NCBI RefSeq assembly: GCF_000764495.1
Contig: NZ_JRLB01000042.1
Coordinates: 1-64,000 of the forward strand
DNA from: Nitrincola sp. A-D6
Lineage (GTDB): Bacteria > Pseudomonadota > Gammaproteobacteria > Pseudomonadales > Balneatricaceae
Reading direction: 5' to 3'
DNA length: 64,000 nucleotides
Of the stretch, positions 1-64,000 are shown piece by piece. Each line of letters starts with the position of its first letter. Position 1 is the stretch's first letter. A model generated the notes under the pieces. That model did not search any database. It was not told where the DNA came from and saw only the letters and a list, made by a program, of their open reading frames with translations. A program made the translations under genes and the position numbers.

Positions 1-144
1 CCACAGCCCACACGAGCGCATATGAGGAATGATGTAGCGGCGTACATGCATTATTACAACCTGGAAAGATTACATACGGCCAACGGTGATCGGTCACCGG
101 TGGACTATGAAAACGAGCTGAGAAAAGTGTCCGGTTTTAGTTGA
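1..144 (+). CDS. IS3-family transposase OrfB, C-terminal 47 residues
   Basis: This is the end of the open frame from base 1 to the TGA at 142-144. The AxMRNDVAAYMxYYNLERLHxANG pattern with a final KVSGF is characteristic of the C-terminal part of the rve-type integrase domain of IS3 OrfB proteins. The catalytic DDE residues would lie upstream of the window, so activity cannot be judged. It is the only plus-strand coding sequence in the first 12 kb, consistent with insertion into an otherwise minus-strand cassette array. Confidence 0.8.
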   Translation, partial: PQPTRAHMRNDVAAYMHYYNLERLHTANGDRSPVDYENELRKVSGFS

Positions 145-152
145 CCAGTACA
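1..152 (+). mobile_element. IS3-family insertion sequence, right end (partial)
   Basis: The first 144 bases read in frame 1 as the C-terminus of an IS3-family OrfB DDE transposase (residues such as RNDVAAYMHYYNLERLH, then an ANGDRSPVDYE-like end) with a TGA stop at 142-144. The terminal inverted repeat appears to overlap the stop and to end in CA near 152, inferred because the neighbouring cassette gene regains sense there. The rest of the element lies left of the window. The insertion removed the 3' end of the minus-strand cassette gene at 153-590 and whatever attC site followed it. The exact boundary is inferred, since the left end and target duplication are not visible. Confidence 0.8.
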
Positions 153-590
153 ATCCACGACCATTTCATATGCGTATTTTTCGTATGACAACTCAACTTC
201 AGCACCTTTCTTTGGATTTCCATTCTTGAAGCAAGCATGCAGACTCAGAAATTCATGGTCACCAGATAGCTCCGATTCCACATGCCAACCAAGCTCATCG
301 AATAAATTGGCTTTTTCTTCGAAAAAATAAGACAAGCTCACATATTCAGATTTCTGCTCTTTCCCTTTCTGCCATTCATCCCCCTTTTTCGCAAAACCAA
401 CGATCTCAACTTTGCTTATAGCGAAAGTTTTGACAGCATCGGACGAGTAGCATCGAGCTCTTACCTTGCCGTCATTAACAGAAATTGGGGCAATCTCGCG
501 AAGAGTGCCGGGTTGGCTTCCCCCGTGATATCGAACTTTAAGAACCTCGCCTGTTTCAATAGCTGCTTTTAAAGACATCTCAGCGTTCAT
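105..590 (-). pseudogene. Cassette gene, WYL-like domain protein truncated by IS
   Basis: The open frame starts at ATG 590 and runs into the IS, so only about the first 145 residues (to about base 153) are native and the last residues are IS-encoded. The N-terminal third (REIAPISVNDGKVRA, then an AVKTFAISKVEIV stretch) resembles the ligand-binding WYL fold found in transcription regulators and defence-system regulators, but there is no DNA-binding domain. The similarity is by eye and weak. It sits directly downstream of attC site 1, as a cassette gene should. Function is unknown and it is probably inactive because of the insertion. Confidence 0.55.
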
Positions 591-609
591 CTAAGCCTCC
601 ACAAAAATA

Positions 610-678
610 TAACGCCTCAATAACCGGCGCAGCTTTGCTGCGTCCGGCGCCGTAGGCGCGTAGTTTATTGACTTGTTA
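610..678 (-). repeat. attC site 1
   Basis: An imperfect palindrome bounded by TAACGCC on the left and TTGTTA on the right. It contains a GC-rich arm pair (ACCGGCGCAGC against GCTGCGTCCGGCGCC). It lies just after the stop of the 682-1380 gene (minus strand) and just before the start of the next gene, which is the expected place for a cassette recombination site. Confidence 0.8.
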
Positions 679-681
679 CAT

Positions 682-1380
682 TCACTTTCTAAATGAATCA
701 TCTGGATGAATTGAGCTTATACCACCCTTTGATAGATAGCCTTCAAAGCGCAATAGCTCATCATGTGCTAGATCAGTGGGGGAAAAAGCGTGTGAAACGT
801 AAAATTCATGATCCCAAGGGATATATCCCGAGGCTTTGAAGCAGTTTAAGACAAATTCTGAGCAGAATACTCTCTCCTCACTTGCCTTATCATAATTCGG
901 TTTCTTATCACCACCATGAATATATTTTCGATGTTCTTTCCTAAGCTTTGGTAAAGCTAGAGCTCCACTCAAATCATACTTTATGCTCTTGTCTTTACAT
1001 TCGTAAGTATATGACACCATCTCGGCAATACGATCTTCATTGAGGTATTGGCACCTTGAAATCACTATATATGTGTAGGAACCAATAAATTCATCGATAT
1101 CTATATGCCTGACGGCACCACCGGCAGAATCTGCGACTAGGTCATTCCCAATATATAATCCGCAATGGACATATATACCTTTGGTGAACTTTTGAATCGC
1201 TTTTGTTTTTACTTTTCCCTTAATTTCATTAGGTGGGCTCTGACAACAAAAGAGAACATCTCCCGGCTGTAAAATATTTTTATCAACTAGCTGGGGATAG
1301 CTCTTGCATAGAATTAGCCCATCAATTAAATGCTCATTACCGTTTTGATCGAATTCAGAGATTTTTGCCATTAACTTCAT
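682..1380 (-). CDS. Permuted NlpC/P60-like (YiiX-type) cysteine hydrolase
   Basis: 232 residues. The features of the permuted papain-fold family are visible in order: a PGDVLFC segment near residue 40, a catalytic-type His in VHCGLYIGNDLVADS (about residue 71), and a Cys in RVFCSEFVLNCF (about residue 173). In this family the His precedes the Cys because the fold is circularly permuted. Members cleave amide or ester bonds in peptidoglycan or lipids, or act as thioesterases, so the substrate here is unknown. No signal peptide is seen, so the protein is probably cytoplasmic. It is a single-gene integron cassette, its stop 3 bases from attC 1 and its start 20 bases from attC 2. ATG 1380 was taken, and a second ATG three codons in is possible. 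Confidence 0.65.
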   Translation of the reverse strand: MKLMAKISEFDQNGNEHLIDGLILCKSYPQLVDKNILQPGDVLFCCQSPPNEIKGKVKTKAIQKFTKGIYVHCGLYIGNDLVADSAGGAVRHIDIDEFIGSYTYIVISRCQYLNEDRIAEMVSYTYECKDKSIKYDLSGALALPKLRKEHRKYIHGGDKKPNYDKASEERVFCSEFVLNCFKASGYIPWDHEFYVSHAFSPTDLAHDELLRFEGYLSKGGISSIHPDDSFRK

Positions 1381-1400
1381 ACCACGTGAGGCTGGGAATG

Positions 1401-1500
1401 TAACGCCGTTGTTCAGCGGCAGACTTGGCAGAGCGAAGCGGTGACAAGGCTGTCCGGTGGAGGGCCATTCGGCCCGGAACGAACTGCAACACTTGGTTAG
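1401..1500 (-). repeat. attC site 2
   Basis: About 100 bp from TAACGCCG to CTTGGTTAG, longer than most in this array. It contains an internal GTCCGGTGGAGGGCC / GGCCCGGAAC stem also seen in attC site 10, suggesting that the two cassettes share a source. Confidence 0.8.
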
Positions 1501-1508
1501 GCTATATG

Positions 1509-1910
1509 CTACAGATCCGATTCATGGTTTATACCGTCACTGACCGGAACATTATCGATATCATGGGGGTTTACGCCCGCCAAACACCCAACATTAAACC
1601 CATAAACATTTGGATTAGAGCGTGTTTGGTGGTGGGTGTAAATACCACAGTTCGAACAAAAATAGTGCTTTGCGACTTTTGAATGAAACTGATAGAGCTT
1701 GAGTTGCTCCGCGCCTTTAACGACACGTAGACCACTCAATGGCACATAGGCCATAACTGCGCCTTTGCGCGCGCAAATGGAACAATTACACCTTTTCGGA
1801 TCCACAAGACCATCAGGCAGGTCGAGCTCAAGTTGCACCATGCCACAATGGCACGTAGCCCTGTGCCTGAGTTGTATCTCAACTCCGCCTACTTGTTTGA
1901 GCATTGCCAT
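1509..1910 (-). CDS. GFA/CENP-V family zinc protein
   Basis: 133 residues with the cysteine signature of the GFA (glutathione-dependent formaldehyde-activating enzyme-like) family: CHCG near residue 20, CNCSIC near 40 and FCSNCG near 85, which together bind two zinc ions. Family members are small soluble proteins. Some bind glutathione adducts, but most have no proven reaction, so the exact role is not claimed. The length matches the family. The gene fills a single cassette between attC sites 2 and 3. Start ATG 1910 was chosen because it opens the conserved frame; a second Met follows two codons later. Confidence 0.85.
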   Translation of the reverse strand: MAMLKQVGGVEIQLRHRATCHCGMVQLELDLPDGLVDPKRCNCSICARKGAVMAYVPLSGLRVVKGAEQLKLYQFHSKVAKHYFCSNCGIYTHHQTRSNPNVYGFNVGCLAGVNPHDIDNVPVSDGINHESDL

Positions 1911-1925
1911 GGCCTCTTTTTAGCC

Positions 1926-2004
1926 TAACGCCCGCAGCACGCGCGGCTTTGTAGTGGAGGCGAAGCCGCAACGAAAAAGCCGTCGCTTTGCCTGCGATTG
2001 TTAT
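1926..2004 (-). repeat. attC site 3
   Basis: Runs from TAACGCCCG to GTTATA. It carries the GCGGCTTTGTAGTGGAGGC / GAAGCCGCAACG arms that recur at sites 7, 8, 9 and 12, which is the dominant attC type in this array. Confidence 0.85.
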
Positions 2005-2720
2005 ATTTGCCTGACTGCATAGTTTTCAGCCTGTCTGTACGCGTCACGCAATGACTTAGGCAAAACACTTAATAGAGCTTCTTTTAGAAAAGATTGCGCA
2101 ACATCGCTACCCTTTTTATCACTAAACGACCATGCATCTGCATTGTCATTGCTTGCAGCATACCGGATGATACTTTCCATCAGAGACCGAACCGAACTGA
2201 AGGCTTCATCTTTTTTCATTTTTTCCAGATTGCAGACCAGTGCAGTGTGTATATTTAACTCTTCTAGATTATCAGATGGCGTTACGTCTAAGAGCAAAAG
2301 CTCGTTTTCCCCACTGTACTGCCAGTTGGTTTTTGCTTCAAAAGCTTCTACTGCAGACACGAAGGAATTGTCACTGTAGCTCCAGCCTACACCGTCAATT
2401 TTCGTAACAGCCTGAAGATCAGGATATTTATGCTTAGGCCAATAGGCTCCATACCCACAACAAAATATGTCTATATGCTCTTTTGAACGGTGATGAAAAT
2501 AACTAAGGGAACCTAGTATTTCAGTCTTACAAAAATTGGTATTCGGGTTACAAAAAAGAACTGCAACAAGGCAGCGTTTTTTGATCTTTGAATTTATGTC
2601 TGCCATCGCCTGTGACGATGCAGGGCTGACTCCGTCAAAAACAACCACCCGCTTTGGGGCTGCATTGAGTTTTTTATTCACGGAGTCAGCAATATCCTTG
2701 TACTGGATAGCGTCAATCAT
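2001..2720 (-). CDS. Cassette protein of unknown function
   Basis: 239 residues, stop codon inside attC 3 and start ATG at 2720. I do not recognise a domain. The N-terminal third looks like an alpha/beta fold (KRVVVFDGVSPASSQ, then CLVAVLFCNPNTNFC), followed by a Gly/Tyr-rich stretch (CCGYGAYWPKHKYPD) and a helical C-terminal half. No signal peptide or membrane segment is seen. Codon use is AT-richer than in the core genes to the right, consistent with acquisition. It is a single-gene cassette. Confidence 0.7.
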   Translation of the reverse strand: MIDAIQYKDIADSVNKKLNAAPKRVVVFDGVSPASSQAMADINSKIKKRCLVAVLFCNPNTNFCKTEILGSLSYFHHRSKEHIDIFCCGYGAYWPKHKYPDLQAVTKIDGVGWSYSDNSFVSAVEAFEAKTNWQYSGENELLLLDVTPSDNLEELNIHTALVCNLEKMKKDEAFSSVRSLMESIIRYAASNDNADAWSFSDKKGSDVAQSFLKEALLSVLPKSLRDAYRQAENYAVRQI

Positions 2721-2741
2721 TGTCTCATAATCTCCAAAATA

Positions 2742-2825
2742 TAACGTAGAGCTAACCGGCGCTGCGCGGCTTTATCGCGCAGCGTCCAGCGACTGAAAGG
2801 AGCGAGGTTGAGCGCCGGGTTAGGC
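2742..2825 (-). repeat. attC site 4
   Basis: Runs from TAACGTAGAG to GGGTTAGG, with arms CTAACCGGCGCTGCGCGGC and GCGCAGCGTCC and a second GAGCGCCGGGTTAG. It overlaps the end of the 2820-3566 gene by a few bases, as is common for cassette genes. Confidence 0.8.
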
Positions 2826-3566
2826 CTCGGACAGTTGAGGGATGCAAGCATAAGAGTCAAAGGACTGTGCCTCGGCCTTAAAGGATTGATGAAGTGGGAA
2901 CGACCGCCAAGTATCGGTATATGCCAGATTCAATATTGTGGTCAATTCGACATAGGTAAATACTGTGTCGAATCCTTCGCTGGCGATTGATTTCGCAAAA
3001 TTCCACGCCCAAAGCTGCCAGGACGTAAGCCCCGCAGTTTTGCTTGGAAGAGGAACGCCCCTAATTTTTAGAAATGCCATCCAATCCATGTGAATTCCAC
3101 CATTCAGGTCTCTTTGACGCTCACATTCGTACAGAAGGCGCTCAAAGCCCGCTCCGTAGGAAGAATTTATGCGCCTCGTGACGAGCGCGAGGCGGATGAA
3201 ATAGGTAGTGTGTTCCCTCGTGAACCTTGATGACGGGTGCAGATGATCAACTTGCCAATCGGCTGATAGTGATGTCGGTTCAATTTCGTAGTACTTGTTT
3301 AGGAAGCGTCGAAATGCCTGTCGATAGCCTCTATAGCCATTTCGAACCCACAGTTCAGGTTCCAGATTTTCCTTCGTAACAACCAAAGCCGAAATCGGGC
3401 TAATGCGACCGATTCCTTCAATGGACCAGTTGTATTCCGTCGAGTGTCTCTGCAAACGTTCGCGTGTAGTAGCGATTAAGCACGTACCCATTCGATCTCG
3501 AAAGTCTTCAAGGACACTTTTCTGTTGAAGCTCCAAGAACCGACGAACATTTGCGGAAATAGTCAT
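2820..3566 (-). CDS. Cassette protein with possible HNH-type motif
   Basis: 248 residues from ATG 3566. The middle contains ADWQVDHLHPSSRF (about residues 103-116), similar to the first part of HNH nuclease motifs (DHxxP), followed about 25 residues later by RRINSSYG. A complete HNH signature with the late Asn and His is not clear, so nuclease activity is only a suggestion. The C-terminal part has aromatic-rich segments (LTSWQLWAWNFAK). No membrane segment. It sits as a single cassette between attC sites 4 and 5. Confidence 0.6.
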   Translation of the reverse strand: MTISANVRRFLELQQKSVLEDFRDRMGTCLIATTRERLQRHSTEYNWSIEGIGRISPISALVVTKENLEPELWVRNGYRGYRQAFRRFLNKYYEIEPTSLSADWQVDHLHPSSRFTREHTTYFIRLALVTRRINSSYGAGFERLLYECERQRDLNGGIHMDWMAFLKIRGVPLPSKTAGLTSWQLWAWNFAKSIASEGFDTVFTYVELTTILNLAYTDTWRSFPLHQSFKAEAQSFDSYACIPQLSEA

Positions 3567-3576
3567 GGGAGAGGCC

Positions 3577-3647
3577 TAACGTTTGGTTAAGGGGCGGGCT
3601 TTAGCCCGTCCCAGTGAGCGAAGCGAACGATTTGAACCAGTTGTTAG
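3577..3647 (-). repeat. attC site 5
   Basis: Runs from CCTAACGTTTGG to GTTGTTAGCGG, with an inner GGGGCGGGCTTTAGCCCGTCCC palindrome. It separates the 2820-3566 and 3644-4117 cassettes. Confidence 0.8.
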
Positions 3648-4117
3648 CGGTTCTCCGAGAGTTCCACTGCTTTGCCATCACCGAACCCATCATGTACCCA
3701 TACTTTCGCTGGAACAGCGTAACTCCAACCTCCAGCTTTCCACCAGCACTCAGCAAACCAATATTTTATAGTGTTGGCTGCCAAGGTGAGGCCGTTAAAT
3801 TCTTCGTCAGAGAAATACCTTTCGTCGAATGGCTCCATATTTTCTAAGCCAACCGAAAGCTCCATGGCCCTGCCTGGAAAAATGGATGGGTCGCTGTGGT
3901 CTACTTTGTTATTTTCTCCACGGTAGTAGATCCACGCCGTTGGGATATCAAGACCATCTTCACCAAGAAATATTTGAACCTCTGCATCTTTCACAGAGTT
4001 TGGAACGGAAATAGAAAAAAGTTCTCTTAGTTCGTCAATAAGGTGTTGAGACGTACGTTCTAAGCAGCGACGGTAGCGTGCTTGAAATTGTTCTTTACTG
4101 AGGCCAAATGGAATCAT
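3644..4117 (-). CDS. Small cassette protein of unknown function
   Basis: 157 residues from ATG 4117, with its stop overlapping attC 5. It is acidic and tryptophan-rich near the C-terminus (YWFAECWWKAGGWSYAVPAKVW). The N-terminal part is helical (QFQARYRRCLERTSQHLIDELREL). No signal peptide or membrane helix. I recognise no named domain. It is a single-gene cassette between attC sites 5 and 6. Confidence 0.7.
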   Translation of the reverse strand: MIPFGLSKEQFQARYRRCLERTSQHLIDELRELFSISVPNSVKDAEVQIFLGEDGLDIPTAWIYYRGENNKVDHSDPSIFPGRAMELSVGLENMEPFDERYFSDEEFNGLTLAANTIKYWFAECWWKAGGWSYAVPAKVWVHDGFGDGKAVELSENR

Positions 4118-4130
4118 GTGTTGATACCGC

Positions 4131-4206
4131 TAACGCCTAAGCACACGGGCGGCCACGTAGTGGACGTCCCAGCCGCCAACGGCGGCGACGTGCTGCGACT
4201 GGTTAT
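4131..4206 (-). repeat. attC site 6 (identical type to site 13)
   Basis: Runs from TAACGCCTAAGC to TGGTTATGG with GCGGCCACGTAGTGG / CGGCGGCGACGTGC arms. It differs from attC site 13 (8204-8279) at one visible base. It is the recombination site of the following gene-less cassette. Confidence 0.85.
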
Positions 4207-4455
4207 GGATGCTGGAGTGGCACGATGAAACGGTAATTTGCATAGCCAGCCCCTGGCACCCTGATAAAAATACAGATGCCGATATTGGCAGTATCCCTTC
4301 TTACTGGCAACCCACAATACGAAGTACGTTTTGTGACTTACCTGCTAGCAGCACCGGAACGGAACTACTGAATATTGATACTTGGTGTTGCGCTAAAAAG
4401 GTAGTGAAGGTTACACATACTTACCGAAGCAAACGTTCACGATGCCTTGCAGCCA
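4131..4455 (-). mobile_element. Gene-less integron cassette, copy A
   Basis: A 325-bp unit consisting of attC site 6 plus about 250 bp of body, repeated almost exactly at 8204-8528 (I count nine substitutions and no indels). Open frames exist on both strands of the body, but they run through the attC sites, lack good ribosome binding sites, and the differences between copies change amino acids in each frame without a bias toward silent sites. I therefore call no protein. The body may carry a small RNA, a promoter or nothing functional. On the cassette strand short peptides with ATG starts (11-16 codons) are present, but coding cannot be shown. Confidence 0.75.
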
Positions 4456-4536
4456 TAACGCCGCTCAGCACGAGCGGCTTTGTAGTGAAGGCGAGGCCGA
4501 AACGGAAAAGCCGTCGCTGTGCCTGGCCTGGTTAAG
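4456..4536 (-). repeat. attC site 7
   Basis: Runs from TAACGCCGCTC to GGTTAAG with the dominant GCGGCTTTGTAGTGAAGGC / GAGGCCGAAACGG arm type. It lies directly after the stop of the GNAT gene at 4532-5008. Confidence 0.85.
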
Positions 4537-5008
4537 TTGCATGTTGCTCAATCTTTAAATGAATGAGTGCCACACGGTCTCCGTTGTAATCAACCCGTTG
4601 CTCAATGCCGTAAGGCTGGAAACCAAGCTTGGGGTAAAAGAGCAAACCTGCTACGTTTCGATTAAAGCATGACACTGAAACTGTTTTCGCGCGATGCTTC
4701 TCGAACCCCAGTTTGAGCATATGATTGATTAAATAGCGACCCACCCCAGAGCCTCTGGCTCCAGAAGCTACAACAACGTTACCGATTGAGCATAGCCCTT
4801 TCTCCCACCGATAAAAATTCGCGAAGGCAACAACCTGCCCAGCGACTTCGACTACGGTTGAGTCTGAACGCTTTTCAATGCTCTGTCGCACCTCAGCTTC
4901 CGACAATGGGAAGGCAGCACTCGGATAGCAGTAAAAAAGTTCTTCTCGTGTTTCCGAGAGCTTACAAATCTCAGGAATGTCAGATTCAGCCACTTCTCGA
5001 TGATGCAC
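4532..5008 (-). CDS. GNAT-family N-acetyltransferase (cassette)
   Basis: 158 residues from ATG 5008. The GNAT fold is recognisable: IGNVVVASGARGSGVGRYL (about residues 75-93) contains the acetyl-CoA pyrophosphate loop (R-G-x-G-x-G), followed by the SVSCFNRNVAGLLFYPKLGFQP motif typical of the C-terminal strand-helix pair. The acceptor substrate (amine of an amino acid, antibiotic or protein) cannot be told from sequence. It is cytoplasmic and in a single-gene cassette. It is one of three unrelated-looking GNATs in this array. Confidence 0.85.
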   Translation of the reverse strand: MHHREVAESDIPEICKLSETREELFYCYPSAAFPLSEAEVRQSIEKRSDSTVVEVAGQVVAFANFYRWEKGLCSIGNVVVASGARGSGVGRYLINHMLKLGFEKHRAKTVSVSCFNRNVAGLLFYPKLGFQPYGIEQRVDYNGDRVALIHLKIEQHAT

Positions 5009-5027
5009 TGGATCCCTCCATGCAATT

Positions 5028-5106
5028 TAACGCCGCCAACACGCGCAGCTTTGTAGTGAAGGCGAAGCCGCAACGGAAAAGCTGTCGCCGTGCTTGGCTT
5101 GGTTAT
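5028..5106 (-). repeat. attC site 8
   Basis: Runs from TAACGCCGCCAAC to TTGGTTATAAG. Dominant arm type, with GCAGCTTTGTAGTGAAGGC and GAAGCCGCAACGG. Confidence 0.85.
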
Positions 5107-5740
5107 AAGCCAATGTATTTAAGGGCTGCATCAGCTTCAGTATAATCCTGAATAGATTGAGAGCTGGAAATGCGATCTCCGACTGAAACAAAATTATATC
5201 CCAGTGTTTCAGATGCCTTTTGATCCCAAGGGCCGTCGCAAAGTAGGTTATAGAATCTAAATGCTTAATACCTGCGGTCTTTTCGGCCAATCGCATAATC
5301 TCAGTCCTGCTATAGTGGTCCGAAGAAGAGACCAGCGGTATTGACGAGAAGTTTATCCCGGCAGCTACAAGCTTCATCCGCGCCGATTCACTCCAACCAC
5401 CAGTCGCAAAGGCTACCGTGACATTTTCACGCGCGATGAGTTGGGATAAAAACTCATGTGCACCGGATATCGGGGCTACATCATGACACGCGATGTAATC
5501 TGCTACGCGACTCACGAACTGCTCTTTAACTTCCGTAGTAATTCGATCAGCGTCACTTTTGAGATCTAGTTCATCTATCACCTCGGCAAGAATACCGGAA
5601 TCAGTCACATGTTTGTAGCGACTCCAATCAGGCCCTACCGTCACACCCAACACATCCTCGACAGCGGCTTGAAAGCACTCCGTATCGAAATCGTATGACT
5701 CAACCAATGTTCCGTCTATGTCAAACAAGACTAGGTTCAC
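5103..5740 (-). CDS. HAD-superfamily hydrolase (cassette; single-base frameshift near 5239)
   Basis: The protein begins at GTG 5740 with the HAD motif I, LVLFDIDGTLVES. Motif II appears as AFATGGWSES, and the reading continues to DSITYF near base 5243. There the frame breaks: one missing G (on the coding strand) would restore a motif III/IV-like GDGPWDQKASETLGY and a natural stop at 5103-5105, at the edge of attC 8. Without the correction the frame reads through the attC into junk. The length (about 212 residues) and cap size suit a phosphoglycolate-phosphatase-like HAD, a phosphomonoesterase with an unknown substrate. The shift is probably a sequence error. Confidence 0.8.
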
Positions 5741-5760
5741 TACCCCTCCATCTTGGCTTA

Positions 5761-5839
5761 TAACGCCGCCAGCACGCGCGGCTTTGAAATGGAGGCGCAG
5801 CCGCAATGGAAAGCCGTCGCCGTGACGGGCCTTGTTAGG
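5761..5839 (-). repeat. attC site 9
   Basis: Runs from TAACGCCGCCAGC to CTTGTTAGG. Dominant arm type with GCGGCTTTGAAATGGAGGC. It separates the HAD and protease cassettes. Confidence 0.85.
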
Positions 5840-5859
5840 CGAAGACTCATGAAACTGGG

Positions 5860-6639
5860 TCAAACAATACATTGAAAAATGTGCTCTATTGGAGTGGCTG
5901 TAACAACACCTGCTTTTGAAGATGCTCCCCACACAATTCCAGTAACTCGCATATCATTCACGCTCCAATTTCGACCCTGTTCTGAAACTTCTTGGTACCG
6001 AGTATTCCAGAGAACCGAGCCGCTTAGCCCTCCAGGAACCGAAAGGTGCGTCGCTGCCTCTGTAAGCGATGTAGCGTTGGCTGGATTCCAGGCCATGCAA
6101 ATGTGGTATCCATCTTTAAAAGGTGGGTGTTCAGAGAACAGTTCTGGTGGTGGGTCTACTTCATGCAGGTAAGCACCTAGACCTTTTACATTATGTTGGC
6201 CCCACAAAGCCTGTGAGTCCGCTCCAGGAAACCCTTGTAAGTAAAGATACTCTCCCTCGACCGGCTGATGTTTTTTGTCAAATGAAGCTAGTGGTATGCT
6301 CTTTCCGTTATGTGAAATTCGGTTCCATGTTCTGGATGCATCTGCAATTGCAAAGTCGACTGGATGAGCTTTCAGTAAAAATGGGCGCCCGACATTTATA
6401 CCGCAATCACCACCAAAAGGCGCATACCCTATCTTTCCTTTAGCCTGAAAATTCGCAACATGCTCGCATGTACAAATCTGCACAGCTCCATGCTTTTCAA
6501 CAAACCAGCCAGTTCCATGATGGTCGCCAGGCGGGGTGCGATCATCTCCATCTGGAATAAAAAGTATCGGGCATATGAACTGGTCTACAAAATCCCAAGC
6601 CTGTTCAATAATGCCTTTAGGTGGAAGATGGGTTTTCAA
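5860..6639 (-). CDS. Trypsin-like serine protease (cassette)
   Basis: 259 residues from ATG 6639. The chymotrypsin-fold triad is visible: His in QICTCEHVANF (about residue 59, after GTGWFVEKHG), Asp in HPVDFAIAD (about 95), and Ser in VPGGLSGSVLWN (about 205), the last being the GxSGS nucleophile box. No signal peptide is seen, so unlike secreted trypsins this one is predicted to act in the cytoplasm. Such stand-alone cytoplasmic trypsin-like domains are known as effectors in bacterial conflict systems, but no sensor partner is encoded beside it, as the cassette holds one gene. The substrate is unknown. Confidence 0.75.
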   Translation of the reverse strand: MKTHLPPKGIIEQAWDFVDQFICPILFIPDGDDRTPPGDHHGTGWFVEKHGAVQICTCEHVANFQAKGKIGYAPFGGDCGINVGRPFLLKAHPVDFAIADASRTWNRISHNGKSIPLASFDKKHQPVEGEYLYLQGFPGADSQALWGQHNVKGLGAYLHEVDPPPELFSEHPPFKDGYHICMAWNPANATSLTEAATHLSVPGGLSGSVLWNTRYQEVSEQGRNWSVNDMRVTGIVWGASSKAGVVTATPIEHIFQCIV

Positions 6640-6683
6640 TTCATAGTTCCTTTGGGGCCAAATTTTTCAGTCAACAATACGCC

Positions 6684-6768
6684 TAACGTCTGAGCTAAGC
6701 GGCGCGGCTTTAGCCGCGTCCGGTGGAGGCCCGAAGGGCCGGAACGTACTTGAGCGACTTGTTAGGCT
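6684..6768 (-). repeat. attC site 10
   Basis: Runs from CCTAACGTCTG to ACTTGTTAGG, with GGCGCGGCTTTAGCCGCGTCC and GGAGGCCCGAAGGGCCGG stems. The inner stem resembles that of attC site 2. Confidence 0.8.
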
Positions 6769-6777
6769 CATGCATCT

Positions 6778-7157
6778 CTACTGGCAGGCACTGGTCCGTT
6801 GAGCGCCATATCTGGCTTGGGCCTGTGTGTAACCATCTCCAGCGTCTGAAGAAAGCTGTCTAATGAGGCCGCTGCAGGAGAAGCCCTGAATACTTAGGTA
6901 CTGTTCTGCAGATCTAACCGCCTGCTGGTTCCAGTCCACGTTCAGGCTATCAACGGCAGCGGTTGCATCTGCCTGCTATAGCCGTCGCCGAAATCGGAGG
7001 AAAGCTGTTTGATGAGGCCGCTCCGGGAGAAGCCCTGAAAGCTGAGGTACTGCTCGGCTGATCTAACAGCATTCTTCTGAGGGCCCGTAAGGTTATCGGC
7101 CCATGTAACGGGGACTACAAATACGAAAACAATAATAGCTACTTTGAATAGCTTCAT
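6778..7157 (-). CDS. Exported Ltp-repeat protein (cassette; frameshift near 6973)
   Basis: Starts at ATG 7157, preceded by a GGGAGAG ribosome binding site. MKLFKVAIIVFVFVVPVTWA is a clear signal peptide. Two repeats follow, each of the NAVRSAEQYLSFQGFSRSG type with GLIxQLSS and GDGY, characteristic of the Ltp (host cell surface-exposed lipoprotein) domain. The second repeat lies in another frame: restoring one G in a GG run near 6973 joins them (ADATAAVDSLNVDWNQQ linker) and gives a stop at 6778-6780, next to attC 10. Some phage Ltp proteins block superinfection at the membrane, but the function here is not known. Confidence 0.75.
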
Positions 7158-7187
7158 GGTCATCTCTCCCTTTTTGGCAGTTGAGCC

Positions 7188-7231
7188 TAACGCCGCGTTC
7201 ACCGGCTTGTCCGGTGCAACGCTTGGTTAGC
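7188..7231 (-). repeat. attC site 11 (short)
   Basis: A compact palindrome of about 44 bp from CCTAACGCCGCG to GCTTGGTTAG, with ACCGGCTTGTCCGGT at the centre. It is the shortest site in the array. Confidence 0.75.
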
Positions 7232-7656
7232 GATCAATGTTTTGCACATAAATATAGCTGATGCTGGGCACAGCCCAGTGAACTGAGCCGAATTTGCTAT
7301 AAAAGTCGGAGCTTGGCTTCTAGGTACAACCTCATAACCAAGCTGTGGAAAAAAATCGGCTGCCGTAGTTGTTAGAAGGTACAAGGAGTTAATGCCACTT
7401 TCACCTGCCCATGCTTCCGCTTTAGCAACTAATTTCTGGCCACAACCTACCTTGCGATAAGCCTTGCCCACGACCAAGGAGCGTAATAAACCAACATTCT
7501 CGTGTGACTCTATTCCAACAATGCCGATGATGCGACCATCAACGCGCACCCCGAATATTTTAGCTGATCGGAACTACGCAGGTCTGAAACAGGAAGTCCC
7601 TCGCCTACCAGAAGCGCTTCAATTTCATCATTCAATTCGATTGGTTCTATATTCAT
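7199..7656 (-). CDS. GNAT acetyltransferase (cassette; frameshift near 7559)
   Basis: The predicted start is ATG 7656 (MNIEPIELNDEIEALL). The frame breaks near 7559, where one extra A in an AAAA run would continue LKIFGVRVDGRIIG into the downstream open frame. The acetyl-CoA loop LRSLVVGKAYRKVGCGQKL and the C-terminal YLLTTTAADFFPQLGYEVV are typical of GNAT proteins of the amino-acid/ArsN2-like group. The final residues run into attC 11, with the stop at 7199-7201. The substrate is unproven. The break is most likely a sequence error, because it is one base in a homopolymer. Confidence 0.75.
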
Positions 7657-7669
7657 GACTTTTGACCGC

Positions 7670-7749
7670 TAACGCCGCAAGCAAGCGCGGCTTTGTAGTG
7701 TAGGCGAAGCCGCAACGGAAAAGCCGTCGCCTTGACTTGCATTGTTAAG
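7670..7749 (-). repeat. attC site 12
   Basis: Runs from TAACGCCGCAAGC to TTGTTAAGC. Dominant arm type (GCGGCTTTGTAGTGTAGGC / GAAGCCGCAACGG). Confidence 0.85.
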
Positions 7750-8200
7750 CACTGAACCTCACCTGAAATCCTTGCTTGCTAGGGCTAAAACCTGAAGACT
7801 CGTAGAACCTATACGTCGCAGGATCTTTTGAGCCGGTCATAAGCCCAACTTTATAGCAGCCAGCCCGTTGCGCGAAGGCTTGTGCGTACTGCAGGATAGC
7901 TTTGCCCACACCCTGCCCTCGATATGCTTTAGAAACGATGACGTTTTCTATGATGGCGTAGGAGCGACCGGACCAACTCAGATTAGCGCAAATGTTCACA
8001 GTGCAGGTGCCGACCAAACCTTCTACGGCAAAAGCACCTACAACACACCCACCAGACTGGAGTATAGAAGCGAAGACGTTTTGTACTTCATCGTCGGTAG
8101 GTCTCGGTGACTTGGGTCGGTCATATTCGTCATATAGATCCAGCACCTCAACAATCTCTGCAATCTGTACTTGCCGAATCTCCATAGTGGCTCTCTTCAT
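7745..8200 (-). CDS. GNAT-family N-acetyltransferase (cassette)
   Basis: 151 residues from ATG 8200 (a second Met five codons in is an alternative start). The GNAT core is visible: ENVIVSKAYRGQGVGKAIL (about residues 87-105) holds the R-G-x-G-x-G/A acetyl-CoA motif, and GLMTGSKDPATYRFYESSGF is the usual closing strand and helix. It is a different sequence from the other two GNATs in the array, so it was not produced by local duplication. The substrate is unknown. Single-gene cassette between attC sites 12 and 13. Confidence 0.85.
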   Translation of the reverse strand: MKRATMEIRQVQIAEIVEVLDLYDEYDRPKSPRPTDDEVQNVFASILQSGGCVVGAFAVEGLVGTCTVNICANLSWSGRSYAIIENVIVSKAYRGQGVGKAILQYAQAFAQRAGCYKVGLMTGSKDPATYRFYESSGFSPSKQGFQVRFSA

Positions 8201-8203
8201 GCT

Positions 8204-8279
8204 TAACGCCTAAGCACACGGGCGGCCACGTAGTGGGCGTCCCAGCCGCCAACGGCGGCGACGTGCTGCGACTGGTTAT
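8204..8279 (-). repeat. attC site 13
   Basis: Runs from TTAACGCCTAAGC to TGGTTATGG, nearly identical to attC site 6. It belongs to the second gene-less cassette. Confidence 0.85.
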
Positions 8280-8528
8280 GGATGCTGGAGTGGCACGATA
8301 AAACGGTAACTTGCATGGCCAGCCCCTGCCACCCTGATAAAAATACAGATGCCGATATTGGCAGTAACCCTTCTTACTGGCAACCCACAATACGAAGTAC
8401 GTTTTGTGACTTACCTGCTAGCAGCACCGGAACGGAACTACTGAGTATTGATACTTGGTGTTGCGCTAAAAAGGTAGTGAAGGTTGCACATACTTTCCGA
8501 AGCAAACGTTCACGATGCCTTGCAGCCA
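8204..8528 (-). mobile_element. Gene-less integron cassette, copy B
   Basis: The second copy of the 325-bp unit at 4131-4455, with the same length and about 97% identity. The copies start and end exactly at attC core positions, which fits duplication as a circular cassette rather than by unequal crossing over. No convincing coding sequence is seen (see copy A). Confidence 0.75.
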
Positions 8529-8584
8529 TAACGTCCCAAATCAGCCGCGCGGGTTTTGCGTCGGCTGAATTTGGTTGTTATGCG
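8529..8584 (-). repeat. attC site 14
   Basis: Runs from TAACGTCCCAAATC to GGTTGTTATGCG, with ATCAGCCGCGCGGG and GCGTCGGCTGAATTTGG arms. It overlaps the 3' end of the 8541-9395 gene. Confidence 0.75.
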
Positions 8585-9395
8585 AATCTGTGCTGGAACC
8601 CCAAGAAGAAAAATCAAGTAGGGGCGGCAACTTGATCAAGCCAGCTTGAACCATAGCCATAAACACAAGCAGAATGGTTAATGAAACCATTTTTCTTTGT
8701 AGTTTCACAGCCTCCGAGTGCCTGCGTTCCTCCTCTTCGTACCTTTCCAGGGTACTGATAGCTTTTCCTGTCACCACGTACTCATGATTGAGATTGTTCA
8801 GCTCTCCTGACTCAACCAAAGAATCAAGATATAGCTCTAGTTTTTGCTGTTGTTCGTCAGCTGATGGATGAAGTACCCAATTCGTGGAATAGAGCTTCGT
8901 CATTAAATCGATTATTCCAATTCCATTATGTTCGCGATCGAGCTGATCATTCATCATAAACTCAAGCAATTCCATTCTCTTTTTCGTAACCAGCTTTCGC
9001 TTGTTGAAGAAATATTTATGGGTGGCTTCTATATACCGGACAACACTAATTTTTAGGTATTCGAGCCTTGACACGTGGTGGAATGCAAAATCAAATATGC
9101 TGTCATACGTTACAGTTGCAAGACCATAGTAGTGAGTTATTCTTAGCTCGTAATCTCCAATATCCTCCAAGGAAACCGAGTGTTCGTCTGAATACGAACG
9201 ACCATCCCAGCGTAACCCGCTAAGCACATTTGCTTCGTATGCCGTTGCGATGAAGAATGGCTCGCCGTTTGTGTCCAACGATACAACAAAACAATTTACA
9301 CGCGCTCCAGCATCTCCAGAGCGTGGAATTCTCGACTCACATGCTCTCGACAACAGTATAGGAAGCAACCAACGGTAGAAAATATTTCTAATCAA
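8541..9395 (-). CDS. Cassette protein with C-terminal membrane anchor, unknown function
   Basis: An open frame ending inside attC 14. Upstream it extends through attC 15, so the real start must lie below about 9428. No ATG is available there, and TTG 9395 (giving MIRNIFYRWLLP) is a guess. The body is soluble and helical (residues rich in Glu/Arg around LERYEEEERRHSEAVK, probably coiled coil). A hydrophobic segment SLTILLVFMAMVQAGL near the C-terminus looks like a membrane anchor. A short hydrophobic N-terminal stretch may be a second one. I recognise no domain. Confidence 0.55.
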   Translation of the reverse strand: MIRNIFYRWLLPILLSRACESRIPRSGDAGARVNCFVVSLDTNGEPFFIATAYEANVLSGLRWDGRSYSDEHSVSLEDIGDYELRITHYYGLATVTYDSIFDFAFHHVSRLEYLKISVVRYIEATHKYFFNKRKLVTKKRMELLEFMMNDQLDREHNGIGIIDLMTKLYSTNWVLHPSADEQQQKLELYLDSLVESGELNNLNHEYVVTGKAISTLERYEEEERRHSEAVKLQRKMVSLTILLVFMAMVQAGLIKLPPLLDFSSWGSSTDSHNNQIQPTQNPRG

Positions 9396-9428
9396 GCAAA
9401 ATTCCCCACATATCCGAACTACTGCGCA

Positions 9429-9490
9429 TAACGCCTTGCTCTGGGGCAAACCGAAGCGAAGCGTAGGTTTGAAGTATATTGACTTGTTAT
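9429..9490 (-). repeat. attC site 15
   Basis: Runs from TAACGCCTTGCTC to GACTTGTTATGC, with the GGGCAAACCGAAGCG / CGTAGGTTTG pair. It follows the stop of the 9487-10758 gene. Confidence 0.75.
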
Positions 9491-10758
9491 GCATTCGAGT
9501 CATAGTAAATATCGAATACATAAACACGAACCTGAATTAGCCGACTATCATCATCTTTAGACATAAATTCGTAGTGCCATTCACCCTCACTAATATTTTT
9601 CATATGCTTTTTAAATCGAGGATGAGATTTAAGTATTTCAGGCGTTTTCTCTAGTAGTTCAGTGAACTTTTTGTTGTGCTTATTAAATATAATGATAGAG
9701 GCTTTGCAGTCTCGCCAAGTAAGGTACCCGAGCAGTTGGTCTATCGCTTTGCTCAGCTCGGATGCGCCTCTCCATATTTTACACTCAGCGATAAATGCTG
9801 CTCTATTATCGCTTTCAATTTTTATATCTGTTTTTCCTAACTTTCTAAAAGCTTCACCAGTAGCTGCGCCTTTATAATGCCCATTTAAATGAGCAAGAAT
9901 TATATCCCGTAGCTCTTCTTCATCATGAACGGCGTACGTTCTTGGAGTTGCCTCAAAGGTTGCGCCTTCATGTCTTATAACCGAGAGAATGTGCTCATAA
10001 TCATCTACTGTTATTCCAGGCTCAGCTTTATAGCCAGATTGAGGAGGCGGAGGCAACGGTTTCACTAGGTTTTTCTTTATATCTATAGGCTTAAAGCTAG
10101 GTGCCGAGCTATTTCTTTTCATTGGAATATTAAGGAAGTCAGCGAGTCCATCGCGCTTATTCAATCTTTCTCTTCTGGCTTCCACAAGTTTTCTGACATT
10201 TATTTCAAGAGCTTCGTTATGCCCTTTAATCTGAGACAATTGGCCATTTATATAAAAACGAACCCCATCTAGGACATTGTCAAGATGCGCTTTTATTTGT
10301 TGTTGTGGCTCGTCGACAGGTTGTTGTATGACTATATCAAGATATCCAACACCATTCCTGTTAGGAGATCGAATATCTCCATGCGGAATAGTTGACCTCC
10401 ACTGATTCGGCTTTAATTTCCATAACGAAGGATCTCCCGTATATGGAATGGATATAGTTACCTTAATTCCTGGCACCATTATTGGACCGCTGTCACCAAA
10501 TGGATTTCGGTTACGATTATGGCTTACGTCAACCCTCACTTCTTGCTGATCCATTTCAGCTCTATCTTCATGCAGCTCTATAGGTCGAACATACAAATCA
10601 TTAACAATGTGGGCTACTACATCATCAATGGGGGTTGCTAAAAATTGATCCTGACCAATAGCGTCAACTTTGTCTTTGGCTGTTCTTGCATGATGATCTA
10701 GGGTCGCACTAAGGTCACCATCCCAAAATAATGTGTTTTCCCTGCCTCGTCCGTACAT
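9487..10758 (-). CDS. Cassette protein with PD-(D/E)XK-like nuclease domain
   Basis: 423 residues from ATG 10758. The C-terminal third has the order expected of a restriction-endonuclease fold: Glu in GAATGEAFRKLG, Asp in KTDIKIES, then AFIAECKIWRG (E-x-K), followed by a helix with conserved-looking AIDQLLGYLTW and a strand ASIIIFNK. This is the layout of PD-(D/E)XK nucleases. The N-terminal 230 residues match nothing I recognise; a proline-rich linker (PLPPPPQSG) joins the halves. No membrane segment. A lone nuclease-fold protein in an integron cassette suggests phage defence, but no modification partner is adjacent and activity is unproven. Confidence 0.65.
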   Translation of the reverse strand: MYGRGRENTLFWDGDLSATLDHHARTAKDKVDAIGQDQFLATPIDDVVAHIVNDLYVRPIELHEDRAEMDQQEVRVDVSHNRNRNPFGDSGPIMVPGIKVTISIPYTGDPSLWKLKPNQWRSTIPHGDIRSPNRNGVGYLDIVIQQPVDEPQQQIKAHLDNVLDGVRFYINGQLSQIKGHNEALEINVRKLVEARRERLNKRDGLADFLNIPMKRNSSAPSFKPIDIKKNLVKPLPPPPQSGYKAEPGITVDDYEHILSVIRHEGATFEATPRTYAVHDEEELRDIILAHLNGHYKGAATGEAFRKLGKTDIKIESDNRAAFIAECKIWRGASELSKAIDQLLGYLTWRDCKASIIIFNKHNKKFTELLEKTPEILKSHPRFKKHMKNISEGEWHYEFMSKDDDSRLIQVRVYVFDIYYDSNA

Positions 10759-10784
10759 CTACTTTTGAACTCCGTGTTTATGCA

Positions 10785-10858
10785 TAACGCCCAGCTCACG
10801 CGCCGGTTTGTAGCCGCCAAGCAGCGTAAAAGCGGTCGCTGTGCAGCCGATTGTTATA
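10785..10858 (-). repeat. attC site 16
   Basis: Runs from TAACGCCCAGCTC to TTGTTATAC, with CGCGCCGGTTTGTAGCC and AAAAGCGGTCGC arms, a variant of the dominant type. It is the rightmost site I can identify. Confidence 0.8.
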
Positions 10859-10861
10859 CAA

Positions 10862-11077
10862 TCACTCAGTATTATTTTTGAAAAAAGCAGTGACTTTTTT
10901 CAAAACATATATATATATAAAAACCACCAAAACAATATAAGCACAAAGAACGACACCAATAACTAATTTATTGCTCAAGTAGCTTAAAAGAACAAAAATT
11001 CCATAGATAGCAAGGGCCCAATACAATAAACCCAAAATCTCATCAATCAACGTGAATTTTGATATGTAATATGCCAT
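10862..11077 (-). CDS. Two-helix membrane protein, possible immunity partner
   Basis: 71 residues with two predicted transmembrane segments (LLYWALAIYGIFVLLSYL and VLCAYIVLVVFIYIYVL) and a Lys-rich C-terminal tail. The start ATG 11077 lies 39 bases downstream of the stop of the 11117-11815 gene on the same strand, so they are probably co-transcribed within one cassette. A small inner-membrane protein after a larger one with an amphipathic, glycine-rich helix pair is the usual layout of pore-forming effector and immunity genes. That reading is inference. Confidence 0.6.
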   Translation of the reverse strand: MAYYISKFTLIDEILGLLYWALAIYGIFVLLSYLSNKLVIGVVLCAYIVLVVFIYIYVLKKVTAFFKNNTE

Positions 11078-11116
11078 TTTCTCTTCTGCATATCAGATGC
11101 CTCATGTCTCGTGGGA

Positions 11117-11815
11117 TCAGTTTAATTCATATTTTCTGTTGATCGCATCCATGAATTCATCATGATTTCGTTCAGCAGTAGATATAGCCTGAACATATTT
11201 TTCCAAGGGTTTTTCCAGTAGAAAATATAGCAGCTGCAAATCCCCTTTTCTTTGTAGGATGAAGTAGAGTTGCGGACTCTTCATTCGAAGTCTCATGGCT
11301 GCATGTGAAGAGCGCTGCATTAGCCCTTGCATCATAAGCAGACCGATGGGAGTGCCTATACCTGTAGCTGATGCACCTGCCGATACCCCAATACGTTTTG
11401 CAATCTGTTTATATGCTGCACTTGCTGCAATGGCAAAAGCAATTCTAGTAGCTACTGCCTCAGCAAGTTTTTTACCTATCACCATTCTCCCGGCTGTATA
11501 GCTAGCGCCTATACCCGCCTGCTCTGCCAATGTCGCAATCGCGTCTTCAGGAAAATATGAGTAATAGTGCTCAAGAACATAAACAATACTTTTGTAAAGA
11601 GGACTCCTTCGATCACTGGAGCCATACCTGAAAAAGTCCTCGAGCAAAGATACCATTGCCCTATTTTCATAGCCAATGTTAGCTATTCGACTATCGTTAC
11701 CAAGCCCAAGTCCCTCTCCTGTTCGTTGTATGCCAAAAGCAACATCTTGCCCTACAGAGTAAACTCCTTTACCTAGAGCTACGGCAACATCAATTGAACT
11801 ATCCATAAATGACAT
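11117..11815 (-). CDS. Cassette protein with hydrophobic Gly/Ala-rich region, possible pore-forming toxin
   Basis: 232 residues from ATG 11815, with GGGAGAAAG just upstream as ribosome binding site. The N-terminus has a glycine-spaced pattern (VALGKGVYSVGQDVAFG). The centre (about residues 117-170) has a long Ala/Gly-rich hydrophobic stretch (AFAIAASAAYKQI, then GVSAGASATGIGTPIG) resembling glycine-zipper pore-forming effectors. No signal peptide. Followed by a two-TM protein. I do not recognise a named family with certainty. It is the first cassette gene from the right, and no attC or attI could be found upstream of it. Confidence 0.6.
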   Translation of the reverse strand: MSFMDSSIDVAVALGKGVYSVGQDVAFGIQRTGEGLGLGNDSRIANIGYENRAMVSLLEDFFRYGSSDRRSPLYKSIVYVLEHYYSYFPEDAIATLAEQAGIGASYTAGRMVIGKKLAEAVATRIAFAIAASAAYKQIAKRIGVSAGASATGIGTPIGLLMMQGLMQRSSHAAMRLRMKSPQLYFILQRKGDLQLLYFLLEKPLEKYVQAISTAERNHDEFMDAINRKYELN

Positions 11816-12216
11816 GACTTTCTCCCTTTTTGTATCATTTATATCGTGGCTTCAAAGACCACTTCGCTAAGACTACAATCCCAGCCGATTAATTGAACCC
11901 CGGCTAATTCAAAACCCAGGGCTTCTCCATCGTCTCTTGCATCCATGGCATTCATACCCGATAGGCAAACTGATCATGCGGACCACAGTCCAAGAATAGG
12001 CTTTATGGAGGGGGATCATAAACTGGTCGCCAGTTTGATGTGATGTCTATTTTTTTTGCTGCAGGCAGGCTACCGCAGGGCCGGTGCTCCATCACAGCTG
12101 TAGAATATGTCCAGATTGTCTGTAGGAATTAAAACAAGCAAAGTTGAATATTGCAAGACTTGCATGCAGGTGTGAGCTGTGAACTATTAGGGTTTGTGTG
12201 GTGTTTGTTGTGATGA
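11816..12216. other. 400-bp intergenic stretch without gene; no attI or intI
   Basis: Between the last cassette gene and the tRNA-Leu fragment I see no supported open frame, no attC, no attI-like site and no integron integrase. A run of eight T residues lies near 12050 but has no strong hairpin before it. The place where intI would be expected, facing away from the cassettes, is taken by this stretch and then by the integrative element. Confidence 0.6.
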
Positions 12217-12275
12217 TGGTGCCCCGAACCGGACTCGAACCGGTACAGCCTTTCAGCCGAGGGATTTTAAGTCCC
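12217..12275 (-). repeat. att direct repeat, 3' fragment of tRNA-Leu(UAA)
   Basis: These 59 bases are identical to 18719-18777, the 3' two-thirds of the intact tRNA-Leu(UAA) gene. Identity stops just after the anticodon stem, so this copy is not a tRNA gene. It marks the left boundary of the 6.5-kb element. The original tRNA 3' end stayed here and the element brought the replacement. Confidence 0.95.
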
Positions 12276-12390
12276 ACAAATTAAACTTTTGCCATGCTTG
12301 ATTACCCTTGATACAATGCATATAAATCAATGATTAGGGTCATTTATATATACAACTAGCATTGAACGGGATTGATCATTTTTTGGATTT

Positions 12391-12416
12391 TTCTCTTACA
12401 TCTGCCGTTACATACC
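12391..12416. repeat. Left copy of 26-bp terminal repeat (probable integrase arm site)
   Basis: 26 bases beginning TTCTCTTACATCTGCC are repeated identically and in the same orientation at 18639-18664, each 60 to 120 bases inside an att repeat. Position and identity suggest binding of the integrase N-terminal domain, which is inference. Confidence 0.7.
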
Positions 12417-12442
12417 TAGCGATGTAAGAAACGAGGTACAGC

Positions 12443-13758
12443 ATGGCTAAGGTATCGTTTACAGCAAAACGCATCAGAGAGCTCACTTGCCCAGCCGACA
12501 AGCGGCAGGCGTTCTTATGGGATACTACAGCGCCCGGGCTGGGCTTGCGCATCACGCCAACCGGAAAGCCCGCCTATGTATTCCAGAGCGTTTACCAAGG
12601 CAAAACCCTACGCATCACTATTGGCAGCCAGAGGCATGGTCGATCACCGACGCTCAGGGTAAAGCTCGGGAATTACAAAGACTGATTGATGAGGGGATCG
12701 ATCCACGCGAGAAAAAACGGCAGACCCTGGCAAAAGCGGAAGCGGCCAAGGCAAGACAGACCGCCGAAGCCGTCACCGTGGCCGAAGTGTGGAAGGCGTA
12801 TATTGCCGCCCGTTCGCATAAATGGGGAGAACACCACAAGAAAGACCATGCACGGCTGGCGCGCTCACCTGGCACCACCAAGACAGGCAAGCCAACCAAT
12901 GCCGGTCCTTTGCATTTTTTCATGAGCAAGCGCCTAGCCGAGCTTTCCCCCACCATGATTGAGCACTGGGCATACGATGAAGGCAAGACCCGCCCCACAG
13001 CAGCCCGGTTAAGTTGGCGGCTACTCAAGGCGTTCTTGACGTGGTGCAGCAATCAGGACGAATACCAAGCCCTGACGCCTGACAATCCCGCAAGCACCAA
13101 GACAGCACGCGAATCACTGGGCACACCACAGGCCAAGACTGACTCACTAGAAAAGGGCCAGCTACCGGCGTTCTTTACCGCAGTGCAGGGCCTGAATAAT
13201 CCGACCATCGCCGTCTACATTCAGAGCCTGCTACTCACTGGCGCAAGGCCCGGGGAATTGTTGGCGCTCAAATGGGCAGACGTTAATGGCAAATGGCAGA
13301 GCATTACGATACGGGACAAGGACTCAAGCAAAGGCGGCATTGAAGGCACCCGCACCCTACCCCTCACCCCTTACGTTCATCACCTGCTGGCAAGCTTACC
13401 CAAGCGTAGCGAATGGGTCTTTTCCAGTGCTACCAAGCGCCAGCCAATAAACCCACCCCATACCCGCTTAGCCGAAGCTGTGCAGGTAGCTGGACTGGAT
13501 AGTCTGACCCTTCACGGTTTGCGGCGTTCGTTCGGCAGCTTATCAGAATGGCTAGAGCTACCGGCTGGCGTGGTGGCGCAAATCCAAGGTCACAAGCCTA
13601 GCGCAACAGCGGAACGGCATTACCGTGTTCGCCCGCTCGACCTGTTACGAGTTCACCATGAACGCTTTGAGGCGTGGATTCTGAAACAAGCGGGTATCGA
13701 CTTTGAACCACAGCAACAGCCCGGCGCGTTGCGCGTGGTGGCAGGCGGGGAGTCGTGA
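12443..13758 (+). CDS. P4-type tyrosine integrase (frameshift near 12628)
   Basis: Starts at ATG 12443 with the DUF4102 arm-binding domain (FTAKRIRELTCPADKRQAF, then TTAPGLGLRITPTG). At about 12628 the frame must change: one extra C in AGCC would join KTLRITIGS to PEAWSITDAQGKARELQRL, the normal continuation in this family. The catalytic domain follows in the second frame with all expected residues: Arg in LTGARPGELLALKW, His-x-x-Arg in LHGLRRSFG, GH in QGHKPSATAE and Tyr in RHYRVRP. Corrected length is about 438 residues, normal for P4-like integrases. It catalyses site-specific recombination with the tRNA-Leu gene. Next to attL/R and the arm repeat. No slippery sequence is seen, so sequence error or recent inactivation is likelier than programmed shifting. 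Confidence 0.9.
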
Positions 13759-14450
13759 GTATGCGAGCGCCCTATTTCCTAAAGACACCACGGCTTTTTG
13801 ATGACGTTCCCGAATACACACCAAGCGTCAGCAAGGAAGAAGTACAACGCGCCATTAGAAATTATCGCGCCATTGAAAAGGCAGGCGGAAAACCCAGCGA
13901 TAAATTAAAGCGCTTTGCTGATGCGGTATTTGATGCCATTGCAAATAATAAGTTTGATCACAAACCAGAACCGCACCGCAAGGATGCCGCAGACTCTGAG
14001 GATAATATTACTCTTGGGTTGCACGCTTGGTACTTGCGAGAATTCGACCCCCAGATAAAGGAGCTGTCTTGGGGTGCTGAGCGCGATGTTAGTCCCGCGT
14101 ATATAGCCATAGAAGAACGGTTAAAAGGCGAATGGAAAGGTGTGCTCAATGATCATGAATTTATCAAATATTTCGGGACAAGTACCAAGACATTAGGACG
14201 CAAAATAAAAACAGCCTTGGAAGAAGGCTTTTATCATTCAAATGACGAGAATGCCGATTTCGTAAATTTGCAGGTTGCTCGATACCTTTGTCAGTGGGTG
14301 GGAATACCCGACAACGAGCAAAAGGAAACCGCCTGCAATATCGTGAGTGGATTTAAGGAGCGTTCCGGCCTCACCACTGCAATATCCCCCAACGCTATAG
14401 AGAAGCTTTGGCCCGAGCATACGGGCAGCGACTGGTTACCAAGAACGTGA
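13755..14450 (+). CDS. Element protein of unknown function
   Basis: 231 residues if started at GTG 13755, which overlaps the integrase stop by 4 bases (GTGA); ATG 13761 is the alternative. The close coupling suggests co-expression with the integrase. The protein is hydrophilic, with a helical N-terminal part (KEEVQRAIRNYRAIEKAGG) and a possible helix-turn-helix-like KYFGTSTKTLGRKIKTALEEG in the second half. I recognise no family. It may be a regulator or a satellite-specific factor. Confidence 0.65.
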   Translation: MSMRAPYFLKTPRLFDDVPEYTPSVSKEEVQRAIRNYRAIEKAGGKPSDKLKRFADAVFDAIANNKFDHKPEPHRKDAADSEDNITLGLHAWYLREFDPQIKELSWGAERDVSPAYIAIEERLKGEWKGVLNDHEFIKYFGTSTKTLGRKIKTALEEGFYHSNDENADFVNLQVARYLCQWVGIPDNEQKETACNIVSGFKERSGLTTAISPNAIEKLWPEHTGSDWLPRT

Positions 14451-14456
14451 CCTAGC

Positions 14457-14483
14457 GGACAAGTTCGACTTTACGACTTGTCC
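14457..14483. promoter_or_regulatory. Inverted repeat GGACAAGT-N11-ACTTGTCC
   Basis: A perfect 8-bp inverted repeat with an 11-base loop lies between orf231 and the AlpA-like gene. It is not followed by a T run, so it looks more like an operator or a processed hairpin than a terminator. Its place upstream of a putative regulator suggests control of the downstream replication genes. Confidence 0.45.
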
Positions 14484-14545
14484 ATTATCGTCGAATACTG
14501 CGCATTCAATATAGCTCCATTGATTACTCAAGTGGAGCCAAGACC

Positions 14546-14748
14546 ATGTTGCAGAACTATACCCCGCTCGACCAAGAGAGCCGCTCGGCCATCACCACAC
14601 GCGAAGCGGCTTATCACCTAAATCGTCAAATGCAGACGCTCCATATATGGCTTGCAAGGAGAATGGCCCTGTTCGCCCCATTCGTGTTGCTGGCCGATTA
14701 GCCTGGCCGGTTGCTGAGATTAAGCGCGTTCTTGGCATGGGGGCGTGA
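14546..14748 (+). CDS. AlpA/excisionase-like DNA-binding protein (frameshift near 14650)
   Basis: Starts at ATG 14546, with TGGAG 9 bases upstream. ITTREAAYHLNRQMQTLHIW is a MerR-type helix-turn-helix as found in AlpA-like regulators and excisionases. After about 35 residues the frame must shift: one more G in the GG at 14649 gives WACKENGPVRPIRVAGRLAW, the usual wing, ending PVAEIKRVLGMGA and TGA 14746-14748. Corrected length is 67 residues, normal for these proteins. In P4-like elements such proteins regulate the integrase or act as excisionase. Next gene starts 2 bases later. Confidence 0.8.
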
Positions 14749-14749
14749 T

Positions 14750-15136
14750 ATGAGAAATAACAAAAAACCCGGCTTTGGGGAAAGCCGGGCTCAGAAGAAA
14801 TTTACCAATTCAGACAATCTTCATAATAGCACCATACCTGCCAGCATACCAACACTCGGCGAGATTATGAGTACCCGGGAATCAGCCATTGCACACCTAT
14901 TCCCAGTAAAAGCTAAAAAGTGTGCCGAGTGCAAAAAGCCGCTTAACAAAAGAACTAGGCGACGAGTGGTTATATTTCGCACAGTCAATGGTCATCCGTG
15001 TTTGAGTGCATTCCAGTTGTGCAAAAAATGCAGGGCACAAGCAGAGGCCGACTCATCCAAGACGCCGGTTATATTACGTGATATGGCAGCGGCTGATTAT
15101 ATATTTACCAACGACAGTGTAGACGGGGTGCACTAA
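14750..15136 (+). CDS. Element protein with CxxC pairs (zinc-finger-like)
   Basis: 128 residues from ATG 14750; an internal ATG at 14868 with good context would give an 88-residue protein (MSTRESAIAHLFPVKAKK). The conserved core has two cysteine pairs, KKCAECKKPLN and LCKKCRAQAEAD, which could hold one zinc ion. The N-terminal part resembles the leader of Ash/AlpA-region proteins of P4-like elements and is encoded over a strong hairpin at 14765-14792. It lies directly upstream of the primase gene and is probably co-transcribed with it. Exact function is unknown. Confidence 0.65.
   Translation: MRNNKKPGFGESRAQKKFTNSDNLHNSTIPASIPTLGEIMSTRESAIAHLFPVKAKKCAECKKPLNKRTRRRVVIFRTVNGHPCLSAFQLCKKCRAQAEADSSKTPVILRDMAAADYIFTNDSVDGVH
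14762..14794 (-). terminator. Strong hairpin, terminator-like on the minus strand
   Basis: CCCGGCTTT and AAAGCCGGG form a 9-bp stem around a short loop. Read on the minus strand the hairpin is followed by a T run (complement of CAAAAAA), the form of an intrinsic terminator. No minus-strand gene is seen nearby, so it may terminate an antisense or small RNA, or act as a plus-strand RNA structure before the replication genes. Confidence 0.5.
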
Positions 15137-15137
15137 T

Positions 15138-17468
15138 ATGCGACTCCCCTTCTACTCTACCGTCACCTGTACCAGACCGGCTAAAAACATAGGTCTTAAT
15201 GACTTATTGGCAATGGCTAGCGCCCCAAGCATTGGCCCCAAGAATGCCGCGGCTGCTATAACGCCGTTTCACTCTGACGGCAAAACCAAGGATCATGCTG
15301 AATCCGCACTTTATTCGTTATTAGTAATCGATCACGATAATGACCACTTAAATCGGGATCAACTATCAGGACGTTATGATGCTTTTGAATGTGCCTATTT
15401 GGCTTTTACAACGTCGAGTCATTTACTAGACGGTAAAGGTCGTCGCTGGAAAGTCATCATCATTTTAGCCGAAGCTGTTACCCATGCCCAATACATTGAA
15501 TTGGCTGGAGGGCTGGCGCTAATGATGGGCGCTGATGACGCCCAGGCACGTGGAACACAGGTCTTTTACGCGCCTAATAAACTGTCGGCCAATTCGCCTT
15601 ATGAGTTTATCGACTGCACAAATCGCCCCGCACTGGAGTCTAACCACTGGCTGGCAGAAGCCGCGATGGCATGCATGGAAGCGGCGAAGCCCCAAACCCC
15701 TGCTAAACCCCAACCAAAGCCGCGCAATGTGAGCGATGACAACGGCATCATTACCAAGATATGCGCTGCGTACTCCATGAACGACCTGCTTGAGAGCGCA
15801 GGCTATAAGAAACGCGGATCAAAATACCTAAGTCCTAACAGCAGCACTGGCGCGCCTGGCGTTGTCGTACTAGAGCGCGATGGCAAAGAGCTTGTCTATA
15901 GCCATCACAGCGCTAGTGATCCGCTAAGCCGTGAGAATCACAACGGCCATGCGCTAGATACGTTCGATGTGGCCGTAGCGCTTTTCTATGGTGGCGATGA
16001 TCGGACCGCGCTTGCTGCTGAGGCCGCGAAGCTAGACCCCCAAGGGCAAAGGGATCGCCAGCGGGCTTTCATGGCTGAGCAGAGAGCGGCCGCGTTTGGC
16101 ACACCAGCAGCGGCACCGCAAACCGACTTAGACCTAGCACACCAGTTAGCAGCCGAGATCACTCCAGAGAACGTGCTAACCGATCCGGTTGGCGTGTGGT
16201 ATTGGTCAAATAATGGCGTGTGGTCATGTCAAGATGACCGTGCAGTTAAGCAATGGGTACAGAATTTTATTACGGGTAAGGTTGATCGAATCGGCAAGAG
16301 TAAAGTTGACAGCATTGCTGACTTATTTAAAAACCATACCTATAAAAGCCATCACGAATTCGATATTGGCCCTCCTGAATGTGTCAACGCTATTAATGGC
16401 GAGATTACGTTAATTAATGGCGCGTGGTCGGTACAGCCTCATAACCGTGAACATTACCGTACAACACAAATCCCTGTCAGTTATAACGCCAATGCTCCCG
16501 CGCCAAGATTCAATCAATTTATGGTTGAAATTTTTAATGGTGATAATGATGCATCTGATAAGCGTACCGCGCTATTAGAAATGATTGGCTATTCCTTAAT
16601 GGCACATTGTCGACACGAGAAATTCATCATCCTAGTGGGCAGCGGTGCTAATGGTAAAAGCGTTTTATTAGCCGTTCTTGAGGCGCTGCTAGGCAGTCGT
16701 AACGTCGCTGGTGTTCAGCCTTCCCAATTTGGCCGCAGTTTCCAGCGCGCTCATTTGCATAGCAAATTGGCAAATATTGTTACTGAGATTAGGCAGGGTG
16801 AAATAATTGATGACGCAAGTTTGAAAGGGATTGTGTCAGGCGAACCAACGACCGTAGAGCATAAGTTTAAAAATCCCTTCGTTATGCGCCCATTTTCTAC
16901 TTGCTGGTTTGGCACTAACCACATGCCACACACCCGAGACTTTTCGGATGCGTTGTTTAGGCGTGCCCTGGTGGTGGAGTTCAACAACCGCTTCAAGCCA
17001 GCGCTTGGCAACTGCGACCCACAACTAAAAGACAAACTGCTAGATGAATTACCGGGCATTTTACGCTTGTCCCTGGATGCTTACGCCAAAGCTGTAGCCA
17101 ATGGCTTTACTACGCCAACGAGTTGTCAGAGCGCTAAAGAGCGATGGCGCTTGGAAGCTGATCAAGTCGCACAGTTTATTGAGTCGGAATGTGAGCCGGT
17201 AGCTGGGGAGCGTATTCCACCACAGCAGCTATTCAATGCATACCGCGTTTGGGCCGGTGATAACGGCATTCAGAAAAAGCTTACACAGCGCTCATTCTTA
17301 GATCGACTTGTATCACTCGGATACGAAAGGCAGAAATCTAGCGGCATCAGGTACATCTGTGGCCTTAAGTACCTTCGTGTCATTAGCCATTCTGGTGTGG
17401 TCGATAGGGACGGGAGGGACGCAAGGGACGGTGAAAGCGAGATAAGTATTAACTTTGAAAATCAATAA
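15138..17468 (+). CDS. P4-type primase-helicase
   Basis: 776 residues. The N-terminal part (about 1-200) looks like a primase-polymerase domain, with acidic LLVIDHDNDHLN and a later RWKVIII. The C-terminal half has the D5_N region (from about residue 330) and a superfamily 3 helicase: Walker A in LVGSGANGKSVLL (about residue 505), Walker B region around IVTEIRQGEIIDDASLKG and a sensor-like WFGTNHMP. The tail (RSFLDRLVSLGYERQKSSG) is the usual winged-helix end that binds the origin. It primes and unwinds DNA for replication of the element. Start ATG 15138 follows the preceding stop by one base. The last codons contain the repeat described at 17406-17430. Confidence 0.9.
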   Translation: MRLPFYSTVTCTRPAKNIGLNDLLAMASAPSIGPKNAAAAITPFHSDGKTKDHAESALYSLLVIDHDNDHLNRDQLSGRYDAFECAYLAFTTSSHLLDGKGRRWKVIIILAEAVTHAQYIELAGGLALMMGADDAQARGTQVFYAPNKLSANSPYEFIDCTNRPALESNHWLAEAAMACMEAAKPQTPAKPQPKPRNVSDDNGIITKICAAYSMNDLLESAGYKKRGSKYLSPNSSTGAPGVVVLERDGKELVYSHHSASDPLSRENHNGHALDTFDVAVALFYGGDDRTALAAEAAKLDPQGQRDRQRAFMAEQRAAAFGTPAAAPQTDLDLAHQLAAEITPENVLTDPVGVWYWSNNGVWSCQDDRAVKQWVQNFITGKVDRIGKSKVDSIADLFKNHTYKSHHEFDIGPPECVNAINGEITLINGAWSVQPHNREHYRTTQIPVSYNANAPAPRFNQFMVEIFNGDNDASDKRTALLEMIGYSLMAHCRHEKFIILVGSGANGKSVLLAVLEALLGSRNVAGVQPSQFGRSFQRAHLHSKLANIVTEIRQGEIIDDASLKGIVSGEPTTVEHKFKNPFVMRPFSTCWFGTNHMPHTRDFSDALFRRALVVEFNNRFKPALGNCDPQLKDKLLDELPGILRLSLDAYAKAVANGFTTPTSCQSAKERWRLEADQVAQFIESECEPVAGERIPPQQLFNAYRVWAGDNGIQKKLTQRSFLDRLVSLGYERQKSSGIRYICGLKYLRVISHSGVVDRDGRDARDGESEISINFENQ
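17406..17430 (+). repeat. Three AGGGACG direct repeats, 9-bp period
   Basis: AGGGACG occurs at 17406, 17415 and 17424, exactly 9 bases apart, inside the last codons of the primase gene. The same heptamer occurs inverted at 17530 and 17539 (a third, imperfect, at 17548). Regular short repeats next to a P4-type primase gene are typical of iterons, so this is a candidate replication origin. Confidence 0.6.
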
Positions 17469-17735
17469 ATAAAGGAATTATAAATTATGGAAATGAATAT
17501 GTGTGTAGTAGGGGTAATGTCGGTTCAACCGTCCCTTGCGTCCCTTGCGCCCCTCTATACACACCTACCTAGACCGGCTAAGGCAACAGGGAAATACTAT
17601 TTGCTCATAAATGCATATATACGAGCCATGTAAAAAACCATGCTGAGCAGGCGTGGCATGGCAGTTTGAACAAATCACACTGGGGTACTTGTGATAATTA
17701 GCGTGAACCAACCAACACTAAACGAAGGTGAAACC
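17469..17735 (+). other. Candidate replication-origin region, possible 48-codon ORF
   Basis: Lies between the primase and the coiled-coil gene. It holds inverted copies of the AGGGACG heptamer (CGTCCCT at 17530 and 17539, CGCCCCT at 17548). A small open frame from ATG 17487 (MEMNMCVVGVMSVQ, 48 codons) crosses the repeats, with AAAGGA upstream. It could be translated, but its sequence follows the repeats and I do not call it a gene. Confidence 0.5.
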
Positions 17736-18341
17736 ATGAACGAAGTAGAAAAACTAAACCAGAAAATCAACGATGCTAAAAACGCTGCGCGTGTTGCTGT
17801 TGAAAACGCCGCACAGGCACAGCGCGACTACGACGATGCTATCGAGACCGGAGATATTAGCCGCGCTGATGAAGCTTTGCAGGCCAAGGCCGCAGCCGAG
17901 CGCCAGCAACAGATTCACTCTGACCACGCCGCGGCGCTGGAGAGCCGACGCAAGGAAGCCGAGCGCACCGACCTCACGCCCGTTGCGCTGGAGGCCATGG
18001 ACACCGCCCGCAATGCCGTCGATGCCGAGCGGGAAGCGTATCACCGTTTCACAAATGCGCTAGGCGAATTGCAAGGTGCTTCGGATGCGTTACGCAATGC
18101 CTATCGTGCCGGTGACAACGCACTAGAGAGCGCCAAGCAGGCGCTAAAGGATGCGCACCTATATGAGCATGATGCAGTGGAGCGTCCGCGCCTGGAGGTC
18201 AATATTGAGGCCATCCGCGAATTGGCTCTAAAAGCACCGCAAATTAAACAACACCATGAAGGCATTCAGCATATTGACCTTGCCTCTTTAAGGAAGCCAT
18301 GGACACCACCCCACACAACAGAACCGGTTAAGGAGTATTGA
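17736..18341 (+). CDS. Coiled-coil element protein, unknown function
   Basis: 201 residues from ATG 17736, preceded by GAAGGTGAAA. Nearly the whole protein is predicted helical and rich in Ala, Glu, Arg and Gln (heptad-like stretches such as ALQAKAAAERQQQ and ESAKQALKDAH), so it is probably an extended coiled coil. The C-terminus ends with Pro/Thr (KPWTPPHTTEPVKEY). No signal peptide. Similar short coiled-coil genes follow the primase in P4-like elements, but I know no function. It is followed at once by the small basic protein gene. Confidence 0.65.
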   Translation: MNEVEKLNQKINDAKNAARVAVENAAQAQRDYDDAIETGDISRADEALQAKAAAERQQQIHSDHAAALESRRKEAERTDLTPVALEAMDTARNAVDAEREAYHRFTNALGELQGASDALRNAYRAGDNALESAKQALKDAHLYEHDAVERPRLEVNIEAIRELALKAPQIKQHHEGIQHIDLASLRKPWTPPHTTEPVKEY

Positions 18342-18342
18342 T

Positions 18343-18599
18343 ATGGGTAAGCGATCACAGCGAGTAGCAGCAAGTAAACGAGCAAGCGCTGATAGTGGCC
18401 GTAAAAAGGCTCTCCACTTGTGGGAGACACAGCAGAGCAAGCCCAAAGGCAAAGGTTGGACGATGTGCTAGCCCAGCTCTCAAAGCGACAAAGTAAGCCC
18501 ACTATGATGATGGACTGTGCCAGCGACCGAATACCGTTTGGTACCGTGCCGGACTCTAGCCCCGCTGCAACGAAACGACGACTATGGCCCAATGCATAA
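18343..18599 (+). CDS. Small basic element protein (frameshift near 18452)
   Basis: Starts at ATG 18343 after AAGGAG, one base after the preceding stop. The first 34 residues are basic (MGKRSQRVAASKRASADSG). In the given frame it stops after 42 codons, but one more A in the AAA run near 18452 joins it to RLDDVLAQLSKRQSKP and an end at TAA 18597-18599, just before the terminator. The corrected product has about 85 residues. No family recognised. The position of the terminator supports the longer form. Confidence 0.55.
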
Positions 18600-18604
18600 A
18601 TGCC

Positions 18605-18633
18605 AAGCCGCCCAATTGAGGCGGCTTTTTTTT
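18605..18633 (+). terminator. Intrinsic terminator at the end of the element operon
   Basis: AAGCCGCC and GGCGGCTT form an 8-bp stem with a 6-7 base loop, followed by eight T residues. It closes the plus-strand gene run of the element before the right arm repeat. Confidence 0.85.
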
Positions 18634-18638
18634 GATAA

Positions 18639-18664
18639 TTCTCTTACATCTGCCGTTACATACC
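18639..18664. repeat. Right copy of 26-bp terminal repeat (probable integrase arm site)
   Basis: Identical to 12391-12416 in the same orientation, about 55 bases before the tRNA-Leu att repeat. Confidence 0.7.
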
Positions 18665-18718
18665 ACTGATCGATAAAAAGGGCAGCGCAGAAAGATATAT
18701 GTAAATGCTTGATTTTAT

Positions 18719-18804
18719 TGGTGCCCCGAACCGGACTCGAACCGGTACAGCCTTTCAGCCGAGGGATTTTAAGTCCCTTGTGTCTACCAATTTCACCATC
18801 GGGC
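18719..18804 (-). tRNA. tRNA-Leu(UAA), intact
   Basis: 86 nt with encoded CCA, acceptor GCCCGAT/GTTCGGGGC-type pairing, long variable arm and anticodon TAA in the GACTTAAAATCC loop. The 3' 59 bases (18719-18777) are duplicated at 12217-12275 and act as the attachment site of the element, whose integration keeps the tRNA intact. It is the first gene of a Leu-Cys-Gly tRNA group upstream of pgsA's 3' side. Confidence 0.95.
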
Positions 18805-18861
18805 TGAACGTCGCTGGAACTGTGCCGGCGATTATTTTGTGGCATGGTGCAGAAAAGAGAA

Positions 18862-18935
18862 TGGAGGCTGGAGTCGGAATCGAACCGGCGTACACGGAGT
18901 TGCAGTCCGCTGCATGACCACTCTGCCATCCAGCC
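18862..18935 (-). tRNA. tRNA-Cys(GCA)
   Basis: 74 nt with encoded CCA; GGCTGGA acceptor pairs with TCCAGCC, and the anticodon is GCA within GGACTGCAACTCC. Lies between tRNA-Leu and tRNA-Gly. Confidence 0.95.
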
Positions 18936-18981
18936 TTAACTCTCTTTGCTTTATTACTTTAAATCAGACAAGTGTCTGATT

Positions 18982-19057
<76 letters not shown>

Positions 19058-19143
19058 AACGCAATCAAGTGGGGCGTATTATAGAGATGTGAGCCTAGGT
19101 GTCAACTGATTTTAGTAAATGATACTGCTTAAAGATTAACCAC

Positions 19144-19692
19144 TTATATATCTTCACTCAGCAATGGCCAGGCCGCGCGCAAATACACAAACATCGACCA
19201 GAGTGTTAACAAAGCGGCGCCATAAAGCGTCATTATGCCGACCCAGGACAGGATTGAAAAGGGTGGTACCGCAATCAATACCAGGATTGCAATCATCTGC
19301 AGGGTGGTTTTTACCTTGCCGATCATCGATACCCCTACGCGGGTACGCTCACCGATTTCGGCCATCCACTCACGCAGGGCTGATATAACGATTTCCCGAC
19401 CGATAATCACTACCGCTGGAATGGTCACCAAAGGCGTGGCGTAGGTTTCAACCAGTACCACCAGGGCCACTGCAACCATAAGCTTGTCGGCGACCGGATC
19501 CAGAAAGGCACCGAAGGGTGTATGCTGATCCAGTCGGCGTGCCAGGTAGCCATCCAGCCAGTCGGTCAGTGCCGCCAATCCGAAGATAGCCGCGGCTATC
19601 CAGGGTGACCAGAAGCCTGGGATGTAATAAATCGCTACAAACACCGGTATCAGACAAATTCTGAGCAGTGTCAGCAGATTAGGGATTTTCAT
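19144..19692 (-). CDS. pgsA: CDP-diacylglycerol-glycerol-3-phosphate 3-phosphatidyltransferase
   Basis: Catalyses the committed step to phosphatidylglycerol, joining CDP-diacylglycerol and glycerol 3-phosphate at the inner membrane. The CDP-alcohol phosphotransferase signature is complete in DWLDGYLARRLDQHTPFGA then FLDPVADK. There are about four hydrophobic segments. Length 182 residues, as usual. ATG 19692 (MKIPNLLTLLR) matches the family start; ATG 19704 is four codons upstream. Lies 27 bases after uvrC and upstream of the Gly/Cys/Leu tRNAs, the usual order. Confidence 0.95.
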   Translation of the reverse strand: MKIPNLLTLLRICLIPVFVAIYYIPGFWSPWIAAAIFGLAALTDWLDGYLARRLDQHTPFGAFLDPVADKLMVAVALVVLVETYATPLVTIPAVVIIGREIVISALREWMAEIGERTRVGVSMIGKVKTTLQMIAILVLIAVPPFSILSWVGIMTLYGAALLTLWSMFVYLRAAWPLLSEDI

Positions 19693-19719
19693 GGAAAACA
19701 GCATGGATGCTGGTCCTTT

Positions 19720-21570
19720 TCAACTGTCGGGATGCAGGCACAACCAGATTTCCTGTGCCAACTTAGCGCTTATGGTAGAGACTTTTGCAATTTCTTCAAT
19801 ACTTGCATTCTCTATCTCCTTGATACTGCCGAAATATTTTAACAGTTCACGGCGGCGTTTCTGCCCAATACCGGGAATATCCTCCAAAAGAGAGCGTTTA
19901 CGTACCTTGGCACGTCGTGCGCGGTGGCCGGTGATGGCGAACCGATGGGCTTCATCACGGATATGCTGAAGCAAATGCAGTGCGCCAGAGTCAGCCGGTA
20001 TGACCGATTCTTCGCCTGTCTGGCCATTCACCAGAAACTCAAACCCCGCTTTGCGGGTGGTGCCCTTGGCGATGCCTATCACGGTCACTTCGGTGATCTG
20101 TAAGGATTCGAGTACCGTCATCGCCTGAGACACCTGGCCTTTACCACCATCGATAATCAGTAGATCCGGTAGTTTGCCCTCGCCTTTCTTCAGCCGGGTG
20201 TAGCGACGTTCCAGTGCCTGCTGCATGGCGGCGTAGTCATCACCGGCAGTAATACCCTCTATATTGAAATGACGGTAATCGGATTTGAGTGGTCCATTCT
20301 CATCGAACACCACACAGGACGCCACAGTGGCCTCCCCTGAGCTATGGCTGATATCAAAACACTCCATGCGCCGGATCGCCGTGTCAAAATCAAGCAGATC
20401 CTGCAGCGCCAGAAAACGGTTGCTGATGTTCTGTTTGCTTGCCAGGTGGCTGACTAACTGTTGATTGGCATTGGTTTGCGCTAAGCGCTGCCAGCCCGCT
20501 CTATCACTGCGCACCTTGTGGGTAATCTGAACCCGCTTCCCGGTTTTTTCAGTGAGTGCCTGGCTGATTACATCGGCATCTTCCAGTGCGAAGGGCAAAA
20601 TAATACTGGCAGGTACTTCCCTGGCGCCATTCAGGTAGAACTGGGCAATAAAGGATGACAACAGCTCACTTTCCGAGCCTTCCAGCGACAGCTTGGGGTG
20701 GTAGGCTTTGCTGCCGATAATACGGCCGCCGCGAACAAACAGGGCATGTATGGAGATGCTGCCGGAGTTGATTGCACAACCAAACACATCCGCTTCCCCG
20801 CCGCTGCCGGATACATACTGCTGTTCCTGCACCTGGCGCAGCGCCGAGATTTGATCACGCAGTTCGGCGGCCAGTTCAAAATTAAGGCTGGTGGCTGCTT
20901 TATCCATACGCTCGGCCAGCTCAGCGGTTACCGCCTGGTTTTTACCTTCCAGAAACATGCTGGCATGGCGCAGGTCTTCGGCATACTGGGCTTTATCTAT
21001 CAAACCCACACAAGGAGCGGTGCAGCGTTTAATCTGGTGCTGCAGACAAGGGCGCGAGCGGTTGCGGTAAAAACTGTCTTCACACTGGCGGATTTTGAAC
21101 AGTTTCTGCAACAGATTCAGGCTTTCACGTACCGCGCCACCACTGGGGAAGGGGCCGAAATACTGGCCTTTGGCTTTTTTGGCGCCACGGTGAAAACGTA
21201 CCGCCGGAAAATCGTCTGTCGCCGAAATAAATATATACGGGTAGGATTTGTCGTCACGCAGCAGAATATTGTAGGGAGGTCGCTGCGCCTTGATCAGATT
21301 TTGCTCTAACAGCAGGGCTTCGGTTTCGCTGTGAGTCAGGGTGACTTCTATACGACGGATATGTGAAACCAGTGCGCGGGTTTTGGTACCCTGCCCTGAA
21401 CTGCGAAAATAACTGCTGACGCGGTTTTTAAGATTGCGCGCTTTGCCAACATAAAGGATTTTATCGTGTTTATCATACATTTGATAAACACCGGGTCGAC
21501 TGCTCAGGTTAGCCAGAAAGGCTTTACTGTCGAAACTGTCCTGTTCCTGTTCCTGATCGGTAGCGCTCAT
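19720..21570 (-). CDS. uvrC: Excinuclease ABC subunit C
   Basis: 616 residues. Makes the two incisions in nucleotide excision repair, together with UvrB. Domains in order: GIY-YIG nuclease (PGVYQMYDKHDKILYVGKARNL, residues about 30-50), a cysteine cluster (CLQHQIKRCTAPC), the UVR UvrB-binding motif (SLNFELAAELRDQISAL, about 210), the RNase H-like 3' incision domain (LLIIDGGKGQVSQA, about 460) and C-terminal helix-hairpin-helix (LEDIPGIGQKRRRELLKYFG). The length is normal. Co-oriented with and just upstream of pgsA. Confidence 0.97.
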   Translation of the reverse strand: MSATDQEQEQDSFDSKAFLANLSSRPGVYQMYDKHDKILYVGKARNLKNRVSSYFRSSGQGTKTRALVSHIRRIEVTLTHSETEALLLEQNLIKAQRPPYNILLRDDKSYPYIFISATDDFPAVRFHRGAKKAKGQYFGPFPSGGAVRESLNLLQKLFKIRQCEDSFYRNRSRPCLQHQIKRCTAPCVGLIDKAQYAEDLRHASMFLEGKNQAVTAELAERMDKAATSLNFELAAELRDQISALRQVQEQQYVSGSGGEADVFGCAINSGSISIHALFVRGGRIIGSKAYHPKLSLEGSESELLSSFIAQFYLNGAREVPASIILPFALEDADVISQALTEKTGKRVQITHKVRSDRAGWQRLAQTNANQQLVSHLASKQNISNRFLALQDLLDFDTAIRRMECFDISHSSGEATVASCVVFDENGPLKSDYRHFNIEGITAGDDYAAMQQALERRYTRLKKGEGKLPDLLIIDGGKGQVSQAMTVLESLQITEVTVIGIAKGTTRKAGFEFLVNGQTGEESVIPADSGALHLLQHIRDEAHRFAITGHRARRAKVRKRSLLEDIPGIGQKRRRELLKYFGSIKEIENASIEEIAKVSTISAKLAQEIWLCLHPDS

Positions 21571-21574
21571 CGGC

Positions 21575-21886
21575 TCAGGATTTTAACGCCAGACGCTTGT
21601 TGGCATTCATGTGCACATGCGTGGCTTCCTTGTGAATTTCCTGTAACTGCTCACGGGTTTCATCGGTAATACCGGCACCCCTGGACAGGGACACTTCAAG
21701 AAATACCCCGATTTCGGCGTAATAATAAATACGGGCATTAAATGAACGCGCCCGTTTCAACTTGCTCAGTGACATCTGCGCGCCATTCACCAGAATGGTA
21801 TTGATATCGTTATCTGACAGTAACGGATGACGTTGCGCATCAACGGGGGGTGTTTCGGTCTGGCTGAGTCTTTTAGATCGATGCAT
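21575..21886 (-). CDS. Conserved-looking small protein, unknown function
   Basis: 103 residues from ATG 21886, ending 4 bases before the uvrC start, so probably in the same transcript. It is soluble and basic, with no recognised domain. The segment FNARIYYYAEIGVFLEVSLSRG and the end HMNANKRLALKS give no functional clue. Tight spacing to uvrC and ordinary codon use support a real gene. Confidence 0.65.
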   Translation of the reverse strand: MHRSKRLSQTETPPVDAQRHPLLSDNDINTILVNGAQMSLSKLKRARSFNARIYYYAEIGVFLEVSLSRGAGITDETREQLQEIHKEATHVHMNANKRLALKS

Positions 21887-21953
21887 GGATTGAATCCCGG
21901 GGTTGGTTTGTCACAGACCGTTAATCTGACACGGCCTGCAACTTTTTCAGCAA

Positions 21954-22097
21954 TTACTTATCGCTTGCGGCCGCTGCATCTTTGGCAATCGCCTTTTTCA
22001 GGAACAGGCTACCAAAAACAGTAATGGCCACCACACCGACAATCACGGCCAGGCTGGGTGCAAGTGAAATCATGCTGTATTTATCAATGAACGACAT
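21954..22097 (-). CDS. Small single-pass membrane protein (47 aa)
   Basis: A short frame from ATG 22097 (preceded by AAAGGTAC) to TAA 21954. MSFIDKYSMISLAPSLAVI leads into a hydrophobic helix (VIVGVVAITVFGSLFL) with a Lys-rich, Ala-rich tail. One transmembrane segment is predicted. No family is recognised. The clean ribosome binding site and hydrophobic pattern support translation, but no homology can be checked here. Confidence 0.55.
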   Translation of the reverse strand: MSFIDKYSMISLAPSLAVIVGVVAITVFGSLFLKKAIAKDAAAASDK

Positions 22098-22167
22098 AGA
22101 AAGTACCTTTGCTTTTTTAATGAAATGAGCCGGGTCTTGTTGCCCGTTGGGTCGCGATTATAGAGTA

Positions 22168-23040
22168 TTAACGACCAGTCTCAAATCTTTTCAGCAAGCT
22201 GGAGGTATCCCAGCGTCCACCACCGCGCTGCTGCACTTCAGCATAAAACTGATCTACCAGGGCGGTAACCGGCAGTTGTGCGCCATTATTTCGCGCTTCA
22301 TTCAGGGTGATGTTCAGATCTTTGCGCATCCAGTCCACGGCAAAACCAAAGTCAAACTCGCCTTGCAGCATGGTTTTATGCCGGTTGCTCATCTGCCAGG
22401 AACCGGCGGCGCCGTGCTGAATAACATCAAACACTTTTTCGCCATCCAGGCCAGACTTCTCAATAAAGTGCACGGCTTCTGCCAGGCCCTGCACCAGACC
22501 GGCAATACAGATCTGATTAACCATCTTGGCTAGCTGCCCTGCACCTGGGCCGCCAATCAGTTTTTGTGATTTGGCATAGCTGGCAATAACCGCTTCAGCT
22601 TGCTGATATACCGTTTCATCACCACCGATCATCACACTGAGTACGCCATTTTCTGCACCCGCCTGACCACCGGATACCGGCGCATCCAGAAAACCTATGC
22701 CTCGCTCTGTCGCCGCTTGATAGAGTTCCCGTGCTACTTCAGCCGAGGCGGTGGTGTGATCTACCAGAATCGAGCCGGCTTTCATTCCTGCAAGCACACC
22801 GGTTTCAGCCAGTGTGACTGAGCGCAGGTCTTCATCATTGCCGACACAGACAAACACCAGCTCAGCCCCTTCAGCGGCTTCTGCTGGTGTTAGACCTGAA
22901 CGGCCGCCATGTTGCTTAACCCAGCTTTCCGCTTTAGCGGCAGTGCGGTTATACACACACACATTGTGACCTTTGGCGGCCAGATGTCCCGCCATGGGAA
23001 AGCCCATCGTGCCCAGGCCGATAAATGCTACGTTTGCCAT
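22168..23040 (-). CDS. NAD(P)-dependent beta-hydroxyacid dehydrogenase (HIBADH / tartronate semialdehyde reductase family)
   Basis: 290 residues from ATG 23040 (MANVAFIGLGTMGFPMA); the open frame extends upstream but the Rossmann motif fixes this start. The family signature DAPVSGGQAGAENG and catalytic Lys in GAGQLAKMVNQ (about residue 170) are present. It oxidises or reduces short beta-hydroxyacids with NAD(P); the exact substrate (3-hydroxyisobutyrate or tartronate semialdehyde) cannot be decided. Downstream of mtnN with 41 bases between. Confidence 0.88.
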   Translation of the reverse strand: MANVAFIGLGTMGFPMAGHLAAKGHNVCVYNRTAAKAESWVKQHGGRSGLTPAEAAEGAELVFVCVGNDEDLRSVTLAETGVLAGMKAGSILVDHTTASAEVARELYQAATERGIGFLDAPVSGGQAGAENGVLSVMIGGDETVYQQAEAVIASYAKSQKLIGGPGAGQLAKMVNQICIAGLVQGLAEAVHFIEKSGLDGEKVFDVIQHGAAGSWQMSNRHKTMLQGEFDFGFAVDWMRKDLNITLNEARNNGAQLPVTALVDQFYAEVQQRGGGRWDTSSLLKRFETGR

Positions 23041-23080
23041 GCTGTACCCCTGTTTAATGCTGTAACACTGCCACAATCGA

Positions 23081-23863
23081 CTAAGCTGACTGTGTTGCTC
23101 CATGATCGGCAACAATACCGCGGATAATCGCGCTGACCATATTGGCCGAGTTAGTTGCAGCTGTTTCCAGAAATTCTTTGAAAGAAATATTCGACTCTTT
23201 ACCAGCGATATCAGACAGCGCCCTGATAACGATAAACGGAATTTCAAAGCGATGACAAGTCTGAGCTATCGCTGCAGCTTCCATCTCTACTGCTTTGATT
23301 TCCGGGAAAGTTTTTCGCGTAGCTTTGACCCGCTCAGGCTCATCCATAAAGCTGTCGCCAGTGGCGATCAGACCATGCACGGTGGTCACACCAGCAAATT
23401 CATTAATGCATTTTTCCGCAATAGCTGACAACTCAGCATCAGGAATAAACGCCGGCGGCATACCCGGCAGCTGGCCAGGTTTGTAACCAAACACTGTCAG
23501 GTCGGCATCATGGTGCAGCACCCGGTCAGAGATCACCACATCACCCACTTTGAGTAATGGATCAAAGCCTCCGGCGGATCCGGTATTGATCACACAGTCA
23601 GGGTTGAATTCATGCAGCAGGATAGTCGTACCTATGGCAGCGTTGACTTTGCCTATGCCAGATTTCAACAGAATGACTTCCGCTCCATGAAGTGTGCCTT
23701 TGTGGAAATCGTAACCGGCCTGGTTAAAGAACTGCAAATCCTGCATGGCACTTTTCAGCAGTTCAATTTCCTGATCCATGGCACCTATAAGGGCGATGCG
23801 CAGGGGTTTGCCAGACTTGAGCCGGTTGGTCAACGTACGGGTAGTGCTTGGCTGATTTGTCAT
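23081..23863 (-). CDS. mtnN: 5'-methylthioadenosine/S-adenosylhomocysteine nucleosidase
   Basis: 260 residues with a 23-residue N-terminal extension before the usual start-like RIALIGAMDQEIELL. Cleaves adenine from methylthioadenosine and S-adenosylhomocysteine in the methyl and polyamine recycling pathways. Signature GSAGGFDPLLKVGDVV, MEAAAIAQTCHRF (ribose binding) and catalytic Asp in VIRALSDIAG. MTA is also a by-product of spermidine synthesis. ATG 23863 was kept although an internal start would give the usual 230-residue size. Confidence 0.93.
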   Translation of the reverse strand: MTNQPSTTRTLTNRLKSGKPLRIALIGAMDQEIELLKSAMQDLQFFNQAGYDFHKGTLHGAEVILLKSGIGKVNAAIGTTILLHEFNPDCVINTGSAGGFDPLLKVGDVVISDRVLHHDADLTVFGYKPGQLPGMPPAFIPDAELSAIAEKCINEFAGVTTVHGLIATGDSFMDEPERVKATRKTFPEIKAVEMEAAAIAQTCHRFEIPFIVIRALSDIAGKESNISFKEFLETAATNSANMVSAIIRGIVADHGATQSA

Positions 23864-23933
23864 GTTGTATGCAAAGTATATTCTAGTTAATTATGCCCTC
23901 ATGCTACCACGCACGGCAGATTTCGCAATGAAT

Positions 23934-24716
23934 TCAGCACAGCATCTGTGGGTTTTCGGATAAATCAGCCAAACACCTCCAACCCAGCTTTTCAAACAAC
24001 GTCAGAACCTCTTCATCCGGTGTTGCGGTGATATGAACTTTGCGCAATTCCTTAGGGTGTATCACCCTGAGTTCAGTTGCCATGAGTAGCATTCTATGTA
24101 TTGAAAAATGTTCACGAAATAGCCGGTTATGTCGCCCTTCGCCATGATTGGTGTCGCCCACCAGCGGGTGCATAATATGTTTCATGTGCCGACGTATCTG
24201 GTGCTTACGCCCGGTTTCTGGCTTAACCTCTAATAATGAATACCGTGCTACCGGGTAGCGCCCGACCGCAATGGGCAACTCTACCTGCGCCAGAGTTCGG
24301 TAATGGGTGACCGCATCTCGCGGCGTTTTATCTTCATTGGCAAAGGGTTCCGAATAGCGATCCTTTTCATAACGCAGTGCGTAATCAATGCTACCCTCGG
24401 CTTCAGTCCAGCCGCGCACAACACAGAGGTAGGTTTTGCTGACCTGTCGATCAAGAAACTGCTGATGCATCACCTTGGCGGCTTCTTTGTCGTTGCGCAC
24501 AAACAAAATGACCCCGGAGGTGCCCCGATCCAGTCGGTGAATCGTATGAAAGGTATCCTCTGGATAGCGTTGTTTCAGCATGCTGGTCAGATTGGGTGTG
24601 CTGGCTGGTGAAATCCAGCTGGGGTGAACCAGCAACCCGGCAGGCTTATGTAGCGCAATTAAGGTATCATCTTCATAGAGGATGTCGGGAAAGCAACTGA
24701 TAGTATCAATACACAC
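23934..24716 (-). CDS. truC: tRNA pseudouridine(65) synthase-like RluA-family enzyme
   Basis: 260 residues. Contains the RluA-family catalytic motif HRLDRGTSGVILF (Asp nucleophile) and the N-terminal LIALHKPAGLLVHPS. Absence of an S4 domain, the length and the YPVARYSLLEVKPETGRKHQIRRH segment match TruC, which converts U65 of tRNA-Ile and tRNA-Asp to pseudouridine. RluA paralogues are alike, so the site specificity is an inference from length and similarity. Divergent from yccA. Confidence 0.85.
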   Translation of the reverse strand: MCIDTISCFPDILYEDDTLIALHKPAGLLVHPSWISPASTPNLTSMLKQRYPEDTFHTIHRLDRGTSGVILFVRNDKEAAKVMHQQFLDRQVSKTYLCVVRGWTEAEGSIDYALRYEKDRYSEPFANEDKTPRDAVTHYRTLAQVELPIAVGRYPVARYSLLEVKPETGRKHQIRRHMKHIMHPLVGDTNHGEGRHNRLFREHFSIHRMLLMATELRVIHPKELRKVHITATPDEEVLTLFEKLGWRCLADLSENPQMLC

Positions 24717-24848
24717 ATTACAACTTCTAGTGACAGGGTTTGCGATAAATTGGAATTATTCCACATCAATCAGGTCAAAAACTTGAACTCAGGGTAATTT
24801 ACCCTGATTATTAACCTTGTTCCAGATTCTAAAATAATGAGGATGACT

Positions 24849-25529
24849 ATGGATAAAGTACAAGAACTGGGTTACAGCTCACAAGAGTCGGTAATCCGGA
24901 CCAACAAGATGATCCGCAACACCTATATGTTGCTGGGTATGACGCTCGGCTTCAGTGCTGTAACAGCGGTCATTTCCATGATGATCAATCCACCTTTCAT
25001 TGTCTATATCGGAAGTGTGTTGGTCAGCTTCGGTTTGATCTTTGTCCTGAACCGTAAACAGAATTCTGCTGCTGCTCTGCCGCTGATCTTTGCCTTTACC
25101 GGCTTGATGGGTTTCGGACTGGGTCCGCTGTTGAACCACTACCTGGCTATGGCTGGCGGTGGTCAGATCGTCATGACTGCACTGGGCATGACCGCCCTGA
25201 CGTTTGTTGGCTTGTCAGCTTACGTCATGAGCAGCAAAAAAGACTTCAGCTTTATGGGCGGTTTCCTGGCTACAGGTGCCATCGTGATGCTGATCGCCAT
25301 GGTTGTATTGCTGGTACTGCCGTTCTTCGGTGTACATATCCCGGCGCTGCACCTGGCTTTCTCGGCTCTGGTGGTACTGCTGATGGCTGGTTTCATCCTG
25401 TATGACACCAGCAACATCGTTAATGGTCACTACCAGAACTACATTATGGCAACGGTTGGTCTCTACCTGAGCATCTACAACCTGTTTGTACATTTGTTGC
25501 ATCTGGTGGGTGTACTTAGCAGCGACTAG
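24849..25529 (+). CDS. yccA: Bax inhibitor-1/YccA family membrane protein
   Basis: 226 residues from ATG 24849 (two in-frame ATGs lie just upstream). Seven hydrophobic segments, e.g. MLLGMTLGFSAVTAVISM and LLMAGFILYDTSNIV; the latter with the YDTS motif is diagnostic for the BI-1/YccA family. In E. coli YccA binds the membrane protease FtsH and modulates it. Strong intrinsic terminator 30 bases downstream, so it is monocistronic. Confidence 0.9.
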   Translation: MDKVQELGYSSQESVIRTNKMIRNTYMLLGMTLGFSAVTAVISMMINPPFIVYIGSVLVSFGLIFVLNRKQNSAAALPLIFAFTGLMGFGLGPLLNHYLAMAGGGQIVMTALGMTALTFVGLSAYVMSSKKDFSFMGGFLATGAIVMLIAMVVLLVLPFFGVHIPALHLAFSALVVLLMAGFILYDTSNIVNGHYQNYIMATVGLYLSIYNLFVHLLHLVGVLSSD

Positions 25530-25560
25530 TTAGCAACAACCAGGCTCTATGCACTTCAGA

Positions 25561-25596
25561 AAACCCCGCTCTCTTTGCTAAGATGGCGGGGTTTTT
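25561..25596 (+). terminator. Intrinsic terminator after yccA
   Basis: AAACCCCGC and GCGGGGTTT form a stem, followed by TTTATTTT. Separates yccA from the tus genes. Confidence 0.85.
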
Positions 25597-25615
25597 ATTT
25601 TATGGCGAGGTCCAG

Positions 25616-26014
25616 ATGATTTTTACGCTGATCGTTCATGCATCACCGGTGCAAAACCAGGCACCCGAAACCGCGCTGCGTTTCGCCAAAGCGTTACTGG
25701 ATGCCGGGCACACACTGCATCGGGTATTCTTTTATCGCGACGGAGTGATGAATGCTAACGGCCTGTCCAGCACACCACCAGACGAGCCCTGTATCACGAC
25801 CGCCTGGCAATCGCTGGCAGAACAGCACCAACTGGATCTGGTGGTCTGCATTGCGGCCGCCATCCGTCGCGGCCTGCTTGATGACAACGAGGCCAAACGC
25901 TACGACAAACCCCACGGCAATCTGGCTGAAGGCTTCGAGCTATCCGGTCTGGGACAACTGACTGAAGCCGCTATACTGTCTGACAGAGTCATTACCTTTG
26001 GAGGTCGCGGATGA
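25616..26014 (+). CDS. tusD: Sulfur relay protein TusD
   Basis: 132 residues from ATG 25616 (MIFTLIVHASPVQNQAPETA), which follows GAGGT. With TusB and TusC it forms the TusBCD complex that carries persulfide from TusA to TusE for 2-thiolation of tRNA wobble uridine by MnmA. DsrE-like fold; the catalytic Cys is seen near VVCIAAAIRRG (about residue 78). Overlaps tusC by 4 bases; first of the tusDCBE run. Confidence 0.9.
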   Translation: MIFTLIVHASPVQNQAPETALRFAKALLDAGHTLHRVFFYRDGVMNANGLSSTPPDEPCITTAWQSLAEQHQLDLVVCIAAAIRRGLLDDNEAKRYDKPHGNLAEGFELSGLGQLTEAAILSDRVITFGGRG

Positions 26015-26382
26015 GCGAGAAGCCCTGCAAACGCTTTCTGCTAATCAGCCGGACGGCCCCTTATGGCTCTTCAGCGGCACGGGACCTGCTGGATGTTGCC
26101 CTCACCTGCTCGGTATTTGAACAGCCCGTCAGCCTGCTCCTGTTGGGTGATGCGCTGCTGCAACTGCTACCTGCACAAAACCCCGCAGCCATAGGCCAAA
26201 AAAACCTCAACGCCCTGCAAGCCTCACTGGAGCTCTATGATATAGATGCCATTTATACCGATGCGGCCTCTGTGGCGTTTCATGGCCTGGACCCGAAACA
26301 ACTGATACTGGTGCCTGAAGTTTTACAGCCACAGCAACTGGCTGAGTTAATACAACTACACGATGTCGTGCTGACACTTTAA
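26011..26382 (+). CDS. tusC: Sulfur relay protein TusC
   Basis: 123 residues starting in the 4-base overlap with tusD. DsrF-like: FLLISRTAPYGSSAARDLLDVAL near the N-terminus is the family hallmark. Part of the cytoplasmic TusBCD hexamer. No catalytic cysteine is required in this subunit. tusB follows 8 bases later. Confidence 0.88.
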   Translation: MSEKPCKRFLLISRTAPYGSSAARDLLDVALTCSVFEQPVSLLLLGDALLQLLPAQNPAAIGQKNLNALQASLELYDIDAIYTDAASVAFHGLDPKQLILVPEVLQPQQLAELIQLHDVVLTL

Positions 26383-26390
26383 GGAGCGTT

Positions 26391-26678
26391 ATGAGTAAAA
26401 CACTGCATACGCTAAACACCAGTCCTTCTGATACGACGACCCTGGCTCATTGCCTTTCGGGCCTGTCGGACCAGGACGTGCTGCTGCTGATCGAAGATGG
26501 CGTTTATCTGACCCTGCCCGCACACCGGCACAGACTACCTGACACAATCACGGTTCATGCACTGGCTGCAGATCTGGAAGCGCGCGGTATTCAGGACCAC
26601 GGAAAGGTTGTCTCCATCACCGACCCTGAATTTGTTAACCTGACACTGGCTTGTGAACGCGTGGTAAGTTGGTTTTGA
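26391..26678 (+). CDS. tusB: Sulfur relay protein TusB
   Basis: 95 residues; DsrH-like (KTLHTLNTSPSDTTTLAHCL, then QDVLLLIEDGVYL). Third subunit of TusBCD. Its TGA overlaps the tusE ATG (ATGA), implying translational coupling. Confidence 0.86.
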   Translation: MSKTLHTLNTSPSDTTTLAHCLSGLSDQDVLLLIEDGVYLTLPAHRHRLPDTITVHALAADLEARGIQDHGKVVSITDPEFVNLTLACERVVSWF

Positions 26679-27001
26679 TGACAACAGATTTCCGCGCCTT
26701 GCTGGATGACGAAGGCTACCTGCTGCGACTGGATGACTGGTCAGAAGCCTTGGCCTGTGCTCTGGCTGAAGATAAAGGCATGCAACTATCAGATGAACAC
26801 TGGGAAATCATTTGGGTTCTGCGTGACTTCTACCGCCGCTATGAGCATTCACCCGCTATGCGCCCATTATGTAAAGCCATCAGTCGTGAACTGGGAGCGG
26901 ATAAAGGCCGTAGTATTCATTTATTGAAACTGTTTCCAGGCAGCCCAGCCAAGTTAGCAGCCTGTCTGGCCGGGTTGCCAAAACCAGACAACTGCCTATA
27001 A
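26678..27001 (+). CDS. tusE: Sulfur relay protein TusE (DsrC family)
   Basis: 107 residues from ATG 26678. Receives persulfide from TusBCD and presents it to MnmA. The DsrC family core is visible (DDEGYLLRLDDWSEALA, WEIIWVLRDFYRRYEHSPAMRPL) and the essential penultimate cysteine is present in the C-terminus KPDNCL. Last gene of the tus run. Confidence 0.9.
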   Translation: MTTDFRALLDDEGYLLRLDDWSEALACALAEDKGMQLSDEHWEIIWVLRDFYRRYEHSPAMRPLCKAISRELGADKGRSIHLLKLFPGSPAKLAACLAGLPKPDNCL

Positions 27002-27114
27002 AACAAGGAAGCCCGCTGATTAGCATGGCTAGATGGCATTATTGAAGCTATAATCCTTGATAATCAAATTCTGAATCGACAGCCATTAACAGGTAGCTGA
27101 AAGGATCCTTAATC

Positions 27115-27678
27115 ATGAGTTTAGAAGCCGCCGCCGAGCAAATAAAAATGCTCCAGGAAAGTACCAAGAATAACAAGCAGCGGAATGAGGCCGCACGTCG
27201 TGCCAATGAGGAAGAAGTTGTTTACCACCAGTGGGCTACCTTTCGTGTGAATCAGGAGCTGTATGGCATTGATGTCATGCAGGTTAAAGAGGTGCTGCGT
27301 TACGTTGAAATCACACCGGTACCCGGAGCCGACTACTCTGTGCTGGGTATTATCAATGTGCGCGGTAACGTGGTCACAGTGATAGACACCCGCCGCCTCT
27401 TCCATATGTCCGATGTACCTTACGATGACGATACACGCATCATTGTGGTAGAGCTGAACGATAAGGAAGTCATCGGTCTGGTAGTGGATAGTGTAGATGA
27501 AGTCATCAACCTACCGGCCAACCGTGTGGATCGCGCACCCAACCTGAGTGGTGATGAATCCGCGAAACGCTTTGTACAGGGTGTTTGCTACCACAACAAC
27601 ATTCTGATCATCCTGCTGGACCTGACCAAAATGCTGTTGAGCATTACTCCCATGACCGATGAGGATATGGGTTACTGA
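27115..27678 (+). CDS. cheW: CheW-like chemotaxis coupling protein
   Basis: 187 residues from ATG 27115 (AAAGGATCC upstream). A basic, helical N-terminal extension of about 38 residues precedes a CheW domain (WATFRVNQELYGIDVMQVKEVL, VLGIINVRGNVVTVIDTR). CheW links methyl-accepting receptors to the kinase CheA. No other chemotaxis gene is adjacent; a chemoreceptor is encoded at 46981-48606. A hairpin at 27685-27706 lies between it and the convergent tatD gene. Confidence 0.9.
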   Translation: MSLEAAAEQIKMLQESTKNNKQRNEAARRANEEEVVYHQWATFRVNQELYGIDVMQVKEVLRYVEITPVPGADYSVLGIINVRGNVVTVIDTRRLFHMSDVPYDDDTRIIVVELNDKEVIGLVVDSVDEVINLPANRVDRAPNLSGDESAKRFVQGVCYHNNILIILLDLTKMLLSITPMTDEDMGY

Positions 27679-27738
27679 GGTTTCTTGCCCAAGGACTGGG
27701 CAAGCCTGACACCCAGCAGTTCCCTTCTAGCTTACGCC

Positions 27739-28518
27739 TTACCCCTGCGCTCGTGAAAATAAGCGGTTAAAGTTATTCTGTGTCACTTCAGCCACTTCCT
27801 CTACAGATACCCCCTTCAGATCCGCCACACACTGAGCTACTTCGACTACATAGGCGGGCTGATTCTGCTTGCCACGATAAGGTACGGGGGCAAGATAGGG
27901 TGAGTCTGTTTCAATCAATAGCTTATCCAGCGGCACCGCTCTCACCACATCTCGCAGTTCTTCTGCATTTTTGAAAGTGATAATGCCGGAAAATGAGATC
28001 ATATAATTCATTTCCAGCGCCGCCTGAGCCATCGCTAAGGATTCAGTAAAGCAATGTAACACACCGGCAGATTTGGGATTACCATACTGATCAATCAGCT
28101 TCAGCGTATCTTCGCGGGCATCACGGGTATGCACAATAACCGGCAGATCCAACTCACCCGCCAGGCGCAGGTGCCCGGCAAAGCTCTCATGCTGGGCATC
28201 AATATGTTCTTTGGAATAATAGTAATCCAGCCCCGTTTCACCAATGGCCACCACTTTGTTGCGACTGGCGGCCAGACGTAAGCGTTGCTCATCATAGGGC
28301 TGTTCATCCACATGCAGAGGATGTACACCTGCCGATAGATAAACCTGCGAAAAAGGTGCTACTGCTGTCGCCATCTGCTCAAACTGTTCCAGGTCGATAG
28401 AGACACAAAGCATTTTGTGCACACCCCGCTCTACCGCAGCATCGACCAGCCCGGTCAATGTAGTATTCAGCTTTTCAATATTAATACGGTCTAAATGGCA
28501 GTGTGAGTCTACATACAT
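27739..28518 (-). CDS. ycfH: TatD-family metal-dependent hydrolase (YcfH type)
   Basis: 259 residues. Metal ligands of the TIM-barrel amidohydrolase are visible: DSHCHLD at the N-terminus, GETGLDYYY (Glu), IVHTRDA (His), LHCFTES (His) and ETDSPYL (Asp). The family has DNase activity or unknown substrates. Final member of the holB-pilZ-tatD end of the fatty-acid cluster, as in many gammaproteobacteria. Confidence 0.92.
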   Translation of the reverse strand: MYVDSHCHLDRINIEKLNTTLTGLVDAAVERGVHKMLCVSIDLEQFEQMATAVAPFSQVYLSAGVHPLHVDEQPYDEQRLRLAASRNKVVAIGETGLDYYYSKEHIDAQHESFAGHLRLAGELDLPVIVHTRDAREDTLKLIDQYGNPKSAGVLHCFTESLAMAQAALEMNYMISFSGIITFKNAEELRDVVRAVPLDKLLIETDSPYLAPVPYRGKQNQPAYVVEVAQCVADLKGVSVEEVAEVTQNNFNRLFSRAQG

Positions 28519-28544
28519 AACAGCAGTTTTGAATCCTGTGTGGC

Positions 28545-28895
28545 TTAAATGGTGTAGGTACGTCGTGAACTATTCAGTGCCCCGGCGAGATAGTTCTCAA
28601 TTTTACGCACCAGGGGCGCGTCATCAGCGGTCAATTGTATGCCTATACCCGGTACCCGGCCGCCTTGTGCTGCCTTGGGCGTTACCCAGATCACCTTGCC
28701 TGTTACGGGTATTTTCTCCTGCTCTTCCATGACGTTCAGCAGCATAAACACCTCTTCGCCTAACTGATAGGATCGTGAGGTAGGAATAAACAAGCCACCA
28801 TGAGTCACGAACGGCATAAATGACTTATACAGATCTTCTTTGTTCTCTATCGCCAGAGAAAGAATACCGTGACTGATTCTGGGTACGATCGACAT
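28545..28895 (-). CDS. pilZ: PilZ domain protein (type IV pilus biogenesis)
   Basis: 116 residues. HGGLFIPTSRSYQLGEEV (about 32-49) is the PilZ fold. The N-terminal RxxxR motif for cyclic di-GMP is absent, as in the original PilZ protein, which works in type IV pilus assembly without binding the nucleotide. Its place between holB and tatD is the classical one for pilZ. Confidence 0.9.
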   Translation of the reverse strand: MSIVPRISHGILSLAIENKEDLYKSFMPFVTHGGLFIPTSRSYQLGEEVFMLLNVMEEQEKIPVTGKVIWVTPKAAQGGRVPGIGIQLTADDAPLVRKIENYLAGALNSSRRTYTI

Positions 28896-28912
28896 ATTCA
28901 GATTCCTTTACA

Positions 28913-31582
<2,670 letters not shown>

Positions 31583-31589
<7 letters not shown>

Positions 31590-32410
31590 TAATTCTCTTT
31601 CAGCAAAACCTGAAGCCTTCGGGTCACCGGTCCAGGTATAAACGTTTGGTCATCCAACTGCGCCAGAGGCCAGACTCCGATTAAGCTGTTGCAGAAAAAA
31701 ACTTCATCTGCAGCTAATAAATCGGTGCGGGTATACCGGCCAATTTCCGTATTAATTCCCACATTTGCAGCTAATTCAATCAGGTAGTTTCGCATAATGC
31801 CGGCAATGCCGTATCGAGAAAGATCTGGCGTTAGCAATTTGCCATCATACACCAAAAACAGGTTGCTCATGGTTCCCTCAGCCAGGTAACCATCAGCCCC
31901 ACAGACAATGCCTTCCTGCACGGCCGGGTCATTCCACTCGGCGCGAGCGAGCACTTGTTCAAGACGATTTAAATGCTTAATACCGGCCAGTGCAGGCGCA
32001 CAGGCTAGCTGCAGATCACACCAGCGTGCGCGAATGCCCTGCAAGGCGGGATTGCCGTAATACACAGGCAAGGGAAGTTGCTGCAGAATACGGGTTGGCT
32101 GAACGTCAGCTGGCATCATATAGCCCCGGCCACCAGAGCCCGCCGTGACAATGATTTTCACTACAGCATGATCCGCAGCAGGTAACTGCTGCAAATCATC
32201 GTACAGAAGGTGTTGCAGGCCATCTACAGGGATCTGCAGACGTTTACAGCCATTCAGTAATCGTTGCAAGTGTTCGTCCCACAGCAGCGGCCTACCCTGT
32301 GTAACTCGCAGTGTCTCGAAAACACCCTGACCATAGCTCACGCCCCGATCCTGAATAGCTATCGAAGCAGCTGACTTGCCATTAACTAAGGAGTTTTTAA
32401 GTTCTGCCAT
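31583..32410 (-). CDS. pabC: Aminodeoxychorismate lyase
   Basis: 275 residues. A PLP enzyme of fold type IV that releases pyruvate from 4-amino-4-deoxychorismate to give p-aminobenzoate for folate. Visible: DRGVSYGQGVFETLR near the N-terminus, the PLP Lys in AGIKHLNRLEQV and EGTMSNLFLV. Located between fabF and mltG, its normal place. Confidence 0.93.
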
Positions 32411-32526
32411 AGATTCCAGAGCCGTCTAAGACCATGCGCCCACAGCATAGCGCGCCACGGATGGCGCTTATGCAGAGCAGTTTTTTGCCCGTACATTGTG
32501 TACATGCGCTGCTCCCGGATCGATTT

Positions 32527-33765
32527 TCAGAGTCGACTGAAAATCAGGGTGCCATTGGTACCACCAAAACCAAACGAATTGGACATGGCCGTATCAATCT
32601 TGCAGGTTTGCGCCTGATGCGCGACATAATTCAGATCGCACCCCTCAGACGGGTTGTCCAGATTGATCGTCGGTGGAGCTACCTTGTCCCGTATCGCCAG
32701 CACACAAAATGCGGCTTCTACGGCACCCGCTGCACCGAGCAAATGCCCGATCATCGACTTGGTGGAGCTCATACGCACCTGTTTTGCTGCGCTGCCTAAC
32801 ACCAGCTTGGCGGCATTAGATTCAGCTATATCACCCGCCGGAGTCGATGTTCCATGCGCATTAATATAGTGAAGCTCCTCCGGATTCATACCGGCATCAC
32901 GCATGGCATTAGTCATGGATAAGGCGGCACCGGCACCATTTTCTGGTGGGGCCGTCATATGAAATGCATCGTCACTCATGCCGAACCCGGACAGTTCACA
33001 ATAAATATGCGCACCACGCGCCTTGGCGCTTTCGTAGGACTCCAGTACCAGAATACCGGCACCTTCACCTAGCACAAAACCGTCGCGGTCTTTATCCCAG
33101 GGACGGCTGGCTGCCTGAGGATCATCATTACGCGTTGATAATGCACGCGCTGCCGAGAAGCCAGCAATACCCAAAGGCGTTGTGGCCATTTCAGCACCAC
33201 CGGCAATCATGATATCGGCGTCACCGTATTGAATCATACGCATGGCATGACCAATATTGTGCGTGCCTGATGTACAGGCGGTAGTAATCGCTATATTCGG
33301 ACCGCGAAAGCCATACTTGATCGCCAGATTGCCAGCAATCATATTGATGATGCTGCCCGGTACGAAAAAGGGTGACACTTTACGTGGACCTGATTTATTC
33401 AGGATGTTGTGTGTATTTTCAATCATCGGCAAGCCGCCGATGCCTGAACCTATCGCACAGCCGATACGGGGCGCATTCTCTTCAGTCACTTCCAGCCCGG
33501 CATCTTCAACCGCCTGGATAGCAGCCACCATGCCATACTGAATGAACAGATCCATTTTGCGTGCTTCCTTGACGCTCATATAGGGTTCCAGATCAAACGC
33601 TTTAACAGGTGCAGAGAATCGAGTAGCAAACGCAGACGTATCAAAATGCTCGATATTCTGAGCTCCACTTTTACCGGCTAGAATACTGTCCCACGCCTCC
33701 TTTACAGTGTTACCAACCGGTGTTAACAGACCCAGGCCGGTTACAACCACTTTTTTGCGAGACAT
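32527..33765 (-). CDS. fabF: 3-oxoacyl-ACP synthase II
   Basis: 412 residues. Elongates acyl-ACP with malonyl-ACP. Catalytic Cys in [14 protein letters not shown] (about 163), His in HGTSTPAGD (about 303) and His in [11 protein letters not shown] (about 340); the GFGGTNG end is typical of KAS II. Downstream of acpP with a hairpin between them. Confidence 0.97.
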
Positions 33766-33795
33766 CTGTTCCTCCAGAAATTCAGGCCATTAACA

Positions 33796-33838
33796 GAAAA
33801 GCCGCACTATATAGCGATTATATAGGTGCGGCTTTTCA
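33796..33838 (-). terminator. Hairpin between acpP and fabF
   Basis: GAAAAGCCGCAC pairs with GTGCGGCTTTTC around an AT-rich centre. On the minus strand the downstream arm ends in TTTTC. This is a likely attenuating terminator after acpP, whose product is needed in far greater amount than FabF. Confidence 0.65.
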
Positions 33839-33861
33839 ACTAAACCTCAGAGACTGACTGA

Positions 33862-34095
33862 TTACTGGTGTGCGTTGATGTAATCGATCGCCAGCTGAAC
33901 GGTAGTGATTTTTTCAGCTTCCTCGTCGGGGATTTCAGTTTCGAATTCTTCTTCCAGTGCCATCACCAGCTCAACGGTGTCGAGCGAGTCTGCACCCAGG
34001 TCTTCAACGAAGGAGGCACTGTTGACCACCTCTTCTTCTTTAACACCCAGCTGCTCAGCGATGATTTTCTTAACGCGCTCTTCAATATTACTCAT
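33862..34095 (-). CDS. acpP: Acyl carrier protein
   Basis: 77 residues from ATG 34095 ([17 protein letters not shown]). The phosphopantetheine Ser is in [16 protein letters not shown]. Highly acidic. Carries growing acyl chains for the Fab enzymes. The open frame upstream of this Met is not conserved and was left out. Confidence 0.98.
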
Positions 34096-34262
34096 ATCTC
34101 TTCCTATATACTTGTAGACACCATCACATCCCAAGATGCGAGACGCAATTTTATTAGAACCAATGACACACAAGCAAGCGTGTCGACCGATTTAGTTATT
34201 GCTGACGGACAATTATCAACATATCAGCACAAAAAACAATTCTTTGTTGCCGATTTGCTGAT

Positions 34263-35005
34263 TCAGGCCATATACATGCCACCATTGACATGAATAGTTT
34301 CACCTGTTACGTAGCTTCCACCCTCACTGGCGAGGAAACCAACTACAGCGGCAACTTCTTCAGGCTCGCCCAGGCGCGCCATAGGAATCTGCCCCTGCAA
34401 AACCGTTTTATGCTCCTCAGCCAACCCGGAGGTCATATCAGTATCGATAAAACCCGGCGCAACACAATTAACCGTGATATTGCGCGTTGCGATTTCGCGT
34501 GCGAGGCACGTGAAAAACCCTCCAGGCCAGCTTTTGCCGCTGCATAGTTAGCTTGACCGGCATTACCCATAGAGGCAACTACGGAGCTGATGCTTATGAT
34601 ACGTCCCCAGCGCGCTTTAGTCATCCCGCGCAGACAGCTTTTTGCCAGACGGAAGTTAGCACTCAAATTGGTATTAATGACGCTATCCCACTCATCATCC
34701 TTCATGCGCATCATGATATTATCACGCGTGATGCCAGCATTATTAACCAGAATTTCCACCGCACCGAAGCGGGTGGTGATCTCTTTCAGGACAACATCAA
34801 TGGATTCTGAATTAGCAACGTCCAATACCAGGCCACAGCCCGGATTTTCAGCTGCAAGCAGGTAGCTACTGATTGCCGCCGCCCCTTTTTCACTGGTTGC
34901 AGTACCAACTACGACAGCACCCTGCGCGGCGAGGTTTTCAGCAATCGCTTTGCCTATCCCGCGTGTTGCGCCGGTCACCAGCGCCACTTTACCTTCAATA
35001 CTCAT
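34263..35005 (-). CDS. fabG: 3-oxoacyl-ACP reductase (frameshift near 34506)
   Basis: From ATG 35005 (MSIEGKVALVTGATRGIG) with NADPH-binding GATRGIG, NNAG and the catalytic Ser-Tyr-Lys region (SISSVVASMGNAG, then YAAAKAGLEGFSRA). At about 34506 one C is missing from a CCC run; restoring it gives ALAREIATRNITVNCVAPGF and the standard end GGMYMA with TGA 34263-34265. Corrected length is 247 residues, the normal FabG size. Since fabG is essential in related bacteria, the break is most likely a sequence error. Confidence 0.93.
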
Positions 35006-35027
35006 AAGACTCCCTGAATCCACCTGT

Positions 35028-35963
35028 TTAGATTAGGCTTAATGCTTTCTCAAAACTCACCACATCGGTCAAAGACACAACGTCGAGTGATTTATTAATC
35101 TTCTTATTCAGTCCGGAAAGCACCTTACCTGGCCCACACTCAATGGTAACCAGTACGCCCCGATCAACCATTGCTGACACTGAATCAGTCCACAAAACCG
35201 GGCTGTATAACTGCGCAACAAGATTTTTCCGCAGACTTTCAACTGAATCGACAACCTGAGCTGTCACATTCTGTACCACCGGCACCATCGGCATATCCAG
35301 GGCTACTGATGTCAAAGCGGCCGCCATCTCTTCAGCAATAGGCTTCATCAGACTGCAATGCGATGGAACGCTGACAGGCAAGGCAATAGCACGCTTCGCT
35401 CCCGCCGCTTTACAAGCCGCCATGGCACGCTCGACTGCCAGCTTCTCACCGGCAATAACGACCTGTCCAGGGCAGTTATAATTTACTGGAGCAACCACCT
35501 CGCCTTCAGCAGCAAGAGCACAGGCCGACTTTACCGATGCATCGTCAAGACCCAATATGGCTGCCATGGCACCTGTACCTGCAGGCACAGCCTGCTGCAT
35601 CAGCTCACCGCGAAGCTTGACCAGTTTCACACCAGCCTCCAGTGACATGGCACCCGCACAAACCAGTGCAGAATATTCGCCCAAACTATGCCCGGCCATC
35701 ACAGCGGGTGTCGCACCACCTTGCTGCTCCCACAGGCGCCAGAGTGCAACACTGGCGGTCAGCAAAGCAGGCTGAGTAACCTCAGTAGAATTAAGTTGCT
35801 CTTCTGGTCCAGCCTGAACCAACTCCCAGAGATTATAACCCAAAGCCGTTGAAGCCTCTGCAAAAGTCTCTTCTATTACAGGGTGGGCTGCTGCCAGTTC
35901 AGACAACATACCAACCTGTTGAGAGCCTTGCCCAGGAAACACAAAAGCCAGCGCTTGCGACAT
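35028..35963 (-). CDS. fabD: Malonyl-CoA-ACP transacylase
   Basis: 311 residues from ATG 35963 (MSQALAFVFPGQGSQQVGM). Nucleophile Ser in AGHSLGEYSAL (about 92), Arg in KLRGELMQ and His in VPSHCSLMKP. Transfers malonyl groups from CoA to ACP. Between plsX and fabG, as expected. Confidence 0.97.
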   Translation of the reverse strand: MSQALAFVFPGQGSQQVGMLSELAAAHPVIEETFAEASTALGYNLWELVQAGPEEQLNSTEVTQPALLTASVALWRLWEQQGGATPAVMAGHSLGEYSALVCAGAMSLEAGVKLVKLRGELMQQAVPAGTGAMAAILGLDDASVKSACALAAEGEVVAPVNYNCPGQVVIAGEKLAVERAMAACKAAGAKRAIALPVSVPSHCSLMKPIAEEMAAALTSVALDMPMVPVVQNVTAQVVDSVESLRKNLVAQLYSPVLWTDSVSAMVDRGVLVTIECGPGKVLSGLNKKINKSLDVVSLTDVVSFEKALSLI

Positions 35964-36058
35964 AGTATCCTCATAACAACAGATCAAAGATGGATAGCCG
36001 ATTATAGTTCCGGCTTTAAAAAACTATAGTGTACAACATTGTGCGCCGAGTTAAACGT

Positions 36059-37087
36059 TCAGGCAGGGTTCTGCTGTAACTGTTGTGCCAGTCTCTCAAC
36101 AATTCGTGACGGCACATTCAGTCTCGCATCCGTGATCGCCTGTGCCAGAGCGGCCTCAAAGTGACGCTGCCCTGCACCTCCATGACTTTTAACCACCACC
36201 CCTTGCAACCCCAGCAAACTGGCACCATTTCGCTGACCGGGGTCAATTTGTTGCTGCAACTCTTTGAGCACAGGCTGTGCAAGCACACCCAGCAGGCGCC
36301 GGTACAGATTACGGGTAAAACTCTTGCGCAGCTTTCCTGCAATCAGACGCGCCAGGCCCTCGCTGCTCTTGAGGGCAATATTACCGGTAAAGCCATCACA
36401 AACAATTACATCGGCACGGTCACTGAAAACCTCATCACCTTCGATAAAACCGATATAGTTCAGATTGCCGCGTTCCTGAATCAGCCGAGAGGCCAGCTTG
36501 ACCTGCTCATTACCCTTAATTTCTTCACTTCCAATGTTCAGCAGCGCAACGCGCGGCGCTGATTTACCCTCAACCGCCGATACCATGGCAGAGCCCATCA
36601 GCGCGAACTGCAACAGATGCTCTGCACTACAATTCACATTTGCGCCCAGGTCCAGTAGATAGCAATGATCCTGTTGCGTTGGAATAGCACTGATAATGGC
36701 TGGCCGGTCAATACCCGGAAGTGTGCGCAACAGGCTACAACCCAGCACCATCAAAGCCCCGGTATTACCCGCACTGACACAAGCTGAAGCCCTGCCATCA
36801 CGTACCAGTTCCAGTGCTTTATACATAGAGGAATCGCGGAGGTGACGCAAGGCATAGGAGGGCTTGTCATTCATGGTAATGACGGATGCGGTATGGATAA
36901 GCGTGATGCGTTTGGATAAATACGAGGGACAGCGTGATAACAAGGGCTCAATCTGAGACTGGTCACCCACTAGCAAAACCGTCAGATCGGATTGCTGCTT
37001 TAACAAATTGATACAGGCAGGAACAGTAACGCGGGGACCGAAGTCCCCGCCCATCGCATCTACGGCAATGCTAAGGTGTTCAGACAA
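36059..37087 (-). CDS. plsX: Phosphate acyltransferase PlsX
   Basis: 342 residues. Converts acyl-ACP to acyl-phosphate for phospholipid synthesis. Opens with IAVDAMGGDFGPRVTVPA, then SAGNTGALMVL and CDGFTGNIALKSSEG. It begins 2 bases after rpmF and precedes fabD. Confidence 0.96.
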   Translation of the reverse strand: MSEHLSIAVDAMGGDFGPRVTVPACINLLKQQSDLTVLLVGDQSQIEPLLSRCPSYLSKRITLIHTASVITMNDKPSYALRHLRDSSMYKALELVRDGRASACVSAGNTGALMVLGCSLLRTLPGIDRPAIISAIPTQQDHCYLLDLGANVNCSAEHLLQFALMGSAMVSAVEGKSAPRVALLNIGSEEIKGNEQVKLASRLIQERGNLNYIGFIEGDEVFSDRADVIVCDGFTGNIALKSSEGLARLIAGKLRKSFTRNLYRRLLGVLAQPVLKELQQQIDPGQRNGASLLGLQGVVVKSHGGAGQRHFEAALAQAITDARLNVPSRIVERLAQQLQQNPA

Positions 37088-37089
37088 GC

Positions 37090-37272
37090 TTACTCTTCGT
37101 CTTGCTTGTTGATAACCTGACGACCACGATAGAAACCATCTTCTGTCACGTGGTGACGACGATGTGTTTCACCGGTAGTTGCATCAACTGCCAGAGTCGG
37201 ACCGCTCAGCGCATCATGCGAACGACGCATATCGCGTCTTGAACGGGATTTTTTGTTCTGCTGTACTGCCAT
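37090..37272 (-). CDS. rpmF: Ribosomal protein bL32
   Basis: 60 residues, [20 protein letters not shown], then GETHRRHHV. Basic, no zinc cysteines (the non-zinc form). Located between yceD and plsX as in E. coli. Confidence 0.97.
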
Positions 37273-37288
37273 GGTATATAGCTCCTGA

Positions 37289-37813
37289 TTAACGCTTGCT
37301 GGTCTTGTCTTTTAGCGAGGCCAGCACACTGAAAGGGTTAGGTTTTTCTTGCTGAAGACGAACTGTTCCACTATCGCCCCAGGATGTCTTGATTGAGCAG
37401 TCCTCGTGCATGGGCACGGAAGGCAAGCTCAGGATCAATTCATCCTCAACGATCGGTAACAACTCCACATCATCGTCTTCAACGAGTAGCGGGTCGTAGT
37501 ACCGCGGCAGGTTTTTGGCCTGCTCATCATTGAGAACTACGGCCAGATTTACATCTGCCCTTACATCAATACCAACCGGCTCAAGGCAACGCTGGCAGGT
37601 CATAAACACCTGACCCCTGGCTTTACCTGATACGGTTCGCAGATGCTGTTCATCTACTGCAAAACTCAACGTTACATTTACTCTGCCCTGCTCGCTGCAT
37701 AAAAAAGAAGCAAGGCGAGGCATCGCTGAAATTTCAGCGATGCCAGTAATTTGCGCTTCCCGCTCAGCAAGTTTGCGCGGATCAGCTTTTTTCGGTAATG
37801 GACCGTTCGACAT
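37289..37813 (-). CDS. yceD: YceD/DUF177 protein, 23S rRNA accumulation protein
   Basis: 174 residues with the DUF177 core, including [11 protein letters not shown] (CxxC near 88). Family members affect 23S rRNA accumulation; mechanism not known. Start of the yceD-rpmF-plsX-fab run and divergent from the maf gene. Confidence 0.92.
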
Positions 37814-37931
37814 AAGCGCGCAATTCTAGGCATTGCGATGGCGTCTGTCAAAGGGATTCAGGGGTTTCATTCAAGAAAAATGTCGATACTATAAGCAATA
37901 ACTCTGAATACTCTGTGTAAAAGGCCTGAAA

Positions 37932-38513
37932 ATGGACAAAACCCTCGTTTTAGCATCCAGCTCACCCTATCGTCGTGAAATTCTGGATAAGCTTGGTTTC
38001 GCCTATCGCTGCAAAAAACCCGATGTTGATGAAACCCCCTTACCCACCGAATCAGCAGAAGCATTGGTCGCCAGACTGGCTGAAAGCAAGGCCCGCTCAC
38101 TAGCCGGACACTTTCATAACGCACTGATTATCGGCTCTGATCAGGTTGCTGTGCTTGATGGCCAGATTATCGGCAAACCAGGCACCAAAGCCAAGGCCGT
38201 GGAACAGTTACACAATGCTTCAGGACGCTGCGCAACCTTCCTGACAGGATTGAGCCTGTATAATACCGAAACCCGGCAGGCACAGGTCGACGTAGTCCCT
38301 TTCAAAGTATACTTTCGCCACCTCAGTGACACCATGATAGATCGCTACCTTGAACGCGAGCAGCCTTTTAATTGTGCAGGCAGCTTTAAGTCCGAAGCTC
38401 TGGGAATTGTATTATTTGACAAACTTGAGGGAGATGACCCCAACACCCTGATCGGCCTGCCCTTGATACGCCTGGTACGTATGCTGGAACAGGAAGGTAT
38501 TGAGGTTCTGTAG
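37932..38513 (+). CDS. maf: Maf-family nucleotide pyrophosphatase (YceF type)
   Basis: 193 residues. The N-terminal signature LASSSPYRREILDKLGF is that of Maf proteins; SDQVAVLDGQIIGKPG follows with the catalytic Asp. The YceF subgroup hydrolyses 7-methyl-GTP. Subgroup chosen by position beside yceD, where it is often found, and by length. Divergently transcribed. Confidence 0.92.
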   Translation: MDKTLVLASSSPYRREILDKLGFAYRCKKPDVDETPLPTESAEALVARLAESKARSLAGHFHNALIIGSDQVAVLDGQIIGKPGTKAKAVEQLHNASGRCATFLTGLSLYNTETRQAQVDVVPFKVYFRHLSDTMIDRYLEREQPFNCAGSFKSEALGIVLFDKLEGDDPNTLIGLPLIRLVRMLEQEGIEVL

Positions 38514-38549
38514 TACTCATAAGTAGTACTAACGGACAGTACTAACCGG

Positions 38550-39617
38550 TCACTGCAAGCGCGGTGACCAGTACTCTACCATTTGGGTGGAAAGATGCTT
38601 GGCAAAAGACACGCCCAAGCGATCAACCAGTCTGTCAAAGGAGGATGGCTGATAGGTGTAGTCTACCAGACGATCGATTTTAACCAGTTCACGCGCAACA
38701 TAGCTGGAACTACCTAATCCATCAATCAACCCCAGTTCCAATGCTTGTTCGCCGCTCCAGACTAGTCCGGTGAACAAGCGCGCTTCATCAGACAAACGCT
38801 CTCCACGACCCTGTTTCACTTCGTTGATAAATTGCCGGTGCGTTGTTTCCAACACAGATTCCCAAAACTCGGTTTCATCTTCTCGCTGAGGACTGAATGG
38901 ATCAAGGAAGGCTTTATTCTCACCCGAGGTCATAATACGCCGCTCGATACCCATTTTATCGATCAAATCAACGAAACCGAAACCGGAGGCAGTCACACCA
39001 ATGGAACCTACCAGACTGGCTTTGTCAGCATAAATTTCATCTGCAGCGACAGCTATGTAATAACCACCTGAAGCCCCTATATCAGCAATCACCGCATAGA
39101 CTTTTTTGTCCGGATGCAGTCCTTTTAAGCGAACAATCTCATCATTGATATAGCCAGCCTGTACCGGAGCACCTCCTGGGCTGTTAATTCGCAGAATAAT
39201 GGCCCGGCTCTGATTTGATGAGAAGGCTCGACGAAGGGCAGTAATAATATTATCTGCACTGGCATCTGCACCATCAGCAATAATGCCCCGTACTTCAATG
39301 AGAGCGACATGCGGTTGCCGGTCAACCGCCTCTTTAGCACCACTAAAATCACGCCCCATAAGAAAAAAGGCCAGCAGTGCGAACAAATAAATAAAGGTCA
39401 GCGACTTGAAGAAAATACCCCAACGCCGTGAACGACGCTGCTCGACATTCAGACTGGAGACAATTTTTTCAATCAACCGCCATTCTTTACTCTTCTCCGT
39501 CTGCGCAGACGCTTGATCCAGAGCCTGCTTTACCTTGGCATCTGCTTTGGGTTCTTCAGACAACAGCTCAGGCGGTGACTCTTTTTTATCCGGATCATCC
39601 CAATGATTATTACTCAC
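38550..39617 (-). CDS. sppA: Signal peptide peptidase SppA-like serine protease (S49)
   Basis: 355 residues. An N-terminal cytoplasmic tail of about 65 residues, one membrane helix (TFIYLFALLAFFLMG) and a single S49 domain. Nucleophile Ser in DIGASGGYYIAVAAD (about 183) and catalytic Lys in ASLVGSIGVTAS region. Cleaves remnant signal peptides in the membrane. It is the short, single-domain type. Upstream neighbour is a HAD phosphatase on the same strand. Confidence 0.9.
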   Translation of the reverse strand: MSNNHWDDPDKKESPPELLSEEPKADAKVKQALDQASAQTEKSKEWRLIEKIVSSLNVEQRRSRRWGIFFKSLTFIYLFALLAFFLMGRDFSGAKEAVDRQPHVALIEVRGIIADGADASADNIITALRRAFSSNQSRAIILRINSPGGAPVQAGYINDEIVRLKGLHPDKKVYAVIADIGASGGYYIAVAADEIYADKASLVGSIGVTASGFGFVDLIDKMGIERRIMTSGENKAFLDPFSPQREDETEFWESVLETTHRQFINEVKQGRGERLSDEARLFTGLVWSGEQALELGLIDGLGSSSYVARELVKIDRLVDYTYQPSSFDRLVDRLGVSFAKHLSTQMVEYWSPRLQ

Positions 39618-39640
39618 GTACCACTCCTTAAAAGGGTTAT

Positions 39641-40297
39641 TCAGCTGGCTTTATGACGCAGCAACCAGCTCCCAAGTTCCGCAAACTGATGCACTTCCAG
39701 TACCGGATTCCAGCGGGACAAACGGTCAATATGGTGTGCACCATAACTCACAGCCACTGTATCTATTCCTGCTCGCTGCCCCATCTCAAGATCATATTCT
39801 GTATCACCGATCATCAAGGCGCGCCGGGGATCAACATCTGTCACCAAAAGAATCTCTTCAAGCATACAAGGATCCGGTTTAGATGCGGTTTCATCGGCAC
39901 ATTTGGTGATTTCAAACAGCGGCGCAAGGCCGGTGTCGGATAGCACCCGATCCAGACCACGACGGCTTTTACCCGTTGCAACTGCCAGCCGAAACCCTTC
40001 ACCCTGCAGCTGTTCAAGAGTATCTCTTACACCTGGAAACAGGTTGGATCGGGTGGGATCGGCTGACAAAAAATGCTGCACATAACGCTCACGCATAGCC
40101 AACACCAAGGTTTCATCCTGGTCCGGATATAGCATGCGGATGGCTTCAGGCAAACCCAGTCCGATGATATTTCTAACAGCAGCATCTTCCGGCACATCGA
40201 TACATAGATCCAACGCAGCTGACTGCATGCTGCCGATGATACTGGCCTCGGAATCTATAATTGTGCCATCCCAATCAAAGATGAGTAAATCGTACAC
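39641..40297 (-). CDS. HAD-superfamily phosphatase (phosphoglycolate-phosphatase-like)
   Basis: 218 residues from GTG 40297 (MYDLLIFDWDGTIIDSE); the frame is open further upstream but that part does not resemble the family and overlaps rnk. HAD motifs: DWDGT, VATGKSRRGL and MIGDTEYDLEMG. Commonly found next to rluC or sppA in gammaproteobacteria. Substrate unknown. Confidence 0.85.
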   Translation of the reverse strand: MYDLLIFDWDGTIIDSEASIIGSMQSAALDLCIDVPEDAAVRNIIGLGLPEAIRMLYPDQDETLVLAMRERYVQHFLSADPTRSNLFPGVRDTLEQLQGEGFRLAVATGKSRRGLDRVLSDTGLAPLFEITKCADETASKPDPCMLEEILLVTDVDPRRALMIGDTEYDLEMGQRAGIDTVAVSYGAHHIDRLSRWNPVLEVHQFAELGSWLLRHKAS

Positions 40298-40307
40298 GCC
40301 TGCGTCC

Positions 40308-40705
40308 TCAGTTGCTCGGTTGCGGATTTTCAACTTTGATAATTTTAACGTGGCGATGCTTGGTATCCGGCAATTCCCAGTCAATGCGCTGCCCTACAGA
40401 CAACCCCAGCAGGGCACTTCCGATAGGTGCAAAGATTGACAGGGTTTCAGGCTGTCCCTTTATCTCATGCGGATAGCAAAGCGTCAGGTGAAACTGACGG
40501 CCACTCTCTTCCACTTCAAAAGTCACTGTTGAGTTCATCCGCACTACATCATCGGGCATCTCATCTGCTTTAACCACGATAGCTCTGGCCAGCTCTTCAC
40601 GCAAACTGTCATAGCTTGCATCACCCCGGTAGGGTGTTTTGTCCAGCATCCCCTCCAGCCTGTCAATATCCAGCTCAGTTACTTTGATCGGGGGTAGTTC
40701 TGACA
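40308..40705 (-). CDS. rnk: Rnk-like GreA/GreB-family regulator of nucleoside diphosphate kinase
   Basis: 132 residues from ATG 40705 (MSELPPIKVTELDID). The C-terminal FKBP-like domain (APIGSALLGLSVGQRIDWELPD) is that of GreA/GreB; the short N-terminal coil matches Rnk, which binds RNA polymerase but does not rescue stalled complexes like GreA. Preceded by the terminator of the upstream gene. Confidence 0.88.
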
Positions 40706-40719
40706 TTTTTATCTCCGTT

Positions 40720-40750
40720 AAAAAAACAAGGCCACCCACTTCGGATGGCC
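40720..40750 (-). terminator. Intrinsic terminator upstream of rnk
   Basis: On the minus strand GGCCATCC and GGTGGCC form a stem followed by TTGTTTTTTT. It ends transcription coming from the 40852-41241 gene. Confidence 0.7.
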
Positions 40751-40851
40751 ATGCTGATACATATTCACTTAAAAAAACAGGCTAGGTATAGATACGTCGA
40801 TTAATGATTATGATCCATATCAACAGGTTCAGCAACTCTAGAATTACACAC

Positions 40852-41241
40852 TTAACGCAAGCGCTCCAGTTCACTTATTAGACTCGCAGGTTCATCTGGC
40901 ACCAGAGTAACTCTGACAACATCTCCCGTTGCATCAAATAGCACCATCACGCCATCAAACGCCTCATACCGGCGCACAAACACATCCCCTTCAGGTGTCC
41001 CCATATGTGCCACACGGAATTTGAAATCAGGTTCATAGTCCGAACGGACCTGGTTAAGCCGCGCCATGGCATCCATACCCGCCGGAGCATAACTTTCATA
41101 CACCAGCACCACTACCGGCTTGCCCTGACCTATTACACTCAAATCCTTGGAGATGGGCTTCACACCCAGAAAGGACCACATCACCCAGCCTATCAGAACA
41201 AGGGAGACCAATATAATTGCCAGTTTTAATGATTTTGGCAT
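40852..41241 (-). CDS. Membrane-anchored protein with possible thioredoxin-like fold
   Basis: 129 residues: N-terminal membrane helix (LAIILVSLVLIGWVMW) followed by a periplasmic domain. The pattern PVVVLVYESYAPAGMDAMARL is like the start of a thioredoxin fold with the CxxC replaced (YAPAG), so no redox activity is expected. Unknown function. In the same direction as the DnaJ-related gene. Confidence 0.7.
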   Translation of the reverse strand: MPKSLKLAIILVSLVLIGWVMWSFLGVKPISKDLSVIGQGKPVVVLVYESYAPAGMDAMARLNQVRSDYEPDFKFRVAHMGTPEGDVFVRRYEAFDGVMVLFDATGDVVRVTLVPDEPASLISELERLR

Positions 41242-41288
41242 GCCATATCCATATTATTAAAGCTAAGGGGTTACTTGTTCAGATGAAC

Positions 41289-41876
41289 TCAGCGTCCAGG
41301 CAGCAGTAGCGCGACGGCTTGATTGATTTGCTTGATAGTTTCGTCATCGCCCCCACGATCCGGATGATGGCGCATTGCCATTCGCCGCCAAGCCTGCTTG
41401 ATCTGTTTATCAGATGCATTTTCATCCAACTCTAACATCTCCAGCGCTTGTTGCTGCGCACAGGTTTCGGCTGGACTGCTCAATTTTGACCAAAAGCCAG
41501 CCAACATTTGTTCCAGCATGGCTTCACTGGTGTATTCCAGATGGCTTAGGTCCAGATAATAACGGCGTAACGGATCGTCAGTTATCAGCCCCTGTTGGCC
41601 TGCTTGATAGGGGAGTAAACGAATTGACAAGGTATGTATATTTAAAGACCACTGGCCTTTGGCATGCAGCTCATCACGCAAATGATACAGGCGATGAAAC
41701 AGTAAAAAATGCATATGGAAGAGCTTCATCAAATCATGAAACCCATCAGCCTCCAGCTGGATATGCCCTTGCTGTTCCAGAGTTTTCAGCAATTCATGTT
41801 CGCTGATGCCTTCTGGCCTGCTTTGCAGCAGGTCCAGCAGGCTATCTGAACTGAGCCACTGCTGAGCATGGCTCAT
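41289..41876 (-). CDS. DnaJ-related protein with C-terminal J domain
   Basis: 195 residues. The N-terminal 130 residues form the DNAJ-related domain (WLSSDSLLDLLQSRPEGISEHELL). The C-terminal 60 residues are a J domain with the required HPD in MAMRHHPDRGGD, which stimulates DnaK. Its substrate is unknown. It is 33 bases downstream of rraA. Confidence 0.88.
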   Translation of the reverse strand: MSHAQQWLSSDSLLDLLQSRPEGISEHELLKTLEQQGHIQLEADGFHDLMKLFHMHFLLFHRLYHLRDELHAKGQWSLNIHTLSIRLLPYQAGQQGLITDDPLRRYYLDLSHLEYTSEAMLEQMLAGFWSKLSSPAETCAQQQALEMLELDENASDKQIKQAWRRMAMRHHPDRGGDDETIKQINQAVALLLPGR

Positions 41877-41909
41877 CGGAACCTCCGGTCCTTGCTTATC
41901 TGCAGCGGA

Positions 41910-42401
41910 TTACGCATCAGCCAGTTCAAGCTTCTCAGGAGATACCAGCACACCATTATTATCCGCATAAACATACTGCCCCGGTGTAAAGGTCACGCCA
42001 CCAAAAGTCAGGGGTACGTTCAGATCACCCAGGCCGCGCTTATCAGTTTTCATCGGGTGAGACCCCAACGCCTGAACCCCCAGATCCAGCTGACTGATCG
42101 CATTCACATCACGAATGCAGCCATAAATGATGATGCCTTCCCAGCCGTTTTTTTCGGCCTTTTCTGCCAGCATATCTCCGAGCATGGCTCGACGCATGGA
42201 AGCGCCTCCATCAACAACCAGCACCTTACCCTGCCCTGGCTGCGCCACTTGTTCACGCACCAGAGAATTATCTTCATAGGCTTTAATAGTGACAATTTCA
42301 CCACCAAAGGCTTCACGCCCACCAAAATTGGCAAACATCGGCTCTACAACCTGGACTAATTCCGGAAACTGGTCACACAATTCTGGCAATAAATCTTCCA
42401 C
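41910..42401 (-). CDS. rraA: RraA-family protein, ribonuclease E inhibitor
   Basis: 163 residues with the RraA core [40 protein letters not shown] and GCIRDVNAI. In E. coli RraA binds RNase E and lowers its activity. Some family members are aldolases, which have the same fold; the length fits RraA. Confidence 0.9.
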
Positions 42402-42467
42402 GTCTTATCTCCCTTATGGATTCGTATAAATTTGTTCAAAGTCTCGCTGATTTAGCCTGCAGATGCA

Positions 42468-45400
42468 TCACAACTTTTGTACAACACTTAACAACGCCTG
42501 CACCGGATGTAGCAACATCTGATTATCCAGACGCTTTACCTGTGAACGACAGGAATAGCCTGTCGCCAACAACTGTCCTTTATGCGCCGGGCTATTAACG
42601 ATTTCACTCCAGCTCAGTGCGTAAATCTCTTTGGATAATTTGTAATTCTGCGCTTCATGGCCGAAAGTTCCGGACATGCCACAGCAACCGGTTGAAAGCA
42701 CTTCCAGCTCCTGACCCAGATAACCAAACAGGGTTTGCCATTGACGGATTGATGCAGCGGCAGAGGTTTTCTCGGTGCAGTGCGCCAGCAGCTTAAAGCT
42801 GTGCTGCGGCACGCTGCCTGTCAGTGGGCGCTGCTGAATCGCCTCCACCAGCCATTCCTGAATCAACATAACGTTGGGTAGGTCATCGCTGACATCCTTG
42901 TACTCTGAGCGGTAGGTCAATGTCATCGATGGGTCTATCCCCACCAGAGGCAGACCGGTTTCGTCCAGTGCTCGTAGCAGTGTGAGATTTTTCTCAGCCG
43001 CTTTGTTGAATGCCTGCATAAAGCCATGCACATGCAGGGGTTTACCATTGGGCATAAACGGAGCGACCAGTACGTTGAACCCCAGCAGACTGAGTAAATC
43101 GACCAGATCCAGAACCAGCTGCGTTTCAAAATAGCTGGTAAAGGCATCCTGAACGATCACCACACTACGGTCACGCTGCGCAGGTGTCAGAGACAGGATG
43201 GAGGCCTCCGTGGCCCAGTCGATAGAGCGCTCACGCAAGCCTTGACGCAAGCTATGGCGGCAAATAACCGGGCTATCCACCATACCAACCAGACTTTTCA
43301 TGGCCGCGCGCATAAACGTATTACGCATCGCCCAGTTATAGGGCGCCGGAAAACGTGACAGGGATGGAATCATAAACTCCAGACTTCCTACCAGGTAATC
43401 CTTCATCGGACGCAGATAACGACCGTAGTAGACCTCCAGAAAACGGGCTCTGAAATCCGGTACATTCACCTTGATCGGACATTGTGCAACGCAAGACTTG
43501 CACGCCAGACACCCCATCATCGCCTCATGTACTTCATTGGAGAAATCATATTCACCACGATTTCGCCGAAAGGTATTCCTGACCCGAGCGGTTAAACCGG
43601 AAAAAACCGAGGCACCACGAATCTGCTCGGCTTCCTGATTAAGATCACTGCCCTGCTGACTCAGCAAGCGCAACCACTCCCTGATCAGGGAAGAGCGTCC
43701 TTTAGGTGAATGGATTCGCTCACGGGTTCCCTTCCAGGAAGGAGCACATGGCATCATTGGGATCATAGTTATAGCAGGCGCCATTGCCATTGCAGTTGAT
43801 TGCGGATGCATAGGTATCCCGGACTTCAGCCGGGATTTGCCGATCTTGCTGTCCACGCGTAGGAACCGCATCAATTTTCAGCAACTCAGCACCCTGCTGA
43901 GTGACTGGCGTAGCAATTTTGCCCGGATTCATCTGATTGCGTGGATCGAACAGGGCTTTAATCCGCTGTAATTCCGGATACAGTGCGCCGAAAAACTCCG
44001 GTGCATATTCAGATCTGACCCCTTTACCATGCTCACCCCAGAGCAAGCCTTTGTACTGTTGGGTCAGGCGCACCACTTCATCGGTAATGCGACGAATCAT
44101 CACTTCCTGCTCAGGGTCTTTCATATCCAAAGCCGGACGTACGTGCAACACACCAGCATCGACATGACCGAACATACCGTACTCCAGCTCGTGCTCATCC
44201 AGCACTCGACGAAAATCCATAATAAAATCAGCCAGATTTTCGGGTGGCACGGCAGTATCTTCAACAAAAGGCACGGGGCGCTTCGACCCTTCAGCATTGC
44301 CCAAGAGGCCAACGGCTTTCTTGCGCATGGCCCAAACCTTGTTGATTTCGGCTGCACCGTAAACTACAGAATAACCAAAGCTTTTGCCCGCTGCGCCACT
44401 GACTGAAGCCAGGTGCTGACACAGGGCATCCACCTTTTGTTTCAGCTCAGCTTCATCATCGCCGGTGTATTCAATCAGGTTAATACCACGGATAGCGGGT
44501 TCATCATCACGTTGTGGAAAATAGGCCCGCACGCTATCCCAGACGATATCGCCCATGGCAGATTCAAAACTTTTGAGTCAATGGTTTCGATTGAGGTAGG
44601 CTGCCAGTCCATCAGTGATTTGGCATCGCGCAGCGAGGATTCAAAACTGGTGTATTTTATATTCACCAGTGCGGCATATTTGGGGATCGGCAGTACATTG
44701 AGCTTGGCTTCGGCAATAAAAGCGAGCGAACCTTCTGCGCCACAAAGGATAGAGTTGAGATTGAAGCGCCCTGACTCATCGCGAATGTGCGCCAGATCAT
44801 AACCGGTCAGGCAGCGGTTGAGTTTGGGAAAGCTCGATTCTATCAACACCTGGTTTTGTTGAAACAGATCATCCAGTTCACGGTGAATTTCACCGATTCG
44901 ATCAGGTTGCTGCTTGATTTCAACCAGTCGCTCTTCGCTCAAAGCCCCAGAGAGCCAGCGTTCACCGCCCAGCCAGATACTATCCAGTTCCAGCACGTGG
45001 TCCCGGGTTTTACCATACAATACCGAGCCCTGACCACTGGCATCGGTATTGATCATGCCACCAATCGTGGCACGGTTGCTGGTAGACAATTCCGGAGCAA
45101 AGAACAGCCCATAGGGTTTTAGCGCCGCATTCAGCTGATCCTTAACCACACCGGCCTGGACCCGCACCCAGCGCTCATGTGGGTTAATTTCCAGAATACG
45201 ATTCATGTATTTTGAACAATCGACAATCAAACCATCGGTCAGTGATTGTCCGTTGGTTCCGGTACCACCACCCCGCGCACTCAATACTATCGAGTGAAAA
45301 CGCGGCTGATCAGCCAACCGGGCAATTTTTTCCAGATCAGAGACTTTCTTTGGATAGAGCACACCCTGAGGCAAAATCTGATAAATACTGTTATCCGTTG

Positions 45401-45524
45401 CCAGAACCACTCGGTTGGCATAATCCGGATTAAGATCGCCCTCAAAACCCTGATGACGCAGTGTATCGATAAAATCCATATACAGCGTCTGGACTGGATT
45501 GAGTTCAGCTAAGCGTGGAATCAT
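42468..45524 (-). CDS. ydiJ: YdiJ-type D-2-hydroxyglutarate dehydrogenase, FAD and Fe-S (two compensating frameshifts)
   Basis: Three overlapping frames form one protein that, after two corrections, has 1018 residues, the E. coli YdiJ length. The N-terminal FAD domain (VVLSARGGGTGTNGQSL, PELSTSNRATIGGMINTDASGQGS) runs from ATG 45524. Near 44559 one G is missing (KVLNLAMGDIVWDSV restored). Near 43755 one base is extra (NDAMCPSWKGTRERIHSPKGR restored). The C-terminal part holds a 4Fe-4S motif (CLACKSCVAQCPIK) and a CCG box (TGCCGMSGTFGHE). The enzyme oxidises D-2-hydroxyglutarate. Both shifts are probably errors. Confidence 0.9.
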
Positions 45525-45758
45525 GTAGCAGTGCCCCGTTAAAAACTATAGCTCATCATACTGGTACGCTATGATCCTGCATTGGAGCTCAAGGTTCAAA
45601 TCAAAAAAGACTGTCGTTGAATAGTTTTTGTATATGTTATGTAGCACACAGGGTCATAATGCCGACACCCCATCACAATACCCAGCCCGGTAATTTGGCA
45701 TTCAGCATCCGTTTGCTACACTAGGCATACAATTTAACCTCTGAGACATCATTCTCTA

Positions 45759-46886
45759 ATGGCAACTCCTAAACATCTGGCTCTCGCCCTATCGTTACTG
45801 TTCAGTGGCAGCCTATTCGCCAGCCCAACCTTTTCACCGACCACTCAACTGCCTGCGGGTGAATGGATCGATTTAAGTGACGACCTGTGCGACGTTGCAC
45901 AGCAAACGCAAAGCTATCTTTCTCAAGGCAATGCCTATGACCCTGCCGCGATTCATGGTGGCACAACGCCCTGGTTGCAAACACCGGCTGATCGCATCAA
46001 AGATACCTTAACCTTTGTCTGTGATGTGGTGAATGCAGACAAGCAGTCAGGTCGCGCTTCACGGCTTACCGATCCTGACTTTATTACCCGGCACTTTGAA
46101 ATAGTGCGCTGGTCGCCTGATCAACAGCGAGCCAGCCAGCTCAGTGATGACAAGCCCTTGCTACAACGTTTACCGGCTGATCGGCTTTTATTGACTAAAT
46201 ACTATGTACGCCTGACCGATGGACAATCCCATCAATCCCCTGAAACACCGCATGCCCTGTATGGCCTGCCCTTTGATGAAGCCCAATTAAGCCTGGATGA
46301 AGCCGACGCTAAACAGAATCAGATCACTCGCTACCGCTACGGCAAACAAGAAATTGTGGCCAAAGAAAGCTCAAATGATCAAGCAGCTTATATGCGAAAC
46401 CTTGCTCCGCCGCTTATCTGGTTGAGTAGAAGCGACCTGGAAGGTGCATTGCTTCAGGGCACAGCCGTGGTCGATGAGCCGAGTGGAGATCGCCGCTACT
46501 TTAATGTGCATCGAAATAATGGTATTGCCTATGATCGCACCCAGCGCCCCGAACAACAGCAGCGCTACTGGTACTTTAAAGAGGTTCCCGGTGTGCTGGG
46601 TTATGGTAAAGATGCCGACTACAAGATCCCCATTCGTCCGCAAGTGACTGTGGCTGGTGATATTTTTCAACTGGGCTTAGGGCGCTTAATTCTGCTAAGA
46701 ACTGAGGAACATGGCGAGCCGGTATTCCGTTTAACGGTCCTGGCTGATACCGGTGGTGCCTTTCATGACAACCTGTATCAACTGGATTGGTTAAGTGGCT
46801 ATTATCGCGACTGGGACGACTATTATCAGGCCAATCGGCATATCAGTGACTATGCCGATGCCTGGTTATTATTGAAGAAACAATAG
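45759..46886 (+). CDS. Exported MltA-like (3D domain) putative lytic transglycosylase
   Basis: 375 residues from ATG 45759. A signal peptide (LALALSLLFSGSLFAS) is present without a lipobox Cys. The C-terminal third has LTVLADTGGAFHDNL and LDWLSGYYRDW, like the double-psi barrel 3D domain of MltA with its catalytic Asp in DTGGA. The remainder is divergent, so activity on peptidoglycan is a proposal. Divergent from ydiJ, with a 234-bp gap. Confidence 0.6.
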   Translation: MATPKHLALALSLLFSGSLFASPTFSPTTQLPAGEWIDLSDDLCDVAQQTQSYLSQGNAYDPAAIHGGTTPWLQTPADRIKDTLTFVCDVVNADKQSGRASRLTDPDFITRHFEIVRWSPDQQRASQLSDDKPLLQRLPADRLLLTKYYVRLTDGQSHQSPETPHALYGLPFDEAQLSLDEADAKQNQITRYRYGKQEIVAKESSNDQAAYMRNLAPPLIWLSRSDLEGALLQGTAVVDEPSGDRRYFNVHRNNGIAYDRTQRPEQQQRYWYFKEVPGVLGYGKDADYKIPIRPQVTVAGDIFQLGLGRLILLRTEEHGEPVFRLTVLADTGGAFHDNLYQLDWLSGYYRDWDDYYQANRHISDYADAWLLLKKQ

Positions 46887-46980
46887 AGCCGGAATCTGCG
46901 CGCCATTATCCTTGGCGCGCCAGGGTCTATCAGATTTAACTACATCGACCTGTCAGAAATCGCAATCAAACCAGGCTTCA

Positions 46981-48606
46981 TTAAGACTTTACGCTTGCCG
47001 CGATGTTGTCTTCCAGTTGGTTCAACAGATCAACAATACCCGCTGAAATTTCGGACACCTGATCATAACAGCGTTCAGCGGCAGCAAAATCACCGGCATC
47101 CTTGTAGTTAATCGCCTCACGTACTTGAGCATGTAGCTGTTCATGCGGCTTTTCAATGGCTTTTAGTTCAGATAGCTGTCCATATTTTTCCAACCCGGCT
47201 GAGTAGTACCACTTTCCAAAAGCGCAATCATGATGTGAGACCGCTTCCTTGAGGGTCAGCGTGGCTTTACCGTCGAGAAAAGAACGCAGGCGTGTTTTCC
47301 AGGACAGATGTGCTGATTTAGCTGCACTGAGATCAACCCCCTTGACCAGGGTTTTGAAGTGCCCCAACTCATCATTGAGCTGCTGTACATGTTTACTGAT
47401 CTGACCGGTAGCCGAGACAGTCTGATCGGCAAAGCTGTTGGTCCGACGCGCCTGCTCAGCAACCTTGTTGATATTGTGGTCCATATCCTGTGCAACCTGA
47501 CTCTGCTCCTCAGCGGCTGTGGCAATCTGTGTATTCATATCTGAAATGACACTGACCGAGTTGACGATTTCAGCCAGCGCCTTGCCAGCATCATCAGCAT
47601 GACCAACACAGCTGGCGACCTCATCATGGCTGCGCTGTATGACTTTAACGGCGGATTCCGACTGCTTTTGCAGCTGATCAATAATCACAGCGATGCTTTG
47701 GGTGGATTCCTGGGTACGTAAGGCCAGCGTACGAACTTCATCGGCTACTACGGCAAAGCCCCGCCCCTGATCACCGGCACGTGCGGCTTCGATGGCTGCA
47801 TTCAAAGCGAGCAAATTAGTCTGTTCGGCAATGCCTTTAATAACATCCAGGATCTGACTGACTTTCTGACTCCCCTCTGCAAGATCAGCAATGACCTCAC
47901 CTGACTCAGTCACCCGCTCAGCAACAACACGGATACTGTCAACCGTCTGATTGAGCATGGTGTGGCCATGGCCTGCTGACTTGTCGGCCTGACCAGCTGA
48001 TTCGGCCGCCAGTGATGCGCTCTGCGCCACTTCCTGTACTGTGGCCGCCATTTCAGTAATGGCGGCGGCCAGCTGTTCGATCTCCTGTAACTGAATATTT
48101 GTCCCCCGGCTGGTGTCATACAGCGTGGTTGCCACCTGATCGGCACCGGTACTGACACGACTGGAGGTCTGGGTGACCTTATGCAGCAGCTCACCTATAC
48201 CCAGAATAATTTCGTTATAAGCCATATAGTTCTGACCTATTTCATTGCGAGAGTTATCAATCTCTATAGGTACAGAGAAGTTGCCTTCCGCAAGAATGCG
48301 CAGGTGATCGCGCAGATTTTTTACCTGGCGCATCATCACTGTCAGGCCGAACATACGACCGAAAATCACAAATACCAATACCAGTGCAGATGAAATCATG
48401 GATGCTTTTAGCCAGTGCACTTGCGTTGGATCCAGCAGGGCAAGATAGACACACAAAATACTAAAGCCGGTAAGAAAAAACATGATGATATAGGAAAACA
48501 GAAACTGGGAGTCCAGTGTTCGCATCCCCAGAGCTGACAATATATTTTCAATCAGCTTACCGATGCGATAGCGAAAAGTGCGCTTTTGTTCGTTATATTT
48601 CAACAT
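46981..48606 (-). CDS. Methyl-accepting chemotaxis protein with C-terminal CZB zinc-sensing domain
   Basis: 541 residues. Two membrane helices (about 34-85: [16 protein letters not shown] and [16 protein letters not shown]) with almost no periplasmic loop, then a HAMP, then a methyl-accepting domain whose tip reads [22 protein letters not shown]. The CZB domain at the end has the zinc motif [17 protein letters not shown] receptors sense zinc, or hypochlorite through the zinc-bound cysteine, from inside the cell. Probable partner of CheW at 27115. Confidence 0.93.
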
Positions 48607-48689
48607 AGTGTATAGACCGATCAGTTTCAGGTTAAATACATGAATCTTATCTTATGTAGCTGAATTAATACAGATAACAGAAACGAATC

Positions 48690-48711
48690 ACCCGGCAAAG
48701 GCCGGGTGATT
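48690..48711 (-). terminator. Hairpin after the carboxynorspermidine dehydrogenase gene
   Basis: TCACCCGGC and GCCGGGTGA form a 9-bp stem with a 4-base loop. The following bases are T-rich on the minus strand but interrupted, so it is a moderate terminator candidate. Confidence 0.5.
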
Positions 48712-48742
48712 ATGGGGTAAGCGATTTTATTTAAAACGCCAC

Positions 48743-49981
48743 TTAGAAAACCAGCGGTCTATCGCCCTGCTCGTCACGAATACGACTGGGCAGTCCCATT
48801 TCGTTCAGCAGCCCCAGGAAAGGCTGCGGCGGTAGCTGTTCAACATTGACCATCGTGCCGACATCCCAGTCACCCCTGGCAATCAATAGTGCGGCCGCCA
48901 CAGGTGGCACACCCGCTGTGTAGGAGATACCCTGACTACCCACTTCATTAAAAGCGTCCAGGTGGTCAGCCACATTATAGATAAACACTTCTTTATCCTG
49001 GCCGTTTTTCGTCCCCTTGACCAGATCACCAATACAGGTTTTACCTGAGTAACCTGGTGCTAAAGATGAAGGGTCCGGTAATACAGCCTTAACCACTTTA
49101 AGCGGCACCACCTCCTGACCTTCCGCCGTTGTAACCGGTTGCTCTGACAGCAGTCCAAGGTTATTCAGCACGGTGAACACATTGATATAGTGCTCACCGA
49201 AACCCATCCAAAAACGCACATTGGGTACATTCAGATTCTGGGATAAGGAGTGCACTTCATCATGACCAGTCATATAGGTGGTTTGCTCACCTACAACCGG
49301 CAAGTCATCGGTACGCTTGACCTCAAACATTTTGTTACTGGTCCATTGGCTGTTCTGCCAGGACCAGACCTGCCCGGTAAATTCACGAAAGTTTATTTCC
49401 GGATCAAAGTTGGTGGCAAAGTAACGCCCATGACTACCGGCATTCACATCGATAATATCGATGGAATCAATGGAGTCAAAGTACTCTGACACAGCCAAAG
49501 CGGCATAGGCATTCACCACTCCCGGATCAAAACCCACACCCAGAATGGCGGTAACACCCTTCTGAGCACACAACTCACGACGCTTCCACTCGTAATTATT
49601 GTACCAAGGCGGCGTTTCACAAATTTTGTCTGGATCCTCATGAATAGCTGTATCCAGATAAGCAGCACCGGTATCGATACAGGCACTGAGTACAGACATA
49701 TTGATGAAGGCAGTGCCTACATTAATGACGATCTGAGAGTCGGTTTCTCTGATCAAGGCCTTGGTGGCTTCCACATCCAGTGCATCCAGTGTGAAAGCGC
49801 TAAGCTTACCCGGCACTTTCAGACTGTTTTTTTGTTTGACACTGGCAAGGATCTGTTCGCATTTAGCTACATTTCGGGATGCAATAGCTATATCACCGAG
49901 TAGGTCATTATGTTGCGCACATTTATGAGCCACTACCTGGGCCACACCTCCAGCACCGATTATCAGAACGTTTTTCTTCAT
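48743..49981 (-). CDS. Carboxynorspermidine dehydrogenase (saccharopine dehydrogenase family)
   Basis: 412 residues from ATG 49981 (MKKNVLIIGAGGVAQVVAHK); the upstream ATG is not conserved. Joins aspartate beta-semialdehyde and a diamine to form carboxynorspermidine or carboxyspermidine with NADPH. Motifs: NVGTAFINMSVLSACIDTG and GVGFDPGVVNAYA. Located 43 bases after nspC in the same direction, a typical pair. Confidence 0.9.
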   Translation of the reverse strand: MKKNVLIIGAGGVAQVVAHKCAQHNDLLGDIAIASRNVAKCEQILASVKQKNSLKVPGKLSAFTLDALDVEATKALIRETDSQIVINVGTAFINMSVLSACIDTGAAYLDTAIHEDPDKICETPPWYNNYEWKRRELCAQKGVTAILGVGFDPGVVNAYAALAVSEYFDSIDSIDIIDVNAGSHGRYFATNFDPEINFREFTGQVWSWQNSQWTSNKMFEVKRTDDLPVVGEQTTYMTGHDEVHSLSQNLNVPNVRFWMGFGEHYINVFTVLNNLGLLSEQPVTTAEGQEVVPLKVVKAVLPDPSSLAPGYSGKTCIGDLVKGTKNGQDKEVFIYNVADHLDAFNEVGSQGISYTAGVPPVAAALLIARGDWDVGTMVNVEQLPPQPFLGLLNEMGLPSRIRDEQGDRPLVF

Positions 49982-50024
49982 TTCTTTCCTCAACTCCACT
50001 TTTCACATGGGCCGAACACAAACC

Positions 50025-51121
50025 TCAGGAGAGGCTATGCACAAAATCGTCGAAACTAAATTCCTTGACCAGCTCGACACGGCCATCCTCATGGCGCACT
50101 GCAATGGCGGGCATTTGCACACCATTAAACCAGTTTTTCTTAACCATGGTATAACCGGCAACGTCCTGTATTGACAGACGATCACCTGCTTTGAGTTCAT
50201 GATCAAAGTTAAATTCACCAAAAATATCGCCAGCAAGACAGGACTTTCCACAAATCATGTAACTGTGGGGCCCTCATTGGGACTCATGCGCGCGCTTTGT
50301 TGGTAGATCAGCAAATCCAACATATGCGCCTCGATAGAGCTGTCTACGACAGCCAGGTGCTTACCGTTATACAGGGTATCCAGCACTGTCACCTCCAGCG
50401 TCGCTGTATCAGTGATTGCAGCCTCACCCGGCTCCAGGTAGACCTGCACGGCAAAAGTGTCAGCAAAGCGTTTCAGACGGGCACAGAAGGCATCTATCGG
50501 ATAACCCTCACCAGTAAAGTGAATACCTCCACCCAGACTGACCCAGTCTAGCTGATGCAACAGATGGCCAAAGTCGGCTTCAATGCGGGTGAGCATCTGA
50601 TCAAACAGGTCAAAGTCACTGTTCTCACAGTTGTTATGAAACATAAAGCCGGAGATTTTATCGATTACCCTTTCAATTTGAACCGGGTCCCACTCACCGA
50701 GGCGGCTGTAAGGTCGTGCCGGATCCGCAATGATAAAGTCAGAACTGCTCACACGGGGATTGACGCGCAGCCCTCTGACAGCCTCAGATGAAACGTCACT
50801 AAAACGCTCTAACTGACTAATTGAGTTGAATATTATCTTATCGGAGTGAGCCAGAACTTCATCAATTTCATGAGCAGCATAGGCCACACTATAGGCATGA
50901 GTTTCACCGGGAAACTTCAGCTTTCCCAGTTTAACTTCATTCAGTGAAGAAGATGTGCTGCCATCCATGTAGCGGCTCATCAGATCAAACACCGACCAAG
51001 TGGCAAAGCACTTCAGTGCCAGCAAGGCTTTGGCACCTGATTGCTCGCGCACATAGGCAATCTTTTCCATATTGCGCAACAGTTTACTTCTATCAATCAG
51101 GTAATAGGGTGTTTGGATCAT
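50025..51121 (-). CDS. nspC: Carboxynorspermidine decarboxylase (frameshift near 50262)
   Basis: From ATG 51121 (MIQTPYYLIDRSKLLRNMEK). PLP Lys in LLALKCFATWSVFD (about 42). Near 50262 one base is missing in a GGGCCCC tract: restoring it joins ARMSPNEGPHSYMICGKSCLAGD, which holds the substrate Cys-loop (CGxxCLAGD), to the C-terminus ending DDFVHSLS. Corrected length is 365 residues, normal. Decarboxylates carboxynorspermidine or carboxyspermidine to the polyamine. Followed by its dehydrogenase. Confidence 0.9.
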
Positions 51122-51229
51122 GTATAGCCATCCCCGCCTCTGCAAAGCCGTGGCTCTGCTCGGTATAAATTAAAAGGCGCGATTATAATTTAATCAAAGC
51201 GGAGGTTCGAGGAAAATAACATGAAAATT

Positions 51230-51802
51230 TCATGAATCCACACTGTTTTCCAGTGTTGGAATTTGACTGGACTGATTTAACAAACGCTTTTCAAGCGTTT
51301 CCTTCACCTCCAGCACTTCACTGACCGAATGCATTACCAGCTCATGACCACCACGACCAGCAACTTTGAGTGTACCGTATCCCAGTAAACGCCCAAGCAG
51401 AGACTGCTGCAGTGACACCCCATCGACTGAACGCAGCATCAGCTCATGTGTCGATACCCCCAACACACCGGATTTACTCATGATACGCACATTTGTCAGC
51501 GTGTAGCGTGTACTTAACTGTAAAACATACCGCCTGACACCATGAAACAGGAAATAGAGTCCAATCAACAGCAACAAATAGCCGGTCCACTGGGCAGGTA
51601 CCGCAAATACCTGATCAAACAGCTCATTCATCATCGAGCGGTAGAGCTCCACCAGCGTCCAATCATCCCAAAATGGAATCATTGATGTAGCACTGCGGTA
51701 TAATGTAAACAGCCACAGCGCAACCAGCAGATCAATACTCCCTCTTATAAGATAAAGTGGATTACGGCCGATTTTCAATACCAGCTTTTCATTCGTCAAC
51801 AT
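51230..51802 (-). CDS. Bacterial PH (bPH2) domain membrane protein
   Basis: 190 residues with two hydrophobic segments and a bPH2 domain (RYTLTNVRIMSKSGVLGVSTHEL, then LGYGTLKVAGRGGHELVM). DUF304 (YdbS/YdbT) family. Unknown role at the membrane; no partner gene adjacent. Confidence 0.8.
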   Translation of the reverse strand: MLTNEKLVLKIGRNPLYLIRGSIDLLVALWLFTLYRSATSMIPFWDDWTLVELYRSMMNELFDQVFAVPAQWTGYLLLLIGLYFLFHGVRRYVLQLSTRYTLTNVRIMSKSGVLGVSTHELMLRSVDGVSLQQSLLGRLLGYGTLKVAGRGGHELVMHSVSEVLEVKETLEKRLLNQSSQIPTLENSVDS

Positions 51803-51858
51803 CGGATCTCTAATTTCCTGTTACGTGATCTATAACACTTGCTTATGTAATAACTGGT

Positions 51859-52923
51859 TCAGTTCACTGGCGTCAGCGTCAACTGATAAGCGCCCTGAGC
51901 AGTTTCATCATAACTTTTAGCAATAACACGGTATTCACCTGCCTCCATGTAGGATTGAATACGTGCATTCAGATCACCACCACCATCATCATCACTCAAG
52001 TAAAAACCATTACCTTCCAGCTCAAGATAGGTATCGATATCATCAGAGACCATATCAATCTGGTAATTTCCGGCTTCTGCAAGCGTCACTTGATAGACAT
52101 CTTCTTTATCACTGGCCAACCTAGCACTTACAGTCTGATCAAGCTCCAGTGTCCCTGCCTGATTCTGGTATTCCATATCAGCTGCGTCACGAGAAACAAC
52201 GGTCAGCGTATAAAAGCCAGCCTCTTCGCTGTATGAGCTCACGGTCAGTTGGTACTCTCCTGCTTCAAGATGTTCACGGATACGTGCATCAAGGTTGTTA
52301 CCACCATCATCATCTTCAGTGCGATAGCCGTTTGATCCCTGCAACACCAGGAAAGAATCTATTTCATCAGATTGCATATCTATCTGATAAAAACCACTTT
52401 CTTCAATGGTCAGCACATAATGTCCGGTTTCATCTTGCTGTAACCAATTACGAATATCAGCGGGCACAGTAAGCAGATCAGTATCACTCAACTCCACTTC
52501 ACGCAAATCCAAAGTAAACGGACCGTAGCTATCGGCATCCTGACCACTGACAACCAGCGTATAGTCTCCTGGCTGCTCTACGCGATAGCGCAACAAAGGT
52601 GCACTGGCAAGCAACTCAGCATTGCTATTGAATAAAGACAACATACCCTCAAGGCTGCCTTTCAGTTCAACTTCAACCAGCTTATCGGTATTTAATGGGA
52701 GTTGAAACTCACTGAAACGGCTACCATCCTTGCGATTAAGGGCACTCTGCGAAGTCAACTCACCGCGCTGAGATTCGCCTAACTGCAAAGTCGGAATAAC
52801 TGGTGTATCGGGTACGGACTCCTCAACCACAGGAGCTGACGAGTTGACTTGCCAGCCAATCAAAACACCTACAGCCAGACTGCCCAAACCGGTTAAAACG
52901 AGAGGGGTACTTAACTTGCTCAT
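51859..52923 (-). CDS. Exported protein with PPC-like beta-sandwich repeats
   Basis: 354 residues. N-terminal membrane anchor or uncleaved signal (LVLTGLGSLAVGVLIGWQV). Three related pre-peptidase C-terminal-like domains follow; the last two each contain DDDGGxDLxARI and EAGEYxxxxxSY, typical of PPC folds seen after secreted proteases. No enzyme domain is present. Probably a periplasmic or surface binding protein. Confidence 0.7.
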   Translation of the reverse strand: MSKLSTPLVLTGLGSLAVGVLIGWQVNSSAPVVEESVPDTPVIPTLQLGESQRGELTSQSALNRKDGSRFSEFQLPLNTDKLVEVELKGSLEGMLSLFNSNAELLASAPLLRYRVEQPGDYTLVVSGQDADSYGPFTLDLREVELSDTDLLTVPADIRNWLQQDETGHYVLTIEESGFYQIDMQSDEIDSFLVLQGSNGYRTEDDDGGNNLDARIREHLEAGEYQLTVSSYSEEAGFYTLTVVSRDAADMEYQNQAGTLELDQTVSARLASDKEDVYQVTLAEAGNYQIDMVSDDIDTYLELEGNGFYLSDDDGGGDLNARIQSYMEAGEYRVIAKSYDETAQGAYQLTLTPVN

Positions 52924-52951
52924 AATTTATCCTTAAAGATCAGCAAACACC

Positions 52952-54187
52952 TTAACGGCAGAGAGCAACAACGGCGTGAGCAGAGCTGACGGCTGACTCA
53001 AGTAAAGGCACGCCTTCATGAGCCCAGGAACCACAGAAAAATACCCGTCGGTCCGGCTGCTGATGCAGTTGTTGCAGTTTTATCTGAGCCTGTTCTGTAC
53101 CCGCATGGACTACTGCACGCTGCAGCGGGATTTGCGCCAAAACAGTCTTAGGCTCAGGATTATATAACGGATTCCAAGTCTGAAACACTGGGGAAGCGTT
53201 AACTAGTGAAGGTTCCACGGCATTAACCCAAACCGTAAACATCGGTTTTAATAAGCGTGCATCCATCTGAAAATTCAGAGCGGTCCAATCACTGCGCTGC
53301 TCAGGCATAAAGCGCTGATCCTGGTGCACCCAGAGCACGCCGGAATCGAAACGTATCGCCTGAAGTATTTCCAGCTCTTCCGCAAAGGCTTCTGGATCGA
53401 GAAAGTGCAAATGATTAGCCTGGGTAGCAACAATCACGCGATCATACAACCCGCCCTCTCCACGCTCATTCTCTACCTGCACCTTATCATCGCAATAGGT
53501 CACTCTAGTTACAGGGCTTTCAGCATGCAGAGTAACCCCCTCAGAAAGCGCCTTAACCAAGGCAGTAGACCCACCCTTAATACGACAAAGACTGTCATTG
53601 CGCATAATACTATCCAGTAACTGCAACAACTGTAAGGCTGGCCAGGCAAGCAAGTGCTTTTCATCACAGGTACAAATGGTTGTGAGTATCGGCAGCATCA
53701 ACCCGCGCCAGAACTTCGGAGAAAAAGACTGCTTTTCAAGCACTTCTTCGAGTGTCAGGTTTGTCTTCTCCTGCTCTAACTGACGTGTCAATTGAACCAG
53801 TTGCCGCAACCCCAATCCGATCTGGATCGCATTAAAATCAAGATAGCGCCATGACCCAACAAACGGTTGATTTAAAAGAGGAAGTTCACCACTACGAAAC
53901 CAGGTACTCTGGTTAAGCCAGCTACAGGAGGTGAAGGTTTTTATGGCAAAGAAATCGACCCCAACCTCCTTGGCTAGCGCGGTGGCATTAGGCCAGGCGT
54001 CCGGGCTCATAACACGCAAGGGAACATCTATTACACCCTGCTCAAATTCCAGGGTATGAGCAGCCATACCGAAGTCTTTTTCAGACTCAAAAACAGTCAC
54101 CTCATGCCCGCGCTTGGTGCAACCATATGCGGCTGTCAGCCCAGCCATGCCACTACCAATAACTGCAATACGATAGGTCATTACCAA
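52952..54187 (-). CDS. FAD-dependent amine-oxidase-family protein
   Basis: 411 residues. Dinucleotide-binding N-terminus AVIGSGMAGLTAAYGCTKRG then VTVFESEKDFG; C-terminal FAD contact FCGSWAHEGVPLLESAV. Belongs to the predicted NAD/FAD-binding/flavin amine oxidase group. The substrate is unknown; such proteins often sit near cyclopropane fatty-acid or carotenoid genes, but none is here. Upstream of the PPC-like gene on the same strand. Confidence 0.82.
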   Translation of the reverse strand: MVMTYRIAVIGSGMAGLTAAYGCTKRGHEVTVFESEKDFGMAAHTLEFEQGVIDVPLRVMSPDAWPNATALAKEVGVDFFAIKTFTSCSWLNQSTWFRSGELPLLNQPFVGSWRYLDFNAIQIGLGLRQLVQLTRQLEQEKTNLTLEEVLEKQSFSPKFWRGLMLPILTTICTCDEKHLLAWPALQLLQLLDSIMRNDSLCRIKGGSTALVKALSEGVTLHAESPVTRVTYCDDKVQVENERGEGGLYDRVIVATQANHLHFLDPEAFAEELEILQAIRFDSGVLWVHQDQRFMPEQRSDWTALNFQMDARLLKPMFTVWVNAVEPSLVNASPVFQTWNPLYNPEPKTVLAQIPLQRAVVHAGTEQAQIKLQQLHQQPDRRVFFCGSWAHEGVPLLESAVSSAHAVVALCR

Positions 54188-54247
54188 CCCTTGTTAACGA
54201 CTATAAATAATGGCCAGAATCAGCAAAACTAATCCACCTCAGCCAAC

Positions 54248-54943
54248 TCAAGATTGATTCAGTGCCCAGACAACAGCCTGTTGTGCATGTATCAGTGTCG
54301 TGTCATAAAGAGGGATGACTGTATCGGCTTGATGTATCAGCAGCCCGATTTCAGTACACCCCAGAATAACGGCTTCAGCGCCTTCACCTACCATTCGCTC
54401 CATGACCTCCAGGTAAGCCTGACGGGATCCTGACTTGATCACGCCCCGGCACAGTTCGTTATATATAATCTCATGAACACGCTGGCGATCGGCGACGTCT
54501 GGGATAACCACCCGAATACCTTGCGCTTCCAGGCGCTCTCTATAGAAAGACTCTTCCATAGTGAATCGAGTTCCCAATAGCCCCACACTTGTCACACTAT
54601 CTGCTTTTAGTGAAGCTGCTGTAGCATCGGCAAGGTGTAGAATCGGAATATTAACAGCCTGCGCTATTCGAGGGGCGACCTTATGCATGGTATTGGTACA
54701 GATCACCAGAAAATCAGCACCACCCGCTTCCAGGGAACGCGCCGCCCCTATCAATATTTCAGCCAGCCGATCCCAGTCACCCTGGTGCTGCAGAGCCTCA
54801 ATCTCAGCAAAATCCACGCTATAAAGAAGTACCCGGGCGGAATGCAAGCCACCCAGCGCCTGTTTTACACCTTCGTTTACAGCACGATAATAGGTATTAG
54901 TCGATTCCCAACTCATGCCACCCAGCATGCCAATCATCTTCAT
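54248..54943 (-). CDS. Aspartate/glutamate racemase family protein
   Basis: 231 residues. Both catalytic cysteines are visible: FLVICTNTMHKV (about 84) and VILGCTEIGLLI (about 196), and the N-terminus MIGMLGGMSWEST is typical of the YgeA-type broad-specificity amino acid racemase. It overlaps the telA-like start by 4 bases, so the three genes 56951-54248 are probably one operon. Confidence 0.9.
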   Translation of the reverse strand: MKMIGMLGGMSWESTNTYYRAVNEGVKQALGGLHSARVLLYSVDFAEIEALQHQGDWDRLAEILIGAARSLEAGGADFLVICTNTMHKVAPRIAQAVNIPILHLADATAASLKADSVTSVGLLGTRFTMEESFYRERLEAQGIRVVIPDVADRQRVHEIIYNELCRGVIKSGSRQAYLEVMERMVGEGAEAVILGCTEIGLLIHQADTVIPLYDTTLIHAQQAVVWALNQS

Positions 54944-56031
54944 ACGGAACGTCCTTTGCCAGTTAACGCCTGCATCCGCCGAATCTGATCTTGCATAGTC
55001 GGCAGTGCTTGCTGGCGGAAATTAGATAAATCATCCAATGCCCCCTGCATCTCTTCAAAGGCCTGCTCGAGCACTTGCATATCCAGTTGTGCTGAGGCCG
55101 CACGCTGCTGAATACTGACCCCCTGTTGGCGTAAAGCCTGTGCTGTACCCGCTATCATCTCATTCGTAGTGTCATTGAGCGCATCGATATGATCAAGCAC
55201 CAACTTCTGATTAGACAGAGCCAATGCCACCGTAACAGCAACCCGCAGTGCAGACAAGGTCACATTCAAGGCTCGATCAACCCCTCGGATCAGTTCACGA
55301 TTATTGCGAATAATCACTTCTACAGCGAGTATGCCCTGCTGACATACGGCTTGTTGCTGCTGTAAATCCAGAATGCGCTGACGTAATGGAAACAGCAATT
55401 CTTCTTCAACAAAAACCTTATCATTACCAGGTAGTTCATTACTTTCTACATACTCACTAAGCTGTTCATCTACCATCTGCCCCAACAACGCAAAATGTTC
55501 CAAAGACCCCAGCGCGGTACGCATATCCTGCTGATCATGACTCAGGGTGACATTGTCTCGATGCAACCTGTCACGGCCGGACTCCAATCCCTTGATGAGT
55601 GCATTAAAAGTATCCTGCGCGGTTTCGAAACGCTTAAAATAACGTTTCACTGGTGACTGCAGCAACGACATCCGACTAAGAAAGCCAGTTAGCCCCTTAG
55701 GCTCAAGTGCCTTCTGGTCAGGTTTCAATTGCTGCATCAACGCACGTAACTGATTAAGCGACGCAATTACATCAGTACTCCCCTCACCTTGAGCACCAAG
55801 CTGTTCCAGCGGTGTATTGAGCAAGTGAGTGAGTCGTGCTGATTCAGCCTGCACCTCCAGACCCAGCTGATCTATCTGCTCGCGCTGACTATCGACTGCC
55901 TCGTCGAATAAATTTTGTACGAACTCTTGGGCCTCGACTTTAAGAGGCTGCGGATCGAACCCTAGAGCACCCTGGTCCAACTCTTTGGCAATCTGCTCCG
56001 GTGAAGGTAGCGACAGGGGTTTTTCAGTCAT
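54940..56031 (-). CDS. TelA/KlaA-type toxic anion resistance protein
   Basis: 363 residues, almost all helical. The C-terminal half (RNNRELIRGVDRALNVTLSALRVAVTVALAL) is the TelA family signature. Linked in the literature to tellurite and other stress resistance; the mechanism is not clear. Overlaps the upstream membrane partner by 4 bases and the racemase downstream. Confidence 0.88.
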   Translation of the reverse strand: MTEKPLSLPSPEQIAKELDQGALGFDPQPLKVEAQEFVQNLFDEAVDSQREQIDQLGLEVQAESARLTHLLNTPLEQLGAQGEGSTDVIASLNQLRALMQQLKPDQKALEPKGLTGFLSRMSLLQSPVKRYFKRFETAQDTFNALIKGLESGRDRLHRDNVTLSHDQQDMRTALGSLEHFALLGQMVDEQLSEYVESNELPGNDKVFVEEELLFPLRQRILDLQQQQAVCQQGILAVEVIIRNNRELIRGVDRALNVTLSALRVAVTVALALSNQKLVLDHIDALNDTTNEMIAGTAQALRQQGVSIQQRAASAQLDMQVLEQAFEEMQGALDDLSNFRQQALPTMQDQIRRMQALTGKGRSV

Positions 56032-56951
56032 GATGATTTCCGTGAGTTAGGTGTATGTTCATAGCGAGAGACACGCTGATTAAATAGCTCCAGTGCCTGC
56101 ATCACTTTATCGGCTTCGGTAATACCGGAATCCTGGGTTTGTAGTTGCATTAACGCCATACTGGTCGTATCCAGTATTGTTAACGTCTTCTCATTATCCG
56201 CCTGCAATTGTGCTTGCTGTTGGTTAATACTATTAACTATGTTCCAGCGCGCTTGCAACGCATCTCTTTCTGCCTGCGGCGTGGTCTGATTATCGAGTTT
56301 TCTGCGAATGAACTCAGGATCCAGTGCCAGACACTGCTGCTGTAGATCAGCTTGACGCTCCAATCGACGAATTACGCTAAGATAAACGTCCTGAATCAGT
56401 GCTTGTGCGCGCTGCATTGCCAGCTCACCCGGTTGAAAACGCTGCTCCAATATAGTTTGTAATTTGATATAGCGGGTATAAAAACGATCCGGCTGCGAGA
56501 TATCAGCTTGCACTTGCTTGAGTCGCCGTTTGATTACTTGCAGTTTAGCCACGAGTGGATCAGCCAGAGCTGCTGCATCATCGAGATCCAGACTGTTAGT
56601 TGCACGCTCCTGTTGCCAGACTTTCTGCTCTGCCTTGACACGCTTTTCGTGCCGCCGTTGCTTAAACCTATCGATATAACCCCTTAAGCCACGCTCTCCC
56701 GGTATCCAGACAAACAAAATACCCAACCCTGACAACCAGCCCGCTAAACTGGGGCCAAAGCCACCCCACAAGGAGGTAAGGCCAAGTAACAAACACAGAA
56801 ATGGCAACGCAAAGGCATAGCGTTTGATCACTCGGATGCGATCAGCCCGCCCACCAGGTAACACCAACATCGGGTTCAGCAAGCCTGTCAACAGCCAGGG
56901 GCCGCACATAATAAACAGGCCAATCGAAAAACCCTGTAGAAATGACAGCAT
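56028..56951 (-). CDS. Membrane protein partner of the TelA-like protein
   Basis: 307 residues. Three or four N-terminal hydrophobic segments (LQGFSIGLFIMCGPWLLTGLL and AFALPFLCLLLGLTSLWGG), then a long, charged helical cytoplasmic part. I recognise no named family. Its 4-base overlap with the telA-like gene indicates that the two proteins act together. Confidence 0.75.
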   Translation of the reverse strand: MLSFLQGFSIGLFIMCGPWLLTGLLNPMLVLPGGRADRIRVIKRYAFALPFLCLLLGLTSLWGGFGPSLAGWLSGLGILFVWIPGERGLRGYIDRFKQRRHEKRVKAEQKVWQQERATNSLDLDDAAALADPLVAKLQVIKRRLKQVQADISQPDRFYTRYIKLQTILEQRFQPGELAMQRAQALIQDVYLSVIRRLERQADLQQQCLALDPEFIRRKLDNQTTPQAERDALQARWNIVNSINQQQAQLQADNEKTLTILDTTSMALMQLQTQDSGITEADKVMQALELFNQRVSRYEHTPNSRKSS

Positions 56952-56993
56952 TTCGCTTCCTTATCTATTTGAGAGTAAAACCAGCACTACAGC

Positions 56994-57833
56994 TCAATTT
57001 ATCGGCAATCGATGATTAGCACCCCACTCGCTCCATGAAGCATCATATAAACACAGCGACTGATACTCGGCAATGGCGGCAGCAAGTAATACGATACAAG
57101 CCGTAATCCCTGAACCACAAGAAAAAACCAGCCGGGTGTTGGGCCGAACTCCACTCGCGGCAAATTTTTCAGCAAGTATTGATGCAGCGGCAAAGCGATG
57201 GCCCTGCATCAGATCAAGAAACGGCAGGTTAATGGAACCTGGGATATGACCGCCTCGCAGGCCAGCCCGGGGTTCTGGTGCCTGACCATAAAAACGTGCC
57301 TGAGAACGGGCATCCACTATTTGAGTCGTTGGAACTTCCAATTTACTCAGTAGTTGTTCGCAGGAGCAAACCCGCTGTGCCTGAAAGCACCCTTGAATAT
57401 TGCCCTGTTGTGAAGCGATAGTAAGCACTGAGCCGGTGGCATGACCCTGTCGCTGCCACTCTGGCAAGCCACCATCAAGCACATAAACCTGTTCATGCCC
57501 CATGATACGAAACATCCACCAGGCTCGTGGTGCGGCATAAATCCCCTGATTATCATAGATCACAATCACACTATCCGTATTGATACCCAGCGCTTGCGCC
57601 TGTTGAGTAAATACAGTTTCTGATGGCAGGGTATGCGGCAGTGAGCTGTTTGAATCAATAAACCGGTTTTCCAAATCACACTGACGTGCGCCCGGAATAA
57701 AGCACGGCTGTTCATAGACAAGCGGTGTCATACCGACCACCTTGTCCATACTGGCATCCAGCAATATCAGCTTTGGATCATCCAGGTTTTGCACCAGCCA
57801 TTCAACAGATACCAGGGGTGAAGCAGAGTACAT
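56994..57833 (-). CDS. sseA: 3-mercaptopyruvate sulfurtransferase (tandem rhodanese)
   Basis: 279 residues from ATG 57833, preceded by AAGGAG 6 bases upstream. Two rhodanese domains; the second has the active-site loop FSCGSGITACIVLL (CGSGxTA), the mercaptopyruvate type rather than the CRKGVT of thiosulfate enzymes. Transfers sulfur from 3-mercaptopyruvate to thiol acceptors. Downstream of ggt with 26 bases between. Confidence 0.9.
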   Translation of the reverse strand: MYSASPLVSVEWLVQNLDDPKLILLDASMDKVVGMTPLVYEQPCFIPGARQCDLENRFIDSNSSLPHTLPSETVFTQQAQALGINTDSVIVIYDNQGIYAAPRAWWMFRIMGHEQVYVLDGGLPEWQRQGHATGSVLTIASQQGNIQGCFQAQRVCSCEQLLSKLEVPTTQIVDARSQARFYGQAPEPRAGLRGGHIPGSINLPFLDLMQGHRFAAASILAEKFAASGVRPNTRLVFSCGSGITACIVLLAAAIAEYQSLCLYDASWSEWGANHRLPIN

Positions 57834-57859
57834 ACTTATCTCCTTATGATTAACCGCCA

Positions 57860-59687
57860 TTAATCGCCAAGAACAACGCCTTCACGACGTGGATCCGCGC
57901 CACCGCTGAAACCTGTCGGCGTTGCCTGAATAACCTGCAAACCACTGGTCAATTCTCTCTCGCTGACAGCGTGTCCCCGGGATTGCAGCGCATCCTGAAA
58001 GGCTTGAGGAAAATACCCTTGCTCGATATAGACCGGCCCGCCCAGTGTTATAGCATGCGGCAAACTAATAGCCGTCTGCGCATCCAGCCCCCAGTCCAGC
58101 ATGGCTATCAGGGTTTTTGCCGTATAGTGAATGATCGCAGCGCCACCTGGAGAACCCAGGCTGGCAACTAACTCACCTGAATCAGCAGCAAACACCAGCG
58201 TCGGACTCATGCTGGAACGTGGACGCTTACCCGCCTCTACCCGATTGGCAATCGGCCGGCCTTCAGCATCCCTGGACTGAAAAGAAAAATCAGTCAATTC
58301 GTTGTTGAGCAAATACCCCCCTGGCAAGCCCGTTCCGCCATCAGCAAGAATGCGTGCACCAAATGCCGACTCAATCGTTGTCGTCATCGCCAGTGCCCGC
58401 CCTTCTGAGTCCACGATACTGATATGGCTGGTCCCATACTCAGGTTGTTCAGGTTGAGGAGCCCGGGCCGTTGTCATTACAAACGGTTCGCCTGCTTTTG
58501 CGCCTCCGCTCCCCATACTGGTCGACTCTATCAGTGCTGCACGTGATTTCAGATAGTTAGGTTGCAACAGGTGCTGCCAGCTACCACCAGGTGCTGTGAC
58601 AAAATCGGGATCTGCAATATACATCGCCCGGTCAGCAAAACTCAGCCGCGAAGCTTCCAGAAACAGATGCAACCAGGTCTCCGATGGAATGCCTGTGTCA
58701 GCCAAACCTTCCTGCATAGGCAGGTGATCGAGAATGCCCAAAATCTGCATAATCGTCAGATGGCCAGAAGACGGCGGCGGGAAACCGCAGATACGATAAG
58801 CTTTCCATAGCGTGCAGATCGGCTGTCGCTGAATCGACTCATAAGCGCCCAGGTCATCGTAGCTGATGACACCAGGGTAGCGCGGATGTTGCTGTACTCG
58901 CTCAACCAAATCAGACGCTATGCTGCCCTGATAAAATGCACTACTGCCTTCACGTGCTATACGTTCCAAAATTTCAGCGAGAGCTGGATTGCGTAGTATA
59001 TAACCTATGGGAAGCGGAAGACCCTGATCATCGTAGAAGAAGCTCGCTGCTAAAGGATCCTCTTGCAAGTAACGCTCGCTGGCAAGCAACTGATGCAATC
59101 TGGGACTGATGGCAAACCCTTGCTTTGCCAACTGAATAGCGGGTTGAAACAAAACTTCCCACTCAAGCACGCCCTGATCTTGATGAGCCTGCTCTAACAT
59201 TTTCAGCACGCCAGGCACCCCGACAGACAGTCCACTGGCTACGGCATGCATAAACTCCAGCGGATCGCCTTGTGTATCCAAAAACAGGTTTTCATCTACG
59301 CCGGCCGGTGCAGTTTCACGGCCATCATAGGCAAACAACTGCTGCTGCGCATCAGAATACAACAGGAAAGCCCACCCCGATACCACTGGACTGAGGTTCT
59401 ACCAGTGTCAGTACGGCTTGTATTGCTACAGCGGCGTCTATTGCAGAACCACCAGACTTCAATATTTGATACCCCGCTTCAGTCGCCAGCGGATTAGCTG
59501 CCGCTACAGCGAAGTGCCGGGTTTGAGTGACAGGTTTAACGCTGAAACCACTGGCCATTTCCGGCGCTATGGCTGCCGTATCAGGTAACTGAGAGTTAGA
59601 AGCGGCTGAAACACTGAAACTTATGATCATTAAAGCGCTTATCAACCAGCGCAAGGGAACCCCTTTGCAATATACAACCCATGACAT
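57860..59687 (-). CDS. ggt: Gamma-glutamyltransferase (frameshift near 59378)
   Basis: From ATG 59687, which follows AAAGGAGGG, with a signal peptide (LISALMIISFSVSA). Precursor of a periplasmic heterodimer that hydrolyses or transfers the gamma-glutamyl group of glutathione. The frame breaks in PQSSGIGGGAFLLYSD: two G residues appear to be missing from neighbouring G runs (about 59375-59380). The autoprocessing Thr is in EYGTSHISIVD, and the oxyanion SP-G region in LGSPGGAAI. Corrected length is about 609 residues, normal. Probably a sequence error. Confidence 0.9.
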
Positions 59688-59811
59688 GGACGTGCCCTCC
59701 TTTAATAAGCCTGCACCCAGTGTAACTGACCTGCTGATTATTAGGTAATCCAGCACAAGGCACCGCTCCTGCGCATCCATGCGCCCGCGGCATACCCTAC
59801 GTCCTGTACAT

Positions 59812-59842
59812 AAAAAACCCGGCGTGCTTGGCCGGGTTTTTT
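59812..59842 (-). terminator. Intrinsic terminator after clpX
   Basis: AAAAAACCCGGC and GCCGGGTTTTTT form a perfect stem with A and T runs on both sides, so it could work in both directions. It separates clpX from ggt. Confidence 0.9.
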
Positions 59843-59860
59843 GGAGATTAAGCGTTACGA

Positions 59861-61135
59861 TCAGTTATCTGGTGATGCTTTGGCATGTTCCTGATTTTCG
59901 TATATCAGGATGGGCTCTGAAGTGCCTTCGATAACGCCTTCATCAATCACCACCTTGGACACATTTTTCATCGCTGGCAGTTGATACATGATATCCAGCA
60001 AGGTAGCTTCCAGAATGGAGCGCAGGCCTCGCGCACCGGTACGACGTTCCAGCGCTTTTTTAGCCACTGAACGCAGTGCTTCTTTGCGGAAGTCTATCTC
60101 GGCACCTTCCATCTCAAACAGCGCTGCATATTGCTTGGTCAAGCTGTTTTTAGGCTCGGTCAGAATCGATATAAGCGCTTCCTCATCCAGCTCAGACAAG
60201 GTGGCAATCATGGGCAGACGACCAACAAACTCAGGGATCAGACCAAATTTGACCAGATCTTCCGATTCAACGTTATGCAGCACTTCGGTGAGGTTTTTCT
60301 CATCTTTGCTCTTAACGATGGCGTTGAAACCAATAGAGCTGCGCTCACTGCGATCACGAATGATTTTTTCCAGACCGGCAAACGCACCACCGACAATAAA
60401 GAGAATATTGGAAGTATCTACCTGCAGAAACTCCTGCTGCGGATGTTTACGTCCACCCTGGGGGGGCACAGATGCAACCGTACCTTCGATCAACTTCAGC
60501 AGCGCTTGCTGAACGCCTTCACCAGAAACATCACGAGTAATAGATGGATTGTCTGATTTACGTGAAATTTTGTCGATTTCATCGATATAAACAATACCTA
60601 TCTGCGCCCGTTCAACATCATAATCGCACTTCTGCAGCAGCTTTTGGATGATGTTTTCAACATCTTCACCGACATAACCCGCTTCAGTCAGCGTGGTCGC
60701 ATCAGCAATAGTAAAGGGTACATTGAGCAACCGCGCCAGGGTCTGTGCCAGTAACGTTTTACCACTTCCGGTCGGACCGATGAGCAGAATATTACTCTTG
60801 TTCAGCTCAATTTCTGGCTTTTTCTCTTTCAATTTCAGTCGCTTATAGTGATTATAGACAGCGACGGCCAATACTTTCTTGGCACGTTCCTGTCCAATCA
60901 CATACTCATCCAGAGCATGTTTCAGCTCCTCTGGAAGTGGCAGTTTTTCTGATACTTCACCTTCGACTGTTTCCTGAATTTCTTCACGAATGATGTCGTT
61001 ACACAGATCTACGCATTCGTCACAGATAAAGACAGAAGGTCCAGCTATCAGCTTGCGTACTTCGTCCTGACTTTTACCGCAGAAGGAACAAAACAGCTTG
61101 CTGCTTTCACCTTTTCCGCTTGTCTCATCCGACAT
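59861..61135 (-). CDS. clpX: ATP-dependent Clp protease ATPase subunit ClpX
   Basis: 424 residues. Zinc-binding domain (FCSFCGKSQ and ICDECVDLC), Walker A in [18 protein letters not shown] pore loop in [10 protein letters not shown], Walker [11 protein letters not shown] and sensor RRTGARGLR. Unfolds ssrA-tagged and other proteins and feeds them to ClpP. Downstream of clpP, 72 bases after its corrected stop. Confidence 0.98.
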
Positions 61136-61206
61136 TGTGATACCTCAAAACTATTCAATTACAGCACTGGCTTTGAGCCAGTGCGCTTTGCAACTCAGGC
61201 CGCTAC

Positions 61207-61841
61207 TTATGAAGCAACTACGCGTTTTTCCAGCACCTGATCGATTAAACCATAATCCTTGGCAGTCTCAGGTCCATAAAATTATCACGCTCTGTATCGC
61301 GCGCAATGGTTTCTATATCCTGACCTGTATGCTGCGCCAAGTGACGATTCAACTTTTCACGAATTTTCAGAATTTCGCGAGTATGGATTTCAATATCCGA
61401 GGCCTGCCCCTGATATCCACCCAGTGGCTGGTGAATCATCATGCGGGAGTTAGGCAGTGAAAAGCGCTTGCCCTGGGTACCGCCAGCCAACAAAAAAGCC
61501 CCCATACTGGCAGCCTGGCCAATGCACATGGTACTGACATCCGGCTGAATAAACTTCATGGTGTCATAGATAGCCATGCCCGCTGAAACTGAACCACCTG
61601 GAGAGTTAATGTAAAGATGGATATCTTTTTCAGGGTTTTCAGCTTCCAGAAACAACAGCTGCGCCACGATCAGATTGGCCATATGGTCTTCAACCTGGCC
61701 CACCAGAAAAATAACACGCTCTTTAAGAAGGCGGGAATATATATCGTAGGCCCGCTCGCCGCGTGCACTTTGCTCAACAACCATTGGCACCAAACCGCCG
61801 GCATTACTGATTTCACTGTGTCCGGTGAAAATCTCTGACAT
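61207..61841 (-). CDS. clpP: ATP-dependent Clp protease proteolytic subunit (frameshift near 61270)
   Basis: From ATG 61841 ([15 protein letters not shown]), with AGGAG upstream. Catalytic Ser in [15 protein letters not shown], His in [12 protein letters not shown] and Asp in RDTERDNFM. Just after NFMD the frame ends early; one more C (CC to CCC, about 61270) gives [17 protein letters not shown] and TAA 61207-61209. Corrected length is 211 residues, normal. Forms the tetradecameric proteolytic chamber with ClpX. Confidence 0.95.
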
Positions 61842-61889
61842 GTAATATTCTCCTGATAACCAGTGCAAAAATATAGTCTATATAAAGTA

Positions 61890-61923
61890 AAAAAACGACA
61901 GCCGGCAACCCGCTGTCGTTTTT
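61890..61923 (-). terminator. Hairpin between tig and clpP
   Basis: AAAAACGACAGC and GCTGTCGTTTTT form an 11-12 bp stem with A/T runs on both sides. It may partly separate tig from clpP transcription. Confidence 0.75.
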
Positions 61924-61955
61924 CAGAGCAACTTCACACCCATAAAAAGCGGTGT

Positions 61956-63278
61956 TTACTCAGCTGCTTCACCACGCTGCGCTGGCTTGATAGCTTCTTC
62001 GTAGCTAACCTGCTTTTCGATCACTTTAGCAGTTTCAAGTAGATGTTCAACTACTTGTTCTTCAAGAACCAGCCCTTTGACCTGGTTAAGAATTTCCTGA
62101 TTACCGTAGTAATAGTCAATTACTTCTTGTGGATCCTGATAGGTTTCAGCCATCTCTTCAACAGTTGCACGAACTTTCTCATCAGAAGGCTCTATCTTGT
62201 TGACCTTGATGAGTTCCTGCATCAGAAGACCAACAGAAACACGACGTTTGGCCTGATCTGCAAACATGTCTTTAGGCAGCATGTTCGGATCGATTTTAGC
62301 ATCAGGACCGCCAAACTGCTGAACAGCCTGACGACGCAATACATCGATTTCACGATCAATCAAAGCGGCAGGGATATCGATCTGATTCAATTCAGTCAAC
62401 TGAGAGAAGACCTGATCTTTCAGTTTGGTTTTAAGGGCATGCTTGAGTTCACGTGCCATATTTTTCTTAACTTCGTTACGGAAGCCTTCGACTGTAGATT
62501 CTTCAATACCGAAACGGGCAAAGAACTCTTCATTCAGCTCTGGTAGTTTCTGCGCTGAAACACTGTTGACCTTCACTTTGAAGAGAGTAGCTTTACCTTT
62601 CAGATTATCGGCATGGTAGTCTTCAGGGAAGGTGACATTCAACTCGGTTTCATCACCTGTTGAAACGCCAACCAGACCAGCTTCAAAGCCTGGAATCATG
62701 CTACCGGAGCCCAGCACCAGATCCATGGCTTCAGCTTTACCACCGTCAAATGCTTCACCATCGATGAAACCTTCAAAATCGATATTCAGTCGATCGCCAT
62801 CAACGGCGGCGCGCTCAACTACTTCCCAGTCGCCCTGCTGCTTGCGCAGGGTATTAATCATCTCATCCAGATCAGCATCAGTGATATCGGCTGACAGTTT
62901 TTCAACTTCGGCAGCGGAGAAATCAGACAGCGTTATTTCAGGATAAACCTCAAAAGTAGCAACATATTCCAGATCCTCACCTTCGACATCCTTACGGAGC
63001 TGAATGTCAGGCATGCCAGCCGGCATGAGTTTTTCCTGATCTACGGCCTGATAGAAGGTTTCCTGAACAACCTCACTGAGTACATCGGAGCGGATAGATT
63101 TTCCAAACATACGTTTGATAACGGAGGTCGGTACTTTACCCGGGCGAAAGCCATCCAGACGACGGCTGCGCGCCTGCTGCTGAACCTGCTTATTAACATC
63201 CTGATCAATACGTTCAGCCGGAACAGTAATAGTAACCTGACGCTCAAGGCCGGAAGTCGTTTCAACAGAAACTTGCAT
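61956..63278 (-). CDS. tig: Trigger factor
   Basis: 440 residues from ATG 63278 (MQVSVETTSGLERQVTITV). Ribosome-associated chaperone: N-terminal domain with the ribosome-binding GFRPGKVP, FKBP-type domain (DGDRLNIDFEGFIDGEAFDGG) and helical C-terminal arms. Precedes clpP-clpX, the normal order. Confidence 0.97.
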   Translation of the reverse strand: MQVSVETTSGLERQVTITVPAERIDQDVNKQVQQQARSRRLDGFRPGKVPTSVIKRMFGKSIRSDVLSEVVQETFYQAVDQEKLMPAGMPDIQLRKDVEGEDLEYVATFEVYPEITLSDFSAAEVEKLSADITDADLDEMINTLRKQQGDWEVVERAAVDGDRLNIDFEGFIDGEAFDGGKAEAMDLVLGSGSMIPGFEAGLVGVSTGDETELNVTFPEDYHADNLKGKATLFKVKVNSVSAQKLPELNEEFFARFGIEESTVEGFRNEVKKNMARELKHALKTKLKDQVFSQLTELNQIDIPAALIDREIDVLRRQAVQQFGGPDAKIDPNMLPKDMFADQAKRRVSVGLLMQELIKVNKIEPSDEKVRATVEEMAETYQDPQEVIDYYYGNQEILNQVKGLVLEEQVVEHLLETAKVIEKQVSYEEAIKPAQRGEAAE

Positions 63279-63518
63279 GGAATTCCTCACAAATACATTG
63301 CCGCAAAAAAAGATGGTCTGTCGTTAAAATCTACCCGTCTGCAAAACCGAAATGCTGACAGGAAGGCTGTACGCCAAACCCGAATTCTAAAGCGCGAAAT
63401 TTTCCGCGAACTCTGACAGATAGTCAAGTCAATACGCTATTTAGGATGACAACAAATCTTCACAGAATAAGAATAGCAAAAAATGAACAGAAAGGAGTAA
63501 ACAGAATAACAAATGAAA

Positions 63519-63595
63519 TGGGGTGGACGATGGGGCTTGAACCCACGACCGCCGGAATCACAATCCGGAGCTCTGCCAACTGAGCTACGCCCACC
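63519..63595 (-). tRNA. tRNA-His(GUG)
   Basis: 77 nt with encoded CCA and the extra G at position -1 opposite C73. GGTGGGC acceptor pairs with GTCCACC, and the anticodon GTG lies in GGATTGTGATTCC. Upstream of tig on the same strand. Confidence 0.95.
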
Positions 63596-63623
63596 ATAAC
63601 ATTGCTTATATGACATTTTTAAA

Positions 63624-63678
63624 TGGTGCGGACGGAGAGACTCGAACTCTCACACCTTACGGCACCAGAACCTAAATC
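63624..63678 (-). repeat. 3' fragment of tRNA-Leu(UAG), attachment site of a second element
   Basis: The 3' 55 bases of a tRNA-Leu with anticodon TAG (GATTTAGGTTCTGG) and encoded CCA are present, but beyond the anticodon the sequence leaves the tRNA pattern, so no complete tRNA can fold. This fits an attR/attL half-site left by integration of an element that extends right of the window. An intact copy should lie at its far end. Confidence 0.85.
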
Positions 63679-63760
63679 TAACCCTTGGGGCTGTCTTTAA
63701 GGAACGGAGCGCATTCTATACGGCCATGCACTAGATTGTAAAGCTTGAAATTAATGTTTT

Positions 63761-63787
63761 GCGTCACTCTTTGCGTCACTGCGTCAC
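63761..63787. repeat. Three GCGTCAC direct repeats beside the integrase
   Basis: GCGTCAC at 63761, 63773 and 63781, between the tRNA fragment and the integrase gene. They may be integrase arm-type sites. Confidence 0.45.
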
Positions 63788-63807
63788 GACTTATTCTGAA
63801 GCGGGCT

Positions 63808-64000
63808 TCAATCCACCCATCCCTTCAAGTGGTCAGCACTAACATGAACATACTTCATAGTAGTTGCTATAGTGCTATGCCCTAACCACTCTTTAACAAT
63901 GGCGATAGGCATAGGCTTATTGGCGACACCAGTTCCATCAATAAGGCGTGTAGCTACTGTATGGCGCACTGCATGGAATACGAACTCTTTATCGTCCTGC
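63808..64000 (-). CDS. Tyrosine recombinase (integrase), C-terminal end, partial
   Basis: The last 63 residues of a phage-type integrase, running off the window at the right. The catalytic His-x-x-Arg is in FHAVRHTVATRL, followed by WLGHSTIATTMKYVH, which has the GH motif and nucleophile Tyr. Stop TGA 63808-63810. Its end faces the tRNA-Leu(UAG) fragment 130 bases away, so it belongs to an element integrated there. Confidence 0.9.
   Translation of the reverse strand, partial: QDDKEFVFHAVRHTVATRLIDGTGVANKPMPIAIVKEWLGHSTIATTMKYVHVSADHLKGWVD

What the first reader, a model, noticed from the sequence alone, without database searches (positions are those of the whole stretch)
9487..10758. Cassette-encoded PD-(D/E)XK-like nuclease with novel N-terminal half
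The C-terminal E...D...E-x-K order and following helix fit a restriction-endonuclease fold. The 230-residue N-terminal half is unlike anything I recognise. No methylase is present, and single-cassette defence genes are a known theme of integrons, so this may be a compact, undescribed anti-phage protein.
Basis: partly seen in the sequence, partly recalled or inferred. Interest (0 to 1): 0.7.

Follow-up and report, generated by a model that had tools for sequence, protein, structure and literature searches.

The report
Integron-borne single-gene defence nuclease candidate
A mobile gene cassette carries what looks like a DNA-cutting enzyme, probably a one-protein defence against viruses or plasmids, from a family already listed as a defence candidate, although we found no report of a test in the papers we could search.

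Summary
The 423-aa gene at 9487-10758 (-) is real: a single-ORF integron cassette of about 1356 bp (9432-10787) with an attC-like site on each side. Orthologues (91% identical) lie in two MAGs titled Oceanospirillaceae and Kangiella; homology stops at the cassette core sites, and dN/dS is 0.02-0.06.

The C-terminal 170 residues are predicted to be a PD-(D/E)XK nuclease: E, D311, E325-C-K327 and Q341 are invariant in 36 aligned homologues, and the AlphaFold core's structural neighbours are mostly nucleases (modest Z).

"Undescribed" is wrong: PADLOC holds the protein end to end as candidate PDC-S54 (E=4e-133). Homologues are sporadic in bacteria, archaea, plasmids and phages. Some sit in known defence loci: between HsdS and a type I REase, directly after BrxL, after a type IIG enzyme. 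Neighbours hit 309 PADLOC models, controls 8 (a coarse contrast).

The nuclease module also occurs behind other N-termini, including NACHT, suggesting sensor plus effector. The N-terminal domain folds confidently (pLDDT 92) but matched no solved fold convincingly.

Most likely a stand-alone anti-phage or anti-plasmid DNase that works like Shedu without being one. Defence activity is inferred, not shown.

The parts
9487..10758 (-). CDS of the 423-aa nuclease (PDC-S54 homologue)
   Evidence: ORF; PADLOC PDC-S54 E=3.8e-133 over residues 7-418; purifying selection
10135..10758 (-). N-terminal domain, residues 1-208: three helices, four strands, then a long helix (153-208)
   Evidence: AlphaFold of residues 8-212 alone, pLDDT 91.8; best VIA-align Z 5.3, no confident fold; P105 and G108 invariant
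10135..10302 (-). Long helix, residues 153-208, possible coiled coil / oligomerisation arm (inferred)
   Evidence: DSSP of both models
10009..10134 (-). Proline-rich linker, residues 209-250, low model confidence
   Evidence: pLDDT under 50 at 210-233, 238-242 and 244-246
9508..10008 (-). C-terminal PD-(D/E)XK nuclease domain, residues 251-417
   Evidence: Secondary-structure order in the model; VIA-align Z 8.4 OkrAI, 8.0 BamHI
9826..9828 (-). Codon of the presumed catalytic Asp D311 (GKTDI)
   Evidence: Invariant in 36 of 36 rows
9778..9786 (-). Codons of E325-C326-K327 (E-x-K motif)
   Evidence: Invariant in 36 of 36 rows
9432..10787 (-). The gene cassette (core to core, cut taken between G and TTA), about 1356 bp, one ORF
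   Evidence: attC cores; homology to L002 and L003 begins at the upstream core and ends at the gene's own stop/TAAC
10759..10788 (-). Cassette 5' leader, nearly identical in the three cassette-borne orthologues; possible ribosome-binding leader (inferred)
10785..10856 (-). attC of the preceding cassette; about 92% identical to an attC in plasmid-borne integrons
   Evidence: not kept by the stricter scan
9429..9489 (-). attC of this cassette; the gene's stop codon lies in its first core
   Evidence: not kept by the stricter scan
610..10856 (-). attC array, 11 candidate sites in one orientation
   Evidence: also one weak candidate on the + strand at 3720-3797; stricter scan 7 on -, 0 on +, 0 in the rest of the window, means of 60 shuffles 0.02 and 0.07

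Best explanation
A stand-alone defence nuclease of the PADLOC candidate family PDC-S54, carried as one integron cassette. Shown by sequence or by prediction: a conserved N-terminal alpha/beta domain with a long helix, a flexible linker and a PD-(D/E)XK nuclease domain with an intact motif, in a mobile, sporadically distributed, strongly constrained gene whose distant relatives often lie among defence genes. Inferred: the N-terminal domain keeps the nuclease off until it meets a cue of invading DNA or of infection; the long helix drives dimer or higher assembly; the active C-terminal domains then nick or cut DNA, either the invader's own or, as suicide, the host's. It works like Shedu (one protein, variable N-terminal sensor, C-terminal PD-(D/E)XK DNase) without being a member of Shedu.
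For: Full-length PDC-S54 match, E=3.8e-133. Motif residues invariant in 36 of 36 rows. AlphaFold mean pLDDT 82.4; in the VIA-align list 26 of the first 29 rows are known nucleases by name (some names, such as OkrAI, Can2, NucC and SduA, recognised from memory), all 29 aligned within model residues 245-423. omega 0.023 and 0.056. Relatives lie between a type I specificity subunit and a type I REase (L046), overlap the end of BrxL as called (L015), follow a type IIG enzyme (L031), lie downstream of REase_II (L017, L021) or beside REase_III (L044). 309 PADLOC models hit by 147 neighbours against 8 by 145 control ORFs. On plasmids in 26 of 72,556 records, in 2 of 50,697 phage records, in 13 viral contigs; 2 of 398 genomes of the phylum, own included. 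Nuclease module found behind other N-termini in 7 relatives, one with NACHT.
Against: No activity was tested. Foldseek gave no PDB match at E<=0.001 (best E 0.11, to an unrelated protein); VIA-align's top Z of 8.4 is modest, and acetyl-CoA carboxylase rows appear at Z 5.0-5.1. The N-terminal domain as a sensor is inference only, and the oligomeric state was not modelled. Of 20 neighbouring proteins scanned singly, 9 had no PADLOC match at 1e-10. The window's own neighbours that got a Pfam name are ordinary cassette genes (GNATs, GFA, peptidases), not a defence island.
Confidence: 0.6

Rival explanations
1. A modification-dependent (type IV-like) or orphan sequence-specific restriction endonuclease: the N-terminal domain reads modified bases or a sequence and the C-terminal domain cuts, with no need of an infection cue.
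For: The nuclease core's top fold rows are OkrAI and BamHI, Z 8.4 and 8.0; no methylase in the scanned cassettes, as expected for type IV; several relatives sit beside R-M genes.
Against: No recognisable base-reader domain: N-terminal best Z 5.3 (ribosome recycling factor), Foldseek nothing at E<=0.001. A long linker and other N-termini on the same nuclease (NACHT and unnamed ones) fit a triggered effector better.
Confidence: 0.2
2. A suicide (abortive-infection) effector whose real target is host DNA or RNA, kept inert by the N-terminal domain.
For: Fold rows include NucC, Can2 and Cdn1, effectors that degrade nucleic acid when triggered (their mode recalled); a NACHT fusion exists in L033.
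Against: The cassette holds no second-messenger synthase or partner gene; nothing in the sequence chooses between host and invader DNA.
Confidence: 0.13
3. A DNA-repair, recombination or mobile-element maintenance nuclease with no defence role.
For: Fold rows include EndoMS and a Pyrococcus repair endonuclease; the gene occurs on plasmids and in viral contigs; umuD and a Y-family polymerase lie beside it on one plasmid.
Against: Sporadic distribution, 2 of 398 and 3 of 369 genomes, own included; concentration of defence genes around relatives.
Confidence: 0.07

Closest known systems
PADLOC candidate PDC-S54 (PDLC05036)
   Same: Whole protein matches the profile, residues 7-418 to positions 4-407 of 410.
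   Different: No tested difference; the window copy belongs to a cassette-borne subclade with L002 and L003. The family is a prediction; no held paper names it.
Shedu (SduA, SduA_C/DUF4263)
   Same: Single protein with a C-terminal PD-(D/E)XK nuclease and a separate N-terminal domain; SduA is in the fold list at Z 5.9, rmsd 4.2, 124 aligned, 17% identity. A review says EcSduA binds DNA ends by an N-terminal clamp and nicks at a fixed distance (PMC12904381, passages).
   Different: No SduA_C Pfam match; profile comparison only 19.7% probability, though it lines up the D, E-x-K and Q positions; no similarity of the N-terminal domains was found, but they were not compared directly.
NucC / Can2 / Cdn1 effector nucleases
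   Same: Same nuclease superfamily; Z 6.0-7.3 over 101-132 residues.
   Different: Those are switched by cyclic oligonucleotides (recalled); no such sensor domain was recognised here.
phrog_9664
   Same: Phage protein family of unknown function matching residues 268-420, E=5.2e-8.
   Different: Matches the nuclease half only.
Anti-phage integron cassettes of Vibrio and of mobile integrons
   Same: Defence genes carried as cassettes; a review reports at least 16 of 179 V. cholerae cassettes (88 tested) with anti-phage activity and nine of 57 tested in V. parahaemolyticus (PMC12409362, passages).
   Different: Different host and array; whether this family was among those tested could not be checked (primary papers not read).

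Membership tests
PD-(D/E)XK nuclease superfamily | E ... D ... (D/E)-x-K active-site motif, conserved | tested here: met
   E280, E302, D311, E325-C-K327 and Q341 invariant in 36 of 36 rows; which E acts in catalysis was not determined
PD-(D/E)XK nuclease superfamily | Helix, three strands, helix, strand core | tested here: met
   Predicted H280-294, E303-310, E312-316, E319-328, H332-345, E352-359; VIA-align rows. Foldseek alone not significant
PD-(D/E)XK nuclease superfamily | Metal-dependent nuclease activity | not testable with these tools
   Needs purified protein
PADLOC PDC-S54 | Full-length match to the profile | tested here: met
   E=3.8e-133, 442.9 bits
PADLOC PDC-S54 | Embedded in or beside known defence loci | tested here: met
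   Met for relatives: 10 of 18 loci whose neighbours were scanned singly have a PADLOC-matching neighbour. The window copy lies in a cassette array instead
PADLOC PDC-S54 | Demonstrated anti-phage activity | not testable with these tools
   No paper in the held library contains 'PDC-S54'
Shedu (SduA) | SduA_C (PF14082) nuclease domain | tested here: not met
   No Pfam family at E<=1; no match in the window's genome in the PF14082 search; hhalign probability 19.7 against 4 Shedu-type sequences
Shedu (SduA) | N-terminal DNA-end clamp and homotetramer | not testable with these tools
   No complex prediction available
Type II restriction-modification | Cognate methyltransferase next to the nuclease | tested here: not met
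   No methyltransferase family in the 3 nearest ORFs scanned or 10 further array ORFs
Type IV restriction | Modified-base recognition domain | tested here: inconclusive
   N-terminal domain has no named match, which does not exclude a new reader
Integron gene cassette | Single ORF with its own attC, bounded by GTTA cores, found as a unit in different arrays | tested here: met
   orthologues in L002 and L003 share no homology with the window beyond the cassette except one attC type
Integron gene cassette | Integron integrase (IntI) near the array | tested here: inconclusive
   None over the cut-off in the window's MAG; the array runs to a contig end; the MAG that holds L003 has one on another contig

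The most novel reading that the evidence does not exclude
The N-terminal domain is a new kind of invader sensor: a confidently predicted alpha/beta module with a 56-residue helix and no convincing solved relative, which licenses a nuclease module that evolution has also wired to NACHT and other N-termini; the integron clade is a compact, mobile form of this system.
Probability: 0.3. Interest if true: 0.6.

Novelty: new member of a known kind. Interest (0 to 1): 0.4.

Why it matters
It places a predicted defence family, untested as far as our searches show, in the integron setting, as a self-contained cassette of about 1.36 kb with its own conserved leader that can be cloned and tested directly. 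The reuse of one nuclease module behind several unrelated N-termini makes the family a tractable test of how sensor swapping changes what a defence nuclease recognises.

Tried and rejected
Rejected: that it is an undescribed protein (PDC-S54); that it is Shedu; that it is half of an R-M pair. Tried without result: sequence search of solved structures, 0 hits for the single protein at E<=1 and for the profile 27 hits at E<=10, best 0.56, in the long-helix region; Foldseek against the PDB and viral models, nothing at E<=0.001; the N-terminal fold: best Z 5.3, and the START/Bet v 1-like rows (Z 3.5-4.9, mostly about 80-97 residues) are too weak to assign a fold. Pfam on the 36 rows of A1 gave only scattered weak matches (39 families at E<=0.5, the first 25 shown). 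Promoter scan over 9380-11000: 2 promoter-like sites against 4.2 in shuffles, so nothing to report. The N-terminal domain was sought on its own: 3 of 369 genomes matched, and the two besides the window also carry the nuclease.

Dropped before counts: 9 loci (L027, L033, L035, L037, L038, L040, L041, L043, L044) left out of the full-length set because they looked partial or had another N-terminus (L037 later proved full-length to PADLOC); L036 (masked stretch) and L039 (cut at its end) left out of A1, so A1 is 36 rows; L032, L036 and L039 left out of the tree. Of 165 neighbour ORFs, 147 were scanned: the 8 of L002/L003 and 10 others were left out to fit the size limit. Of 148 control ORFs, 145 were scanned, the 3 left out for size. 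The 20 neighbours scanned singly were chosen by hand, most of them large. Neighbour ORFs are mechanical (longest non-overlapping, 110 aa or more).

Full report
WHAT IS THERE. The ORF at 9487-10758 on the minus strand is intact, 423 aa, and is the only match in the window's genome. Two orthologues, 91% identical in protein and 81% and 86% in DNA, lie in MAGs titled Oceanospirillaceae (L002) and Kangiella (L003). dS is 2.1 and 0.81 while dN is 0.049 and 0.046, so the protein is under strong purifying selection, in the N part and the C part alike.

CASSETTE. Eleven attC-like sites in one orientation lie at 610-10856, with one weak site on the other strand. A stricter scan kept 7 on the minus strand, 0 on the plus strand and 0 in the other 51.5 kb, against means of 0.02 and 0.07 in 60 shuffles; it did not keep the two sites beside this gene, and it found none in L003. 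For the two the evidence is different. DNA homology to L002 and L003 begins at the upstream core and ends at the gene's stop codon, which lies in its own attC core. The attC upstream is about 92% identical to one in plasmids (23 of 72,556 records matched); in the two records inspected it lies between a cupin gene and a resistance gene, in one of them close to IntI1. In L002 an attC-like site lies on each side of the gene. In L003 the gene is followed by an attC that matches the window's 610-678 site at 83%, but upstream only the core is seen, the nearest attC-like site being about 200 bp away. So the attC bodies after the gene differ among the three orthologues, while the leader of about 30 bp differs at 1 and 3 positions only; the leader is probably functional (inference). 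No integron integrase passes the family cut-off in the window's MAG; the array meets the contig end, so its absence means little. L003's genome has one, on another contig.

NUCLEASE HALF. In the 36 rows of A1, E269, E280, R284, E302, D311, E325, C326, K327, Q341 and Y345 are among the invariant columns. AlphaFold gives mean pLDDT 82.4, with helix, helix, strands, helix, strand, helix in 251-377. Foldseek found nothing significant. VIA-align, a second look at the same list, put OkrAI (Z 8.4, rmsd 3.8, 143 aligned) and BamHI (8.0, 4.0, 139) first, then McrBC, Can2, NucC, Cdn1, EndoMS and SduA; 26 of the first 29 rows are known nucleases by name (the others are VC1899, AF1548 and SfsA), and unrelated acetyl-CoA carboxylase rows begin at Z 5.1. 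Motif and fold agree, so I take the nuclease core as established at the level of prediction.

N-TERMINAL HALF. Pfam and NCBIfam have nothing. Modelled alone it reaches pLDDT 91.8: helices 16-33, 36-41 and 44-55, strands 68-77, 94-107, 128-130 and 138-147, then a helix from 153 to 208 (full-length numbering). The best structural match is Z 5.3 (ribosome recycling factor); several helix-grip proteins follow at Z 3.5-4.9. I leave the fold unassigned. P105 and G108 are invariant.

FAMILY. PADLOC PDC-S54 matches end to end. [quoted passage not shown] No paper in the library contains 'PDC-S54'. Relatives are sporadic: 46 loci in genome contigs (46 of 67 pattern-matched stretches), 26 of 72,556 plasmid records, 2 of 50,697 phage records, 13 viral contigs (13 of 59 stretches), 2 of 398 genomes of the phylum with the own one counted; four of the 46 loci have archaeal record titles (L016, L024, L036, L043). 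On the tree of 35 rows the three cassette copies form one clade (100/100), next to Desulfatibacillum L008 (96/95); the Pseudomonadota rows need 5 changes against 7.3 when shuffled (25 of 500 shuffles as low), so transfer is likely but not proved.

MODULES. In 7 relatives (L033, L035, L038, L040, L041, L043, L044) the PDC-S54 match covers only the nuclease half and the N-terminus differs; L033 has a NACHT domain (E=1.7e-7). The E, D, E-C-K and Q columns are invariant in all 12 rows of that comparison; Y345 is not. This fits an effector module placed under different sensors.

NEIGHBOURS. In L046 the gene sits between a type I specificity subunit and a type I REase; in L015 the ORF as called overlaps by 4 bases the end of BrxL; in L031 it follows a type IIG enzyme; L017, L021, L044, L007, L010, L004 and L042 also have defence-type neighbours, some of them partial matches to helicase or methyltransferase regions. 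Singly scanned: 11 of 20 proteins, 10 of 18 loci, with a match at 1e-10. In bulk, 147 neighbours hit 309 PADLOC models and 145 control ORFs hit 8, with the caveats under Tried and rejected. In the 8 annotated plasmid and phage regions inspected the annotated neighbours differ, so no fixed partner is apparent; one has a type I S subunit and a restriction endonuclease within the region, one a SAVED-domain gene, one a NACHT gene, while the Rhizobium and Corynebacterium regions show no defence genes by annotation.

MECHANISM. Shown by sequence or prediction: intact nuclease motif and fold, separate conserved N-terminal domain, linker, no fixed partner, defence-rich surroundings of relatives, mobility. 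Inferred: N-terminal sensing, oligomerisation through the long helix, DNA as target, defence as purpose. The nearest working model is Shedu, described in a review as an N-terminal clamp that binds DNA ends and a PD-(D/E)XK domain that nicks at a fixed distance (PMC12904381, passages). Membership in Shedu fails on the SduA_C test, so I say 'works like', not 'is'.

NOVELTY. Single-gene anti-phage cassettes are an established theme (PMC12409362, passages), and this family is a listed candidate. What is added here is the cassette-borne clade with its conserved leader, the domain anatomy with its unnamed N-terminal fold, and the reuse of the nuclease behind other N-termini. I score it as a new member of a known kind, interest 0.4.

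Noticed in passing
window 12217-12275 and 18719-18777: A 59-bp exact direct repeat: the 3' part of the intact tRNA-Leu(taa) at 18719-18805 recurs at 12217-12275, beside an integrase-like ORF (about 12443-13758). This looks like a 6.5-kb element integrated in tRNA-Leu.
   Followed up: partly
window 4131-4430 and 8204-8503: A 300-bp stretch that includes an attC-like site occurs twice in the array at 97% identity, a sign of recent cassette duplication or attC sharing.
   Followed up: no
window 10785-10856: This attC is about 92% identical to one in Pseudomonas resistance plasmids, where in the two records inspected it follows a cupin gene; here it follows a 71-aa ORF: the attC type travels with different genes.
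   Followed up: partly
window 610-678; L002 4113-4181; L003 6270-6337: Related attC sites (97% and 83% to the window's) occur in the three MAGs at different genes; in L003 this type is the attC of the nuclease cassette itself.
   Followed up: no
window 8541-9431: Next cassette in the array: an ORF matching phrog_7611 (E=6.7e-16), a phage family of unknown function; not studied.
   Followed up: no
window 4532-5008, 7199-7549, 7745-8200: Three GNAT acetyltransferase ORFs in the same array, with a GFA-family gene (1509-1910) and a C92-family peptidase (682-1380).
   Followed up: no
L035 3702-5516 and L044 3954-5495: Relatives whose nuclease domain follows other, unnamed N-terminal regions that look alike by eye; L044 has a sub-threshold Pfam match to Phage_clamp_A (E=6.2e-5).
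   Followed up: no
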